The notes beneath the pieces are model-generated. The model was not told the DNA's origin, searched no databases, and saw only the letters and a list, made by a program, of their open reading frames with translations. Of a DNA stretch of 62,290 nucleotides, positions 1 through 62,290 are shown one piece after another (positions within the stretch are counted from its first letter, which is position 1; every line of letters begins with the position of its first letter). The DNA lies in assembly GCA_019243445.1 (NCBI GenBank), contig JAFAUH010000105.1, positions 1-62,290 of the forward strand, read 5' to 3'. The DNA comes from Streptomycetaceae bacterium. Its GTDB lineage: Bacteria > Actinomycetota > Actinomycetes > Streptomycetales > Streptomycetaceae. A program made the position numbers and the translations under genes.

Positions 1-251
1 CGGCCGTGCCGGGTTCCCCCTACTCCGCCAGCGCATTCTCCTCCAGTGATCGCTACACAGCGCTACCACCGATTACGGGCCAGAGCCGCTTTTTTTCTGA
101 CTTTCTCTCCTTCCCTGCTTCGGAAGGCGGGCTCCTGCGGCCGGTAGTGCCGGTAGCATCGTCGCGCAGGCGCGAGCGGAGTTCCGGGGCGGCGAGTGAG
201 TGGAGCGCAGCGCGAGCGGCCAGGGGGTGGGCGTTGAACGGGGAGCGGATG

Positions 252-3200
252 ATGGCTCAGGAAACAACAGAGGCCAAGTGGGAAGAGTCAGCGCCGCCCT
301 CGTTCGGGGAGGAGCTGCGGCGGCTGAGGAAACATCAGGGTCTATCGCTGTCGGCGCTGGCCTGTCTGCTCCACTACAGCAAGGGATATCTGAGCAAGAT
401 AGAAAACGGTGCCAAACCGCCTACGCTCGATCTCGCCCGTCGCTGTGAACAGGCCCTGCAAGCCAAGGGCGCTCTGGTACGACTGGTGGAACATCCCACG
501 CAGCGGGGCCGGGTTGCCGCACGGGATGAACGCACAGCGGAAGTACGGTCGTTCGGACAGTGTCCGTACCGGGGGCTGGCGGCTTTCGAGTCTGAGCATG
601 CAGGATGGTTTTTCGGGCGGGAACGTGCTACAGCCGAGCTGGTCAGTCGGCTTACCGACCGGTTCGGAAGTGGGCCGCTGCTGCTGGTCGCTCCCTCGGG
701 GGCAGGGAAATCTTCACTACTGAAGGCCGGGTTGGTGCCGGCGCTGCGGCGTGGTGCGCTGCCTGGAGCGGGGTCGGGCCGGTGGCCGGTGGCGGTATGC
801 ACACCGACCGCGCATCCGCTCAAGGAACTGCTGCAGTGCGTGGCGGTGGCCTGTGAGGCGGATCTCGGGATAAGTCCGCAGGATTTGCTGGGCGATCCAG
901 GACGGTTGGCCCGTGGTCTGCGCGGGATCTTGGAGGATCCCTGGACGTCCGATGGCGAGGGCGGTGGCGAGCACCGGTGGCAAGGGCGGCGGTTGGTGCT
1001 GGTGGTGGACCAGTTCGAGGAGTCCTTCACGCTGTGCACGGACGAGGCCGAGCGGCGGGCGTTCATCCTGGCTCTGCTGGCCATCGCCGGCCCTGCTGGC
1101 CCTGCTGCCCAAGCTGCCAATGCTGGCAGCTTGGGCAGTTCCGACAGCCCCGTAGAGCCCACAGCCCCTGTCGGCTGTGCCGGTAGGGGCGCCCTGGTCG
1201 GTTGGGAAGCTGCGGCGGCATCTGGTGGTGTGGTCCTCGGGATGCGGGCCGACTTCTGCGGTCGCTTCTTGGAACACCCGGAGCTGGCTGCGGTGCTCAC
1301 CCACGGCCTGTATGCGCTCGCACCGATGACCGATACAGAGCTGCGGGCGTGCATCACGCGGCCCGCCGAGCAGGCGGGGCTTCAGCTGGAGGCGGGCCTG
1401 GCCGAGCTGCTGCTGCGGGACGTGGGGACGCACCGCGGCTCCCAGCCCCTGGGAAACCAAGCCCTGGGGAACACCTGTACCGGGGCTACCGGGGCGTCCT
1501 CGGGGGCGCTGCCACTGCTCTCCCACGCCCTGCTCGCGACATGGCAGCAGCGGCAGGAACAGACCTTGACCGTGGCCGGCTACGAGACAACTGGCGGGAT
1601 CCATGGTGCGATCGCCCGGACCGCGGAGAACGTCTTCACCTTCTTGAGCTCGGCTGAGCAGGACATGGCCCGGCATATCCTGGTCAGGCTGGTCCACCTC
1701 GGTGAGGGTGGTGAGGAGACCAGGCGCCGCACTGCCTGGGAACCGCTGTTGGAGCAGTTGCCCGACCCGGCGGCAGCCGGATCGGTACTCGACGCCTTCA
1801 TCCGGGGCCGGCTGCTGACGGTGGACCGTGACACGGTGGAGATCACCCATGAGGCGCTGCTGCGGGCCTGGCCCAGGCTGCGCGGCTGGATTGACGCCAA
1901 CCGAGCCGGGCTGCTGATCTACCAGCAACTCGCCGAGGCCGCTGCCGCGTGGGAGCGGGAGCGGCGCGATCCTGCTGTCTTGTACCGCGGCAGCAGGCTT
2001 GCTACCGCCGCTGAGTGGGCCGCTACCGCGGACCGGTGGGCTGAACTGAGCGTGATCGAGAACGCTTTCTTGGACGCAAGTTGGGCTGAGGAACGACGGC
2101 GGCAGGAGACGGCCCGCCGCCATACCCGCCGACAGCGTCGGCTGCTGGTCGTACTCACTGCCTTGCTGACTGTAGCGATGGGAGCGAGTTTCCTGGCCTA
2201 TCAACAGCGCTCCACTGCCGTGCAGCAGCGCCGCATCGCGCTGTCGCGCGCCATGGCGGCTCAGTCCGCGGCCATGGCGGTGGGGCAGCCGGAGGCATCC
2301 ATGCTTGTCGCCGCGGCGGCGTGGAGTCAGGCGCCGACGACCGAGGCACGGGGGGCTGTGCTGAGCACCCAGACCCAGCCCTTCGCCGGTCGTCTGACTG
2401 GACATCAAGGCCCGGTCAACGCAGTGGCATTCAGCCCAGATGGGGCGCTGCTGGCCACGGCGAGCTCGGACGGCACAGTGCGATTGTGGCGGGTGTTCGA
2501 CCGTGGGTCGGTCGCGACCCTTACCGGACACCACGGGAAAGTCTTCACCGTGGCCTTCAGCCCGGACGGCCGCACGTTGGCCTCGGGCGGCTCCGACGGC
2601 ACCGTACGGCTGTGGGACGTGGCCACCCAGCACACAGTGGCGCTTCTGGCCGGCCACCATGGCGTAGTCCGCACGGTCGCCTTCAGCCCGGACGGCCGCA
2701 CCCTTGCTTCGGGGGGCGTGGACAGCACGATCGAACTGTGGGACGTCCAGGGTCAGCGGATGCTTGCCGACCTCACGGGCCACAGCGGTGGCGTGAACAC
2801 GGTGGCCTTCGCCCCTGACGGGCGCCTGCTCGCCTCGGGAAGTTCCGACCGCACCGTCAAGCTATGGGACACCACAAGTCACCAGCCAGTCGCCACCTTG
2901 ACCGGTCATACCGATGTGGTGCTGGGGGTGGCGTTCAGCCCGGATGGCCGCACGTTGGCCTCGGGCGGCTCCGACCGCACCGTACGCCTGTGGGACACTG
3001 CAAGCCACCAGCCGCGTGCGGTCCTCACCGGCCCCACCGACGATGTGAACGCGGTCGCCTTCACCCCGGACGGTGCCACCGTGCTCGGTGCCACCGGCGA
3101 CGGCACGGTGAAGCTGTGGGACACCGCGAGCCACCGGATCACCGCTACCCTGGCGGGGCACACCGATTACGTCATGGACGTGGCAGTCAACTACCAGGGA

Positions 3201-4112
3201 AACCTGCTGGCCACCGCCAGTTTTGACGGATCCGCCGCGCTATGGGACCTGAACCGGGCCACCTTGCGGACCCAGCCGTTCACTGAAATCTGGAAAACCG
3301 CTTTCTCTCCTGACAGCCACATCCTTGGCACCGCCTGCGGAGACGGCACCGTCCGGTTGTGGGACGTCGCCCGCCGTCAGCAGCTCGCGGTGCTGGTCGG
3401 GCACGAAGGGACGGTATTCAGTGTTGCCTTCAGCCCTGACGGACGGTTGCTCGCTTCAGGGGGCGCCGATGGCACCGTTCGACTGTGGGACGTCGCCCGG
3501 CATCGTCAACTCGACGTCCTCACAGGTCATTCGGATTTCGTCAACGATGTGGCCTTCAGCTCCGACGGGCGCACACTCGCCAGCGGTAGTGACGATCAAC
3601 GGATCCTGCTGTGGGACGTCGCCCGCCGCCGTCAGCTCGCCGCTCTGACCGGCCACACCGGTGCCGTGCGCAGCGTCGCCTTCTCTCCCGACAGCCGGGT
3701 TTTGGCCAGCGGCAGCAACGACGGCACGATCCGGTTGTGGGACGTTGCCCGGCACTGTCAACTCGCCGTTCTGACCGGCCATACCGGTGCCGTGCGCAGC
3801 GTCGCCTTCTCTTTCGACGGCCAAACCCTGGGCACCGCGGGCGCCGACGGCACAGTCCGGTTGTGGGACGTGAGTCGGCAGACCCTGACCGCTTCTTTGA
3901 CCGGGCACAGCAGCGCCGTTTGGAGTGTCGCCTTCTCCTCCGACAGCCGGGTGCTGGCCAGCGGCAGCAACGACGGCACCGTACGGCTATGGGACCCCAG
4001 CATCTCGGACCAGTTCACGCGGATCTGCCGCCTGACCGGCACCATAAACCGGGCGCGTTGGCAGCAAATCGCCCCGGGTCTGCCCTACCAGGCAAACTGC
4101 ACCGGCACCTGA
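252..4112 (+). CDS. HTH-nSTAND NTPase with WD40 repeats
   Basis: This is a protein of about 1286 residues. An XRE-type HTH lies at about residues 18-78, followed by the nSTAND1 signature YRGLAAFE (about 106) and a Walker A APSGAGKSS (147-155). The Walker B region reads LVLVVDQFEE. A membrane-like segment lies at about 629-651 and thirteen WD40 repeats run from about 715 to 1250. STAND ATPases are signal-responsive switches, and some in bacteria act in phage defence; which role applies here is unknown. I chose ATG 252 because GGGGAG lies six bases upstream; ATG 249 and in-frame codons back to base 6 are also open. Two low-complexity inserts (about 1090-1190 and 1438-1500) interrupt the NTPase region. 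Confidence 0.85.
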   Translation: MAQETTEAKWEESAPPSFGEELRRLRKHQGLSLSALACLLHYSKGYLSKIENGAKPPTLDLARRCEQALQAKGALVRLVEHPTQRGRVAARDERTAEVRSFGQCPYRGLAAFESEHAGWFFGRERATAELVSRLTDRFGSGPLLLVAPSGAGKSSLLKAGLVPALRRGALPGAGSGRWPVAVCTPTAHPLKELLQCVAVACEADLGISPQDLLGDPGRLARGLRGILEDPWTSDGEGGGEHRWQGRRLVLVVDQFEESFTLCTDEAERRAFILALLAIAGPAGPAAQAANAGSLGSSDSPVEPTAPVGCAGRGALVGWEAAAASGGVVLGMRADFCGRFLEHPELAAVLTHGLYALAPMTDTELRACITRPAEQAGLQLEAGLAELLLRDVGTHRGSQPLGNQALGNTCTGATGASSGALPLLSHALLATWQQRQEQTLTVAGYETTGGIHGAIARTAENVFTFLSSAEQDMARHILVRLVHLGEGGEETRRRTAWEPLLEQLPDPAAAGSVLDAFIRGRLLTVDRDTVEITHEALLRAWPRLRGWIDANRAGLLIYQQLAEAAAAWERERRDPAVLYRGSRLATAAEWAATADRWAELSVIENAFLDASWAEERRRQETARRHTRRQRRLLVVLTALLTVAMGASFLAYQQRSTAVQQRRIALSRAMAAQSAAMAVGQPEASMLVAAAAWSQAPTTEARGAVLSTQTQPFAGRLTGHQGPVNAVAFSPDGALLATASSDGTVRLWRVFDRGSVATLTGHHGKVFTVAFSPDGRTLASGGSDGTVRLWDVATQHTVALLAGHHGVVRTVAFSPDGRTLASGGVDSTIELWDVQGQRMLADLTGHSGGVNTVAFAPDGRLLASGSSDRTVKLWDTTSHQPVATLTGHTDVVLGVAFSPDGRTLASGGSDRTVRLWDTASHQPRAVLTGPTDDVNAVAFTPDGATVLGATGDGTVKLWDTASHRITATLAGHTDYVMDVAVNYQGNLLATASFDGSAALWDLNRATLRTQPFTEIWKTAFSPDSHILGTACGDGTVRLWDVARRQQLAVLVGHEGTVFSVAFSPDGRLLASGGADGTVRLWDVARHRQLDVLTGHSDFVNDVAFSSDGRTLASGSDDQRILLWDVARRRQLAALTGHTGAVRSVAFSPDSRVLASGSNDGTIRLWDVARHCQLAVLTGHTGAVRSVAFSFDGQTLGTAGADGTVRLWDVSRQTLTASLTGHSSAVWSVAFSSDSRVLASGSNDGTVRLWDPSISDQFTRICRLTGTINRARWQQIAPGLPYQANCTGT
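1105..1138. repeat. Perfect 15-bp inverted repeat inside the nSTAND gene
   Basis: The arms 1105-1119 (CTGCCCAAGCTGCCA) and 1124-1138 are exact reverse complements with a 4-base loop. The hairpin lies in frame in a low-complexity Ala/Gly/Ser stretch just after the Walker B region. Confidence 0.85.
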
Positions 4113-4134
4113 ACTCGCCTTCCGCCGTATCACA

Positions 4135-4180
4135 AAAGCCTTCCGTAGAAGCCTTCTGCAAAAGCCTTCCGCAGAAGCGG
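4135..4180. repeat. 20-bp direct repeat pair
   Basis: Two copies (4135-4154 and 4161-4180) differ at one base. They lie just downstream of the nSTAND gene. CTTCTGC and GCAGAAG within the tract can also pair as a weak hairpin, so the tract may contribute to termination. Confidence 0.7.
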
Positions 4181-4396
4181 CAGTGCGAGGCCGAGGGCTT
4201 CGCAGCTGTCCGCAGGTCAAGGCTCCGGTGTCCCGCTGCGCTTCCCGACTTGTTGACTTCGATGCGGTGACCAGCCTGGTCACAGGCGGTTTCCCGGCTA
4301 CTCGCCCGGTGGGCAACAGGAAACCCATCGATGTCGGTGCGCACCGGCGGCAGGCTGAAGTCGCCAGAACCAAGCCAGACCCGTTAAGGGGAAATC

Positions 4397-4762
4397 ATGC
4401 GCAAGATGATCCGTGGCGCGGCCACTCTCGCTGCTGCAACTGCGGCCGTAGTGGCATTGACCAGTACGGCCGAGGCCAAGCCGGCCGACAGTTGGGCCGG
4501 ATGCCCGGACGGAGCGGTCTGCATCTACCCTCAGGACCAAAACCCCGCTGTTGCGCCGAGCCAGGTCTTCTACAGCTACGGTCCACACAATCTGAGCAAC
4601 CAGTTCGGTAACCACTGGGTCCTCAACAACCAGACGGGAGGCGCGACCGCAAGCCTGTGCACCGGTTACGACGGCGCGGGCTGCGGCAACCCCATTGCCG
4701 CAAAGACCGGCGTCTACGCCGACCTCACGCCGATCAACTCGATCACTCTCAATCGGCCGTAA
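4397..4762 (+). CDS. Secreted peptidase-inhibitor-I36-like protein
   Basis: This 121-residue exported protein has a signal peptide of about 27 residues, with a basic MRKMIRG start, an alanine-rich core and a likely cut after AEA. The mature part starts with the pattern GCPDGAVCIY and has a second pair of cysteines (LCTGY and AGCG), which is typical of small secreted actinomycete proteins of the I36 peptidase-inhibitor type. AAGGGGAA precedes the ATG. The gene stands alone, closed by a strong hairpin. Inhibitory activity is inferred from resemblance only. Confidence 0.7.
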   Translation: MRKMIRGAATLAAATAAVVALTSTAEAKPADSWAGCPDGAVCIYPQDQNPAVAPSQVFYSYGPHNLSNQFGNHWVLNNQTGGATASLCTGYDGAGCGNPIAAKTGVYADLTPINSITLNRP

Positions 4763-4780
4763 CCGCGCATTCCATGACAG

Positions 4781-4815
4781 CTTCCGGAGCCGCCATCAGA
4801 CGGCTCCGGAAGTTT
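4781..4815 (+). terminator. Hairpin terminator after the I36-like gene
   Basis: A perfect 12-bp stem (CTTCCGGAGCCG, 4781-4792, with 4801-4812) has an 8-base loop and is followed by TTT. Confidence 0.8.
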
Positions 4816-5044
4816 ATGCTCTCTCATCCGCGTGGTCTTGTGCGGAGCAAGAAGCTCTTGACGGACGAGGCCAAGCGCGCACTGGACTTGCTTGGCCCTA
4901 TCCCGATGCGACGCTATGAGCACGTTCCGCAGCGTGCCCGGTCCCGTGCTGTACGGCGTTGATGACGAGTTCGCACGCCACTTGCGAAAGTATGACCAAC
5001 TCCAGCGGTATGCCGTGCGCATGGCTGAGTTTGTATGTGTGCCG

Positions 5045-5111
5045 GCCGATCAACGGGAGGTGTGCGGGCCTGTCTTGCAGGCGTGAAGCCGCGCACTTCC
5101 CGTTGATCGGC
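5045..5111 (-). terminator. Large cruciform hairpin at the 3' end of the lipoprotein gene
   Basis: A perfect 14-bp outer stem (5045-5058 with 5098-5111) encloses an inner GCCTG/CAGGC hairpin. It abuts the stop codon of the minus-strand lipoprotein gene and probably terminates it. Confidence 0.6.
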
Positions 5112-5116
5112 TCAGG

Positions 5117-5566
5117 TCACTTGGCGGCGGCCTTGTAGAGAACGCTGTTGTCGGCAGCGACGATCTTCACGCCTTCGATCGTGCTGGTGCCGGAGTAGGG
5201 GATGGCGCTTCTCATGCCCTGGCCCAGGGCCTGGATTTCCTGCTTTACCTGGGCATCGCTGCTCTTCGCGTTGGTCTCCACCACCAGGTAGCACGAGTCG
5301 TCGGAGGTGATCTTCGTGATCTTCATTCCCGTATCGCTGGAGTTCAGCGTCTGGTTCATGGTGTCCTTCTTCTCGTCCAGCAGCTGTGCGGCCTCCTTCA
5401 GCCTCGAGGCGTTGCACCCCTGGCTCGGGGCCGCGGCGTCGGAGGCCGGCGTCGACGCCGCGGCGCTGCTCGGTGCCGGCGAGGTGGCCTTGCTGCCCGA
5501 CGAACAGCCGACGGCTCCGGCGCCCAGGCAGACGACGGTGGCCATGACGGCAAGAGTCCTGTTCAT
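5117..5566 (-). CDS. Putative lipoprotein
   Basis: This is a 149-residue protein with an MNRTLAV start, a hydrophobic core and a lipobox-like GAVGC, so it is probably a membrane-anchored lipoprotein. A Ser/Ala-rich linker follows, then a mature domain with two further cysteines. I chose the ATG at 5566 because AGAAAGG lies just upstream; an in-frame ATG at 5584 lacks one. I do not recognise the mature domain. It stands alone between two hairpins. Confidence 0.65.
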   Translation of the reverse strand: MNRTLAVMATVVCLGAGAVGCSSGSKATSPAPSSAAASTPASDAAAPSQGCNASRLKEAAQLLDEKKDTMNQTLNSSDTGMKITKITSDDSCYLVVETNAKSSDAQVKQEIQALGQGMRSAIPYSGTSTIEGVKIVAADNSVLYKAAAK

Positions 5567-5590
5567 GGGAAACCTTTCTTGCATCGGATA

Positions 5591-5610
5591 CCCCGGCCTT
5601 CAGGCCGGGG
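5591..5610. repeat. CCCCGGCC hairpin, resembling IS200/IS605-type ends
   Basis: CCCCGGCC and GGCCGGGG pair around a TTCA loop. This motif is common at the ends of actinobacterial IS200/IS605 (tnpB) elements, but no transposase is present here. It lies in the leader of the lipoprotein gene. Confidence 0.5.
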
Positions 5611-5640
5611 AGCGTTTGACGAGATCTCCCACTCGTTATG

Positions 5641-5670
5641 CAGGTATACGCAGGTATGCGCAGGTGCGCG
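5641..5670. repeat. 10-bp tandem repeat, three imperfect copies
   Basis: The units are CAGGTATACG, CAGGTATGCG and CAGGTGCGCG, followed by two related ACGCAAG words. Confidence 0.7.
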
Positions 5671-5864
5671 AGTACGCAAGCACGCAAGAAAGCGCGACTG
5701 TCCCGTCGTGGCGACCGGGTTACAATACCAATTGATCGCTCGGCTTTTGCTGGGGCTGCGGGTTATTAACAACCATGCAGTGAAGTCGAGGCTGGATACG
5801 GCCCAGACGTGTTAGGCTTCGCCAATTTCCTCATCGGTGGGCTGACCTGGGCGGGCAGGCGAAA

Positions 5865-5888
5865 ATCGAGTGGTGGTGATCACTCGAT
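5865..5888. repeat. 8-bp inverted repeat
   Basis: ATCGAGTG (5865-5872) pairs with CACTCGAT (5881-5888) across 8 bases. Its function is unknown. Confidence 0.5.
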
Positions 5889-6110
5889 CACTGGCTTGCC
5901 GAGCTGTACTTGAGACCATGCCACCATCATCAGCGATGAGCCCGCGAAACCTCAAAATCGGCGAAAGTCGAGTTGATCAGGGCATGCCATAAATTGGCTT
6001 AATGTCCGCCACTCCTGGATGGCAATCGCACCGGGATCGCTGCCTGGCGCGCACCCCCATCCCTCTGCGATTACTATCCGCAACAGGAGTTCGGGAGGAC
6101 GGTAGTCGGC

Positions 6111-7436
6111 ATGGGCGTTTCAGCAGTCGACGTCGTGCGGCGGACGGCCGCGGAGGCCTGGATCTACGCGTACCCCATACTGCTGAACTACCGCACGATG
6201 TACCGCCATGTCGTCGAACCAGCGGACCTTGACAGCCCCGCCGATCCCGCCGACCCCGGCTACGTCGGGGGCTTCGGCCGCTTCCGCCACGACACGCGGC
6301 CCGTCAGTGCCACCCCGTACTCCTGGGCCTGGCTCGATCTGCGGGCCGAGCCGTGGATCGTCTCGGTGCCCGCCACCGACCGCTACTACGTCCTGCCTGT
6401 CCATGACCTCGACACCTGCTACGTCGGTCTTGTCGGCACCCGGACCACCGGCACGCAACCTGGCAGTCACCTGATCGCGGGCCCTGATTGGGCAGATCCC
6501 GTTCCCGACGGCATCGACAGCGTGCTGCGCGCCGACACCTTCCTTGTCGGCATCGTCGGGCGCACCTTCCTCGCCGGCCCCGACGACGTGACCGGCCTGC
6601 GTACGGTCCAAGAGGGCTACCGCCTCACACCGCTCAGTGAACGCCTCGGCGAGCCCGCGCCACGGGTCGCCCCCCAGCCCGGCCGACGCGACTGGCATGA
6701 CTGGCCCGCCTGGGACGAGGAGTCGCTGCGCAGCGCTGCCTGCTTCCGCCTGCTCGACTTCCTCCTCGGCTTCTTCCCCGCCCTGCCTGAAGAGGCCGAA
6801 CTGCGTGGCAATTTCGGCGAGTTGGGCATCGATGGCAGCGGCGTCTTCGAGCCCGATGCGCTCACCCATGAAATCCGCACCGCCGTCGAACTCGGCGTCC
6901 TCGACGCGCGCCAGTTGCTGCGCACGGCCACCGCCCGGGCGACCGTCTCTTCCGGCTGGTTCGGCACCCGCGCCGAGTACGGCGGCAATATCCTCGCTCG
7001 TGCGGTCGGCGCCCACCTCGGTCTGTACGGGCTGCCCGGCGACGAGGCATGGTATGGAGGCTGGGCCGCCGACAGCGAGGGCAACGCGCCGCCCGATGCC
7101 GGAGCCCGCGATTACACCCTCCGCTTCGAGCCCGGAAAGCTGCCACCTGCGCGCTTCTTCTGGTCGGTCGCGATCCATCGACTACCCGGGCACACCCTCG
7201 TCGACAACCCCGAGGGCCGCTACTGGATCGGCGACCGAACGCCCGGCCTGGTCCAGGCCTCTGACGGGGGATTGACGTTGTACGTCCAGCGCGAGCGGCC
7301 GACCGAGCCGGACGAGGCTGCGAACTGGCTTCCTGCGCCCGCAGGCCCCTTCACGCTCGTAATGAGCATCTATGGGCCCACGACGGCGGTGCGAGACGGG
7401 AGTTGGACGATGCCGCCGCTGGTGCCGCAGTCGTAG
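6111..7436 (+). CDS. DUF1254/DUF1214 domain protein
   Basis: This 441-residue protein has an N-terminal DUF1254 region (AEAWIYAYPILLNY near residue 20) and a C-terminal DUF1214 region (FFWSVAIHRLPG, ENP-like DNPEGRYWIGD, and NWLPAPAGPF near the end). These families are widespread but biochemically poorly defined. I see no signal peptide, although many homologues are exported. GGGAGG lies 13 bases before the ATG, which is rather far. The gene converges with dedA at 22 bp. Confidence 0.8.
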   Translation: MGVSAVDVVRRTAAEAWIYAYPILLNYRTMYRHVVEPADLDSPADPADPGYVGGFGRFRHDTRPVSATPYSWAWLDLRAEPWIVSVPATDRYYVLPVHDLDTCYVGLVGTRTTGTQPGSHLIAGPDWADPVPDGIDSVLRADTFLVGIVGRTFLAGPDDVTGLRTVQEGYRLTPLSERLGEPAPRVAPQPGRRDWHDWPAWDEESLRSAACFRLLDFLLGFFPALPEEAELRGNFGELGIDGSGVFEPDALTHEIRTAVELGVLDARQLLRTATARATVSSGWFGTRAEYGGNILARAVGAHLGLYGLPGDEAWYGGWAADSEGNAPPDAGARDYTLRFEPGKLPPARFFWSVAIHRLPGHTLVDNPEGRYWIGDRTPGLVQASDGGLTLYVQRERPTEPDEAANWLPAPAGPFTLVMSIYGPTTAVRDGSWTMPPLVPQS

Positions 7437-7458
7437 GCCCGCGGTCAGATTCGCTGCC

Positions 7459-8160
7459 CTATGCCTGGCGGTGTTTGCCGGACGTGGCGGCCTGCTCCGG
7501 CTCGCGGACCTCATCCGCCGAGGCGCGGTGGGCCTTGCGGATCTCCAGCGCGACCGGGATCAGCGAGAGGACGACGATCAAACCGATGATCGGCAGCAGA
7601 TAGTTGTCGATGTTGGGGATCGAGGAGCCGAGAGCGTGCCCTGCGAGCGTGACGCCGATGCTCCAGAGCAGACCGCCCAAGACCTGCCACAGGGCGAACG
7701 TCTTCGGGGGAACGCCGAGCGCACCGGCCATCGGGTTGAGCACCGTGCGCACCACCGGAATGAACCGGGCCAACACGATTGCCTTGGCGTGCCCGTACTG
7801 GTCGAGAATCTCACCGGAACGCTTGATCCCGTGGTGCAGTTTGGGGTTCTTGATACGGCTGATGAGAGTGGGGCCGCTGCGTCGCCCGATGTAGTAACCG
7901 GTCTGTGCACCGAGCAGCGCACCGGCAGCCGCCGCGAGCAGCACCCAGGTGAGGGAGAGATGGATCGTCGAGTTCGTGGTCGTGGTGGTGAGCAGGCCCG
8001 CCGTGAACAGCAACGAATCGCCGGGTAGGAAGAAGCCGATCATCAGGCCGGTTTCGGCGAAGAGCACAAACAGGATGCCGAGCGCGCCGAATGCCGACAA
8101 CAGTGAGGTCGGATCCATCACATTGACGGCAAGCGGATATCCGTGGACAAGTGTGTTCAT
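7459..8160 (-). CDS. DedA family membrane protein
   Basis: This is a 233-residue integral membrane protein. DedA hallmarks are the segment ETGLMIGFFLPGDSLLF near the N-terminus and the RFIPVVRTVLNPMAGAL loop, followed by further membrane helices and a short basic cytoplasmic tail. DedA-family proteins include the undecaprenyl-phosphate recycling translocase UptA as well as members with other lipid or proton-gradient roles. It is the third gene of an operon: its ATG at 8160 overlaps the stop of the M56 peptidase gene as ATGA, so the two should be translationally coupled. Confidence 0.88.
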   Translation of the reverse strand: MNTLVHGYPLAVNVMDPTSLLSAFGALGILFVLFAETGLMIGFFLPGDSLLFTAGLLTTTTTNSTIHLSLTWVLLAAAAGALLGAQTGYYIGRRSGPTLISRIKNPKLHHGIKRSGEILDQYGHAKAIVLARFIPVVRTVLNPMAGALGVPPKTFALWQVLGGLLWSIGVTLAGHALGSSIPNIDNYLLPIIGLIVVLSLIPVALEIRKAHRASADEVREPEQAATSGKHRQA

Positions 8161-9197
8161 GTCGCGCCTCTCTGCGGCGGTGGGTACATGCCATGGGGGA
8201 CAGGGTGGTGGGCATGCCCGTGGCCCTCGCGTGTCGGCAGCGCACCCTGTGCGGCCTCGATAGTGGCATGCAGATCGGTCGCGGCATCCAGAGCGCACAC
8301 GCCCGAGGAGAGTACACATCCGGTGAGCAACGCCGCCACAGCCGCCGCGGGTCGCGTAGTGCGCAGTCGTGAGGACCTCTGCGTACGCGGTTGCTCTGCC
8401 GCCAGTAGCGCTGCCACCCGGCGTGGGACGGGTCCGGTGGACGCTGCGAGCGCCATCGCAGGTCGGGGCAGGGCGGGTGCCGCGGAGGCGGCGAGCGCGG
8501 CCCGGCCGATCGCCTGCGCGGTCAGCCGCCGGTCGCCCACCGTCTGGGCCGCTGATTCGTCCGCCCACCGCTCCAGGTGGAAGGCGAGCGGTTTACGCAG
8601 CCCGCGCAGTGCCGGGTCCAGGCAGCTCGCGAGGTCGGTGAGGATGATCAGTATGTGGTGCCGACACTTGAGGTGGGCACGCTCATGTGCCAGCAGCACC
8701 TCGCGTTCACGTGCGTTGAGCCCCCGCAGCATGCCCGCGGTGACGACGACACGCCCGGGGCGCCCGGGCAGCCCCGGTAGCGCGTAGGCATCGGCGCCCG
8801 GGTCGGGCAGCACGGTCAGATCGCCTGCGCCGCCGTGTCGCTCGGCGGTGTCGGCCGCGCGCAGCAGATCCACCCGGTGGCGCTGCGCCGTACGCAGCAG
8901 GGCCACCGCCGCGACGCCGAGCGTGAGCGCGGCCAGCGCGCCGATCGGCAGGATGACCGGGGTACTGCGCCGCATATCCGTGGCGGACATCCGGGCGAGC
9001 CCGGCGATCAGCGGCAGCCGCAGCAGTCCGGCCGTCGTCAGCATCGCCAGCGCGCCCGCGCTGAGCACTGCGAGCAGCGTGGCGGTCGCGGCGAGCAGCA
9101 GCGCGGCGGCACGTGGTGGAAGGAGATCGGCCAGCCGGCGCGCCGAGGGCACTGCGAGCAGCGGTGCGAGCAGCGGAGCCCAGACAGCCCAGGTCAT
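8157..9197 (-). CDS. M56 family (BlaR1-like) membrane metallopeptidase
   Basis: This 346-residue protein has hydrophobic segments at the N-terminus and again further along. The zinc-protease motif HERAH (LLAHERAHLKCRHH) is typical of M56 peptidases such as BlaR1/MecR1. Unlike BlaR1 it has no penicillin-binding sensor domain; a short His-rich tail ends the protein. M56 peptidases paired with BlaI repressors sense envelope signals and lead to repressor inactivation. The start at 9197 overlaps the blaI-like stop as ATGA. Confidence 0.88.
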   Translation of the reverse strand: MTWAVWAPLLAPLLAVPSARRLADLLPPRAAALLLAATATLLAVLSAGALAMLTTAGLLRLPLIAGLARMSATDMRRSTPVILPIGALAALTLGVAAVALLRTAQRHRVDLLRAADTAERHGGAGDLTVLPDPGADAYALPGLPGRPGRVVVTAGMLRGLNAREREVLLAHERAHLKCRHHILIILTDLASCLDPALRGLRKPLAFHLERWADESAAQTVGDRRLTAQAIGRAALAASAAPALPRPAMALAASTGPVPRRVAALLAAEQPRTQRSSRLRTTRPAAAVAALLTGCVLSSGVCALDAATDLHATIEAAQGALPTREGHGHAHHPVPHGMYPPPQRGAT

Positions 9198-9577
9198 TGG
9201 CGGCTCTCCGGTTCCTCGGCGCGCGCCAGCAATCCGCGCAGCACCTGTTCGTCGTCGGGCGTCAGACGGGATACGAAGCGCGCGAGCACCCCGGAGCGGT
9301 CGTCGCCCTTCTCCAGTTCGGTATGCATGCGGCGGGCGGTGAGCGCGGCCTCGTCCTCGACGGCCGGGGTGTAGACGTAGGCGCGGCCCGCCCGGCTGCG
9401 TATCACCGCGCCCTTGCCGTGGAGCCGGGCCAGGATCGTGGCCACAGTCGTACGGGCCAGGGTTCCCCCGAGGGACTGCTGGACTTGCGGCGGTGTGAGC
9501 GGGGATCGGGCAGCCCACAGGGCGGCGAGAACTTCCGCCTCCAGCTCACCAGCCGGGCGGCGTGCGGCGTCCGTCAC
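9194..9577 (-). CDS. BlaI/MecI/CopY family repressor
   Basis: This 127-residue winged-helix regulator contains VLAALWAARSPLTPPQVQQSL and TTVATILARLHGKGAV, which match the BlaI DNA-binding fold. It is the first gene of the blaI-M56-dedA operon, with 4-base overlaps at both junctions. The intergenic region toward the divergent PAP2 gene has palindromic GTCTAC/GTAGAC boxes that are plausible binding sites. By analogy with BlaI/BlaR1, the M56 peptidase is expected to relieve repression; the signal is unknown. Confidence 0.88.
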   Translation of the reverse strand: MTDAARRPAGELEAEVLAALWAARSPLTPPQVQQSLGGTLARTTVATILARLHGKGAVIRSRAGRAYVYTPAVEDEAALTARRMHTELEKGDDRSGVLARFVSRLTPDDEQVLRGLLARAEEPESRQ

Positions 9578-9609
9578 GGAATTCCGTCCCTTTCCCGTTT
9601 TCCCGTCAT

Positions 9610-9643
9610 CTACAGTTAGTCCTCAGTCTACGAACCTGTAGAC
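9610..9643. promoter_or_regulatory. Putative BlaI operator, divergent promoter region
   Basis: GTCTAC (9626-9631) and GTAGAC (9638-9643) form a perfect inverted repeat with a 6-base spacer. CTACAG (9610-9615) also pairs with CTGTAG (9636-9641). BlaI operators typically carry TACA/TGTA half sites. The site lies between the divergent blaI-like and PAP2 genes, so it could control both. Confidence 0.55.
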
Positions 9644-9676
9644 ACTCGGGGCGAGCCGTGTACTGCAGCCCCGAGT
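9644..9676 (+). promoter_or_regulatory. Leader hairpin upstream of the PAP2 gene
   Basis: ACTCGGGG (9644-9651) pairs with CCCCGAGT (9669-9676). The stem ends 8 bases before the GGAGGAG ribosome site (9685-9691), so it may affect translation. Confidence 0.4.
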
Positions 9677-9699
9677 CGATTATCGGAGGAGCTTCGCCC

Positions 9700-10365
9700 G
9701 TGCCCGCACTTCCCGGCGACGATGTGGCCCACAGCACCCTGCATGCCCCGGCCGTCGGCATTCTTGCCTTCAACGGCTCGCGCATCGACGGGGGCCTTTA
9801 CGCGCACATCACCGGCTGGGCCCGGACGGCCCCGGCGTGGCTGGACGACATCATCAAGTACTGGTCGGCGCTGGGGGTCGGGATCTTCGCCGTGCTCATG
9901 GTGATCGGCTGGTGGTGGGCGAGGCGTCAGCCGTCCGTGACGATGGCCCGGGTGCTCGCCTCGCCCGCCGTGGTCGTCGCGGCCTATGTCGTCAACGATG
10001 TGATCAAGTCGATGGTGCAGGAGGTGCGACCCTGTCAGCAGATCGCACACAGCTTCACCCTGGAGACGTGCCCGGGGCCCGGCGACTGGGCCTTCCCGAG
10101 CAATCACACCGTGGTCGCCTTCTCCGCAGCCGTCGCGCTCTTCTTCGTCAACCGCGCACTCGGGTGGGTCGCACTGGTCGCGGCCGTCGCCATGGGCGCG
10201 TCGCGGGTATATGTCGGTGCGCACTATCCGCACGACGTGATTGTCGGAGCTCTCGTCGGGGTGGTGGTGGCGATTCCGCTGACGCTGCTCGCGGGTCGGT
10301 ACGCGGCGGCCTCGGTGGAGCGGGCGCGCAGCGGCCGGCTTCGGCCGCTGCTGGTCAATCCGTGA
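9700..10365 (+). CDS. PAP2 family phosphatase, likely undecaprenyl-diphosphatase
   Basis: This is a 221-residue membrane protein with all three PAP2 motifs: KSMVQEVRP, PSNH and SRVYVGAHYPHD. They form the phosphatase active site of BcrC-type undecaprenyl-pyrophosphate phosphatases and related lipid phosphatases. The start is GTG 9700, eight bases after GGAGGAG. It is divergent from the BlaI-M56-DedA operon and shares its intergenic operator region. The substrate is inferred; phosphatidylglycerol-phosphate or another lipid phosphate is possible. Confidence 0.88.
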   Translation: MPALPGDDVAHSTLHAPAVGILAFNGSRIDGGLYAHITGWARTAPAWLDDIIKYWSALGVGIFAVLMVIGWWWARRQPSVTMARVLASPAVVVAAYVVNDVIKSMVQEVRPCQQIAHSFTLETCPGPGDWAFPSNHTVVAFSAAVALFFVNRALGWVALVAAVAMGASRVYVGAHYPHDVIVGALVGVVVAIPLTLLAGRYAAASVERARSGRLRPLLVNP

Positions 10366-10462
10366 GCCCCGCGAGTCGTTGTCCACAGGCTGGAGGGGAG
10401 CGATCGGGCAGGGTTATCCACAGACAGTGACAAGCTGATCACTCGCTGGAACCCTCGGTGTC

Positions 10463-11587
10463 ATGTCCGATGCGCCGATCACCGCCGTCCGTTCCGTCCG
10501 TGCCATCCATTCCGTCCGTTCTCTTCGTCTCTTGGATTTCGCACGCCGCAGGCTGCTGTGGGCGGTGCTCGCCGCATACGTGTGCGCAGCGCTGCTGCCT
10601 GGGCCCGGTCTTGTATGGCGTGCGGCGGTGCTTGTCATGCCTGGGCTGCCCGGCCTCGGCGAGGTGCCGTTGACGATATCGGCGGTGCTGCTCGGCTTTG
10701 TCCTGTTCACCGCGGCGTTCGGTATCCAGCCGGGGCTGCTCGCCGAGCTGGCCCGCAGACCAGTGGCGTTGATCACCGGAGTGTGCGCGAACGTCATCCT
10801 GCCCTTGCTCGCCTTGCCCCTGCTCGCGCTCGGCGTTCATTTATGGCCACACGGCGGTCGCAGCGCCAGCCTGCTGGTCGGCATCGCGCTGATCGGTGCG
10901 ATGCCGGTCGCCGCCGGGGCGACGGTGTACGGAGCGAGGGCCGGGGCCAATACGGCGCTCACCGTCGCGGTGGTGCTGGCTTCCACGGTCCTCAGCCCCG
11001 TCACGCTTCCGCTCACCTTGGCCGAGGCCGCCCGGCTCACCGGCGGTGCGGCCTGTGAGGACTTAAGCAGGCTGAGCCGTACCGCGGGCGGAGCGTTCGC
11101 CCTGGTCTCCGTGGTGCTGCCGTGCGTCGCCGCACTCTTCGCGCGCAGGCTGCTGCCGGAGCGGTTCGTCCGGTCGGTCCTGCCGTGGGTGAAGCTCGCC
11201 GCGCTCGTCGCCAGTGTCGCCCTGACATACCTCAACGCGGCCGGTGCACTGGGCGCTGTGGTCAAACAGCCCGATGTGCCGCTGCTCGTCGCCGACGTCC
11301 TCGCCGCTGCGGCGATGTGCACGGCGTCCTTGGCATGCGGGCACTGGCTGGGGCGGGTGATGAAACTGGCCCGGCCGGAGGCGATCGCGGTGACGGTGAG
11401 CTCAGGGATGAACAACTCCAGCGCGTCCGCCGTCTTGGCGGCGACGCGGCTGGTCGACCAGCCGGCGGTGCTGGTGCCCGTGCTCGCCTATAGCGTGATC
11501 CAGAAGATCGCGGTCTGCGCGGTCGACAGCCTCCTCAGCCGTGACCGGCCACCCCGGCGGCCCGGAACGCCCATACCAGGCATATGA
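10463..11587 (+). CDS. Bile acid:sodium symporter (BASS)-like transporter
   Basis: This 374-residue protein has about nine or ten hydrophobic segments. The pattern GANTALTVAVVLASTVLSPVTLPL and the late SSGMNNSSASAVLAA segment fit the BASS/SBF fold, whose crossover region binds sodium and an organic anion. The substrate cannot be told from sequence. The start is the ATG at 10463; the N-terminal 25 residues are Ser/Arg-rich and an internal start is possible. A strong hairpin follows the stop. Confidence 0.75.
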   Translation: MSDAPITAVRSVRAIHSVRSLRLLDFARRRLLWAVLAAYVCAALLPGPGLVWRAAVLVMPGLPGLGEVPLTISAVLLGFVLFTAAFGIQPGLLAELARRPVALITGVCANVILPLLALPLLALGVHLWPHGGRSASLLVGIALIGAMPVAAGATVYGARAGANTALTVAVVLASTVLSPVTLPLTLAEAARLTGGAACEDLSRLSRTAGGAFALVSVVLPCVAALFARRLLPERFVRSVLPWVKLAALVASVALTYLNAAGALGAVVKQPDVPLLVADVLAAAAMCTASLACGHWLGRVMKLARPEAIAVTVSSGMNNSSASAVLAATRLVDQPAVLVPVLAYSVIQKIAVCAVDSLLSRDRPPRRPGTPIPGI

Positions 11588-11596
11588 AGGCACGAC

Positions 11597-11630
11597 GGGT
11601 GGTTCCCGAGCGGAACCGCGGGAACCACCC
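11597..11630 (+). terminator. Hairpin terminator after the BASS-like gene
   Basis: GGGTGGTTCCCG (11597-11608) pairs perfectly with 11619-11630 around a 10-base loop. Confidence 0.7.
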
Positions 11631-12109
11631 CACTGAGCACAGCGTCGGGTCGCCCCGAAGGCATCCTCCACCGTCAGGCCCGCGCCCAGTCGCCGACGCA
11701 CACCATGGAGCACGAAAGACACGACTCCCATATCCCGCACACGCGCAGCTTTCCCTCTGCAGCCGGTTGCTCCAGTCCTGCTTGGCGAAGAAGGGCGAGA
11801 CACGACTCGGCCTCGTACTGCCACGCGCGGTCCGCCGACGTCCCTCCCACGGGCCGCTTTGATCAAGTGCATGCCCAATTGCCCAATTAGGTGTGTTTAC
11901 CATTGGTTGCCTGGAGCGACGAAAAACCAGCCCGCGCGATCCACCGGCCCCGCAGCGGCCCCGGACTGCGAAGCGGGCGAGTATAACGACCTTGCCGCAA
12001 TCTGCGTGCGCGGATGCGCACCTCCCCGGCACGGCCCACCATGGAGGCCGGAGGGCGAAGCCCGCGCCTTCCCGGGGGCCGACAACAATCCCCGTGTGCC
12101 CTGACCACC

Positions 12110-12199
12110 GGCGAGACAAGAGACGGCGAGACAAGAGACGGCGAGACAACGCACGATGAGAAGACAACGCACGATGAGAAGACGACGCACGACGGGAAA
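12110..12199. repeat. Two abutting tandem repeats (15-bp and 18-bp units)
   Basis: A 15-bp unit (GGCGAGACAAGAGAC) occurs twice at 12110-12139 plus a 10-base partial copy. An 18-bp unit (ACAACGCACGATGAGAAG) occurs at 12146-12163 and 12164-12181, with a degenerate third copy to 12199. They lie in the leader of the phosphatase gene, or in its N-terminus if an upstream start is used. Confidence 0.85.
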
Positions 12200-12268
12200 G
12201 CGCGCCGCGCGACCGAACAGCACGACGTAGCGGGGCACGTGGGTACAGGGCAGACGAGGAGGACGCCG

Positions 12269-13987
12269 GTGGAGACCGACGCCTCACGGCCCGGATTCCC
12301 ACAGCCCGACGACGCCTCACAGCCGCCGGGGGAGTCGGTGCTGCACGGACTCCTGAAGGGCACGACCGCCGGCATCGGCATCGTCGACACCGAACTGCGC
12401 TACCTCTACGTCAATCCTGCGTTCGCCGCGATGAACGGCATACCCGCCGCCGCCCACACCGGCCGCACCGTCGCTGAGGTGTCCCCCGCATGCAAAGTCC
12501 GCGAGGAAGTGCTGCGTGCCGTGCTCGCCGACGGCTGCCCCCGCGAAATCACCTCGAGCGGCCGGCCCCAGGCCGCCTCCTTCCTGGACCGTCGCTACTT
12601 CCATGGCACCTACCACCGCCTCGAAGAGGGCGGTCGGGTGATCGGCCTCGTCGGCGTCGTGGTCGAGGTCACTGACTCCCAGCGGCAGCAACGCGATCTG
12701 GAACGTGCTCGGCAGCGGCTCGTGCTGCTCGACAAGGCTGCCACCTGCATCGGTACCACGCTCGACATCGACACCACCTGCTACGAGCTTGCCGAATTCT
12801 TGGTGCCGGTCTTCGCCGATGTGGCGACTGTCCAGGTCGTCCCGCCGGAACACGCCGACGCGCCGCGCCGATATGTGATGCCGGGTGGTGCACTGCAGCA
12901 ACTCCGGGTGGCCGTGGCCGCGATACCCAGCCTGTGCGGACGCCTGGAGGTTTTCGGCAACCCGGGCGACTACGTCGAGTACCAGCAGGACTCCGCGATC
13001 CCGAACGCCTTGAGGACCGGTGAGCCCGTGGTGCTGAATCTGATCGACGACGAGGCGCTCGGCCGTCAGGCGCCCAGCAACGATCGCGTCGCGCCCTATC
13101 GCGAGCTCGGTATCCACTCCATCCTCATCGTCCCGCTCATCGCCCGCGGCAACCCGATCGGTACCGTGACGATGGTCCGGGCAGGTGACTCACCCGCCTT
13201 CAGCGACGAGAACGTGATCGCCGCCCAGGACCTCGCCGGCCGCGCCGCCATCAGCCTCGACAACGCCCGCCGTTATACCCGCGAGCACGGCATCGCCGTC
13301 GAGCTGCAGCGTGCTCTGCTCTCCGAACCGGGCAGCCCGCACCCGGACGTCGAGGTGGCCTTCCGCTACCAGCCGGCCGGCAGCAGCGCTCTGGTCGGAG
13401 GCGACTGGTACGACGCCGTCCGGCTGCCGTACGGCCGTACGCTGCTCGCTCTCGGCGACGTGATGGGCCACGGAGTCGAGGCATCCGTCGACATGAGCCA
13501 GTACCGCTCGATGCTGCGGGTCGTGGCCTCCTCCGACCTGCCGCCGCACCGGATCCTGCGGCGGCTCGACACCATGATCGCGGAGAGCGAGCGGGGCCGC
13601 CCCGCCACCGCCGTACTCGCCCTGACCGACCCCGCGCGGGGTAAGTGCTCATTCGCCAGTGCCGGGCATCTGCCGCCCGCCATAATTGGAGACGACGACC
13701 ACACCGAGCTGCTCGACCTGCCCGTCGGCCCACCGCTCGGCACCGGCGTCGGCGGCTATGAACTGGTCACCACCCGGCTGGAACCCGGGCGCGTGGTGCT
13801 CTTGTACACCGACGGCCTGATCGAGCGGCGCGGCGAGGACATAGACATCTCGCTCAGCCGCCTCTCGCAGGTAAAACTGGAGTCCGAAGGCGGCCTCAGC
13901 GCCTTCCTCGACCGTATGCTCTCCACACTGGTGACCGAGCCCGCCGAAGACGACATCGCCGTCCTGGCTGCTCGCTTCCGCTGCTGA
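12269..13987 (+). CDS. PAS-GAF-PP2C (SpoIIE-type) serine phosphatase
   Basis: This 572-residue protein has a PAS domain (GIGIVDTELRYLYVNPAF near residue 35), a GAF domain (about 150-310) and a C-terminal SpoIIE/PP2C phosphatase. Metal-site motifs visible are GGDWYD, LALGDVMGHG, LLYTDGLIE and DDIAVLAARF. Such proteins dephosphorylate anti-sigma antagonists in sensor pathways. I chose GTG 12269 because GAGGAGG precedes it; an open frame runs back to ATG 12014 but would encode repeat-derived low-complexity residues. It lies 192 bp before the ThrE-type exporter. Confidence 0.88.
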   Translation: METDASRPGFPQPDDASQPPGESVLHGLLKGTTAGIGIVDTELRYLYVNPAFAAMNGIPAAAHTGRTVAEVSPACKVREEVLRAVLADGCPREITSSGRPQAASFLDRRYFHGTYHRLEEGGRVIGLVGVVVEVTDSQRQQRDLERARQRLVLLDKAATCIGTTLDIDTTCYELAEFLVPVFADVATVQVVPPEHADAPRRYVMPGGALQQLRVAVAAIPSLCGRLEVFGNPGDYVEYQQDSAIPNALRTGEPVVLNLIDDEALGRQAPSNDRVAPYRELGIHSILIVPLIARGNPIGTVTMVRAGDSPAFSDENVIAAQDLAGRAAISLDNARRYTREHGIAVELQRALLSEPGSPHPDVEVAFRYQPAGSSALVGGDWYDAVRLPYGRTLLALGDVMGHGVEASVDMSQYRSMLRVVASSDLPPHRILRRLDTMIAESERGRPATAVLALTDPARGKCSFASAGHLPPAIIGDDDHTELLDLPVGPPLGTGVGGYELVTTRLEPGRVVLLYTDGLIERRGEDIDISLSRLSQVKLESEGGLSAFLDRMLSTLVTEPAEDDIAVLAARFRC

Positions 13988-14179
13988 CTGCACCTCACCT
14001 GATGTAAGGCTGCACGCTGGTCGCGCATGCACGGACAGCATTCACGGACAGCATGCACGGACCGCACGCACAACAGAAGGACGGGCACCTCACACCGCAC
14101 TCGCTGCCCTGCTGCACACTGGTGTGGCAATACACCAGGGTTGATGACCCTGCGATCGGGCATAACAGGAGCGACTCAA

Positions 14180-15874
14180 GTGACGGAGTACAGGCGGACC
14201 GGCGACATCGGGCGGACCGGTGACATCGGCACGTCCGGAGTCGGCATGCAGAGCACCAAGCCGGAATCCGACGAGGCGCACTCCGCCTTCACTCCTCCGC
14301 TTGGCGTGCCATTGCCGCCGCCCTCCTCCGCGCTGGAGGGGTCGGCCTTTGCGCCCCTTGCTTCCGGCATCGCTTCCGGGACTACTTCCGGCCCCATCAC
14401 CAGCCCGCATCCGTCGCCGTCTCAGCCGTTCAACAATGCGTTCACCCCGCCTGAGGGCATCCCTCTTGTCCGGGTCGGTGCCGACGCACCCTGGCAGGAC
14501 CGTATGCGCGCCATGGTGCGTACTCCGGTCGCCGAGCGCCCGGCCCCCGAACTCGCGGGACGGACCGACTCCGGCGGCCCGCCGGTGCCGCGCATCCTCG
14601 ACCTGACACTGCGCATCGGCGAGCTGCTGCTGGCCGGCGGCGAGGGAGCGGAGGATGTCGAGGCGGCGATGTTCGGCGTCGCGCACGCCTACGGCCTCGA
14701 CCGTTGCGAGCCCACCGTCACCTTCACTTTGCTGTCGATCAGCCACCAGCCGTCTCTCATCGACGACCCGGTCACCGCATCGCGCACCGTACGCCGCCGC
14801 GGCACCGACTACACCCGCCTCGCTGCCGTCTTTCGGCTCATCGACCACATCACCGCCCACGAGGCGACGCTCGAGGAGGCATACCGCAGCCTCGCCGAGA
14901 TCCGCCGCAACCGGCACCCCTACCCCGGCTGGCTGCTCACCGCCGCCGCCGGAGTGCTCGCCGGTGCGGCGAGCATGCTGGTGGGCGGTAACTCGGCCGT
15001 CTTCATCGTCGCCGCGCTCGGCGCGATGCTCGGCGACCGGCTGGCGTGGCTGTGCGCGGGCCGCGGACTGCCCGAGTTCTACCAGTTCGTCGCCGCAGCG
15101 ATGCCCGCCGCCGCGATGGGCGTGCTGATGACTCTCTACGGCAGCCACCTGCCGGGCGGAAGCCACGTCCAGAGCTCAGCGGTGATCACTGGTGGGCTGT
15201 ATGCGCTGATCCCTGGCAGCGCCCTGGTCGCCGGTGTGCAGGACGGCCTCACCGGCTTCTACATCACCGCCTCGGCGCGCCTGCTCGAAGGGGTGTATCT
15301 CGTTGTCGGAATCGTCGTCGGTGTGACGATGGTGCTCTATTTCGGCGTCAGTGTCGGCGCGCGGCTCAACCCCGAGCAGACGCTGCAGGCGTACCACAAT
15401 CCACTCGTCCAGCTGATCGCGGCGATGCTGGTGACGCTCGCCTTCGCCGTGCTACTGCAGTGCCAGCGCAGTGTGCTCGCGGTCGTGGCGCTCAACGGTG
15501 GCATCGCGTGGGTTACTTACGATGTGCTGCACTTCAACGCCCACATCTCGCCGATTGCGGCCACCTCCATCGCAGCCGGCCTCGTCGGCCTCTTCGGGCA
15601 GTTGCTCTCGCGCTACCGCTCGGCCTCCGCACTGCCGTATGTCACGGCCGCGATCGGGCCACTGCTGCCCGGTAGTGCCACATATTTCGGGCTGCTCGCC
15701 TTCACCCAGGGCCGACAGGATGCGGGACTCGCCTCGCTCGGCAGGGCGGCGGCTCTGGCGCTCGCGGTCGCGGTCGGCGTCAATCTCGGCAGCGAGATCG
15801 CCCGGCTGACGATCCGCTCGCCGGGCGGCGGTCCGGCACGGCGCCGCGCGGCGAAACGCACCCGCGGATTTTGA
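14180..15874 (+). CDS. Threonine/serine exporter (ThrE) family protein
   Basis: This is a 564-residue protein. A Pro/Ser-rich N-terminal 125 residues precede the cytoplasmic DUF1212-type domain (LDLTLRIGELLLAGGEGAEDVEAAM, with RRRGTDYTRLAAVFRLI). About ten hydrophobic segments then cover both ThrE halves. Actinobacterial ThrE exports L-threonine and L-serine. GTG 14180 has AGGAG upstream; ATG 14248 is an alternative. The C-terminus is basic. Confidence 0.85.
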   Translation: MTEYRRTGDIGRTGDIGTSGVGMQSTKPESDEAHSAFTPPLGVPLPPPSSALEGSAFAPLASGIASGTTSGPITSPHPSPSQPFNNAFTPPEGIPLVRVGADAPWQDRMRAMVRTPVAERPAPELAGRTDSGGPPVPRILDLTLRIGELLLAGGEGAEDVEAAMFGVAHAYGLDRCEPTVTFTLLSISHQPSLIDDPVTASRTVRRRGTDYTRLAAVFRLIDHITAHEATLEEAYRSLAEIRRNRHPYPGWLLTAAAGVLAGAASMLVGGNSAVFIVAALGAMLGDRLAWLCAGRGLPEFYQFVAAAMPAAAMGVLMTLYGSHLPGGSHVQSSAVITGGLYALIPGSALVAGVQDGLTGFYITASARLLEGVYLVVGIVVGVTMVLYFGVSVGARLNPEQTLQAYHNPLVQLIAAMLVTLAFAVLLQCQRSVLAVVALNGGIAWVTYDVLHFNAHISPIAATSIAAGLVGLFGQLLSRYRSASALPYVTAAIGPLLPGSATYFGLLAFTQGRQDAGLASLGRAAALALAVAVGVNLGSEIARLTIRSPGGGPARRRAAKRTRGF

Positions 15875-15881
15875 TCTGCCG

Positions 15882-15933
15882 CCTGCACACCGCGCCTGCA
15901 CACCGCGCCTGCACACCGTGCCTGCACACCGCG
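15882..15933. repeat. 13-bp tandem repeat, four copies
   Basis: The unit CCTGCACACCGCG occurs at 15882, 15895, 15908 (one mismatch) and 15921, starting 8 bases after the thrE-like stop. A degenerate fifth unit follows. Confidence 0.9.
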
Positions 15934-15951
15934 CCTGTACGTCCGCCCGCA

Positions 15952-15991
15952 GTCGAAGGCCCCGCGCGAACGCAGACGCGGGCCCTTCGAC
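15952..15991. terminator. Bidirectional terminator between the thrE-like gene and ppa
   Basis: GTCGAAGG and the following C/G-rich bases pair with a matching 3' arm ending CCTTCGAC, with one internal mismatch. The two flanking genes converge on it. Confidence 0.65.
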
Positions 15992-16022
15992 ATACGTTGG
16001 GGAGTCACTGGAGAGCTGGAGA

Positions 16023-16517
16023 TCAGTGGCTGTGGCCGGAGCTCTCCAGGCGCTCTATGGATGCCTTGACTTCGGTCTCCGCCTCGGCACGCCCCACCCA
16101 GGCCGCGCCCTCGACCGACTTGCCTGGCTCGAGGTCCTTGTACACCTCGAAAAAGTGCTGGATCTCCAGGCGGTCGAACTCGCTCACATGATGAATGTCA
16201 CGCAGGTGCTCCACGCGCGGGTCGGAGGCCGGGACGCACAGCAGCTTGTCGTCGCCGCCCTTCTCGTCGGTCATTCGGAACATGCCGATGGCCCGGCAGC
16301 GGATCAGACAGCCTGGGAAGGTCGGCTCGTCGAGGATGACGAGGGCGTCCAGCGGGTCACCGTCCTCGCCGAGAGTGTTCTCAACGAAGCCGTAGTCGGC
16401 GGGGTAGCTGGTCGAGGTGAAGAGCCTGCGGTCCAGGCGGATACGACCGGTCTCGTGGTCCACCTCGTACTTGTTCCGCGAACCCTTCGGGATCTCGATC
16501 GTGACGTCGAACTCCAC
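16023..16517 (-). CDS. ppa: Inorganic pyrophosphatase
   Basis: This is a family I soluble pyrophosphatase of 164 residues. It hydrolyses pyrophosphate to two phosphates in the cytoplasm and pulls biosynthetic reactions forward. Visible motifs are [20 protein letters not shown] and the metal-binding DGDPLD. The length fits bacterial homohexameric enzymes. The GTG start has GGAGGAG a few bases upstream. It is divergent from dacB, as in Streptomyces. Confidence 0.97.
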
Positions 16518-16614
16518 TGCTCCTCCATGATCAGCTGCATGCTTCGGGTGATTGGCTTTGGGTGGTTAAGTGTCCCTCACGCAGGTGGGTGCTGGCGAAA
16601 GGGGCTGGTTCGAG

Positions 16615-18264
16615 GTGGACAAAGCCAGGAGCATGACAGCCATGAGAGCCCTGTCGAAGTGGGCGGACCTGGCGCGATCGCAAGTGGTCGCGGCGAAGTC
16701 GTACGTGTCAGACCTCTCCGGCCCCCTCTTTGCCACCCCCCTCTCTGCCCCCCTCTCCGGCCCTGCCCGCTCGACGCTGAAGCTCGTCGCTGGATCCGCC
16801 GGAGCCGGCCTCCTCACCGCCGGCGTGGCGACCGCAGTCACTGGGCCGTGGCAGTCGGGCCAGCGCGTGGCGGAACGCTCCTGGGCCGCCGCCCGGGACG
16901 GGGTGAACCGCGCCATCGCCGCTGAGTACCGCATCGCCCCCGTGCCCAGCGCACCGGCCGTGCTCACCGGCATCGACGCGGCTGGCGTGACCACGGCCAA
17001 CGGGCTGGGCAGCCCGGAAAAGCCGCTGCCGACCAGTCAGGGCCTGAACGCCGCTCTCGGGCCGCTTTTCAACGCTCCCGCGCTTGGCGGGATCCGCACC
17101 GGCGCCGTCCTCGACGCCGCGACCGGCCGTGAACTCTTCGATCACCAGGCCGACCTGCCCACCGCTCCCGCCTCGACGACGAAGATCGCCACAGCGGTCG
17201 CCGCCCTGGAAACCCTTGGGCCCGACTTCACCATCCCGACCACCGTGGTCCCCGGCCCGGGGCCCGGCACCATTGTGCTGGCCGGCGGTGGCGACCCCAC
17301 GCTCACCGCCGCCGCGCCATCGCCCGAGGCCGGCCCCTCCGCACACCCGGCGAGTCTGGCCGCGCTTGCCGACGCCACCGCCAAGGCGTTGCGCGTCCAC
17401 GGCACAACCAAGGTCAAGCTGGCGTATGACACCTCGCGCTACACCGGCCCTGAGGTGCATCCCATCGGCAGAAACGACAACATCGCTCCCGTCACCGCGT
17501 TGATGACCGACGAAGGCCGGGTCGACCCGAACTCCACCGAGAGCGCCCCGCGCGTCGCCGACCCTGCTGCCTCCGCGGCGCAGAGCTTTGCCGGGATGTT
17601 GCAAGCCCGCGGCATCACGGTCAGCGGGACGCCGGCGCCTGCCACTGCGCCCGTACCTTTTCGCTCCTCCGGGCCTTCCGGGACCACGATCGCCCAGATC
17701 CGGTCGATGCCGCTGTCGGCGCTGGTCGAGCGGATGCTCACCAACAGTGACAACGACATCGCCGAGGCGCTGGCCCGGCAGACCGCGATCGGTGCGCACC
17801 AGCCCGCCGACTTCCCGGGGGGAGCCACGGCGGTCAGCCGGGCCCTCGCCAAGCTTGGCCTGCCGCTCGGCGGCACTGTTTTCCTCGACGGCAGCGGCCT
17901 TGCCCGGGAGGACCGCCTCACCGCCGGTCTGCTCGCCCGGCTGCTCGCCACTGCCGCGAGCCCGGCCCACCCGAAATTGCGCTCCGTCCTCAGTGGCCTG
18001 CCGATCGCTGGCTTCACCGGCACTCTCAGCGACCGCTTCAACGCATCGGACAACTCGGACCACGACGGGGCGAGCGCCGCGGGACTGGTCCACGCCAAGA
18101 CCGGCACCCTTACCGGTGTGAACACGCTTGCCGGTACGGTCGTTGACGCCAACGGCCGCCTGCTCGTCTTCGCCTTCATGACCTCGGGCACCAGCGACCC
18201 GAACGCCGCTGTGGCGACACTCGACCGTCTCGCCACAGTCGTCACGGGTTGCGGTTGCCGCTGA
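16615..18264 (+). CDS. dacB: D-alanyl-D-alanine carboxypeptidase/endopeptidase (PBP4, S13)
   Basis: This low-molecular-mass penicillin-binding protein trims peptidoglycan stem peptides outside the membrane. The three active-site motifs are present: STTK (about residue 187), SDN (about 378) and KTG (about 495). An N-terminal hydrophobic segment (LVAGSAGAGLLTAGVATAV) serves as signal or anchor. The start is uncertain: GTG 16570, GTG 16615 and ATG 16642 are all in frame, and AGGAG at 16627 best fits 16642. The early low-complexity PLSAPLSGP stretch is unusual. Confidence 0.9.
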   Translation: MDKARSMTAMRALSKWADLARSQVVAAKSYVSDLSGPLFATPLSAPLSGPARSTLKLVAGSAGAGLLTAGVATAVTGPWQSGQRVAERSWAAARDGVNRAIAAEYRIAPVPSAPAVLTGIDAAGVTTANGLGSPEKPLPTSQGLNAALGPLFNAPALGGIRTGAVLDAATGRELFDHQADLPTAPASTTKIATAVAALETLGPDFTIPTTVVPGPGPGTIVLAGGGDPTLTAAAPSPEAGPSAHPASLAALADATAKALRVHGTTKVKLAYDTSRYTGPEVHPIGRNDNIAPVTALMTDEGRVDPNSTESAPRVADPAASAAQSFAGMLQARGITVSGTPAPATAPVPFRSSGPSGTTIAQIRSMPLSALVERMLTNSDNDIAEALARQTAIGAHQPADFPGGATAVSRALAKLGLPLGGTVFLDGSGLAREDRLTAGLLARLLATAASPAHPKLRSVLSGLPIAGFTGTLSDRFNASDNSDHDGASAAGLVHAKTGTLTGVNTLAGTVVDANGRLLVFAFMTSGTSDPNAAVATLDRLATVVTGCGCR

Positions 18265-18385
18265 GCTTACGACCTGGGGAGTTTCCCGGCTTCTTTGTTC
18301 GCGTGCGTCGCCCGTTCAAGTCGCCCATTCAAGGAGGGAAACCCGGATTCCGCAGCCAGGCCCCCCATATCCGCGTCATGCCACG

Positions 18386-18391
18386 TACGGT
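18386..18391 (+). promoter_or_regulatory. -10 box TACGGT, leaderless start
   Basis: TACGGT sits six bases before the ATG at 18398, and no Shine-Dalgarno sequence lies between them. Confidence 0.5.
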
Positions 18392-18397
18392 GAAGCC

Positions 18398-19567
18398 ATG
18401 ACGAGCATCGATGGTGCGGAGATGGTCGACTGGAACCTCGCGGTAGCGACCGCGACGCGCCTGGTGAGGCCGGGCCCCGAAGTCAGCCGCGATGAGGCGC
18501 GGGCCGTCGTGTCCGAGCTGCGCCGCCACGCGAAGTCGTCGGAGGAGCATGTGCGCTCCTTCACCCGGATGTACGGCGCGGGCGGCGGCCCCGAATCGTA
18601 CGAGCACGGCACCCCTGTCCTCGTCGTCGACCGGCCCGGATGGATCAAGGCAAACGTTGCCGGCTTCCGCGAGATCCTGCGGCCCCTGCTCGACAAGATG
18701 CAGGCACGCCGCGCCCCATTCCCCGGCGGAGCCCTGATCGGCACCGTCGGTAGCAAGGTCACCGGGGTCGAGGTCGGGGCGCTGCTGTCATTCCTTGCCT
18801 CCCGTGTACTCGGCCAGTACGAAACGTTCGCCCCTGCCACCCGTGAACTGCCCGCCGGCTCAGCCGACGCCGAGCCCGGCAGCCCGCGTGCCGGACGGCT
18901 GCTGCTCGTGGCCCCCAACATCGTCCACGTCGAGCGTGAACTCGACGTCGAACCGCATGACTTCAGGCTCTGGGTGTGTTTGCACGAAGAGACCCACCGC
19001 ACCCAGTTCAGTGCCGTGCCCTGGCTGCGCGACCATATCGAGTCGGAGATCCAGGAGTTTCTCGCCGAGACCGAGATCGACCCGGTCACCCTCCTGGAAC
19101 GGGTTCGTGAGGCCGCCCAGTCGATGGTGAGTGGCAAGGGTGAGGGCCAAGGGCGGCCGCCGGGGGAGGGGTTGAGCATCGTCGAGATCGTCCAGACCCC
19201 CGCCCAGCGTGAGATCCTCGCCCGGCTGACCGCTGTGATGTCGCTGCTCGAAGGCCACGCCGACTATGTGATGGACGGCGTCGGGCCCGAGGTCGTCCCG
19301 TCCGTCGCCGAGATCCGTGAGAAGTTCCAGAAACGGCGAGCCAGCGGCGCCGGCCGCCTCGACCTCGCGCTGCGGCGGCTCCTCGGGCTCGACGCCAAGC
19401 TGCGCCAGTACCGCGACGGGGAACGCTTCGTGCGCTCCGTGGTTGATGAAGTCGGCATGGATGGCTTCAACCGGATCTGGACCTCGCCCAACACCTTCCC
19501 CACCAAGACGGAGATCGCCAAACCGGCGGATTGGATCGCAAGGGTGCACCGGCGTAGCGATTCGTGA
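18398..19567 (+). CDS. Zinc-dependent metalloprotease-like protein (DUF2342 family)
   Basis: This 389-residue soluble protein of the DUF2342 family has the zincin motif HEETH (LWVCLHEETHRTQF near residue 195). The family is conserved in actinobacteria between dacB and tilS. Proteolytic activity has been predicted from fold rather than generally demonstrated. A correctly placed TACGGT box and the lack of a ribosome site suggest a leaderless message starting at the ATG. Confidence 0.88.
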   Translation: MTSIDGAEMVDWNLAVATATRLVRPGPEVSRDEARAVVSELRRHAKSSEEHVRSFTRMYGAGGGPESYEHGTPVLVVDRPGWIKANVAGFREILRPLLDKMQARRAPFPGGALIGTVGSKVTGVEVGALLSFLASRVLGQYETFAPATRELPAGSADAEPGSPRAGRLLLVAPNIVHVERELDVEPHDFRLWVCLHEETHRTQFSAVPWLRDHIESEIQEFLAETEIDPVTLLERVREAAQSMVSGKGEGQGRPPGEGLSIVEIVQTPAQREILARLTAVMSLLEGHADYVMDGVGPEVVPSVAEIREKFQKRRASGAGRLDLALRRLLGLDAKLRQYRDGERFVRSVVDEVGMDGFNRIWTSPNTFPTKTEIAKPADWIARVHRRSDS

Positions 19568-19699
19568 ACCTTGAGCGCTGTGTACTTCACCCATCCGAGG
19601 GACCATGGCTCGCGGGTAGGCGTGCGATGCTCAGGTAGCACTCCGAATCTGTCACCATCTAGCTACGCTCAGTGATAGCCCCTCTGGGAGGGAATGGAC

Positions 19700-20752
19700 A
19701 TGGGTCCCCATCCTGCGGTCGCAGCGATACGCCTGGCTGTTCGCCGCGTCCTCCACGACATCCTCAACGACCAGACACGTACCAATGCCGTCGGCGCTTC
19801 CGCCACGCACCCCGTCGTTCTCGCAGCCTGCAGCGGAGGCGCCGACTCCATGGCGCTCGCCTCTGCCCTCGCCTTCGAAGCCCGCAAGTTGGGCGTGCGC
19901 GCGGGAGGTGTCACCATTGACCACGGCCTGCAGGCCGGCTCCGCCGCCCGCGCCGTCGACGTCGTCCACCGCCTACGTGGCCTCGGCCTCGACCCGGTCG
20001 AGGCGCGCGGCGTCACCGTGGGCCGCCAGGGCGGTCCCGAAGCCGCCGCCCGCGAGGCCCGGTACGCCGCACTCGAAGCTTGCGCCACCTCGCTCGGCGC
20101 AGTCGCCGTCATGCTCGGCCACACCCGCGACGACCAGGCCGAGACCGTCCTGCTCGGACTCGCCCGCGGTTCCGGCACCCGCTCGCTTGCCGGGATGCCC
20201 GCGATCTTTGGACCTGGCGGCCGTTACCGCCGCCCCTTCCTGCTCCTCGACCGCGATACCACCCGCAAGGCATGCCTCGTCCAAGGCATCGACGTGTGGG
20301 AGGACCCCCACAACGCCGACCCGGCCTACACGCGCGCCCGCGTCCGGCACGAGGCTCTGCCCGTTCTGGAGAAGTCGCTTGGCCGTGGCGTCGTCGCCTC
20401 GCTCGCCCGTACCGCCCAGCTCTTCCGCGACGACGCCGAGGCGCTCGACCAGTGGGCCACCACCGCTGCCCGTGACGTCATCGCCGACGACGAGCCCGAT
20501 GGCCGTCCCGGCGGAGCACTGGACACCGCGAAGCTCTACACACTGCCGCCCGCGGTGCGTCGCCGCGTGCTGCGCATGACCGCCGTCGAGGCCGGCAGCC
20601 CGTCCGGCTCGCTGTTCGCCCGTCACGTCGAGGAGATGGACCGGCTGGTGACCGGCTGGCGCGGCCAGGGCCCCATCAATCTACCCGGGGGCGTCGAGGC
20701 CCGGCGGCGGAATGGCAAACTGGTCATCCAGCGCGCGATCGCGTCTGAATGA
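19700..20752 (+). CDS. tilS: tRNA(Ile)-lysidine synthase
   Basis: TilS attaches lysine to C34 of tRNA-Ile(CAU) using ATP, so that AUA codons are read correctly. The PP-loop SGGADS is at about residue 35, and a [15 protein letters not shown] motif follows. The 350-residue length fits actinobacterial forms. ATG 19700 is preferred over ATG 19694 because GGGAGGG ends seven bases before it. It is followed at 37 bp by hpt, as is common in actinobacteria. Confidence 0.95.
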
Positions 20753-20789
20753 TCACTTGAGCCGGCAGGCCTTGCAGGAAGTAGCGCGG

Positions 20790-21344
20790 GTGAACGAGAA
20801 GGACATGGGCACCGACCTGGAGCAGGTGCTCATCGGCAAGGAAGACATCGACGCCAAGCTGGCTGAGCTTGCCGCGCAGATCGACAAGGATTATGAGGGG
20901 AAGGACTTGCTGATCGTCGGCGTCCTCAAGGGCGCGGCCATGGTGATGGCCGACCTTGCCCGGGCGCTCTCCACGCCGGTCACCATGGACTGGATGGCGG
21001 TCTCCTCGTACGGGGCAGGCACCAAGTCCTCCGGCGTGGTCCGGATCCTCAAGGATCTCGACACCGACATCGTCGGCCGCCATGTCCTGATCGTCGAGGA
21101 CGTCATCGATTCCGGGCTTACCCTGTCCTGGCTGTTGTCCAACCTCAGCTCGCGCGGTCCCGCGTCACTGCAGGTGTGCACCCTGTTGCGCAAGCCTGAG
21201 GCGGCCAAGGTGGATATTGATGTGAAGTACGTCGGTTTTGACATTCCGAACGAGTTCGTTGTCGGCTACGGTCTCGATTACGCCGAGAAGTATCGCAATC
21301 TGCCGTTCGTCGGTACTCTCGCTCCACACGTCTACGGCGGCTGA
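20790..21344 (+). CDS. hpt: Hypoxanthine phosphoribosyltransferase
   Basis: This purine-salvage enzyme makes IMP or GMP from hypoxanthine or guanine with PRPP. The PRPP-binding motif [13 protein letters not shown] lies near residue 110 and the protein ends in a typical [12 protein letters not shown]. It has 184 residues when started at GTG 20790, which has AGGAAG eight bases upstream; ATG 20805 is an alternative. It is in the tilS-hpt-ftsH block. Confidence 0.96.
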
Positions 21345-21517
21345 CCCCCGCTGGCCACCCCTCGGGAACGGTTCACGGCTTCCTGCCGTTGGAGCAAGCA
21401 GAGGGGTTCGTTACCGGTCCTCGGCAGCATCGGGTGACAATGCTGAGGTACCGTCCGAAGGTCGAGTCGTACACCTAGCTGGCGCACAGCGGCTTCATTG
21501 GCCGAGGTGCTCTCACT

Positions 21518-23605
21518 GTGGCAGGAGGGACGGGGCCTAACAGCCCCGCATGGATGGACGTCAAACGCTACTTCCGTGGGCCGGTCATGTGGATCGTGCT
21601 GGCCGTCCTTGCCGTCGTCGTCTTGATGAACGTCGTCGGCTCCACAGGCGGCTACAAAACGGTGGACACCGGGCAGGTGGTCGCCGCGATCGATTCAGGC
21701 CAGGCCCAGTCGGCCAAGATCACCACGGGCGATTCCCAGACCATTCAGGTCCAGCTCAAGCCGGGCACCAAGGTCGACGGAAAGGACCTGGGCGACAAGA
21801 TCCAGGCTTCCTACGTCGGCAATCAGGGTGTGCAGATCGCGAGCACGCTGCAGTCCCAGATCGACCGACGCAAGATCCACCCGGATGTGCTCCCCAACGG
21901 CTACACCGTCTCGCCGTCGAAGGAGAACCCGTTCGTCAGCGTCCTGATCTCTTTGCTGCCGTTCGTGTTGATCGTCGTCATCTTCCTGTTCTTGATGAAC
22001 CAGATGCAGGGCGGCGGCTCCCGGGTGATGAACTTCGGCAAGTCGAAGGCCAAGCTGATCACCAAGGACACGCCGAAGACGACGTTCAGCGATGTGGCGG
22101 GCGCTGATGAGGCCGTCGAGGAGCTCCAGGAGATCAAGGAGTTCCTGCAGGAGCCTGCCAAGTTCCAGGCCGTCGGCGCCAAGATCCCCAAGGGCGTGCT
22201 GCTCTACGGCCCGCCCGGTACCGGCAAAACGCTGCTCGCGCGAGCCGTCGCGGGTGAGGCCGGCGTGCCGTTCTATTCGATCTCCGGCTCTGACTTCGTC
22301 GAGATGTTTGTCGGTGTCGGTGCCTCCCGCGTACGTGACCTGTTCGAGCAGGCCAAGGCGAACGCCCCGGCGATTGTCTTCGTCGATGAGATCGACGCCG
22401 TCGGACGACACCGCGGCGCGGGTCTTGGCGGCGGCCACGACGAGCGTGAGCAGACCCTCAACCAGCTGCTCGTCGAGATGGACGGCTTCGACGTCAAGGG
22501 CGGCGTCATCCTGATCGCCGCCACCAACCGGCCGGACATCCTCGACCCGGCGCTGCTGCGTCCGGGCCGCTTCGATCGCCAGATCACCGTCGACCGCCCC
22601 GACCTGCAAGGACGGCTCGAAATCCTCAAGGTCCACCAGAAGGGCAAGCCAGTCGCTCCGGACGTCGACCTGCAGGCTGTCGCCCGCCGCACCCCCGGTT
22701 TCACCGGCGCCGACCTGGCCAACGTGCTCAATGAAGCCGCGCTGCTCACCGCGCGCAGCGACAAGAAGCTGGTCGACAACAAGTTCCTCGACGAGGCGAT
22801 CGATCGCGTCGTGGCCGGACCGCAGAAGCGGACCCGGATCATGAGCGAGAAGGAGAAGAAGATCACCGCGTACCACGAGGGCGGACACGCCCTGGTTGCG
22901 GCTGCTTCTCCGAACAGTGACCCGGTGCACAAGATCACGATCTTGTCGCGAGGCCGTGCGCTCGGCTACACGATGGTGCTGCCCGACGAGGACAAGTACT
23001 CCACCACGCGCAATGAGATGCTCGACCAGCTCGCCTACATGCTGGGTGGTCGCGCGGCCGAGGAGCTCGTCTTCCACGACCCGACCACGGGCGCGGCGAA
23101 CGACATCGAGAAGGCGACCGCCACAGCTCGGGCAATGGTCACGCAGTACGGCATGACCGAGCGCCTCGGCGCGATCAAGTTCGGCACCGACAACTCCGAG
23201 CCCTTCCTGGGACGTGAGATGGCTCACCAGCGCGATTACTCAGAAGAGGTCGCCGGGCTGGTGGACGAAGAGGTCAAGAAGCTGATCGAGAACGCGCACA
23301 ACGAGGCATGGGAGATCCTCGTCGAGAACCGCGACGTGCTTGACAACCTGGTGCTGGCGCTCTTGGAGAAGGAGACGCTCAACAAGGAGGAGATCGCCGA
23401 GATCTTCAAGCCGATCGTCAAGCGCCCGCCGCGGCCGGCGTGGACGGGTTCCTCGCGCCGTACACCGTCGACCCGCCCGGCGGTGCTCTCTCCGCGCGAG
23501 CTGGCGCTGGCCAATGGAGCGAACGGCGCCGCCCCCTCGTCGACGTCGGCAGTCAAGCCGTCCCAGAAGGCGGACACGGTGGAGCTCCCCGCTGAGGACG
23601 CATAA
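21518..23605 (+). CDS. ftsH: ATP-dependent zinc metalloprotease FtsH
   Basis: This is a membrane-bound AAA+ protease that removes damaged or regulatory membrane proteins. Two N-terminal membrane helices flank an extracytoplasmic domain. Walker A GPPGTGKT is at about residues 230-237, a Walker [10 protein letters not shown] follows, and the zinc motif HEGGH is at about 453. The C-terminal tail is low-complexity, as in Streptomyces. GTG 21518 has GAGG ten bases upstream; ATG 21554 ([10 protein letters not shown]) is the alternative start and matches many homologues. Confidence 0.96.
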
Positions 23606-23664
23606 CCCCTCGGACGACGAGGGTTGACCGGCGGAGGCAGCGCTTCCTTCCTTCCGGAATGAAC

Positions 23665-23702
23665 GCCGCGGTCCCCCAGGTTTTAGCCTGGGGGACCGCG
23701 GC
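23665..23702 (+). terminator. Strong terminator after ftsH
   Basis: A perfect 16-bp stem (23665-23680 with 23687-23702) has the loop TTTTAG. It separates ftsH from folE. Confidence 0.85.
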
Positions 23703-23770
23703 ATCGACGCATCTGTACGATCTGCATGATCCGCACGACTGATGTGACCCGCACGAGGAACGAGGCATGG

Positions 23771-24379
23771 ATGACCGACCCGGTGACGCTGGACCCCGCC
23801 GCGGCCACTGTGGGCGAGTTCGACGAGAAGCGGGCCGAGAACGCCGTCCGCGAGCTGCTCATCGCGGTGGGCGAAAACCCCGACCGCGAAGGCCTGCGGG
23901 AAACCCCCGCCCGGGTCGCACGCGCCTACAGGGAGATCTTCGCAGGGCTGTGGCAGAAGCCTGAGGATGTGCTGACCACTACCTTCGATCTCGGCCACGA
24001 CGAGATGGTGCTGGTCAAGGACATCGAGGTGCTGTCGTCGTGTGAGCATCATCTGGTGCCCTTCGTGGGATCCGCCCACGTCGGTTACATCCCGTCGACC
24101 GATGGCAAGATCACAGGATTGTCGAAGTTGGCCCGCCTCGTGGATGTTTTCGCGCGCCGTCCGCAGGTTCAGGAACGATTGACCACCCAGATCGCCGACT
24201 CTCTGATGGAGATCCTGGAGCCGCGCGGAGTGATTGTCGTGATCGAATGCGAGCACATGTGCATGACGCTGCGAGGTGTCCGCAAGCCCGGCGCCAAGAC
24301 GCTGACTTCTGCGGTCCGAGGCCAGCTACGCGACCCGGCCACCCGTGCAGAGGCGATGAGCCTCATAATGGCTCGATAA
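23771..24379 (+). CDS. folE: GTP cyclohydrolase I
   Basis: FolE is the first enzyme of folate synthesis, converting GTP to dihydroneopterin triphosphate. Zinc-ligand motifs CEHHLVPF and [11 protein letters not shown] are present, with the [10 protein letters not shown] substrate loop. It has 202 residues; the ATG at 23771 has GAGG five bases upstream. It sits upstream of the folP-folB-folK cluster but is separated from it by the esterase/mprF-like divergent pair. Confidence 0.96.
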
Positions 24380-24425
24380 CGGCCCGCCAGCCGAATTGTC
24401 GGATCACGCAATTGTCCGATCACAC

Positions 24426-24462
24426 ACTGTGGCCGGGAAGGCATTGCCTTCCCGGCCACAGT
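24426..24462. terminator. Bidirectional terminator between folE and the esterase gene
   Basis: A perfect 17-bp stem (ACTGTGGCCGGGAAGGC with its complement) has a 3-base loop and lies between converging genes. Confidence 0.85.
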
Positions 24463-24515
24463 CGAACGGGGTGAAGGGGGCGCCTCGCGCGGCCTCTTAC
24501 TGCTCCCAGGTCTGT

Positions 24516-25640
24516 TTACTGCGCCAGGTGCTGGCTCAGGGCATCGAGGGCCACCGGCAGCTCGCGGTTCCAGGTGGTGAAGTTGTGACCGCCGCTGGGC
24601 AAGATGATCGACGATACCGTCATCGGCGGCTTGACGGCCTTGATGAAGGCCATCGTCGCCTTGTAATCGTATTCGCCGCGCTGGCTGCTGGTCAGGAGCG
24701 CCCAGACCTGCGGCACCGGCTTGTGCTGGAGCCACCACATCATGTCGTTTTCGTTCTGCAGCTGCTTGCTGCCGCCGAACAGGTCGCCCGTGGTCGGATC
24801 GTCGTGCGTGCTGTAGTAACCCGAGAGGGAGACCGCGGCCGAGTAGGCCTCCGGGTGGCGCATCGTCATCTTCAGGGCGCAGTAGCCGCCGGTCGAGTCG
24901 CCCATAATGCCCCAGTTGACGGCGCGGTTGCCGACCCGGTAGTTGGCCGAAATCGTGTTGCGCAGGTCCTGGGTGAAGAAAGTCTCCACTTGCGGCCCGT
25001 GCGGGATGTCGATGCACTCGGTGTCGCGTGGCGGCATTACCGTCGGACGCAGCATGATCAGGATCGTGGGCTGCATTTTGCCCTGTTGTATGTGCTCCGT
25101 TGCTGTCTGTGGGTACTTCATCCGGGTGATCAGCGAGTCCGTCGTACCCGGGTAGCCGGTGAGGATGACCGCGGCCGGGAAATTCTGTTCCTTGAACGCC
25201 GCCTGAAAGTACTGCGGGGGGAGGTAGACGTACGCCGGTGTGACGATGCCAGTCTTCGCGCCGTCAATCTGCACCTTCTCGATCCGGCCGGCCTTGTCGG
25301 CCTGGCCGCCGCCAGGCACGCCCACCTCCTGGCTGCCCAGGTGCTGCAGACCGAGCTTGCCCGATGGGGCCCCGCCCGCCGAGTAGTCGACCACCGTGCC
25401 CGGGTCCTGATTCGTGCCGAATAGGTCGGCGAAAGATGCGTAGAAACCGAAGTACGAGTTGATCGCCAGGCCCAAGGCAGCGAGAATGGCGAGTTGGCCG
25501 CCGAGTAGCAGGCCTACCCGGCACGCTATCGGCTTGATCCCTCTTTGCGACACTCGTGGCCACAACCAGATCGTGGCCACGAAAGCGGCCACCGCGATGA
25601 CGATGACCAGGACGAGGAGCTTCACGCTTGTGAGACCCAT
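24516..25640 (-). CDS. Membrane-anchored esterase (PF00756, mycolyltransferase-like fold)
   Basis: This 374-residue protein has two N-terminal membrane helices (to about residue 70) followed by an exported alpha/beta hydrolase domain. The nucleophile elbow is GDSTGG and a late GGHNFTTW supplies a likely catalytic His. The family includes esterase D and antigen 85-type enzymes. Streptomycetes lack mycolic acids, so the substrate is unknown. GGAAAG precedes the ATG. It is divergent from the MprF-like gene. Confidence 0.85.
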   Translation of the reverse strand: MGLTSVKLLVLVIVIAVAAFVATIWLWPRVSQRGIKPIACRVGLLLGGQLAILAALGLAINSYFGFYASFADLFGTNQDPGTVVDYSAGGAPSGKLGLQHLGSQEVGVPGGGQADKAGRIEKVQIDGAKTGIVTPAYVYLPPQYFQAAFKEQNFPAAVILTGYPGTTDSLITRMKYPQTATEHIQQGKMQPTILIMLRPTVMPPRDTECIDIPHGPQVETFFTQDLRNTISANYRVGNRAVNWGIMGDSTGGYCALKMTMRHPEAYSAAVSLSGYYSTHDDPTTGDLFGGSKQLQNENDMMWWLQHKPVPQVWALLTSSQRGEYDYKATMAFIKAVKPPMTVSSIILPSGGHNFTTWNRELPVALDALSQHLAQ

Positions 25641-25840
25641 GAGGTGCTTTCCGTTCGATGTCTCGGTCGCCGCAGCCGCCGTGCTGGAACCTCGCGGACC
25701 GTGGTTCCGTCATAGAGGACGCACAACATTCGTGCCCTCGCCAAACGGGCCGGACGAGCCGCTGATCGGGGCTGGGAGACCGATGTCTGCACACAAAGAT
25801 GCTGCTTGCCTTGAATGGGTTCCCTCAAGAGGTGGCATCA

Positions 25841-27676
25841 ATGACTGATTCGTCCGTCACACGTCCACGACTACCGCGCCTCCAGCCGAGCAGTAAAGTG
25901 CCGACGCTGGTGGGCACCCTGGTCGCTCTCATCGGGCTGCTTGACCTTGCCACCGGCATCATCCCCACGCTTCGCCACAGTAAGGTCCACACCCTTGCTG
26001 GTTATCTCCCAGGCACTGTGACTAGCATCGCACTCGCCGCATCGATCATCGTCGGCATCCTGCTGCTGATGCTGGCGCATGGCCTGAAACGGCGTAAGCG
26101 GCGGGCGTGGCGGACCGCGGTCGTCCTGCTTCCCTCAAGCTTGGTCATCGATGCGCTGCACCACCGTGGCGGCATCGGACATGTCATCCTTACGGTGGTC
26201 CTCCTTGTGGTGCTTCTCACCCATAGGGGTGAATTCTGTGCGCTCTCCGACCCGCGGACGCGGTGGCGAGCCCTGTTCAACTTCATCGTCTTGACGGTGG
26301 TCAGCTTCAGTATCGGCCTGGTGATCGTCAGCTCCCACCCGAGTGACGAGCTCGGCAACCCCGGCATCGTCGACCGCGTCGAGACCGTTTTCTACGGGCT
26401 CTTCGGCTTCGGTGGCCCGGTGCACTACAGCTCCGACCGGACGGGCGACATCGTCGGCTACTCCCTTGGCGGCCTCGGCTTCCTGATCCTGTTCACCACC
26501 GTCTACCTGGTGCTGCGCCCCGAGCACCCCACGGCTGTGCTCAACGCCGAGGACGAACGGCGCATCCGCGAGCTGCTCGCCAAGCACGGCTGCCGCGACT
26601 CGCTCGGCCACTTCGCGTTGCGTCGTGATAAAAGTGTGATTTTCTCGCCCACCGGCAAGGCCGCGATCTCCTACCGGGTGATCTCCGGCGTGATGCTCGC
26701 GAGTGGCGACCCCATCGGCGACGTCGAGGCATGGCCGGGCGCGATCGACCGCTTCATGGAGGAGGCCCGTACGCACGCCTGGATCCCCGCGGTCGTCGGC
26801 TGCAGCGAGACCGGCGGCGAGGTATGGACACGGGAGACTGGGCTCGACGCCCTGGAACTCGGCGACGAGGCGATTGTCGAGACGGCCGACTTCTCACTCT
26901 CCGGGCGCGCGATGCGAAACGTACGGCAGATGGTCAAACGCGTCGAACGCAATGGCTACACGTGCACGATGCGGCGGGTGAGCGAGCTCACCGACGAGGA
27001 GAAGGCGCGGATCCGATCGGCCGCTGCCGACTGGCGTGGCACCGACACCGAGCGTGGTTTCTCGATGGCGCTCGGCCGGTTCGGCGATCCGGAAGACGGG
27101 GACTGCGTCGTTGTCACCGCGCACAAGACGGAGGAGAACGAGCTGTCACCGCACGGCGACCTCAAAGCCGTACTGCACTTCGTCCCGTGGGGTAAAGACG
27201 GCATCTCACTGGAGCTCATGCGCCGTGACCGCAGCGCGGACGCGGGCATGAACGAACTGCTGATCGTCCACGCCCTGCAGCACGCGGAGGAGCTGGGGAT
27301 CACCCGGGTCTCCCTCAACTTCGCGATGTTCCGCTCGGCGCTGGCACGCGGTGAACGAATCGGCGCCGGGCCGGTATTGCGCTTCTGGCGCGGGCTGCTG
27401 GTCTTCCTCTCCCGCTGGTTCCAGATCGAGTCGCTGTACAAGTTCAACGCCAAGTTCCAGCCGGTGTGGGAGCCGCGCTTCATGGTCTTCCCGAACAACC
27501 GATATCTGCCGCGCATCGGCTTCGCCGTCATGCAGGCCGAGGCGTTTATCACACTGGAGCTCCCGGCGCGGGTGCGTCGTTGGATCCCGGGACTGAGCAA
27601 GGAACCGCAGGTGTACGAGTGTGCTCACGTGGAGATCAACAAGCCCGTCACCGAGATTGGCGATCACGCGGCCTGA
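25841..27676 (+). CDS. MprF-like phosphatidylglycerol lysyltransferase domain protein
   Basis: This 611-residue membrane protein has about six or seven N-terminal helices (to about residue 240) and a large cytoplasmic DUF2156-type aminoacyl-PG synthase domain. The signature includes SLNFAMFRSALARGERIGAG and LYKFNAKFQPVWEPR. Full MprF has about 14 helices, so this looks like a synthase with a reduced flippase part. Such enzymes add lysine from Lys-tRNA to phosphatidylglycerol and lower the membrane's negative charge. ATG 25841 has AGAGGTGG upstream. Confidence 0.88.
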   Translation: MTDSSVTRPRLPRLQPSSKVPTLVGTLVALIGLLDLATGIIPTLRHSKVHTLAGYLPGTVTSIALAASIIVGILLLMLAHGLKRRKRRAWRTAVVLLPSSLVIDALHHRGGIGHVILTVVLLVVLLTHRGEFCALSDPRTRWRALFNFIVLTVVSFSIGLVIVSSHPSDELGNPGIVDRVETVFYGLFGFGGPVHYSSDRTGDIVGYSLGGLGFLILFTTVYLVLRPEHPTAVLNAEDERRIRELLAKHGCRDSLGHFALRRDKSVIFSPTGKAAISYRVISGVMLASGDPIGDVEAWPGAIDRFMEEARTHAWIPAVVGCSETGGEVWTRETGLDALELGDEAIVETADFSLSGRAMRNVRQMVKRVERNGYTCTMRRVSELTDEEKARIRSAAADWRGTDTERGFSMALGRFGDPEDGDCVVVTAHKTEENELSPHGDLKAVLHFVPWGKDGISLELMRRDRSADAGMNELLIVHALQHAEELGITRVSLNFAMFRSALARGERIGAGPVLRFWRGLLVFLSRWFQIESLYKFNAKFQPVWEPRFMVFPNNRYLPRIGFAVMQAEAFITLELPARVRRWIPGLSKEPQVYECAHVEINKPVTEIGDHAA

Positions 27677-27710
27677 CAGACGTGGGGGCTCCTGGTCGGG
27701 GGCGAACGCC

Positions 27711-27716
27711 TAGGCT
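27711..27716 (+). promoter_or_regulatory. -10 box TAGGCT, leaderless start of folP
   Basis: TAGGCT lies seven bases before the folP ATG at 27724, with no ribosome site between them. Confidence 0.5.
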
Positions 27717-27723
27717 CTAGCAC

Positions 27724-28623
27724 ATGAGTGCATTGCGAGGCCGAGTGGCCGGCCTTCCCGAATGGGACCGGTGCGCGGTGATGGGTGTGGTCAACGTCAC
27801 GCCCGACTCCTTCTCCGACGGCGGCCTGTGGTTCGACCAGGAGCTCGCCGTCAAGCACGGCCTCGACCTGATCGCGGCAGGAGCCGATCTGGTGGACGTC
27901 GGCGGCGAGTCGACCAGGCCGGGGGCGCGCCGGGTGGACGCGGCCGAGGAACTGCGGCGGGTCATCCCGGTGGTACGGGAGCTGGCTGCTGCGGGCGTGC
28001 TGGTGAGCGTGGACACGATGCGTGCGTCGGTCGCTGCGCGCGCCGTGGAGGCGGGGGCACGTCTGGTCAACGACGTGAGCGGGGGCCTCGCGGACCCGGC
28101 GATGGTGCCGATGGCGGCGGAGGCCGGGATTCCATTCGTGGTGATGCACTGGCGCGGCCAGAGCGTCGATATGAACAACCGTGCGATATATGGCGATGTG
28201 GTCACCGAGGTGGTCGACGAGCTGCGCCGCCGACTTGACGAGGTAGTCGCGGGCGGCGTCGACCCGGAACGCATCATCGTCGATCCTGGCCTGGGGTTCG
28301 CCAAGAATGCCCCGCACGATCTCGCGCTTATGGCCCATCTTCAGGAGCTGCGGGCGCTTGGCCGGCCGCTGCTGGTAGCGGCGTCCCGTAAGCGCTTCCT
28401 GGGCTGGGTGCTTGCGGGCGGTAAGGGCGATTCGCCCGCCCGTTTCCCCCCGCCCTCAACGGAGCTGCACGCCCCTATTCCGCCGGCGCGAGAGCGGGAT
28501 GCGGCGACGGCCGCGGTCTCGGCGATCGCTGCACGTGAGGGCGCGTGGGCGGTACGGGTCCACGAGGTCCGCCCTTCCGTGGACGCGGTCCGGGTGGCAC
28601 GCGCCATCGAGGAGGCACTGTGA
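27724..28623 (+). CDS. folP: Dihydropteroate synthase
   Basis: FolP condenses para-aminobenzoate with hydroxymethyl-dihydropterin diphosphate and is the sulfonamide target. Motifs are MGVVNVTPDSFSDGG (about 20-34) and DVGGESTRPGA (about 59-69), with FLGWVLAGG late in the protein. It has 299 residues. The start appears leaderless. The stop overlaps the next GTG as GTGA, suggesting coupling to the small ORF and to the NTF2-like gene. Confidence 0.96.
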   Translation: MSALRGRVAGLPEWDRCAVMGVVNVTPDSFSDGGLWFDQELAVKHGLDLIAAGADLVDVGGESTRPGARRVDAAEELRRVIPVVRELAAAGVLVSVDTMRASVAARAVEAGARLVNDVSGGLADPAMVPMAAEAGIPFVVMHWRGQSVDMNNRAIYGDVVTEVVDELRRRLDEVVAGGVDPERIIVDPGLGFAKNAPHDLALMAHLQELRALGRPLLVAASRKRFLGWVLAGGKGDSPARFPPPSTELHAPIPPARERDAATAAVSAIAAREGAWAVRVHEVRPSVDAVRVARAIEEAL

Positions 28624-28769
28624 GCGACGCACACGAGGAAGCGGAGTGGGCGGCCGGGACTTTGATCGGGGGGTGTGTTTTTGGCACGTCAGGTCGTCCG
28701 CGGAGCGCGCGAGTGGGCGACTGTGACACGAGCCGCTGGCGCGGCAGGGCTCATGAGGAGGAGCTGTGA
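28620..28769 (+). CDS. Possible 49-codon coupled small ORF
   Basis: This small frame starts at a GTG that overlaps the folP stop (GTGA), with GAGGAGG four bases upstream. It ends by overlapping the next gene's GTG (again GTGA). The product (MSDAHEEAEWAAGTL to AHEEEL) matches nothing I know. It may be a real micro-gene or a translational bridge. Its ribosome site also lies within folP coding sequence, so the match could be chance. Confidence 0.35.
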   Translation: MSDAHEEAEWAAGTLIGGCVFGTSGRPRSARVGDCDTSRWRGRAHEEEL

Positions 28770-29272
28770 CTGGTCGTTCCCAGGATCGTTTGGATGAACG
28801 GCAGGTGGTCGAGCAGACCAATCAGGCCTTCTACGACGCCGTGGAGAACGGCGACCTCACGGCGCTGGAGGATGTGCTGCTCGACGGCGCACTCGCCGGT
28901 TCCGTGTCCGTGGTGCACCCGGGCTGGCCCGTGCTGCGCGGGCGCGGGGAAGCACTTCGCTCATTTGCGCTGATCATGGCGAATACCGACTACATGCAGT
29001 TCTTCCTCACCGACGTCGAGGTCGCGGTCGCCGGGGACACTGCGCTGCTCACCTGCAGTGAGAACATCCTCAGCGGAGGTCCCGCCGAGCCGGACGGCTC
29101 GGCGGGGGAACTGATCGGGGGCCTGGTCGTAGCGACCAACGTCTTCCGGCGCACCGGTGACGGTTGGCGGTTGTGGTCGCATCACGCCTCGCCTGTGATG
29201 GCCGAGGCAGAAGATGGCGAGGAAGAAGGGATGAACGAGGACGGAGGGGACGGAACGGGCGCTACTTCGTAG
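28766..29272 (+). CDS. NTF2/SnoaL-like protein in the folate cluster
   Basis: This 168-residue protein has an NTF2-like cone fold signature (NQAFYDAVENGDLTALEDVL, VHPGWPVLRGR, and DGWRLWSHHASPV near the end). Actinobacteria conserve it between folP and folB, but its function is not established. It could bind a small ligand or act as a ketosteroid-isomerase-like enzyme. GAGGAGGAG precedes GTG 28766. The acidic C-terminal tail is low-complexity. Confidence 0.85.
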   Translation: MTGRSQDRLDERQVVEQTNQAFYDAVENGDLTALEDVLLDGALAGSVSVVHPGWPVLRGRGEALRSFALIMANTDYMQFFLTDVEVAVAGDTALLTCSENILSGGPAEPDGSAGELIGGLVVATNVFRRTGDGWRLWSHHASPVMAEAEDGEEEGMNEDGGDGTGATS

Positions 29273-29548
29273 CTGGAGCCAGCCGACACGCGAGTGAACC
29301 ACTCGTTCGAGCCAAGAACTCTCAAGGCAGGAGTGGAATCCATGGCTGTCGGGTAGAGGCAGCTGCATGCGGCGGCGAGCCCCTGCGCGTCGGCGGGCTC
29401 CGCTTCGCGGGCTTGGCCGTCCGTCAGTTGGCTACGCACCTCATCGGCGCACGGTGTCGGTGCTCGCAGGTAGATTCGATGGGTGGACGGTCGTCGCGGT
29501 GGGCGCGATCGTCCCCGGATCTTTGGCGACCAGCAGGGGAGATGTCTA

Positions 29549-29908
29549 GTGGATCATGTCGTGCTGCGCGGCTTGAAGGCTCGCGGGCACCATGGTGTCT
29601 ACCCGCAGGAACGCGAGGAAGGCCAGACCTTCGTGGTGGATCTTGTGCTGGGCCTCGACACTGCCCCTGCTGCCATCGGGGACGACCTGACCAAGACCGT
29701 TGATTACGGCGTGGTGGCTGAAGAGGTCGTGGACGTCGTGCAGGGTGAGCCGGTCAAGCTGGTCGAGACCCTCGCCCAGCGCATCGCCGACCAGTGCCTG
29801 ACCCACGCGGTGGTGCAGGAGGTCGAGGTGACCGTGCACAAACCGGAAGCCCCGATCATCGTGCCGTTCGACGACGTGACCCTCACCATCCACAGGAGGC
29901 GCCCGTGA
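29549..29908 (+). CDS. folB: Dihydroneopterin aldolase
   Basis: FolB converts dihydroneopterin to hydroxymethyl-dihydropterin and glycolaldehyde. The 119-residue protein has LRGLKARGHHGVYPQER at the N-terminus, the catalytic-site segment TVDYGVV, and VETLAQRIAD with VTVHKPEAPI. GTG 29549 follows AGGGGAG. The stop overlaps the folK start as GTGA, so the two are coupled. Confidence 0.95.
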   Translation: MDHVVLRGLKARGHHGVYPQEREEGQTFVVDLVLGLDTAPAAIGDDLTKTVDYGVVAEEVVDVVQGEPVKLVETLAQRIADQCLTHAVVQEVEVTVHKPEAPIIVPFDDVTLTIHRRRP

Positions 29909-30495
29909 GTTCCGACCCCATCGTCCAGCCGGTACCCGCCTCCGTCGAGCGCAAGGTTGACGACGCCGACACCGCCTTGCAGAACCCGAAATGGGCTGTG
30001 GTCGCGCTCGGCAGCAATCTCGGCAACCGTCTGGAGACGCTCCAAGGCGCAGTCGACGCGCTTGAGGACACTCCCGGTCTGCGCGTCAAAGCCGTCTCTC
30101 CGATCTACGAGACCGAGCCCTGGGGCGTGGAGCCGGGCAGCCAGCCGAACTACTTCAACGCCGTGGTACTGGTGAAGACGACGCTGCCGCCCGCTTCCCT
30201 GCTGGAGCGCGGCCATGCGATCGAGGAGGCGTTCGCACGGGTGCGCTATGAGCGCTGGGGGCCACGGACGATCGATGTGGACCTCGTCTCCTACCAGGGT
30301 GTGGTCTCCAACGATCCGCGGCTGACCCTGCCGCATCCGCGTGCGCACGAGCGGGCCTTCGTTCTCGCGCCGTGGCACGACGTCGACCCGGAGGCGGTCC
30401 TGCCGGGCCACGGCACCGTGACCCAGCTGCTCGCCTACGTTGGCCGCGCAAAGGTATGGCCGCGCGTCGACGTGGAACTGCACCTGCCTGATTGA
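29905..30495 (+). CDS. folK: 2-amino-4-hydroxy-6-hydroxymethyldihydropteridine pyrophosphokinase
   Basis: FolK activates the pterin with ATP for FolP. It has 196 residues. Motifs are ALGSNLGNR (about 34-42), PIYETEPWG and RWGPRTIDVDLV, with LPHPRAHERAFVL. The first 30 residues extend beyond the usual enzyme and are low in similarity. GTG 29905 has AGGAGG five bases upstream and overlaps the folB stop. Confidence 0.96.
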   Translation: MSSDPIVQPVPASVERKVDDADTALQNPKWAVVALGSNLGNRLETLQGAVDALEDTPGLRVKAVSPIYETEPWGVEPGSQPNYFNAVVLVKTTLPPASLLERGHAIEEAFARVRYERWGPRTIDVDLVSYQGVVSNDPRLTLPHPRAHERAFVLAPWHDVDPEAVLPGHGTVTQLLAYVGRAKVWPRVDVELHLPD

Positions 30496-30500
30496 AGCTT

Positions 30501-30522
30501 TCTCCCGCTCATGGGCGGGAGA
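30501..30522 (+). terminator. Hairpin after folK
   Basis: TCTCCCGC (30501-30508) pairs with GCGGGAGA (30515-30522), six bases after the folK stop. DUF3180 may be partly uncoupled from the folate genes. Confidence 0.55.
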
Positions 30523-30751
30523 TTGCCCTTCTGGATCGCCCCGAAGGGTTTGACGGCCCTTGCTTCTGCCCATACGACGAGCTTTCCGACCGCCGGGCAG
30601 ATCGGTGATCTGCCGGATTTCGCCAACTTGGTTATCGCTGGCGGATTTAGGCGCTTTAGCATGGAGCTGCGACGCTCCACGTCGCAGGAGCGAGGAATGG
30701 CACCGCGCACCCCGGCCGGCGTGGTGACGAGGACGTGACGAGGAGAAGTCG

Positions 30752-31243
30752 TTGAAGCAGCTGCGGTTCAGGGTGCTGGTCGGGCTGTTCGTGGTGGCCG
30801 GGGTGCTGGCGTGGGCCGGTGCGAAGCTGTGGAACGCGCTCGGCACGCTGCCGGGAGTGCCGGTGGCCGCGCCCATCGTCCTTGCAGTCATCGCCGTTGT
30901 GCTCGTCGCGACGGCGTTGTCACTGCGGCAGCGGCTACGGGCGCAGCGCGAGCGCATCCCGGGAGCGAAGGGCGTGGATCCGCTGCTGGCTGCGCGAGCG
31001 GTGGTCTTTGGGCAGGCGAGCGCGCTGGTGGCCGCATTGGTCGCGGGGGTCTATGCGGGCGTTGGGGTCTTCCTCGTCCTCTCCCAGCTCGGTATCCCGG
31101 CGCGCAGGGATCAGGCGGTGTATGCGGGGCTGGCCGTGGTCGCGGGCGCCGCGGTGGTGGCGGCGGCGCTCTTCCTCGAGCGGGTCTGCCGACTGCCGGA
31201 GGATGGCGACCACCATCGCCCAGGAGCCGCGCCGTCGGCGTGA
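30752..31243 (+). CDS. DUF3180 family membrane protein
   Basis: This 163-residue protein has four hydrophobic segments: FRVLVGLFVVAGVLAWAG, VAAPIVLAVIAVVLVATAL, ALVAALVAGVYAGVGVFLVL and VYAGLAVVAGAAVVAAALFL. It fits the actinobacterial DUF3180 family that follows folK. Its function is unknown. It starts at TTG 30752, six bases after AGGAG. Confidence 0.85.
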   Translation: MKQLRFRVLVGLFVVAGVLAWAGAKLWNALGTLPGVPVAAPIVLAVIAVVLVATALSLRQRLRAQRERIPGAKGVDPLLAARAVVFGQASALVAALVAGVYAGVGVFLVLSQLGIPARRDQAVYAGLAVVAGAAVVAAALFLERVCRLPEDGDHHRPGAAPSA

Positions 31244-31344
31244 TCGTGGTGACCTGGCCCATGCTGGCCGATTATCGTTGGCCTTATTTGTCAGTCGGCT
31301 TGCCAGTTGGCCCTATTTGCCCACCATTTATCAATGTTCATCCC

Positions 31345-32490
31345 CTATTTATCAATGTCGCCCACAACGAAGAAGAATGACCCCAGGATCGCCACCATAT
31401 CGGCGACCAACGTCCCAGGCAGCAGTTCAGTCAGCGCCTGGATGTTGTTGTAGGACGCCGACCGCAGTTTGAGCCGGTATGGGGTCTTATCGCCCTTCGA
31501 CACCAGGTAGTAGCCGTTGATGCCGAGCGGGTTCTCCGTCCACGCGTACGTCTCGCCCTCGGGAGCCTTGAGTACCTTGGGCAGCCGCTGGTTGATCGGG
31601 CCCGGCGGCAATTCGGCGAGCCGGTCGAGGCAGGCGTCTGCGAGGTCGAGCGAATTGTGCGTCTGTTCCAACAGGCACTCGAATCGCGCCAGGCAGTCGC
31701 CCGCTGTCCGCGTCACGACCTTCAAGGTGCCCCGCAACTCCCCGTAGGCCAAGTACGGTTCGTCCCGCCGCAGGTCGAAGTCGACGCCGGAGGCGCGCGC
31801 GAGGGGGCCGCTGACTCCGTACGCGTGGATGATCCGCGGCGCGAGCGCACCGACGCCTCGTGTCCTCCCGCGGAAGATCTCGTTGCCGAGTACCAGCTGG
31901 TCGAAGACCTCCATCCGGGAGCGCACCTTGGCCACGGCCTGCCGAGCCCGCCCCAGCCAGCCGCCCGGTAGGTCCTCCTTCAAGCCCCCGACCCGGTTGA
32001 ACATGTAGTGCATCCGACCGCCGGAGACCTCCTCCATCACATGCTGGAGCTCCTCGCGCTCGGTGAACGCATAGAAGATCGGCGTGATTCCGCCGAGTTC
32101 GAGCGGGTACGAGCCGAGGAACATCAGGTGATTGAGCACCCGGTTCAGCTCGGCGAGGAGAGTGCGCGTCCACACCGCGCGCTGCGGGACTTCCATACCC
32201 AGCATCCGCTCGACCGCGAGCACGACGCCCAACTCGTTGGAGAACGCCGACAGCCAGTCGTGGCGGTTGGCGAGCATGACGATTTGGCGATAGTCGCGCG
32301 CCTCGAACAGCTTCTCGGCGCCACGGTGCATGTAGCCGACGACGGGCTCTGCATGGCTGATCCGCTCGCCTTCGAGCGTCAGCCGAAGCCGCAGCACGCC
32401 GTGGGTCGAGGGGTGCTGCGGCCCAATGTTCAGCACCATGTCGGTCCCTTCGGCGCCACCGCCGATACCGATCGTGGTCTCCGTCGTCAT
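31345..32490 (-). CDS. Orphan NADH-quinone oxidoreductase subunit D paralogue (NuoD2)
   Basis: This 381-residue homologue of the 49-kDa subunit of complex I aligns along its length: GPQHPSTHG (H30), MHRGAEK (R56), [13 protein letters not shown] and a C-terminal GDIDK. No other nuo gene is nearby, so it is an orphan copy. By eye, the quinone-site Tyr (human NDUFS2 precursor Tyr141, in DRLDY) aligns with Trp79 (NRHDW). The ATG at 32490 lies 29 bp after the methyltransferase stop. The 12-base tract at its 3' end is duplicated at 31326-31337. Confidence 0.9.
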
Positions 32491-32519
32491 ATGGACAGTC
32501 TCCCAGGGGAGCCGTCCTA

Positions 32520-33530
32520 TCACGGAAACGGGGGCGCGCACCCGACTCCGCGTACCAGCCATGTGAAATCCCCCAGCCCGCCGGAGGCAAGCAATTCACC
32601 GGCCTCCCCCGCCGCGGCCAGCCCGCGCACATACGCGGCGGGATCCTCCGCAGCCAGCTCCAGCGGGGGCCTACGCCCCTCGACCCCCAGCGCGCGCAGC
32701 GCGACCCGCTGCGTCACCGTCATCACCTCACCGGGCGTGCCCACAGGCACCGCCGCGCACGCGTCCACCGCGACGTGGCACGTCAGGTCGCACGAACCGT
32801 CCGGTACGGGGTGGACCTGACGGCCTTCGCGGAAGCCGACCAGTGTACCGAAGGGCGGGCGTGCGGCCCGCTCGTGCGCATAGTCCACGACGATGGCCAC
32901 TCCACGCTCCAGCGAACCCACCGCCCTCGCCCACGCCTCGTCCCTCGTGCGGCCGATCTCGGCCCGTGCCCCCGGCTGACCGGCGATCGGCCACCACCGC
33001 TCCAGCCACGCCGCGTCCGCGCCCTCGACGGGGGCGCCGATCCGCTCCGCGCCATCCGACGGGCGGACGAGCACATAGCGCTCCACGCCGTCTTCGTCTG
33101 TCTCGGCGATATCCACAGGGATGTTGTCCAGCCATTCATTGGCGAAAAGCAGCCCTGTCACACCCTGCGGTGGCGTATCCGTCCACTGAATGCGGCTGTC
33201 GAGCCCGTCCGGGCGGTCGGCCCGTTCGACCGCGTAGGGCCGCAGCCGCGCCGTCACCTCGTGCGGAAGGCACGCGAGCACTCCGGCCAGCAACTCCCCG
33301 CGACCGGCACCGACGTCCACGAACGTGAGCTCCTCGGAGTGGCCGAGCGCCTCGTCGACCCGCTTCAGCAGCTTCGCGACGGCGCCTGCATACAGCGGTG
33401 ATACATGCACCGAGGTGCGGAAATGCCCGGCCGGGCCGTCAGCGCGCCGGAAGAACCCCCCGGGCCCGTACAGCGCCCGCTCCATCGCCTCCCGCCAGGA
33501 GATCCACTCGCAGACCGACTCACTCGTCAC
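32520..33530 (-). CDS. MidA/NDUFAF7-like SAM-dependent methyltransferase
   Basis: This 336-residue protein of the COG1565 family has the SAM motif [12 protein letters not shown] (about residue 69), [14 protein letters not shown] and a late [14 protein letters not shown]. Eukaryotic NDUFAF7 (MidA) dimethylates an arginine of the complex I subunit NDUFS2. Here the next gene encodes an NDUFS2/NuoD homologue, so a matching role is a reasonable inference. A TAGGGT box six bases before the GTG suggests a leaderless transcript covering both genes. Confidence 0.88.
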
Positions 33531-33536
33531 CGCTCA

Positions 33537-33542
33537 ACCCTA
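33537..33542 (-). promoter_or_regulatory. -10 box TAGGGT, leaderless start of the MidA-like gene
   Basis: Read on the minus strand, TAGGGT is six bases before the GTG at 33530. Confidence 0.5.
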
Positions 33543-33662
33543 GGCATAACAGGCACCACCGCAGGCAGCGGCCGGTTTATCGAAGGCGTATCCACCCTGC
33601 GGAGTACTCGTCCCCGAGCAGGATCCCCCTGCCGGTTGACTCCCGCGCATCTCTCTGGTGCC

Positions 33663-33668
33663 TACTCT
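33663..33668 (+). promoter_or_regulatory. -10 box TACTCT, leaderless start of the histidine kinase
   Basis: TACTCT lies seven bases before GTG 33676. A TTGACT at 33636 is 21 bases upstream of it, which is longer than the usual spacing. Confidence 0.45.
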
Positions 33669-33675
33669 GGGTGAC

Positions 33676-34869
33676 GTGCAGCGTCTTTACGACTTCCTCC
33701 GCAGGCACCCGACAGGAGTCGACACTTTCTGGGGCGTCATCCTGTTCATGCTCTCCGCGCTCGAAGTCATGAAGCGGTTTCCCAGTGGCGGCCGTGAACG
33801 GCCGCTTGGCTTGGTTGCCGCTTTTGCGCTCTCCCTGGCCGTCGCCCTGCGCCGTCGTAGACCTGAGCGGATGCTGCTGCTGACGCTAGCTGTCGGGATC
33901 GGTCAGCTTGCCACCGGCATCCATCCTTCGCCCGCCGACTTCGCGATGCTGGTCATCATCTACACCGTCGCCTCCACCGGCGCCCGGTGGGCCTCACTAC
34001 TCGCGTTGACCGTCGGCCTGGGCGCAGCCCCACTTGCGCAGTGGCGCTGGCACAACAGCATCGACACTCGCTGGACATGGCTGATACAGGCCGTCTTCCT
34101 CACCATCCCGTTCGCTCTCGCCTGGGTGATCGGTGATTCGCTGCGCACTCGTCGCGCGTACTACGCCCAGTTGGAGGAGCGCGCCGAGCGGCTGCAACGC
34201 GAGCGCGAAGCACAGTCGAAGGCTGCAGTTGCCGCCGAGCGCGCCCGCATCGCCCGTGAGCTCCACGACGTCGTCGCGCACAACGTCTCGGTGATGGTGG
34301 TGCAGGCGGACGGCGCAGCGTACGTCCTGGACAGCTCGCCGGAACAGGCGAAGCAGGCGCTCGGCACGATCTCGCAGACCGGTCGTCTCGCGCTCGCCGA
34401 GATGCGCCGCCTGCTGGGACTGCTGCGAGAGTCGGACGACAGCGGCGGTGAGTATGTGCCGCAGCCCGGAGTCGATCAACTGGGCGATCTCATTGAGCAG
34501 GTGCGCGGCGCCGGCTTGCCGGTTGACTTCGCGATCGACGGTTCACCGCGGCAGATGTCGAGCGGTGCGGAGCTGACGGCCTACCGCATTGTGCAGGAAG
34601 CACTCACCAATGCCCGTAAGCACGGCGGCCCGTCCGCCCGCGCGACCGTCCATCTCACCTACGGTGAATCCGAGTTGCAGATACTCATCGAGGATGATGG
34701 GCGCGGTTCGCAGCACGAACTGTACGAGGGAGGTGGTGTCGACGGCCTGGGCCAAGGGCTGATAGGTATGCGGGAACGCATCGTCGTGGTGGGCGGCACC
34801 CTGGACACCGGGCCACGGCCGGGCGGAGGCTTCCGCATCAGTGCGGCGCTGCCGTTGAAGCGTCTCTGA
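33676..34869 (+). CDS. NarL-type sensor histidine kinase
   Basis: This 397-residue kinase has about five or six N-terminal membrane segments. A HisKA_3 domain follows (ARIARELHDVVAHNVSVMV, phospho-acceptor His about residue 202) and then an HATPase_c domain (EDDGRG; GLGQGLIGMRERI). Start GTG 33676 (MQRLYDFLRRHP) is chosen because of the TACTCT box seven bases upstream; GTG 33658 is also in frame. The likely partner regulator is 826 bp downstream rather than adjacent. Confidence 0.9.
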   Translation: MQRLYDFLRRHPTGVDTFWGVILFMLSALEVMKRFPSGGRERPLGLVAAFALSLAVALRRRRPERMLLLTLAVGIGQLATGIHPSPADFAMLVIIYTVASTGARWASLLALTVGLGAAPLAQWRWHNSIDTRWTWLIQAVFLTIPFALAWVIGDSLRTRRAYYAQLEERAERLQREREAQSKAAVAAERARIARELHDVVAHNVSVMVVQADGAAYVLDSSPEQAKQALGTISQTGRLALAEMRRLLGLLRESDDSGGEYVPQPGVDQLGDLIEQVRGAGLPVDFAIDGSPRQMSSGAELTAYRIVQEALTNARKHGGPSARATVHLTYGESELQILIEDDGRGSQHELYEGGGVDGLGQGLIGMRERIVVVGGTLDTGPRPGGGFRISAALPLKRL

Positions 34870-34907
34870 TTGGCTTATCGAGCCTATGCGTTTGCGTTGC
34901 ACAGGAT

Positions 34908-35090
34908 TTAGAGCACAGTGATGTACTCGATATACGCCAATCGAGGAACTTTCCTGGGTAGGGGGCGGGAAATTCGTGGCAGACGGGGACCTCCCCAGTG
35001 ACTGGCGGCGGTACGGAGCTGGATTCCTGAGCGTGCGAGGCGTGCGAGGACGGCGGCTTCGGAGCTGCGGTGTTCCCCGGTCCCTGTCAT
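34908..35090 (-). CDS. Possible small ORF or gene remnant
   Basis: This 60-residue frame (MTGTGEHRSSEAAVLARLARSG at its start) overlaps the stop of the upstream small frame as ATGA. There is no ribosome site and no family I recognise. It may be a remnant. Confidence 0.2.
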   Translation of the reverse strand: MTGTGEHRSSEAAVLARLARSGIQLRTAASHWGGPRLPRISRPLPRKVPRLAYIEYITVL

Positions 35091-35293
35091 GGGAGGTGCC
35101 AGGGTTCGGGGTGTGTGGCCGTGGTCGGCTCGTCCGGGCTCAGGAGGCTGAGTATGTCGTGAATGTCGGGACTGGGCGGGTGTGATGGGTCGGTGAGGTG
35201 TCCGGTTGCCTGTGCGGCTCTGGCTGCCTGGGGATCCAGCCCTGTGCCGGGCATGACCGGCGGCGTTGGCCTAGGTTCCTCGTTGTCCAGCAC
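35087..35293 (-). CDS. Possible N-terminally truncated ORF
   Basis: This 68-residue frame starts at a GTG within a longer open stretch. The sequence before it (ELDETQLRELRKLWGVLDNE) looks coding but meets a stop before any good start, so this may be a truncated gene. The Pro-rich C-terminus matches nothing I know. Confidence 0.25.
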   Translation of the reverse strand: MLDNEEPRPTPPVMPGTGLDPQAARAAQATGHLTDPSHPPSPDIHDILSLLSPDEPTTATHPEPWHLP

Positions 35294-35683
35294 GCCCCAG
35301 AGTTTCCGGAGTTCCCGCAGTTGCGTCTCGTCCAGTTCAGGGGCCGAGTAGTTGACGGAAGCCGCTTAGGTCATGCCGATGGAAGTCAGCGCATCGGGCA
35401 TCCAGTTCAGTAACGAGGTTTCACTCGCGGACAGTTCACACATGGCCATCGCCGTGACGCCCACCACTGCAACTGAACAGGGGAAGCCATGATGCACGAC
35501 TGTCCCCACAGCGGTGGCCCGCGCCCGTCACCGCGCAGACGAACCACCCCGCGCACCTCGGGACGCAAGGGAACTGCCGAACGGTAATTTCGTAGCCAGG
35601 CAGTAACTCGTAGCCAGGAAGCCATCCTTCAGCGGGCTTGTTCCAGCTCCGTTTCGCCTCAGGGAGTGGGACTCTCCCGTGCG

Positions 35684-35689
35684 TACTCT
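35684..35689 (+). promoter_or_regulatory. -10 box TACTCT, leaderless start of the response regulator
   Basis: TACTCT lies six bases before ATG 35696. The kinase gene has the same hexamer at the equivalent place. Confidence 0.5.
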
Positions 35690-35695
35690 GGCTGC

Positions 35696-36439
35696 ATGAC
35701 TGCCTCAGAGATGCCGTCCCGCGTAGAATGCGTAAGAGTCATGCTCGTCGACGACCAGGCGCTGCTGCGCACCGGCTTCCGGATGGTGCTTCAGGCGCAG
35801 CCCGACATGGAGGTCGTGGCCGAGGCAGGCGATGGTGCGGAGGCACTCGACGCCCTCCGTACGACAGCGGTGGATGTAGTGCTGATGGACGTGCGTATGC
35901 CGAAGCTCGACGGCGTCGAGGCGACCCGCCGGATCTGCGCTGGGACATCAGCCTCCCCGGGCGCGGCAGATCCCGGCCACACATCGGGCGGCGACGGGCC
36001 ACGGGTGCTGATCTTGACCACCTTCGACCTCGACGAGTACGCCTTTGCCGCGCTCAAGGCGGGCGCGAGCGGCTTCATGCTCAAGGATGTCCCGCCGGAA
36101 GAGCTGCTTGCCGCGATCCGTGCTGTCCACAGCGGCGACGCCGTGGTCGCGCCGAGCACGACCCGCCGCCTGCTCGACCGTTTCGCACCGATGCTGCCGA
36201 GCGCAGCCGAGCCCGAAAGCGCCGGACTGCGACGGCTGACCGAACGCGAACGCGAGGTGCTGCTGCTGGTGGCCCAGGGGCTGTCGAACGGGGAGATCGC
36301 CGTGCAGCTCGTGCTCTCGGAGGCGACCGTCAAGACGCACGTCGGCCGCATCCTCACCAAGCTGGAGTTGCGCGATCGCGTCCAGGCCGTGGTGTTCGCC
36401 TACGAGACGGGCCTGGTACGGCCCGGGGGTTTCACTTAA
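35696..36439 (+). CDS. NarL/LuxR-family response regulator
   Basis: This is a 247-residue regulator. The receiver domain has VMLVDDQ and phospho-acceptor Asp in VVLMDVRMPKLDG, and the LuxR-type HTH is LTEREREVLLLVAQGLSNGEI to VKTHVGRILTKL. A Gly/Ser/Pro-rich insert of about 20 residues (after RRICAG) interrupts the receiver domain. It is most likely the partner of the NarL-type kinase upstream, but it has its own leaderless-type promoter. Confidence 0.9.
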   Translation: MTASEMPSRVECVRVMLVDDQALLRTGFRMVLQAQPDMEVVAEAGDGAEALDALRTTAVDVVLMDVRMPKLDGVEATRRICAGTSASPGAADPGHTSGGDGPRVLILTTFDLDEYAFAALKAGASGFMLKDVPPEELLAAIRAVHSGDAVVAPSTTRRLLDRFAPMLPSAAEPESAGLRRLTEREREVLLLVAQGLSNGEIAVQLVLSEATVKTHVGRILTKLELRDRVQAVVFAYETGLVRPGGFT

Positions 36440-36447
36440 GGCCCCCC

Positions 36448-36487
36448 GAAACCATCTGAAACCATCCGAAACCATCCGAAACCATTC
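36448..36487. repeat. 10-bp tandem repeat, four copies
   Basis: GAAACCATCC-type units lie at 36448, 36458, 36468 and 36478, just after the response-regulator stop. The first and last copies differ by one base. Confidence 0.9.
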
Positions 36488-36521
36488 GGAAACCGGCTGA
36501 GGGCGGCAGAGAGAGCTCACG

Positions 36522-36527
36522 TAGCAT
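36522..36527 (+). promoter_or_regulatory. -10 box TAGCAT for the pan-nad operon
   Basis: TAGCAT would place transcription start near 36534, giving a leader of about 50 bases before GTG 36584, which has GGAAGG upstream. Confidence 0.35.
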
Positions 36528-36583
36528 TGAGCGGTAATGAACGTCCGGTACCCGTCGCGGACTGGAACGGAAGGTCCCGCTGC

Positions 36584-37498
36584 GTGAACACCTCCCGCAC
36601 CACCGAGTCCGTCAAGGACCGGCCGGCACGCCTGACCGTCGGAGTCGTCGGCGCGGGCCGTGTCGGCCCCGTGCTTGCCGCCGCGCTCCAGCTCGCCGGC
36701 CACCGCCCCGTCGCTGCGTCGGGGGTATCCGAGGCATCACGCCGCCGTGCGGAGTCGCTGCTGCCCGGAGTGCCGCTCGTCGAGCCGGACGAGGTGCTGG
36801 CCCGCGCCGAGCTCGTGCTGCTCACCGTCCCCGACGACGCACTTCCTGATCTGATCTCGGGCCTCGCCGCCACTGACGCCATCCCCCCCGGCCGACTGCT
36901 GGTCCACACCTCGGGACGGTACGGGACGTCGGTGCTGGACCCGGCGCTGCGCGCCGGCGCCCTGCCGCTGGCCCTGCACCCTGTGATGACCTTCACCGGC
37001 ACCTCGATCGACGTGCAGCGGCTCGTGGGCTGTTCGTTCGGTGTCACCGCGCCGCCGCAGCTGCGTCTTGCCGCCGAGGCGCTGGTGGTGGAGATGGGCG
37101 GCGAGCCCGAGTGGATCGAGGAGGAAGCCCGCCCGCTCTACCACGCGGCCCTCGCCATCGGCGCCAACCACCTGGTCACGCTCGTCGCCCAGTCGATGGA
37201 GCTGCTGAGCGAGGCGGGTGTGGAGACGCCCGGACGTATGCTCGCTCCGCTGCTCGGCGCCGCGCTCGACAATGCGCTGCGCTGCGGCGATCTGGCCCTG
37301 ACCGGACCCGTCTCGCGCGGCGACGCCGGCACCGTCGCCGCCCATGTGGAGGTGGTGCGCCGCCACTCGCCGCAAGTCCTCGCCAGTTATGTCGCGATGG
37401 CGCGCGCAACCGCGGACCGTGCACTCGCCGGCGGGATGTTGAAGCCAGAGCTGGCCGAGGCGCTGCTCGACGTGCTCGCCGAGGGAGGGGCCCGATGA
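36584..37498 (+). CDS. Rossmann-like/DUF2520 dehydrogenase, possible ketopantoate reductase
   Basis: This 304-residue protein has an N-terminal NAD(P)-binding motif [16 protein letters not shown] (about residue 20) and a C-terminal DUF2520 region ([19 protein letters not shown]). It overlaps panC as ATGA. Proteins of this type include PanG, which replaces PanE as ketopantoate reductase in some bacteria. The linkage to panC makes that role attractive here but it is not proven. GTG 36584 has GGAAGG nine bases upstream. Confidence 0.85.
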
Positions 37499-38388
37499 CC
37501 GAGTTGCTGCGCACCGCTGGCGAACTGCGCACCGCTGGCGCACCGCACGCGGTGAGCGACGCCCCGCGCCCCCGCGGACAGCGCGCTGTTGTGATGACGA
37601 TGGGCGCGCTGCACGAGGGCCACGCCGCATTGATCCGTGCCGCCCGCCAACGGGTGGGCGAGCATGGGCATGTCGTCGTCACCCTCTTCGTCAACCCGCT
37701 GCAGTTCGGCCCGAACGAAGACCTCGACCGCTACCCTCGCACCCTCGATGCCGATGTGGAGCTCGCCGAGCGGGAGGGCGCCGACGTCGTCTTCGCGCCC
37801 TCGGTCGAGGAGGTGTACCCGGGCGGCGAGCCGCAGGTCCGGATCGCTGCGGGCCCGATGGGCGAACGGTACGAAGGCGTCTGCCGCCCCGGCCATTTCG
37901 ACGGGATGCTCACCGTTGTCGCTAAGCTCCTCCACCTCACCCGCGCCGAGATCGCCTTCTTTGGACAGAAGGATGCCCAGCAGCTCGCGCTGATCCGCCG
38001 TATGGCAGCCGACCTCAACTTCGACACCGAGATCGTCGGCGTGCCGACCGTCCGCGAGAGCGACGGGCTGGCCCTGTCCAGCCGCAACCGCTATCTGACG
38101 CCGGGGGATCGCGCGAATGCCCTCGCTCTGTCCCGCGCCCTGTTCGCCGGCCGCGACGCCCTCGCCGACGCCCCGGCCGACGGCCCCGATGCGGTACGGA
38201 AAGCGGCGCGCGCCGTCCTCGATGCGTCTCACGGTTTGGCCGTGGATTACCTTGCCCTGGTTGACCCGGCAGACTTCACCGAGGTCGCGCCCAGCCACAC
38301 CGGCCCGGCGATCCTTGCCGTTGCGGCGGAAGTCGGCACCACGCGCCTGATCGACAACATCCCGCTGCAGTTCGGAGTCGCCAGATGA
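37495..38388 (+). CDS. panC: Pantothenate synthetase
   Basis: PanC joins pantoate and beta-alanine with ATP to make pantothenate. Motifs are [10 protein letters not shown] (about 34-43), [27 protein letters not shown] and the SSRNRYL loop. It has 297 residues. Its ATG overlaps the upstream stop and its stop overlaps nadB, both as ATGA. An 18-bp tandem duplication near the N-terminus encodes the repeated [12 protein letters not shown] words. Confidence 0.96.
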
Positions 38389-40229
38389 ACGCCACCGCCG
38401 TCGGCACCACCGGCCACACCGGTATAGGACCGCACACCGGCATACGGCTGCTCGCACCCGCCCCTGGCTGGGCCATCGAGGCCGATGTGGTTGTCGTAGG
38501 CTCCGGTGTCGCCGGCCTGACGGCGGCGCTGCGCTGCGCGGCCTCGGGTGCCAAGGTCACCGTCGTCACCAAGGCGAAGCTTGACGACGGCTCGACCCGC
38601 TGGGCACAGGGCGGCATAGCGGCGGCGCTCGGCGACGGCGACAGCCCGCAGCAGCATCTCGACGACACGCTGGTTGCGGGAGCTGGGCTGTGCGACGAAA
38701 ACGCGGTGCGCACCCTTGTCACCGAAGGCCCGGATGCCGTACGTCGCTTGATCGTCTCCGGCGCGCGCTTCGATACCTCCGAGGTGACCGGCGAGATCTT
38801 GCTGACCCGTGAGGGCGGCCACCACCGCAGTCGTATCGCGCACGCGGGCGGCGACGCGACCGGCGCCGAGGTCTCTCGTGCGCTTGTCGACGCTGTACGG
38901 CAGGCCGACATCGAAACCGTCGAAAACGCCCTCGTCCTCGATCTGCTCACCGACGCCGAAGGCCGCACTGCGGGTGTCTCCTTGCATGTCATGGGGGAAG
39001 GTCGGCGCGACGGAGTCGGCGCCGTGCACGCCAGGGCGGTCGTGCTCGCCACCGGCGGTATGGGCCAGGTCTTCTCTGCCACCACCAACCCGGCCGTCTC
39101 GACCGGCGACGGCGTTGCGCTTGCGCTGCGCGCCGGAGCCGAGGTGAGCGACTTGGAGTTCGTGCAGTTCCACCCGACCGTGTTGTGGCTCGGCCCGGAC
39201 GCCGAGGGCCAGCAGCCACTGGTTTCCGAGGCAGTACGGGGCGAGGGCGCGTATCTCGTCGACGCCGACGGGGTGCGGTTCATGCAAGGGCAGCACGAAC
39301 TGGCCGAGTTGGCACCGCGCGACATCGTCGCCAAAGGCATCATGCGTCGCATGCAGGAGACCGGCGCCGCCCATATGTATCTCGACGCCCGCCACTTCGG
39401 CGCCAAGATGTGGGAGCGACGCTTCCCGACGATCCTCGCCGCCTGCCGCGCCCACGGCATCGATCCGGTCACCGAGCCCATCCCGGTCGCGCCCGCCGCA
39501 CACTACGCGTCCGGCGGCGTACGCACGGATCTGTGCGGCCGTACCACTGTTCCCGGCCTGTATGCATGCGGCGAAGTCGCGTGCACCGGCGTGCACGGCG
39601 CGAACCGGCTCGCCTCCAACTCCCTGCTCGAAGGCCTGGTGTTCGCCGAGCGCATCGCTGAGTGCATCGCCGAGGAGATCGCCGCGAGCCCGACCCGCTC
39701 AGACCGACCGCGAACCCCCGTCACCTCCGCTCACCCGTCGCCCGCCACCACCCTTTCAACAGAGCGCTTCGCGCCGCACCCCTTGATTGCTCCGTCTCGC
39801 GACCCGCTGCTCGAACCCGCCACGCGTTATGAGATTCAGCGGATCATGACCGAGGGCGCCGGCGTGCTGCGCAGCGCCGAGAGCCTGGAACGCGCGGGCA
39901 CAGCCCTGCAGCGCATCCACGATCAGGCGGTCGAGGACCTGGAGCGCGACGAGAAGACCGCGGAGCCGTGCGTGGAAAGCTGGGAGGCCACCAACCTCTG
40001 CCTGGTCAGCCGGGTATTGATCGCCGCCGCGCGGCGCCGCGAGGAGACCCGCGGCTGCCACTGGCGCGAGGACCGTCCGCTGCGCGACGACGCCAACTGG
40101 CGGCGCCACCTCGTCGTCCGTCTCACGCCGGAGCGCACGCTCTCCGTCGACACAACGGACACCACTGCGTTTGCTTCCACCACCCACATTCCCCTTGCTC
40201 CCCCCATCCACCTGGAGGACCGACCGTGA
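38385..40229 (+). CDS. nadB: L-aspartate oxidase
   Basis: NadB is an FAD enzyme that oxidises L-aspartate to iminoaspartate, the first step of de novo NAD synthesis. The FAD-binding motif [15 protein letters not shown] lies near residue 35, with [26 protein letters not shown] and [19 protein letters not shown]. It has 614 residues, with a Thr/Gly-rich N-terminus and a low-complexity insert (about 455-480). It overlaps panC and nadC. Its usual partner nadA is not in this window. Confidence 0.96.
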
Positions 40230-41251
40230 GCAACCCCGACCTTCTCCTCCTGCAGATCGGCCGCCCGGGCCAGAGGCCTGCGGCCGCGCCCGCGGGCGGC
40301 GGCTGCGGTGACAGCTGCGGCTGCGATGCCGGTGGCGAGGGGTACGAGGTGGACCCACTGGAGTGCGGCCTCGACCCGGACCTCGCCGGACTGCTTGCCG
40401 AGGCCGGGCTCGACCCCGTCCAGGTCGAGGACATCGCGCACATGGCGATCGAGGAGGACCTCGACCACGGCGTGGACGTGACGACCGTCGCGACCGTGCC
40501 CGAAGACGCCGTCTGTGTGGGCGACTTCACCGCACGCGAACCCGGCACCGTGGCCGGCCTGCGGATCGCCGAGGCAGTCCTGTCCGTCGTGTGCACCGAC
40601 GAGTTCGAGGTGGAACGGCTCGTCGAGGACGGTGAACGCGTCGAGGCAGGCCAAGTGCTGCTGAGCGTCCGTACCCGCACCCGCGATCTGCTCACCGCCG
40701 AGCGCAGCGCGCTCAACCTGCTTTGCCACCTGTCCGGCATCGCCACCGCCACCCGCGCGTGGGCCGACGTACTCGAAGGCAGCAAGGCGAAGGTGCGTGA
40801 CTCCCGCAAGACCACACCCGGACTGCGTGCGCTGGAGAAGTACGCGGTGCGCTGCGGCGGAGGCGTCAACCACCGCATGTCGTTGTCGGATGCGGCCCTG
40901 GTCAAGGACAACCACGTGGTCGCGGCCGGAGGTGTCGCTGCGGCATTCCGCGCCGTGCGCGAGGAATTCCCCGATCTGCCCATCGAAATCGAAGTCGACA
41001 CCCTCCATCAGCTGCGTGAAGTCCTCGACGCCGGGGCTGACTTGATCCTGCTCGACAACTTCACCCCGGCCGAGACCGAGGAGGCCGTGGCGATCGTCGC
41101 CGGGCGCGCCCTGTTGGAGTCCTCCGGCCGGCTGACGCTGGAGGTGGCCCGCGCCTATGCCGAGACCGGCGTGGACTACCTCTCGGTCGGCGCGCTCACC
41201 CACTCCTCCCGAATCCTCGACATCGGTCTCGACCTCAGGTCGGAGGGCTGA
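40226..41251 (+). CDS. nadC: Nicotinate-nucleotide pyrophosphorylase (carboxylating)
   Basis: NadC turns quinolinate and PRPP into nicotinate mononucleotide. Conserved motifs are EDLDHGVDVTT, KVRDSRKTTPGLRALEKYAV and NHRMSLSDAALVKDNH. It has 341 residues. The first 50 residues are an extension carrying GGCGDSCGCD, a cysteine cluster not needed for the known fold. GTG 40226 overlaps the nadB stop as GTGA, with GGAGG upstream. Confidence 0.96.
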   Translation: MSNPDLLLLQIGRPGQRPAAAPAGGGCGDSCGCDAGGEGYEVDPLECGLDPDLAGLLAEAGLDPVQVEDIAHMAIEEDLDHGVDVTTVATVPEDAVCVGDFTAREPGTVAGLRIAEAVLSVVCTDEFEVERLVEDGERVEAGQVLLSVRTRTRDLLTAERSALNLLCHLSGIATATRAWADVLEGSKAKVRDSRKTTPGLRALEKYAVRCGGGVNHRMSLSDAALVKDNHVVAAGGVAAAFRAVREEFPDLPIEIEVDTLHQLREVLDAGADLILLDNFTPAETEEAVAIVAGRALLESSGRLTLEVARAYAETGVDYLSVGALTHSSRILDIGLDLRSEG

Positions 41252-41258
41252 TCCGGCC

Positions 41259-42056
41259 ATGCTGCTCACCATCGACGTCGGCAACACCCACACCGTCCTC
41301 GGCCTGTTCGACGGCGAGGAGATCGTCGAACACTGGCGCATCTCCACCGATGCGCGACGCACCGCCGACGAACTGGCGGTCCTGCTTCAGGGCTTGATGG
41401 GCATGCACCCATTGCTCGGCGAGGAACTGGGCGACGGCATCGACGGCATCTCGATCTGTTCAACCGTGCCGTCGGTGCTGCATGAATTGCGCGAGGTGAC
41501 CCGCCGCTACTACGGGGATGTGCCGGCGGTCCTCGTCGAGCCGGGAATCAAGACGGGCGTGCCCATCTTGATGGACAACCCCAAGGAGGTCGGCGCCGAC
41601 CGCATCATCAACTCCCTCGCCGCCGTCCACCTGTACGGGGGGCCGTGCATCGTCGTCGACTTCGGCACCGCCACCACCTTCGACGCGGTCTCGGCGCGTG
41701 GTGAATACGTGGGCGGTGCGATTGCGCCCGGTATCGAGATCTCCGTCGATGCGCTCGGTGTGCGCGGTGCGCAGCTGCGCAAGATCGAGCTGGCGCGGCC
41801 GCGCAGTGTTGTTGGCAAAAACACCGTCGAGGCGATGCAATCCGGCATCCTGTACGGCTTTGCGGGGCAAGCCGACGGCATCGGCGAGCGGATGGCGCGC
41901 GAGCTGGCGGATGACCCGGACGACGTCACCGTAATCGCGACCGGCGGACTCGCGCCGCTGGTGCTCGGCGAATCGGCCGTGATCGATTACCACGAGCCAT
42001 GGTTGACCCTTATCGGGCTCCGGTTGGTGTACGAGCGGAATGTCACTACGTCCTGA
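41259..42056 (+). CDS. coaX: Type III pantothenate kinase
   Basis: CoaX phosphorylates pantothenate, the first step of coenzyme A synthesis, linking to panC in the same operon. Motifs are TIDVGNTHTVLGLFDG (phosphate loop), GADRIINSLAA, VDFGTATTFDAV and GAIAPGIEIS. It has 265 residues. It lies 7 bp after nadC, with GGAGGG eleven bases before the ATG. Confidence 0.96.
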   Translation: MLLTIDVGNTHTVLGLFDGEEIVEHWRISTDARRTADELAVLLQGLMGMHPLLGEELGDGIDGISICSTVPSVLHELREVTRRYYGDVPAVLVEPGIKTGVPILMDNPKEVGADRIINSLAAVHLYGGPCIVVDFGTATTFDAVSARGEYVGGAIAPGIEISVDALGVRGAQLRKIELARPRSVVGKNTVEAMQSGILYGFAGQADGIGERMARELADDPDDVTVIATGGLAPLVLGESAVIDYHEPWLTLIGLRLVYERNVTTS

Positions 42057-42161
42057 CTACCCGACATGTCCTGACTAAGGGCCTCCGGCAGTAGGGCGCG
42101 CATCCAGCCAATCCGACCCGCCCGACATGTCGGAATACGCGATGCTTGTCCGTTTAGTGCG

Positions 42162-42167
42162 TAAAGT
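42162..42167 (+). promoter_or_regulatory. -10 box TAAAGT, leaderless start
   Basis: TAAAGT is six bases before ATG 42174, and no ribosome site lies between them. Confidence 0.45.
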
Positions 42168-42173
42168 TGTTCC

Positions 42174-42998
42174 ATGCCCACGCCACACGGTTCCCGAGGG
42201 GGCATGGCGTTCAGCGCGGACGAGCTGCGTGTGCTCCGGCGCGCCCTCGCCGAGGCCCTCGTCACAGCACCCGACACCATGCCCGTCCCGGACCGGACGG
42301 GCCACGTCCCTGGCCGCCGCCGTGAGGTGACGGAAGTCCAGGAGTATCTGCGGCTTGCCGAGTCCGTGGAGGAGGCGGTGCGCGAGGGGGGCCGACTGCG
42401 GTCCTTTCTCCTCGCTGACCTCTCTCTTTACCGCGATGCGCTGCCCGGCACGGCCGCCGACTATCTGGAGCGGCTCGCCGAAGCGCTCGACGCAGGCTAT
42501 CTGCCGACGCCCGAGGACCTTGCGGCGCTACGTGGCCTGAGCCGCCTGCAGTGCACGCCCACCGAGTCCTCTCGCAGGGAGGAGATGCGGCGCCGCTGCG
42601 AGGACCTCGCCGAGCGGGCGGTCCGCGCCAAGCTCGAAGGTCGCACCCCCCGCACCGGGCCGCAGATCGCCGCCCGCGCACGGCTGCTCGCGCTCCGCGG
42701 CGGCCGAGCCTCCAGGAGGGATGCGCTGGACGTCCTCATTCCCATTCCGGCCTCCGCAGAGGGTACGCCCCCGAAGAAGCCCGGCACCTCAAGCCCCGAA
42801 CCCAAGCCGAAGCAGCCGGAACGGGCTCCGGAGCAATCCCCCGGGGAGAACCCGAAGCCCGCCCCCAGCCGACAGCCGGGTCGAGAGCCGGCCAAGGAGC
42901 CGGAGCGGGAGCGGCGGGTGCCGACACCCGCCGAGATCTGGCCGCCCCGCCGCCGTCCGGTGCCGCCACCGGCGCAGCAAAGGCGGGCAATCGGCTGA
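42174..42998 (+). CDS. Conserved hypothetical protein with Pro-rich tail
   Basis: This is a 274-residue protein. The N-terminal 170 residues are helical and charged (FSADELRVLRRALAEAL; VQEYLRLAESVEEAV), with KLEGRTPRTGPQIAARARLL closing the domain. The C-terminal 90 residues are a Pro/Lys/Glu-rich linker with no fold. I recognise it only as a hypothetical that I believe is conserved in this neighbourhood in streptomycetes. The start is supported by the TAAAGT box; ATG 42204 is an alternative. Confidence 0.75.
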   Translation: MPTPHGSRGGMAFSADELRVLRRALAEALVTAPDTMPVPDRTGHVPGRRREVTEVQEYLRLAESVEEAVREGGRLRSFLLADLSLYRDALPGTAADYLERLAEALDAGYLPTPEDLAALRGLSRLQCTPTESSRREEMRRRCEDLAERAVRAKLEGRTPRTGPQIAARARLLALRGGRASRRDALDVLIPIPASAEGTPPKKPGTSSPEPKPKQPERAPEQSPGENPKPAPSRQPGREPAKEPERERRVPTPAEIWPPRRRPVPPPAQQRRAIG

Positions 42999-43047
42999 CC
43001 TCTTGGCTCTCTCGTTGGGCGGCCCGTTCACGCAACCCCTCATCACC

Positions 43048-43083
43048 TCATCCTGGTGCATCACTTCATCCCGGTGCATCGCT
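43048..43083. repeat. 18-bp tandem repeat, two copies
   Basis: TCATCCTGGTGCATCACT is followed by a copy with two mismatches, in the interval after the Pro-rich hypothetical gene. Confidence 0.8.
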
Positions 43084-43111
43084 GGCTGCCCGCCTACTTC
43101 AGTCGGCTGAT

Positions 43112-43139
43112 GTCAGCAATTCCTCAGGGAATTACTGAC
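43112..43139. terminator. Imperfect hairpin
   Basis: GTCAG and AATTCC pair with GGAATT and CTGAC, with one mismatch between the two stem parts. It may be a terminator for the Pro-rich hypothetical gene. Confidence 0.4.
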
Positions 43140-43291
43140 GGCGTCCCGGGGGCAGACACCCATGCGCCGTTGCGCCCCTCTGTCAAAACAAGGCGGTAGA
43201 CGCGGCTACTCTTAAGAGGGCTGGCATAGCGGGCCGGCATGAGCCGAGAGCTGAGAGAGCCGGGAGAGCCGGGAGAAGGAGTGAGGCGATC

Positions 43292-43495
43292 GTGGACTAC
43301 GTCTCCGCGCTTGTGCCGCCCCTCGTGATGGCGGTGGCCTTCACCGCCCTCGTCGTGACCTTGATCAAAAGCCAGGGCGGCCCCAACAAGGCCAAGGAGG
43401 ACGCGGCCGTCGACGCCGCCTGCGCTCGTGCCGAGGCTGTCCGTCAGGCCGCGGCTCCCGCAGGCATCGGCGCCTCAGAGGAGCCCGAAGGCTGA
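43292..43495 (+). CDS. Small single-pass membrane protein
   Basis: This 67-residue protein has one N-terminal membrane helix (LVPPLVMAVAFTALVVTLI) followed by a charged Ala/Glu-rich cytoplasmic-type tail. A GTG start follows a purine-rich GGAGAAGGAG stretch, somewhat far upstream. Its function is unknown. It is 40 bp from the BlaI-like gene. Confidence 0.6.
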   Translation: MDYVSALVPPLVMAVAFTALVVTLIKSQGGPNKAKEDAAVDAACARAEAVRQAAAPAGIGASEEPEG

Positions 43496-43523
43496 TAAAA
43501 GCCGCATTCGTTGCTTTTGCCAC

Positions 43524-43529
43524 TAGTAT
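43524..43529 (+). promoter_or_regulatory. -10 box TAGTAT, leaderless start of the second BlaI-like gene
   Basis: TAGTAT lies six bases before GTG 43536, and there is no ribosome site. Confidence 0.55.
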
Positions 43530-43535
43530 TCGGGT

Positions 43536-43961
43536 GTGGTGCGGCGATTGGGAGATCTCGAAGACGCGGTCATGACTCGGGTGTGGCAGTGGAACCGCCC
43601 GGTGACTGTGCGAGAAGTGCTTGAGGACCTGCAGCAGGAGCGGTCTATCGCCTACACAACCGTGATGACGGTAATGGACAACCTGCATCAGAAGGGCTGG
43701 CTGCGTCGAGAACACGAAGGCCGCGCCTATCGTTATGAGGCTGTTTCCACTCGCGCCGCGTACTCAGCCGCACTGATGCACGAAGCATGGGCGGCAAGCG
43801 ACAACCCGGCCGCCGCTCTTGTGCAGTTCTTCAGCATGATGTCGCCGGAACAACGTGAAGCCTTGCGGGACGCTTCACGGATCGTGCAGCCGGAAGAGCC
43901 ACCCGGTCAAAGTGGAGATCCTGGTGAACCCGCTGCACCCGACGAACCCGGTGGGCGATAG
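43536..43961 (+). CDS. BlaI/MecI/CopY family regulator (second copy)
   Basis: This 141-residue winged-helix protein has LGDLEDAVMTRVWQWNRPVTVREVL and YTTVMTVMDNLHQKGWL, diagnostic of the family. The C-terminal tail (QPEEPPGQSGDPGEP) is Pro/Glu-rich and disordered. Unlike the first copy at 9194-9577 it has no M56 peptidase neighbour, so its signal must come from elsewhere. Its mRNA is probably leaderless. Confidence 0.9.
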   Translation: MVRRLGDLEDAVMTRVWQWNRPVTVREVLEDLQQERSIAYTTVMTVMDNLHQKGWLRREHEGRAYRYEAVSTRAAYSAALMHEAWAASDNPAAALVQFFSMMSPEQREALRDASRIVQPEEPPGQSGDPGEPAAPDEPGGR

Positions 43962-43964
43962 CGT
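43959..43964 (+). promoter_or_regulatory. -10 box TAGCGT, possible leaderless start of the GNAT gene
   Basis: TAGCGT overlaps the stop of the BlaI-like gene and lies six bases before ATG 43971. Confidence 0.4.
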
Positions 43965-43970
43965 CCCCTC

Positions 43971-44489
43971 ATGTCTTTCGCATCAAATGCAGTCACTGTC
44001 AGACGTGCCAGGACGAGCGATGTACCGGCAGTTCGCCGACTGCTCGACGGCTATGCGCGCGACCGTATCCTCCTCGACAAGCCGACGGTGACGCTTTACG
44101 AGGACATCCAGGAGTTCTGGGTCGCAGAACAGGACACGGATGCGGAAGTCGTCGGCTGTGGTGCTCTTCATGTCATGTGGGAAGACCTTGCGGAGGTACG
44201 GACGTTGGCAGTCCGTCCTGACCTGCATGGCAAGGGCGTCGGACATCAGCTGCTCACCAAGCTGCTGCAGACCGCGCGCTGGCTCGGCGTGCAGCGCATT
44301 TTCTGTCTTACCTTCGAAGTCGGCTTCTTCGCGAAGCATGGCTTCGTAGAGATCGGTGAGACTCCAGTGGACCGAGATGTCTACAGCGAGCTCCTTCGTT
44401 CCTATGACGAGGGTGTCGCGGAGTTCCTCGGTCTCGAACGCGTGAAGCCGAACACTCTCGGCAACAGCAGGATGCTCTTGCATCTGTGA
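43971..44489 (+). CDS. argA: GNAT acetyltransferase, likely N-acetylglutamate synthase
   Basis: This 172-residue single-domain GNAT has the acetyl-CoA loop VRPDLHGKGVGHQLL and an actinobacterial ArgA-like pattern (VGCGALHVMWEDLAEVRTLAV; FEVGFFAKHGFVEIG). It would acetylate glutamate at the start of arginine synthesis. The family assignment is good, the exact substrate inferred. It starts 9 bp after the BlaI-like stop. Confidence 0.85.
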   Translation: MSFASNAVTVRRARTSDVPAVRRLLDGYARDRILLDKPTVTLYEDIQEFWVAEQDTDAEVVGCGALHVMWEDLAEVRTLAVRPDLHGKGVGHQLLTKLLQTARWLGVQRIFCLTFEVGFFAKHGFVEIGETPVDRDVYSELLRSYDEGVAEFLGLERVKPNTLGNSRMLLHL

Positions 44490-44668
44490 ACCACGGGTAT
44501 GTGTGAACAGTATGTCCGATACGCGCACTCCGGAAGGTGGGAGTGCCGTACTGGTGCACGGCTTCCCTCTGGTCGGGGGTTTGTGTTTTTCGTGGAAAAG
44601 CGGTTTCCTTTTACCCGTACTGCTTTATCCCGGGGTCTCCCCGGACCATATCGATGAAAGGGAAGCCC

Positions 44669-45013
44669 GTGGCACAGAAGGTCCAGGTCCTTCTCGTTGA
44701 CGACATCACCGGCGGCGAGGCCGACGAGACCGTAACGTTTGCCCTCGACGGTGCTACGTACGAGATCGACCTCACCACGGAAAACGCGGACAAGCTCCGC
44801 GGCCTACTCGCCGACTACGTCGAGGCCGGTCGCCGTACCGGTGGCCGCAGCTCCCGAGGCCGTGGCCGGGCGGCCCGTAGTGCCACTTCCGTCGCCACAG
44901 GCCCGGACACCGCCAAGGTCCGTTCCTGGGCGAAGGAGAGCGGCTACGAGGTCAATGACCGTGGCCGCGTCCCGGTCTCCATTCGCGAGGCATACGAGAA
45001 GGCGCACGCCTGA
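44669..45013 (+). CDS. lsr2: Nucleoid-associated silencer Lsr2
   Basis: Lsr2 is the actinobacterial H-NS analogue that binds AT-rich DNA and silences acquired genes. This 114-residue protein has an N-terminal dimerisation domain (VQVLLVDDITGGEADETVTF) and a C-terminal DNA-binding domain (VRSWAKESGYEVNDRGRVP, with the RGR AT-hook-like motif). Its GTG start follows AAAGGGAAG. An AT-rich stretch lies just upstream (about 44578-44632). Confidence 0.96.
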   Translation: MAQKVQVLLVDDITGGEADETVTFALDGATYEIDLTTENADKLRGLLADYVEAGRRTGGRSSRGRGRAARSATSVATGPDTAKVRSWAKESGYEVNDRGRVPVSIREAYEKAHA

Positions 45014-45261
45014 TCCAACGGATTACGCCGCCCCGACGGATCCGATGACGGCGTCGGCATATGCGCCGACGTTCCACATGCCGGGAAGAGCCGGGCACGG
45101 TGGCACTCGGTCGCGAGCGCGCCGAGCAGCGGCGCCAGGCCTACGGGCCTGTGCGCGCAACTCTGGCTGCCCCCCTGGAGCTGGACCAGGCGAGCACAGG
45201 CAGCATCGGTTTCACCTCGTGTCCTGGCCGGGGAGGCCGCAGCCAGACCGGCCATCGCCGG

Positions 45262-45918
45262 TCATCTGCGGCCTCCTGCTTTGTGCTGGGGAGCAGAGGG
45301 GCGTTCGGAGCATGCGGGGGGAGCGGGGCGGGAATGCTGCCGCCCCGCTCCGTGGGCCCGCAGATCCAGCTCGATCCCGCCCCATTCCAGCCAATCGAGC
45401 AGGCCCGGCAGCTCCTCCGCGCTGTCCGCTGCCACCAGCAGCAATATCCGGTCGCCCATCCTCGCGACCGGCCCCGTCCTCCTCATGCGCCGCAGCACCG
45501 CAATCCCCGCGGCTGCCGGCACGTCCAGCACGTCGAAGCGCAGGCCGGTGCGCAGCCGCAGAGGCCGCCCGTCGGTCACGGCCCAGCCGAGCTCCCGCTC
45601 GTACCAACTCCACTGCGCCTGCTCGCGCGCGTCGCTCGTTTTTTCTTGGTTCGCTTCTCCGCTCGCTCCCAGGCTTCGCGGGTGGCCGTCGCGCTGGAAG
45701 CGCGCTCCTCGATCGGAGCCCTCGGCCGCCCACTGCGCCTGCTCGCGCGCGTCGCTCACAGGGCCTCGCTCACCATGCCCGCCATGTCCGGTGCAACTGC
45801 CGTGGGGCGTGGTGGTTCCGAAATGTTTCAGCGCGCTCTCTGATGTTGCGCTGGGTGATTGTATACGGGGAGCGCCCGATTGTTCGCTGGTAGCAGACAT
45901 TGGTGCCGTGAGCCGCAT
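45262..45918 (-). CDS. Hypothetical protein resembling Streptomyces SCO3374
   Basis: The conserved part (SWYERELGWAVTDGRPLRLRTG to LDLRAHGAG) resembles the small SCO3374-type proteins between lsr2 and clpC in streptomycetes. It has some likeness to the N-terminus of primase-polymerase proteins. The upstream 95 residues are unlike homologues as I remember them and contain a duplicated SDAREQAQW word. The start is unclear: ATGs at 45918 and 45900 lack good ribosome sites. The function is unknown. Confidence 0.5.
   Translation of the reverse strand: MRLTAPMSATSEQSGAPRIQSPSATSESALKHFGTTTPHGSCTGHGGHGERGPVSDAREQAQWAAEGSDRGARFQRDGHPRSLGASGEANQEKTSDAREQAQWSWYERELGWAVTDGRPLRLRTGLRFDVLDVPAAAGIAVLRRMRRTGPVARMGDRILLLVAADSAEELPGLLDWLEWGGIELDLRAHGAGRQHSRPAPPACSERPSAPQHKAGGRR
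45610..45757. repeat. 28-bp direct repeats 120 bp apart
   Basis: Identical 28-base copies lie at 45610-45637 and 45730-45757 inside the SCO3374-like gene. Each encodes SDAREQAQW on the minus strand. Confidence 0.85.
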
Positions 45919-45988
45919 GGATTGTCTGTGCGAATGGGTAAGAAAGACGTAGTGGCAGAGACGGCAAGGGGGTGTCCGCCGGGCAGGC

Positions 45989-46002
45989 GTTCGCCATGGG
46001 CG
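45989..46002 (+). promoter_or_regulatory. Candidate ClgR site upstream of clpC
   Basis: GTTCGC-N5-GCG matches the ClgR activator motif reported for Streptomyces clp/lon genes. It is about 200 bp upstream of clpC, and a TAGCAT -10 candidate lies at 46141-46146. Confidence 0.4.
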
Positions 46003-46207
46003 TACTGGGAATAGGTGGATCCGTCTGGCCTGCGGGAACATCGTCTCGCACCATCGGGTTGGAGCTGTTGTCGGCTGTGGGCGGCGGTAGGGCTCTCATT
46101 GATGTCGACAGTTGGAGTGAGCTGTCCCGCCCGCCGGGACTAGCATGCGGAAGGACAGCGAGGGGACCGTCCCCGATCTGCCTGACCGCTCTGAGGAGCG
46201 ATTAACG

Positions 46208-48724
<2,517 letters not shown>

Positions 48725-49053
48725 GCATAAGCATTCCCGCCCCGTTGACTGAATGCTGGGCGGCTGAACCAAGCTGAACCAAGAGGCCGGCCCCGGAACC
48801 ACGAAACGGTTCCGGGGCCGGCCTCTTGTCATGCCACGTTGACGGCAAGTTGCTTAAAATATTCTTATTCGCCATAAATTGGTACAAATACCGCTGGCGT
48901 AATTTTAATGACCGCTGGGGTTGGACTCGGCCGATCCGTCCTGATCGGCTGATTCGTCCTGGCATGGGAAACGGGCAAGGCGTCACAAAAAGGATCAAAT
49001 CGTGGTAATTTCTGAAGCTGCCGGGAAGGCTGATCGGTAACTATCAAGAAGCG
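48725..49053. other. Interval with clpC terminator and AT-rich tract
   Basis: After the terminator at 48781-48827 comes a tract (about 48845-48915) that is unusually AT-rich for this genome, then an inverted repeat GCCGATC/GATCGGC (48930-48949). No gene is supported. cseC converges from the other side. Confidence 0.6.
48781..48827 (+). terminator. Strong terminator after clpC
   Basis: A perfect 20-bp stem (48781-48800 with 48808-48827) has a 7-base loop. Confidence 0.9.
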
Positions 49054-50322
49054 CTAAGTGGGGTCTGCTGTCGGGGCATTGGCGTCGATTTCCGGGAGGT
49101 GCAGCTCCGCGACGGCGCCCCCGTCACCGTCCTTCGCGGTGGAGAACGACAGCTCCGCGCCCAGCACGTGCGCCTGGCCTGTGGCGATGGTCAGCCCCAA
49201 GCCGTGTCCCTGGCCCGAGCGGTCGCTGCTGCCGGTGCGGAAGCGGCTCGGGCCCTCGCGCAGCAGCTCGGGCGGGAAGCCCGGGCCGTGGTCACGCACC
49301 CGCAAGAGAGGGCCGTCGACCACCACTTCGACCGGCGGTTTGCCGTGCCGTCCCGCATTGGCCAGCAGATTGCCGAGGATCCGCTCAAGGCGGCGCGGAT
49401 CGGTCTGCACCCACGCGTCCCGTACGACGTCGACTGTTGCGTCCGGGGCCAACCTCTGCACCCTGCGCCGGACGAACTCCGCCAGTGCGACCTCCTGCAA
49501 CTCGGCGCGTTCCTCGGCGCCGTCGAGACGTGCCACCTCCAGCACGTCCTCGACGAGTGTGCGCAGCGCTTGCACCCTGTCCCGTACCAGCTCCGAGGGG
49601 CGACCGGGCGGCAGCAGTTCGGCGGCGGTGACCAGGCCCGTCACCGGGGTGCGTAGCTCGTGGGCGATGTCGGCGGTGACGCGCCGCTCGGCCTCCAGGC
49701 GTTCTTGGAGCGCGTCGGCCATCGCGTCCACCGCCCGCGCCAGTTCGTCGGTCTCGTCGCGGACCCGGCGCCCGATCGCGTCGCGTACGCGTACCTGGGT
49801 GTCGCCGTCGGCGACTTCACGGGCGGCGATCGCGGCCTTGCGGAGTCTGCGGGAGAGCTGGCTGCCGATCAGCACGCCGAGGGCGGATCCGGCGAGGACG
49901 ACGACCACTGAGCCCGTGATGAGCACTCCGTCGAGGTCGTCAAGGACGGCTGTACGGTCGCTGAAGCGGCTGTTGATCGACAAGATGGTGTTGTCGGGGA
50001 GCGGAGTCTCCGCCCAGATGATCGGCTCTCCGGCGGTCTGTTGGATGTATGTGGCGCGCAGGCCGCCCCGCGCGGCTTCCTTCAGACCGGTTGGCAGCTT
50101 GGGGTTGTTGAGCCGGGCGGTGATCGTCAGCCGGTGAGTGGACTCGTAGATCTTTGCCGCGAGCTGCACTCGGGTGTCCTCGACCTCGCGCGCGCTGCCC
50201 AGCATGGAGATCTTCGCCGCATTGTGCACGACGACGGAGAGCGCGAGTGCGACCAGCGCGGAGACCACGGCGATCGCCGCCGTGAGTTTCCAACGCAGGC
50301 CGGGACGGCGTAGTAGTGTCAC
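49054..50322 (-). CDS. cseC: Envelope-stress sensor histidine kinase CseC
   Basis: This 422-residue kinase has two membrane helices (LTAAIAVVSALVALALSVVV; VLITGSVVVVLAGSALGVLI) flanking an extracellular sensor of about 120 residues. HAMP, the H-box VTADIAHELRTPVTGL and an ATPase domain (LLANAGRHG; DHGPGF; GHGLGLTIA) follow. In Streptomyces CseC senses cell-wall damage and phosphorylates CseB to activate sigE. GTG 50322 lies 5 bp after the cseB stop. Confidence 0.93.
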   Translation of the reverse strand: MTLLRRPGLRWKLTAAIAVVSALVALALSVVVHNAAKISMLGSAREVEDTRVQLAAKIYESTHRLTITARLNNPKLPTGLKEAARGGLRATYIQQTAGEPIIWAETPLPDNTILSINSRFSDRTAVLDDLDGVLITGSVVVVLAGSALGVLIGSQLSRRLRKAAIAAREVADGDTQVRVRDAIGRRVRDETDELARAVDAMADALQERLEAERRVTADIAHELRTPVTGLVTAAELLPPGRPSELVRDRVQALRTLVEDVLEVARLDGAEERAELQEVALAEFVRRRVQRLAPDATVDVVRDAWVQTDPRRLERILGNLLANAGRHGKPPVEVVVDGPLLRVRDHGPGFPPELLREGPSRFRTGSSDRSGQGHGLGLTIATGQAHVLGAELSFSTAKDGDGGAVAELHLPEIDANAPTADPT

Positions 50323-50327
50323 GTCCG

Positions 50328-51086
50328 TCAGGCCTTCAGCTTGTAACCGAAGCCGCGGACGGTCTCTATACGGTCCTGACCGATCTTGGTGCGCAGTCGC
50401 TGGACGTGGACGTCGACGACGCGCGTGTCGCCGCCCCACTCGTAGTCCCAGACGCTGGCCAGCAGCCGGTCGCGGGTGAGCACGGGGCCGGGGGCGGTGG
50501 AGAATTCGAGCAGCAGCCGCATCTCGGTCGGGGTGAGGGAGATCACCTCGCCGGCGCGGCGCACCTCCATGCCATCGGTGTCGATCTCCAGGTCACCGAA
50601 GCGCAGGGTGCTGCTGGACAGCGAGCCGTTGGCGACTTTGCTACAGGCATGGGATGACGGCTGGTCCGTGGCGGCTCCGGTTCTGGCTCCGGCGCCCGAG
50701 GCGCCGCCGGAGGCGTGGGTGAAGCGGCGCAGCACGGCACGGATGCGGGCGACGAGCACGGCGGCGTCGAAGGGCTTTGTGACGTAGTCGTCGGCGCCCG
50801 CCTCCAAGCCGAGGACGACGTCAATGGAGTCTGCGCGTGCCGACAGCATGATCACGGGGATGGTGGACTCGTCACGGATACGGCGGCACAGGCTCACACC
50901 GTCTAGCCCGGGCACCATGACATCGAGCAGGGCGATGTCGGCCTGCCGGGCCCGGAAGGAGTCGAGGCCGGCAATCCCGTCCGGGACCGCGGTCACCTCG
51001 AAGCCGTCGCGCTCGAGGGCGAGCGTCGTCGCTTCGCGGATGACGTCGTCGTCCTCGACGAAAAGGACATGCGTCGTGTCAGCCAT
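50328..51086 (-). CDS. cseB: Envelope-stress response regulator CseB
   Basis: This 252-residue OmpR-family regulator has a receiver domain (FVEDDDVIREA; phospho-acceptor in IALLDVMVPGLDG) and a C-terminal winged helix (SLTPTEMRLLLEFS; DTRVVDVHVQRLRTKIG). The linker of about 37 residues is unusually long and Ser/Gly/Ala-rich. CseB activates the sigE promoter. Its ATG overlaps the cseA stop by 8 bases. Confidence 0.94.
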   Translation of the reverse strand: MADTTHVLFVEDDDVIREATTLALERDGFEVTAVPDGIAGLDSFRARQADIALLDVMVPGLDGVSLCRRIRDESTIPVIMLSARADSIDVVLGLEAGADDYVTKPFDAAVLVARIRAVLRRFTHASGGASGAGARTGAATDQPSSHACSKVANGSLSSSTLRFGDLEIDTDGMEVRRAGEVISLTPTEMRLLLEFSTAPGPVLTRDRLLASVWDYEWGGDTRVVDVHVQRLRTKIGQDRIETVRGFGYKLKA

Positions 51087-51696
51087 AGGCCTTTGTTCCG
51101 TAGTCGGTGTGTGTGCGTGAGGTCTCCATGAAACGGGTGCCGACCCAGTGGTACATGATCACGTCTTCACCGGAAGGGCAGCACACTGGGTCCTCGGGCG
51201 CGTACACCTGCCGCGTCAGCCGCAGGTCACCGTTGTTCACATCGAGGTAGACCGGGGGTTGCTCGTCTGCGAACACGTCGATGTACCGGCCATTCTCCAT
51301 ACGATAGACGTAACTGCCGAGGCCGACCCCGTCTGAGCAGGTCGATACATTTATCACCACATCGGGTGCTGTGTCTTTCGTTACGTCACTGTACGAGGTG
51401 TCGACGGGGTATTCATGGTCGTCGCACGGCTTGAGATCGGATCTGATTTCGCTGCCGATTTTCGGGTCATGGATGAGCAGCTGGATCGGGTCCACTGTGT
51501 CCGTTGGCTCCCGGCTCGGGCTCGGAGGCGGGCTTGCCACCGACACGGGCGCGGCCCCTTCGACACGCACGCCGCTGCTCTCCGCGCACCCGCTCAGCGT
51601 CATCAGCGTCATCAGCGTCATCAGCGGTATGAGAGCGGTGGTGGCCAGCGCGGGCCCTCTCGTTCTTCTCAAGGGGGCGAGGCCTATGCCGCACAC
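51079..51696 (-). CDS. cseA: Lipoprotein CseA
   Basis: CseA is a lipoprotein that dampens SigE induction in Streptomyces. It has 205 residues, with a signal region LIPLMTLMTLMTLSGC ending in the lipobox LSGC. A Ser/Pro-rich linker and a mature domain with a CCPSGED pair follow. GTG 51696 overlaps the sigE 3' end by 13 bases, and its stop overlaps cseB. The repeated MTL in the signal core comes from 9-bp tandem repeats in the DNA. Confidence 0.88.
   Translation of the reverse strand: MCGIGLAPLRRTRGPALATTALIPLMTLMTLMTLSGCAESSGVRVEGAAPVSVASPPPSPSREPTDTVDPIQLLIHDPKIGSEIRSDLKPCDDHEYPVDTSYSDVTKDTAPDVVINVSTCSDGVGLGSYVYRMENGRYIDVFADEQPPVYLDVNNGDLRLTRQVYAPEDPVCCPSGEDVIMYHWVGTRFMETSRTHTDYGTKAYG
51595..51621. 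repeat. 9-bp tandem repeat in the cseA signal sequence
   Basis: Three perfect CAGCGTCAT units, followed by a 5-base partial copy, encode MTLMTLMTL on the minus strand. Confidence 0.9.
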
Positions 51697-52274
51697 GCGC
51701 TCTCCTTGACGGACGCAGCCTTGCAAGGGCGAGGGAGAGGGCGAGGGCGCTGAGCCGGAATGGAGACCTTCGGCTGCTCGAGCTCCTCGCGCAGCCGGGC
51801 CAGCGCGCGGTGCAGTGTGCTTTTGACAGTTCCTGTGGACATGCCGAGCGCGCGAGCGGTCTCCTCGGTGCTCATCTGCTTCCAGTGCCGCAGCATCACG
51901 ACCTGGCGCTGTTTCGGCGCCAGCACGGCGAGCGCACCGAAGAGCATGGCACGGTCAGCGCGCTGCTCGGCGCCGTCGTCGATGCTGGAGTCGGGGAGGG
52001 TCTCAGTGGGGATCTCTTCCAGCTTGCGGGCGCGCCACCATTCGGTACGCGTATTGATCATGACGCGGCGCATATAGGCGTCGGCGAGCCCCTTGTCCGC
52101 TATCCGCTCCCAGCGAGGGAAAGTACGGCACAGAGCAGTCTGGAGCAGGTCCTGGGCCTCGTTCGGGTCCGGCACGAGACGCCGGGCGCTGCGCAGCAGG
52201 GAGTCCTGACGGGATCGCACATACTCCTCGAAATCCAGCGTTTGCCTGTTATCGATCGCCGTGCTTGCCGCCAT
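51684..52274 (-). CDS. sigE: ECF sigma factor SigE
   Basis: SigE is the cell-envelope stress sigma factor of the CseABC system. This 196-residue protein has region 2 (ARRLVPDPNEAQDLLQTAL; YMRRVMINTRTEWWRARKLEEIPTE) and region 4 (LAPKQRQVVMLRHWKQMSTEET; MSTGTVKSTLHRALARLREEL). The match to S. coelicolor SigE is close, including the CAA end. ATG 52274 has GGAGG upstream; ATG 52307 does not. It is first in the sigE-cseA-cseB-cseC operon. Confidence 0.94.
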   Translation of the reverse strand: MAASTAIDNRQTLDFEEYVRSRQDSLLRSARRLVPDPNEAQDLLQTALCRTFPRWERIADKGLADAYMRRVMINTRTEWWRARKLEEIPTETLPDSSIDDGAEQRADRAMLFGALAVLAPKQRQVVMLRHWKQMSTEETARALGMSTGTVKSTLHRALARLREELEQPKVSIPAQRPRPLPRPCKAASVKESACAA

Positions 52275-52416
52275 GGCCTGAGCCTCCAGATCCGTCCTGG
52301 GTTCCATCGGCTGGTCTGGCCGGGAACTCGGAACAAAGACTCTAGGGGCCTGCTGTTGCGGAAACCCCGACCGCGAGCCCACAAGCGGTTCACAGCGGTC
52401 CGTCGATTGTGTAACG

Positions 52417-52448
52417 ACAAGGTTGTGTAACGACAAGGTCTGTAGGGG
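52417..52448 (-). promoter_or_regulatory. Exact 16-bp tandem repeat, candidate sigE promoter
   Basis: Two perfect copies of CCTTGTCGTTACACAA (minus strand) lie about 143 bp before the sigE start. TTGTCG in the first copy and TACACA in the second are 17 bases apart, so the duplication itself creates a -35/-10 pair. Alternatively, the copies could be tandem CseB sites. Confidence 0.5.
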
Positions 52449-52455
52449 GCTGGGG

Positions 52456-53373
52456 CTACGGGAGCAGCGGTAGGCGCTCCGGCAGGCGGTAGACCCCGTC
52501 GGCCACCGGCTCGACGAGTCCATCGGCGACGAGGCCGTCGAGTGCGCGAGCCCGCTGTACGGGTTCGTCCCAGACCTGGTCCAGCACCTGGAGCGGGACG
52601 GGGGCAGTTGCTTCGCGCAGCACTGCGAGCAGCTTGCCGCGGACCTGGCGGTCGGTGCCCGCGTACGACTGGCTGCGGCGCGGCTGACCGTCGTGCTCGG
52701 GGAAGCCCGCGAGCCGCCAGGCGCACCGCTTTGCGATCGGGCAGCGGCTGCAGTCGGGGGTGCGGGCTGTACACACCAGCGCGCCGAGCTCCATGGTTGC
52801 GGCGGCCCAGCGGGCGGCGAGGGCCTCGTCGTCGGGCAGCAGGCGCTGGGCGAGGCGGCGTTCAGCCGCGCTGGTGGCGTTCGCCGGGTACTGCACGCCG
52901 GTGAGGGCGCGGGCGAGTACACGGCGGACGTTGGTGTCGAGAACGGCGTGCCGCTGCCCGTACGCGAAAGAGGCGACTGCGGCGGCGGTGTACTCGCCGA
53001 CGCCGGGCAGCGCCAGCAATGCGGCGTGATCGCGCGGGACTTCACCGTCATGGCGCTCGGTGATCGCCGCTGCCGCCCCGTGCAGACGCAGGGCGCGCCG
53101 CGGATAGCCGAGCCGTCCCCAGGCGCGGACCGCCTCGCCCGGTGGTTCGGCGGCGAGGTCGGCTGGGCGTGGCCAACGGGCCAGCCACTGCTCGTAGACC
53201 GGCAATACCCGGCTGACCGGGGTCTGCTGCAGCATGAACTCGCTGACCATCACGGACCACGCGCCTGCGTCGGGGCGGCGCCATGGCAGATCGCGGGCGT
53301 GCACCGCGAACCAGGCCGTGAGAGAACGGTGCAGAGCTGTCGTCTCGGCCGTCTTGGTCTGCTCGGTCTTCAT
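52456..53373 (-). CDS. mutY: A/G-specific adenine glycosylase
   Basis: MutY removes adenine mispaired with 8-oxoguanine. It has 305 residues with helix-hairpin-helix LPGVGEYTAAAV, catalytic Asp in AVLDTNVRRVLAR and the 4Fe-4S cluster cysteines CTARTPDCSRCPIAKRC. AAAGG precedes the ATG at 53373; upstream codons to 53475 are open but unlike the family. Its stop is 7 bp from the sigE repeat. Confidence 0.95.
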   Translation of the reverse strand: MKTEQTKTAETTALHRSLTAWFAVHARDLPWRRPDAGAWSVMVSEFMLQQTPVSRVLPVYEQWLARWPRPADLAAEPPGEAVRAWGRLGYPRRALRLHGAAAAITERHDGEVPRDHAALLALPGVGEYTAAAVASFAYGQRHAVLDTNVRRVLARALTGVQYPANATSAAERRLAQRLLPDDEALAARWAAATMELGALVCTARTPDCSRCPIAKRCAWRLAGFPEHDGQPRRSQSYAGTDRQVRGKLLAVLREATAPVPLQVLDQVWDEPVQRARALDGLVADGLVEPVADGVYRLPERLPLLP

Positions 53374-53474
53374 CGCGCCTTTGATCCTGTCACACGCCGA
53401 GGAAACGTATGAAGACCTGTAAAGAGGTGAGCCGTATGCGGCGGGTGGTGTCCGGGCATACCCTTGATCTCCCA

Positions 53475-53480
53475 TAGAGT
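53475..53480 (+). promoter_or_regulatory. -10 box TAGAGT, leaderless start
   Basis: TAGAGT is six bases before GTG 53487, and no ribosome site lies between them. Confidence 0.5.
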
Positions 53481-53486
53481 TTACGC

Positions 53487-54317
53487 GTGGGCAATGTGCG
53501 CAACCCGGTGGGCCCCCTACCCTCTTCGATCTACTGGCGGCGGCGGGCAGTTGTGCTGTGCTTGTGCGCGCTTTTGGTCGTGCTCGTCGTGTGGACGGTG
53601 ACCTCCATCGGCTCGGGGGGAAGTGCGCAGAACGAGGGTGCGCCGCATGGCGGTCGGTCGCCTCTTTCGTCGATCACACCGGGGCCTTCGGCCGGCCCGA
53701 CGGGGATCACGTCGGTGCCGGGCGGGCGTGACACGTCGGGTGGTTGGGGCAGTTCCGGGGGCTCGGGCCCGTCCAGTGGTGCCGCGACATCGGCTGCCGG
53801 TGCGGCGGGCGGGGGCGGCATCGGCGGTTCCCGCACCGGCATTTCGGGTGGAGACATGGGTGGTTCGGGGAACTCCAACCCGCCGCCGCTCCCGGATTCC
53901 TCGGACTTGCCTGACTGCTCCTCGCCGCAGGTGCAGTTGAAGGTGCGTAGCGTGCAGAGCTCCTACGACCCGGGTCAAAGGCCGGAGTTCGTGGTGACCG
54001 CGGTCAACTCGGGCGCCAGCGCATGCAAGGTGAACTTCGGGGCGACGGCGGCCGTCGTCTCCGTCATTGACTCCTCGGGCGCTCATGTGTGGTCCTCGGA
54101 CAACTGCCCGTCCAACGGGAACGCGTATTTGCTCCAAGTCCCGGCAAACGGTTCCGTTTCGTACACGCTGCAGTGGAACTTGCGCAAGAGCAGCCCGCAG
54201 TGCGCCGAGCTCTCCGGGATGGGCAACGCAGGCCCCGGCACATACGAGGTGAAGGTGTCCGAGAGCGGAATCGGCTCCAGCCGGGGATCATTCGTCCTGA
54301 ACCAGTACGGAAGCTGA
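53487..54317 (+). CDS. Membrane-anchored protein with extracellular beta domain
   Basis: This 276-residue protein has one N-terminal helix (AVVLCLCALLVVLVVWTV). A Gly/Ser/Pro-rich linker of about 90 residues leads to a C-terminal beta-sandwich-like domain (VQLKVRSVQSSYDPGQRPEFVVTAVNSG; GSVSYTLQWNLR) with three or four cysteines. It resembles exported proteins that streptomycetes carry next to disA. I do not know its function. Confidence 0.75.
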   Translation: MGNVRNPVGPLPSSIYWRRRAVVLCLCALLVVLVVWTVTSIGSGGSAQNEGAPHGGRSPLSSITPGPSAGPTGITSVPGGRDTSGGWGSSGGSGPSSGAATSAAGAAGGGGIGGSRTGISGGDMGGSGNSNPPPLPDSSDLPDCSSPQVQLKVRSVQSSYDPGQRPEFVVTAVNSGASACKVNFGATAAVVSVIDSSGAHVWSSDNCPSNGNAYLLQVPANGSVSYTLQWNLRKSSPQCAELSGMGNAGPGTYEVKVSESGIGSSRGSFVLNQYGS

Positions 54318-54363
54318 CGGAAGCTGACGGAGGCAAAGATGACGGAAGCTGACGGAAGCTGAG
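54306..54363. repeat. 10-bp GACGGAAGCT repeats
   Basis: Two copies, a spacer with a partial copy, and two more copies lie in the interval between converging genes, beginning at the stop of the beta-domain protein gene. Confidence 0.8.
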
Positions 54364-54382
54364 GTACCGAACGGCAGCAGCG

Positions 54383-55537
54383 TCACACGTAGCGTTCGAG
54401 GATCGAGGACTCGGCGAGTCGGGAGAGCCCCTCGCGGATCGAGCGGGCCCGCGCCTCGCCGACGCCGTCGACCCTCTGCAGATCGTCGACGCTCGCGGCG
54501 AGCAGCTTCTGCAGGCTTCCGAAGTGATCGACAAGCCGCTCGATGACGGCGTTCGGCAGCCGTGGGACCTTGGCGAGCAGCCGGAATCCGCGAGGGCTGA
54601 TAGCGGCGTCAAGCGATTCGGGGGAGCCGGTGTAACCCAACGCACGAGCCACTGTGGTCAGTTCGATCAGCTCGCTCTGCGGTAGGGAGTCGAGCTCCGT
54701 GAGCGCCTCGGCGACCGTACGCGGGCGCCTCCCGGTCAGCTCGGGAACGTAGTCACGGGCGACGAGTTCGCGTTCCGGGTCGACACCGGAGATCAACTCG
54801 TCGAGCTGCAGCGCGAGGAGACGGCCGTCGGTGCCCAACTCGACGACATATTCGGCGATCTCTGTGGCGATGCGACGCACCATCTCCAGGCGCTGTGCCA
54901 CTGCCGTGACATCTCTGACGGTGACCAAGTCCTCGATCTCCAGCGCGGAGAGCGTGCCGGCGACTTCGTCGAGTCGCAGTTTGTATCGTTCAAGTGTGGC
55001 GAGTGCCTGGTTGGCGCGCGAGAGGATTGTCGCCGAGTCCTCCAGCACCCGGCGCTGCCCGTCGACATAGAGGGCGATCACGCGCATCGACTGACTGACG
55101 GAGATGACAGGGAAACCGACCTGCTTACTGACCCGGTCCGCAGTGCGGTGGCGGGTGCCGGTCTCCTCGGTGGGGATGGTGGAGTCGGGGACGAGCTGTA
55201 CGCCAGCGCGCAGGATCTTGGTGATGTCCTTGTCAATGATGAGTGCGCCGTCGAGCTTGCACAGCTCGCGCAGCCGCGTCGCGGTGAATTCGACATCGAG
55301 AACAAACCCGCCGGTGCAGAGTGATTCAACTGTTTTATCCATGCCGAGCACGATCAGCCCGCCAGTGTTGCCGCGAACGATGCGCTCCAAGCCGTCACGG
55401 AGCGCGGTGCCGGGCGCAGCCGCGCTGAGCGCGGCCCGCATCATGCTCATGCCGTCGGCGCCGACACCGAACACCCCGCCGGGCCCACTGGACCTTCCGG
55501 GTCTTCCGGATGTGAGTACCCGGTCGTTGGCTGCCAC
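54383..55537 (-). CDS. disA: DNA integrity scanning diadenylate cyclase DisA
   Basis: DisA makes the messenger c-di-AMP and scans DNA for lesions. It has 384 residues. The DAC domain shows the KLDGALIID (DGA) and GTRHRTADR (RHR) motifs at about 94-140; a linker and a C-terminal helix-hairpin-helix ([15 protein letters not shown]) follow. The GTG start has GGAGGAG upstream. It is downstream of radA on the same strand; their products interact in Bacillus. Confidence 0.97.
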
Positions 55538-55749
55538 TGCGCTCCTCCGGTCACATATCGGCTGTTCCAGGCCTGCCGTGACCGGAACGTCCTCTGTCCG
55601 CTCTCCGACACAGGTGGCCGCCCATACGACCCTCGTCCCCGCCGGCCCGGACGGGCGGGATCGGGCAAGTCTACCGACGCCCGCCGATTTCAGTCGGCTG
55701 ATGCCGCACTCCGCAGCTCCCCCGCAGCTACTCTGCAGTTATCCCTCCG

Positions 55750-57168
55750 CTATCCCTCCGCCCGCCGGGCCTCGTACGAGCCTGCCCCACCGGAGCCTTT
55801 CCGCGGAAGCACGCGCAATGCCTCTCCGACGTCTGTGACCTCTGTCACTGTCATCTCCCGCGGCACTTTGCCGGGATCGGGCGGTACCAGCGCGTGAGTG
55901 AACCCGAGACGCGCGGCCTCAGCAAGGCGGCGCTGTACGCCGGTGACTGTGCGCACCTCACCCGCCAAGCCCACCTCGCCGATCGCCACCAGGTTCTTCG
56001 GCAATGGCATGTCACTCGCCGCACTCGCCAACGCCAGCGCCACCGCCAGGTCGGCGGACGGCTCCGAGAGCTTCACTCCGCCCACCGTCGCGCTGTAGAT
56101 GTCGCACTTGCCGATCTGGTGAATACGGCCGCGCTGTTCGAGGACGGCGAGCATCATCGACACCCGGGAGGTCTCAAGGCCCGAAGTGGTGCGGCGTGGC
56201 GAGGGGATCTGAGAGGCGACGGTGAGCGCCTGCACCTCGGCGACGAGCGGGCGGCGGCCCTCCAAAGTGACGGTCAGGCACGTGCCGGGCACCGGCTCGT
56301 CCCGCCGGGTGAGAAACAGCCCGCTGGGATCGGCGAGCCCAGTGATCCCCTCGTCGTGCAGTTCGAAGCAACCGACCTCATCGGTGGCTCCATAGCGGTT
56401 CTTGACACCCCGGATCAGCCGCAACCGCGCATGACGATCGCCCTCGAAGTGCAGGACGACGTCAACGAGATGCTCCAGCAGCCGCGGACCGGCGATCGCA
56501 CCGTCCTTCGTGACATGACCGACCAGGATCGTCGACATACCGCGATCCTTCGAGGCGCGGATCAGCGCCCCCGCCACCTCGCGCACCTGCGCCATGCCAC
56601 CCGGCGCGCCGTCGATCTCCGGCGAGGCCACCGTCTGCACCGAATCCAGCACGAGCAACGCGGGCTTGACGTCGTCAAGATGGCCGAGGATCGCAGCGAG
56701 ATCCGTCTCGGCCGCCAGGTACAGGTAGTCGCTGAGCGCACCGATACGGTCGGCGCGCAGCCGCACCTGCCCGGCCGACTCCTCGCCCGTCACGTACAGC
56801 GTGCGCGCCCGCTCACTCGACGCCTTCGCCGCGACGTCAAGCAGCAGCGTCGACTTGCCCACCCCGGGCTCGCCCGCGAGCAGCACCACGGCCCCCGGCA
56901 CCAGACCGCCGCCGAGCACCCGGTCGAGCTCGGCGACGCCCGTGGAGCGCGCTGTCGCCGTACGGCCGTCGACCTGCGCGATCGGACGTGCGGGCGCGGT
57001 GACCCGGCCGGGCGCGGTGGTGCGAACGGCTGGCGCGCCGTACTCCTCGACCGTGCCCCACGCCTGGCACTCACCGCACCGGCCGAGCCATTTGGCCGTC
57101 GTCCAGCCGCACTCGGTGCAGCGATAGGCCGGACGGTCCTTGGGAGTCGTACGCATACGGGCAGCCAT
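55750..57168 (-). CDS. radA: DNA repair protein RadA
   Basis: RadA is a RecA-like helicase for branch migration. It has 472 residues with an N-terminal C4 zinc finger (CTECGWTTAKWLGRCGEC), Walker A GEPGVGKSTLL, the RadA-specific KNRYGATDE and a C-terminal Lon-protease-like domain (GEVGLAGEVR). The ATG at 57168 is preceded at seven bases by TAGGGT, so the mRNA is probably leaderless. disA lies 212 bp downstream. Confidence 0.96.
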   Translation of the reverse strand: MAARMRTTPKDRPAYRCTECGWTTAKWLGRCGECQAWGTVEEYGAPAVRTTAPGRVTAPARPIAQVDGRTATARSTGVAELDRVLGGGLVPGAVVLLAGEPGVGKSTLLLDVAAKASSERARTLYVTGEESAGQVRLRADRIGALSDYLYLAAETDLAAILGHLDDVKPALLVLDSVQTVASPEIDGAPGGMAQVREVAGALIRASKDRGMSTILVGHVTKDGAIAGPRLLEHLVDVVLHFEGDRHARLRLIRGVKNRYGATDEVGCFELHDEGITGLADPSGLFLTRRDEPVPGTCLTVTLEGRRPLVAEVQALTVASQIPSPRRTTSGLETSRVSMMLAVLEQRGRIHQIGKCDIYSATVGGVKLSEPSADLAVALALASAASDMPLPKNLVAIGEVGLAGEVRTVTGVQRRLAEAARLGFTHALVPPDPGKVPREMTVTEVTDVGEALRVLPRKGSGGAGSYEARRAEG

Positions 57169-57175
57169 GAGTCTC

Positions 57176-57181
57176 ACCCTA
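57176..57181 (-). promoter_or_regulatory. -10 box TAGGGT, leaderless start of radA
   Basis: On the minus strand TAGGGT is seven bases before the radA ATG. Confidence 0.5.
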
Positions 57182-57502
57182 GGTCCTGGGTATGACAACG
57201 CACCGGTGTGCCCGCGGCAGTGCTCCGGCGGAGCCTTCCCCGCAGGCAGAAACAGGAAGAGGGAGGCAGGAGGGAGCTCCCCCCGTGATGCTTCCAGTGC
57301 CCCTGGCGCGAAAGAGCGAACGGAGACGTCCGCGCCGTGGCGTACGCGGGGCGGTGAGGTGGCGCACCATGGCGAGAAGGGGGTGAATTGCACGGACGGA
57401 TGAGCCTGGTGTCCTCTTTTGAGGGGGAAGTGCACCCGAAAGAGTTAAACGTTAGGCCGAGAGATGGGAGGGCGCGCACAGCCGCCCTACGGTCACCCAG
57501 TG

Positions 57503-59311
57503 ATGAGCAGGTCTGAGCACACCCCGTGGCGTTCCCCCTCGCCCCCGGCACACCGCCGCCCGGCACCCACCGGTGCGCACCGGGCGGTCTCGCGCGCGCC
57601 CCGCCGCGGACCTCGCCCGGGCAGCGGGCCCCGTACCGGACCGGCCGCAGGGCAGGACGCGGCGTCGGCCCTTGCCTCAGACGCCGCCCCAGGAGCCGAT
57701 CTGACAGCGGGCAGTGTTCCGCAGCAGCTGTCCCCGCTCTACGAGCCCTACCTGGACGGACTGTTCACCTACTGCCTGTCCGTACTATGCGAGCACGCCA
57801 CCGCGACCGCCGCCCTCGGCGATATGCTCGCCGTTGCCGAACGCCACCGCGGCCGACTGCGCCACCCCGAGCTGCGCCGCGCCTGGTTCTACGCACTCGC
57901 CCGCTGGGCCTGCCTGCGCCGCCTCGCCCAAGGCCGCCCGGCCTCCGGATCACCCGAGACCCCGCAGTCCGTTGCCGACGAACGCCGCCGCGAACTCGCC
58001 GCCCTTGCCTGGCCCGAGGCAGCGGGCACCACCCCCGAGCAGCGCGAAGCCCTCGAACTCTCCGTCCGCCATCAGCTGTCCGCCCGCGAGATCGCCGCCG
58101 TACTCGGCGTCGCCCGCGACACCGCCCGCTCCCTGCTCTCCCGCGCCGCCTGCAAGGTCGAACGGACCCGAACCGCGCTCGCCGTTGTCGAACTCGGCAG
58201 CTGCCCAGCCGTAGCCCGGCTCTCCGGCGACGCCCAGGTACTGCTCGGCACCACTCTGCGCCGTGAACTCGTCCGCCACGTCGACGAATGCCCCGCCTGC
58301 CGCCTCACCGCAGAACAAGCCGTCGCCGCCGGTCCCTGGCCTGGCACCGCCACTCCCGCCGTACTCGCCCTCGTCGAGGCGCCGCGCTCTGCCGTGGGCG
58401 CCGCAATGGTGCACGCCATGCGCGCGATCCGCTCCGCCGGACGCAGCGATGGCCGCCTACCCCACTTCGACCGGCGCGGCTTCCCCCTGGACGTGAAGGA
58501 ACGTGCCGCCCGCCGCACCCTGATGCGCCACCGTGCGCTCACCACCACCGTCGTTGCGGCCGTCGTCGCTGCCCCCACACTCGCTTTGTGGGCCGCGTAC
58601 CGCAATGCGCCGCAGACCGGCGAGGCCCAGGACACCACCTCGGTCTCGGTGACCGACACCGACGGCGCCAACCCCACCGACTACGGCTATACCTACCAGA
58701 AGAGCGGCAACGCCAAAGTCATCAGCCACCCCCATGCCACCGCTCCCCGTCTCCCCAGCGGCACCCCGCCCCCCAAAGCGGCCGCCCCGGCAGACGACTC
58801 GGCCCGGCCCCCGCGCTCGCCCGACTCCCCACACCCCGCGGCCAGCTCCGCACCGTCCTCGCCGCGCCCCGGGTGGATCACCGTCGCCGCCCAGCCGCAA
58901 GGCTCCGACACCCAGATCACGGTGACCGACGAGGGCGGTTCGCCAGTGCACTGGACGGCCTCAACCGACGCGTCCTGGCTGCACCTGAGCACCACCTCGG
59001 GCACCCTCCAGCCAGGTCGCAGCGTCACCATCACGGCCACCGTCGACCAGGCGGCTCAGCCCGCAGGGCGCTGGCGCGCCAAAATCACCTTCGAACCGTC
59101 CCATTCCACAGTCATCATCGAGGGACAGGGCGCCGACCCCTCCCCGTCGGGCAGCCCGACGCCCTCGCCGACGCCGGCCTCCGGCCACACATCGAAGCCG
59201 GAGCCGGAACGGGGGTCGGCCTCCGGCCACCCGCCGAAGCCGGAGGGCAGCTCGGAGCGCGAGAGCCAGCGAGGCGAGAGCCAGCGGCCGCAAAAGCCGC
59301 AAAAGCCGTAA
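57503..59311 (+). CDS. Sigma-70-like / zinc-finger / transmembrane / BACON fusion protein
   Basis: This 602-residue single chain has a sigma region-2-like part (LYEPYLDGLFTYCLSVL, about 78-115) and sigma region 4 (HQLSAREIAAVLGVARDTARSLLS, about 193-235). A zinc-finger anti-sigma motif (RHVDECPACR, about 257-266) follows, then one membrane helix (about 345-366) and an outside BACON-like domain (about 457-540, ASWLHLSTTSGTL) with a Pro/Ser tail. It resembles ECF groups with C-terminal membrane extensions. The start is uncertain: GTG 57500, ATG 57503 or ATG 57464. Confidence 0.8.
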   Translation: MSRSEHTPWRSPSPPAHRRPAPTGAHRAVSRAPRRGPRPGSGPRTGPAAGQDAASALASDAAPGADLTAGSVPQQLSPLYEPYLDGLFTYCLSVLCEHATATAALGDMLAVAERHRGRLRHPELRRAWFYALARWACLRRLAQGRPASGSPETPQSVADERRRELAALAWPEAAGTTPEQREALELSVRHQLSAREIAAVLGVARDTARSLLSRAACKVERTRTALAVVELGSCPAVARLSGDAQVLLGTTLRRELVRHVDECPACRLTAEQAVAAGPWPGTATPAVLALVEAPRSAVGAAMVHAMRAIRSAGRSDGRLPHFDRRGFPLDVKERAARRTLMRHRALTTTVVAAVVAAPTLALWAAYRNAPQTGEAQDTTSVSVTDTDGANPTDYGYTYQKSGNAKVISHPHATAPRLPSGTPPPKAAAPADDSARPPRSPDSPHPAASSAPSSPRPGWITVAAQPQGSDTQITVTDEGGSPVHWTASTDASWLHLSTTSGTLQPGRSVTITATVDQAAQPAGRWRAKITFEPSHSTVIIEGQGADPSPSGSPTPSPTPASGHTSKPEPERGSASGHPPKPEGSSERESQRGESQRPQKPQKP

Positions 59312-59344
59312 AGCCGTAAAGCCGTAAAAGCCGGAGCGTAAGCC

Positions 59345-60148
59345 TCAGACCTGGGGATCGGCAGGGTGCGGTGCGAGGAGCGGGAGCGAGGAGGCGAGTC
59401 GGGCCTCGCACAGCTCGACCAGCCGCTCGTACGCGGGCGCGCCCATCAGCTCGATCAGCTCAGGCCGGTAGGAGACATAGACGGGCTCGCCCGCGCCATG
59501 GGCCGACTTCGCGCCCGTACACCACCAGTGCAGATCGTGCCCACCGGGACCCCAGCCACGCCGGTCGTACTCGCCGATCGACACGACCAGCACCTGGGTG
59601 TCGTCAGGCCGGTCGACCCAGTCGTACGTACGGCGGATCGGCAGCTGCCAGCACACGTCCGGCTTCGTCTCCAGCGGCTCGCGCTCCTCCCGCAGCGCCA
59701 GGGTGTGCAGCGCACAGCCCTCACCGCCGGCGAATCCCGGACGATTGAGGAAGATGCACGCACCATCGACCAGCCGCGTCTGCCGCTCGCCGTCCTCGCT
59801 GACCTCCACCCACCCCTCGGGTGAGCGGCCTGCCTCGTGCAACTGCCATACTTCGGGCGTCAATCGGGCCACGTGCTCGGCGACTCGCGCCTCGTCGTCC
59901 TCATCCGAGAAGTGCGCGCCGAGCGTGCAGCAGCCGTCGCTCGCACGCCCCGCGGTGATACCTTGGCAGCCGCGGCCGAAGATGCACGCCCAGCGCGAGG
60001 TGAGCCAGGTCAGATCGCAGCGGAAGACCTGCTCGTCGTCGGCCGGATCCGGGAATTCGACCCAGGCACGTGGGAAGTCCAACCCGGCCTCGTCAGCCTC
60101 GACTGGCTTCTGCTTTTCCTTGGATTTCGCCTTTGCCGCTTTTGCCAC
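59345..60148 (-). CDS. Cysteine-rich conserved hypothetical (DUF3109/YkgJ-like)
   Basis: This 267-residue cytoplasmic protein has a Lys-rich N-terminus and a cysteine array: [45 protein letters not shown] and KPDVCWQLP. The pattern looks like a metal or Fe-S cluster domain of the YkgJ/DUF3109 sort. Its function is unknown. It starts at GTG 60148. It converges with the fusion gene and is divergent from the Ppx-like gene. Confidence 0.7.
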
Positions 60149-60213
60149 TCAGCCAGAGTAGGTCAACCCAGGCAATTACCGAGGTCGCTGAGGAACACGG
60201 ATGCAGCACGCGC

Positions 60214-60219
60214 TAGCGT
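60214..60219 (+). promoter_or_regulatory. -10 box TAGCGT, leaderless start of the Ppx-like gene
   Basis: TAGCGT is seven bases before ATG 60227, and there is no ribosome site. Confidence 0.5.
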
Positions 60220-60226
60220 CAGTCCT

Positions 60227-61165
60227 ATGCGACTCGGAGTGCTCGACGTGGGATCCAACACCGTTCATCTGCTGGTGGTGGACGCTCACCCGGGTGCGAG
60301 ACCATTGCCCGCCTACTCCCACAAGGCCGAGCTGAGGCTCGCCGAGATCCTCGACGACGGCGCCATCGACGACGCAGGCGTGGCACGGCTGGCCGCCCAG
60401 GTCGCCGACGCAGAGCGAGCTGCCGAAGACAAGGGCGCCGAAGAAGTGCTCGCCTTCGCGACCTCAGCAGTACGGGAGGCAGCCAACGCCGAAGAAGTGC
60501 TCGCACGCGTCGCGGAGGGCACCGGCATCAAGCTGCAGGTGCTCTCGGGCGAAGACGAAGCGCGGCTGACCTTCCTCGCCGCCCGCCGCTGGTTCGGCTG
60601 GTCGGCCGGGCGGCTGCTGGTGCTCGACATCGGCGGCGGCTCACTGGAAGTCGCGTACGGGATCGACGAGCAGCCCGACGCGGCAGTCTCACTGCCGCTG
60701 GGCGCTGGACGGCTCACGGCATCCAGCCTGCAGGGCGACCCACCCGACCCAGAGGACATCCGGGCGTTGCGCAAGCACGTCCGGGCTGAAATCGCCCGTA
60801 CGGTTGCGGAGTTCAGCAGGCTGGGGGCGCCGGATCACGTAGTCGGGACATCGAAGACGTTCCGGCAGCTCGCGCGCATCACCGGCGCGGCAGCATCCCG
60901 GGAAGGACTGTATGTGCAGCGCACCCTGGGGCGGCAGGCACTGGAGGAGTGGGTGCCACGACTGGCATCCATGACGGTGGAGGAGCGGGCAGCGCTCCCC
61001 GGGGTCTCGGCGGGGCGCGCCCGTCAGCTGCTCGCCGGCGCACTTGTCGCCGAGGGCGCGATGGATCTGTTCGGGGTCGAGGAACTGGAGATCTGCCCCT
61101 GGGCGCTGCGGGAGGGCGTGATTTTGCGGCGGCTGGACGCGATGGGTTTGCCCGTCCGAGCGTGA
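60227..61165 (+). CDS. Ppx/GppA family phosphatase
   Basis: This 312-residue protein is in the ASKHA-fold exopolyphosphatase / guanosine pentaphosphate phosphohydrolase family. Motifs are [15 protein letters not shown] (phosphate loop), [20 protein letters not shown] and [11 protein letters not shown]. It lacks the extra C-terminal domains of E. coli Ppx. Actinobacteria usually carry two paralogues, and which activity this one has cannot be told. The start appears leaderless. Confidence 0.9.
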
Positions 61166-61258
61166 CCGCCACTCACCTGCCCGGTGACCGTGCGGTGACC
61201 ACACGGTGCCCCGGCGACCAACGTGCTCACCTTCGCCGGGAGGTGCCCGCACAAGCCG

Positions 61259-61264
61259 TACGCT
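61259..61264 (+). promoter_or_regulatory. -10 box TACGCT, leaderless start of the isomerase gene
   Basis: TACGCT lies seven bases before GTG 61272. Confidence 0.45.
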
Positions 61265-61271
61265 GTAGCGC

Positions 61272-62144
61272 GTGGCCGACCGACCCGACGCCCCCACGCC
61301 CCGGGAGGCGCACGCCAAGAAATACGCCAAGGAAATGGCACCTGCCAGAAAAACGCAGCGCGTGGCGCTGTCCACCGCCTCCGTGTACCCGGAATCCACC
61401 TCCACCGCCTTCGAGATCGCCGCAAGGCTCGGGTACGACGGCGTCGAGATCATGGTATGGACCGACCCCGTCAGCCAGGACACCGAGGCGCTGCGCCGCC
61501 TCTCCGACTACTACGGCGTCCCCATCCTCGCCGTCCACGCCCCCTGCCTGCTGATCACCCAGCGCGTCTGGTCCACCGACCCGTGGACAAAGCTGGAGCG
61601 CGCCCGCGCCGCTGCCGAGACACTCGGGGCCTCCACCGTCGTCGTCCACCCACCGTTCCGATGGCAGCGCAATTACGCCCGGGAGTTCGTCCGCGGCGTG
61701 TGGCGAATGGCCGACGAGACGGATGTGCGGTTCGCCGTGGAGAACATGTACCCATGGCGTTACCGCGACCGCGAGATGCTCGCCTACGCGCCCGACTGGG
61801 ATCCCACGAAGGAAGACTTCCGGGACTTCACCATCGACCTCTCCCACACCGCGACCGCCCGCAACGACGCCTTGCACATGGTCGACCGCATGGGCGACCG
61901 GCTCGCGCACATCCATCTCGCGGACGGCACCGGGTCGGGCAAGGACGAGCACCTGGTGCCGGGGCGCGGCGCGCAGCCGTGTGCCGAGCTGCTGGAGCGG
62001 CTGGCCGTGTCAGGGTTCACCGGCACTGTGGTCATCGAGGTCAACACACGTCGCGCCATGTCCGCCGCCGAACGAGAAGCCGATCTCGCCGAAGCGCTCG
62101 CCTTCACCCGGCTGCACCTGACACCGGCCGCGCAAGTCGGCTGA
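61272..62144 (+). CDS. Sugar phosphate isomerase/epimerase (TIM barrel, AP-endonuclease-2 type)
   Basis: This 290-residue protein has strand-end motifs of the xylose-isomerase-like barrel: [63 protein letters not shown] and GTVVIEVN. The His, Glu and Asp residues are placed as metal ligands. The substrate is unknown. It lies between the Ppx-like gene and ilvD. Confidence 0.88.
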
Positions 62145-62269
62145 TGGACCTGGGCAGAGCCCGAGACCGCGCCCTGACGGCGGTCCGGATCCCGGACACC
62201 TCGCCCGGATCCCGGGCCGACAGGCGTAGGCTCGATAGCTACGTCAGGACTCGAAGGAGTGGAGCTACC

Positions 62270-62290
62270 GTGCCCGAATTGAGGTCACGT
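62270..62290 (+). CDS. ilvD: Dihydroxy-acid dehydratase, first seven codons (partial)
   Basis: GTG followed by codons for PELRSR, with GGAG five bases and AAGGAG eleven bases upstream, matches the N-terminus of Streptomyces IlvD (branched-chain amino acid synthesis). The gene runs off the window, so the call rests on six residues and on gene order. Confidence 0.6.

Follow-up and report, generated by a model that had tools for sequence, protein, structure and literature searches.

The window analysed here, a stretch of 62,290 nucleotides from a Streptomycetaceae bacterium, carries on its forward strand a gene for a protein of 602 amino acids (57503..59311), divergent from radA (55750-57195) and disA (54383-55537), which together occupy 54383..57195 on the reverse strand. 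The open reading frame containing the gene spans 57464-59311; it is real, and the coordinates given in the first-pass annotation are correct. The true start is the ATG at 57503, as GTGATG is common to nearly all near relatives and is closely preceded by an in-frame TAA in L003-L005; a start upstream at 57464 is ruled out by these in-frame stops. HMM and profile matches, a zinc motif and a helix seen in both sequence and alignment confirmed the domain order that had been claimed for a single chain, namely ECF sigma region 2 (sigma2), sigma region 4 (sigma4), a ZAS-type zinc anti-sigma module, a single membrane helix and, on the outside, a BACON domain, all encoded on the forward strand. The genome of origin is a fragmented assembly of 414 contigs, with 96% completeness and 5% contamination, and among the 20 of its 33 sigma4 matches that were examined there was no further fused sigma-ZAS protein. 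Two more sigma4 matches lie in the window, at 36227-36364 on the forward strand and at 51792-51938 on the reverse strand, the latter without a ZAS or transmembrane segment. An uncharacterised gene with a Cys-rich start (59345-60148, reverse strand) shows 62-92% identity in the loci where it is found, its position relative to the sigma gene varying among them.

Both sigma regions proposed at first reading were recovered by HMM, by different routes. Region 4 (residues 161-232; 57983..58198) matched Pfam Sigma70_r4_2 above its cut-off (E-value 1.5e-7). Region 2 (residues 80-145; 57740..57937) gave no match to Pfam Sigma70_r2, and its similarity emerged instead from the NCBIfam ECF models, which cover residues 88-237 in the 615-residue numbering that starts at 57464, and from a family profile that matches SigL; TIGR02937 scored 22.8 bits against a cut-off of 42.9. 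SigL of M. tuberculosis was the best solved relative of the single sequence, weakly (0.0047), and a profile of 38 members from the order's own group matched it at 2.1e-5 across sigma2 and sigma4, in an alignment ungapped over most of sigma2. Sigma70_r2 recognises one of these 38 members (0.0064) as against 18 of 19 relatives from outside the order (best 3.8e-15), all 19 of which match TIGR02937; these relatives are plainly ECFs and share the fusion. Together with the SigL match, this contrast indicates, at the level of sequence, that sigma2 is a genuine domain that has drifted in the window's lineage, and it rules out chance similarity. The protein has the sigma2 and sigma4 homology, with no sigma3, of an ECF sigma factor (sigma-70 group 4), both by the profile match to SigL and by the match of its AlphaFold2 fold to ECF structures, whereas the core-binding Asp..Gln of region 2.2 is absent from the Streptomycetales members.

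The ZAS-type module (residues 233-275; 58199..58327) has the putative zinc ligands C234, H259, C263 and C266, spaced C-x24-H-x3-C-x2-C. The HxxxCxxC anti-sigma motif noticed earlier is borne out as HVDECPAC, accompanied by an upstream Cys; the spacing is C-x24/25-H-x3-C-x2-C in the near set and, among the members, a Cys followed after about 21-26 residues by H-x3-C-x2-C (occasionally H-x4-C), in keeping with the [H/C]-x~25-H-x3-C-x2-C pattern of ZAS domains. Across 57 aligned sequences, 38 from members and 19 from outer relatives, none of the four ligand columns varies. A zf-HC2 match, which the annotation had suggested looking for, was present but sub-threshold (0.15). Searched against solved relatives, a profile of the ZAS alone found RslA best (0.0019) and, weakly, RsiW (0.59) and DdvA (0.8), all of them anti-sigma factors. 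RslA is SigL's own inhibitor, and because the two form a natural pair the window protein can be read as a SigL-like and an RslA-like partner fused into one chain. Its seven Cys all precede the membrane helix: sigma2 and the ZAS have three each, and sigma4 has one. Near relatives have Cys at the same positions, L010 providing the one exception, and the four that are not ligands are not all retained in distant relatives.

A juxtamembrane motif, FDRRGFP (residues 322-328; 58466..58486), in which the G and P are invariant in the 38-member alignment, is present in nearly all members, diverged paralogues included. The single transmembrane helix, evident from sequence and alignment (residues ~346-366; 58538..58600), is flanked by R/K on its N side, and the charge distribution places the sigma and ZAS parts inside and BACON outside, so that the topology proposed at first reading is supported and the two domains are predicted to lie on opposite sides of the membrane. 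The helix is followed by an extracellular stalk rich in Pro, Ser and Thr (58601..58876), fast-evolving (dN/dS 0.17-0.82) and modelled with low confidence, and by a BACON-like Ig-fold domain (residues 459-542; 58877..59128). The latter, likewise an expectation of the earlier reading, matched Pfam BACON_2 at 1.9e-9 (37.7 bits, cut-off 25), was modelled with a pLDDT of mostly 79-95, and resembles in fold a domain of the GH115 enzyme 4zmh; only BACON models matched the outside part in Pfam, with no smart00776 carbohydrate-binding module. Of the 38 members in the order's group 35 have BACON, as against 2/19 outer relatives; the domain may act as a sensor.

Structure prediction added a view of the cytoplasmic half. 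A full-length AlphaFold2 run with 16 close sequences modelled BACON well and sigma2 poorly, and a run on sigma2-sigma4-ZAS with 22 more diverse sequences reached a pLDDT of 87.5 and a pTM of 0.78, with the ZAS modelled at high confidence. The match of lowest E-value to this second model was SigL in a polymerase complex (6dv9). Several of the closest matches in global fold are anti-sigma-bound, including CnrH/CnrY (TM 0.68, this and the following values by target length), PhyR/NepR (0.66) and SigW/RsiW (0.61), and polymerase-bound open ECFs fit the model poorly (TM about 0.3). According to the prediction and its fold matches, the sigma part looks closed.

The gene is a core gene of the Streptomycetales. 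A sigma-ZAS query matched 40 of 41 genomes of the family (17/17 genera), and a sigma-ZAS profile matched all 60 sampled genomes of the order and 20 of 104 genera across the class. Its position beside radA/disA, remarked on from the start, is conserved as well: the gene or a tandem pair is divergent from radA in 35/35 Streptomycetales loci with enough flank, and disA is beside radA in 32 of these, two of the remaining three being cut by a contig end; in L006, no disA lies within reach of radA. Tandem pairs of family members adjoin radA in deep-branching genera (L069, L070, L072-L075), the radA-proximal copy having the more diverged sigma2. Among 20 stretches examined from genomes that do not belong to the order, L103 alone has the radA-disA neighbourhood.

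Residue-level comparison showed what the drift of the sigma half had removed. In sigma factors generally, the Asp and Gln of region 2.2 contact core RNA polymerase. The Asp is present in 0/60 Streptomycetales members as against 11/11 comparator ECFs, a small set chosen by hand, and the Gln in 0/60 against 8/11. Across the family, the Asn of region 2.4 is found in 0/61 members (7/11 comparators) and the Arg of the 4.2 recognition helix in 1/59 (8/11 comparators), and the Asp of region 2.4 is likewise missing in the Streptomycetales clade. Since Asn and Arg are patchy among the outer relatives too, the region 2.2 Asp is the most telling position; it is retained in 13 of 21 relatives outside the order, including L103 in its radA-disA locus, which has the Asn too. 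On a tree built after removal of four of the scored residue columns, the state of this Asp requires two changes: the basal grade retains the residue, and within a clade of 36 rows (support 97/98) nearly all have lost it. A single loss is suggested tentatively, some backbone forks being unsettled and the comparators few and hand-chosen.

Despite this loss, sigma2 evolves under constraint. Over seven pairs its dN/dS is 0.03-0.32, lower than that of the stalk in 7/7, which implies that the domain is maintained rather than freely decaying; strong purifying selection acts on sigma2, sigma4, ZAS and the transmembrane helix, sigma2 being about as constrained as sigma4. The suspicion that region 2 looks weak was well founded, and the weakness is a lineage-wide degeneration that selection maintains.

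The upstream region is conserved in its own right. A box of the form CACCCG-N3-AG(G/A)GTTAAAC lies about 60 nt 5′ of the start codon (57433..57450, forward strand); in a CACCCG-N3-AGGGTTAAA-like form it is common to all 16 upstream regions aligned, and it is unique in the window's genome at up to two mismatches. A putative -10 hexamer, TACGGT (TANNNT), follows at 57488..57493, 6 nt before GTGATG, within a CCTA..GTC context conserved in the 16 regions; the spacing between box and hexamer is nearly constant in these loci. With the TANNNT-like element placed just 5′ of the start, a leaderless mRNA is suggested, and the two elements possibly represent an activator site plus a leaderless promoter. 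No -35 of ECF type was conserved at ECF spacing in the 16 regions, and with the box unique in the genome, autoregulation by a standard ECF promoter is unsupported.

Taken as a whole, the evidence supports well a self-inhibited, membrane-tethered sigma/anti-sigma switch, and the one-protein signalling system of the first-pass annotation was right in outline. In its full form, to which we lean at slightly better than even, the proposal is a one-protein membrane switch whose sigma2 surface for core polymerase has been remodelled in the Streptomycetales. The N-terminal, cytoplasmic half would be an ECF-type sigma2-sigma4 covalently joined to its own ZAS inhibitor, which at rest would keep the sigma module closed at the membrane, while the stalk and BACON would attach to, or sense, some component of the wall or of the surroundings. 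Altered conditions there, or zinc loss or oxidation of the ZAS thiols, could be the trigger; the sigma module would then be let go by intramembrane proteolysis or a conformational change and act on transcription, with the remodelled surface of the Streptomycetales proteins contacting polymerase or promoter unlike a standard ECF. Sequence and model support the set of domains, the zinc ligands, the place of the membrane helix and a sigma fold near anti-sigma-bound ECFs, and the signal, the release step (possibly proteolysis of the sigma part), the target genes and any engagement of polymerase are our inference. In favour of the switch stand the SigL likeness of the sigma half and the RslA likeness of the ZAS half, the invariant zinc ligands, the confident model with its closed matches and poor fit to open ECFs, outer relatives that carry this fusion and are evident ECFs, the purifying selection on every module from sigma2 to the membrane helix, and SCO4117/ECF52 as an earlier example of a fused protein of this sort with a role in transcription (PMC5826349). 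Against it stand the missing Asp/Gln of region 2.2, Asn/Asp of region 2.4 and, nearly always, Arg of 4.2, a -10-like element conserved without an ECF-spaced -35, and the lack of known target genes.

The loss of core-binding residues makes a serious alternative of a pseudo-sigma, possible if not the expected outcome, in which the Streptomycetales sigma half no longer forms holoenzyme and is kept for binding an anti-sigma factor, either its own ZAS or a different one. The protein would serve as a membrane-bound anti-anti-sigma factor, comparable to the sigma-like domain of PhyR, or as a scaffold. The complete absence of Asp and Gln from the 60 members accords with this reading, as do the retention of Asp in outer relatives with few changes on the tree, the purifying selection still acting on sigma2, and the appearance of sigma-like domains of PhyR in both the sequence and the fold matches; it is opposed by a sigma4 still above its Pfam cut-off and by the want of a named partner protein, and residue loss alone, scored against few, hand-chosen comparators, is no proof of lost core binding. 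On that reading, which we think possible to the same limited degree, the family would be a transmembrane pseudo-sigma that has lost polymerase engagement and that selection preserves for signalling, with BACON as its sensor on the outside, typically beside radA-disA.

Rather unlikely is an ordinary ECF52-type signalling sigma, from which proteolysis would free a fully active factor with its own promoters: the architecture is shared with SCO4117/ECF52, for which truncation supports release (PMC5826349, PMC8999054), and sigma-factor models give the outer relatives good scores, but the window protein falls about 20 bits short of the TIGR02937 cut-off and lacks the core-binding and -10 residues. 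We are equally doubtful that the protein responds to the redox or zinc state of the cytoplasm, with BACON no more than a wall anchor. ZAS proteins such as RsrA are thiol switches; exactly seven Cys, all inside, recur in near relatives but for the one exception in L010, yet distant relatives lack some of the four Cys that are not ligands, and BACON persists in 35 of the 38 members. A membrane-bound regulator in the style of ToxR/CadC, in which the sigma4 helix-turn-helix, the best-scoring cytoplasmic part, alone contacts DNA and sigma2 does not bind polymerase, is very improbable given that sigma2 is about as constrained as sigma4 and that the recognition-helix Arg is absent in 58/59.

The remodelled sigma/anti-sigma switch, as the reading we favour, concerns a core gene of an antibiotic-producing order, whose role should matter to the biology of these bacteria. 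The family lets the loss of a sigma core-binding motif be followed on a tree, with the relatives that retain Asp, L103 in its radA-disA locus included, as natural controls, and it opens to direct testing the question of what a sigma factor is for when it stops being one. The disA neighbourhood hints, as a lead only, that envelope sensing might be connected with c-di-AMP.

Several known systems share parts of this design. SigL and RslA of M. tuberculosis are the nearest solved relatives of the two cytoplasmic halves, but they are separate proteins and SigL retains its core-binding residues; to our knowledge, no BACON domain occurs in RslA. PhyR resembles the window protein in a sigma fold held closed and anti-sigma-bound, and differs in being a soluble response regulator that has neither a ZAS nor a membrane helix; a Pfam search found no receiver domain, the mark of PhyR-type anti-anti-sigma factors, in the window protein. 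By HMM and fold, the outside domain is the same Ig-like domain as the BACON of Bacteroidetes proteins and GH115 enzymes, and in the open-access literature no paper was found on BACON joined to an ECF sigma factor or on the window protein itself.

The closest parallels are the ECF groups with membrane extensions, to which the earlier reading had rightly pointed. In ECF48, ECF52 and ECF53 the sigma factor is joined to a membrane ZAS and is predicted to be set free by proteolysis (PMC8999054), and for SCO4117/ECF52 of S. coelicolor there is experimental support for release (PMC5826349, PMC8999054). ECF52, confined to Actinobacteria, consists of a sigma factor, a zinc-finger anti-sigma domain, a transmembrane helix, a proline-rich stalk and an outside binding domain (PMC5826349); the window protein likewise has an ECF sigma followed by ZAS, membrane helix and proline-rich region, and differs in carrying BACON in place of the smart00776 carbohydrate-binding module and in its gene neighbourhood. 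A similar fused sigma-ZAS-TM protein in L077/L078, with a canonical sigma2 (2.2e-14) that retains Asp and Gln and with an outside domain, may be ECF52-like. ECF48 and ECF53 share the predicted C-terminal ZAS fusion, one or two membrane helices and predicted proteolytic activation (PMC8999054), and the window protein, compared by description only, may already be filed in ECF53. As a kind, the fusion of an ECF sigma with a membrane ZAS has already been described in these groups, and the less expected feature is the loss of core-binding residues, through which the sigma part of the Streptomycetales proteins may no longer be a normal sigma factor.
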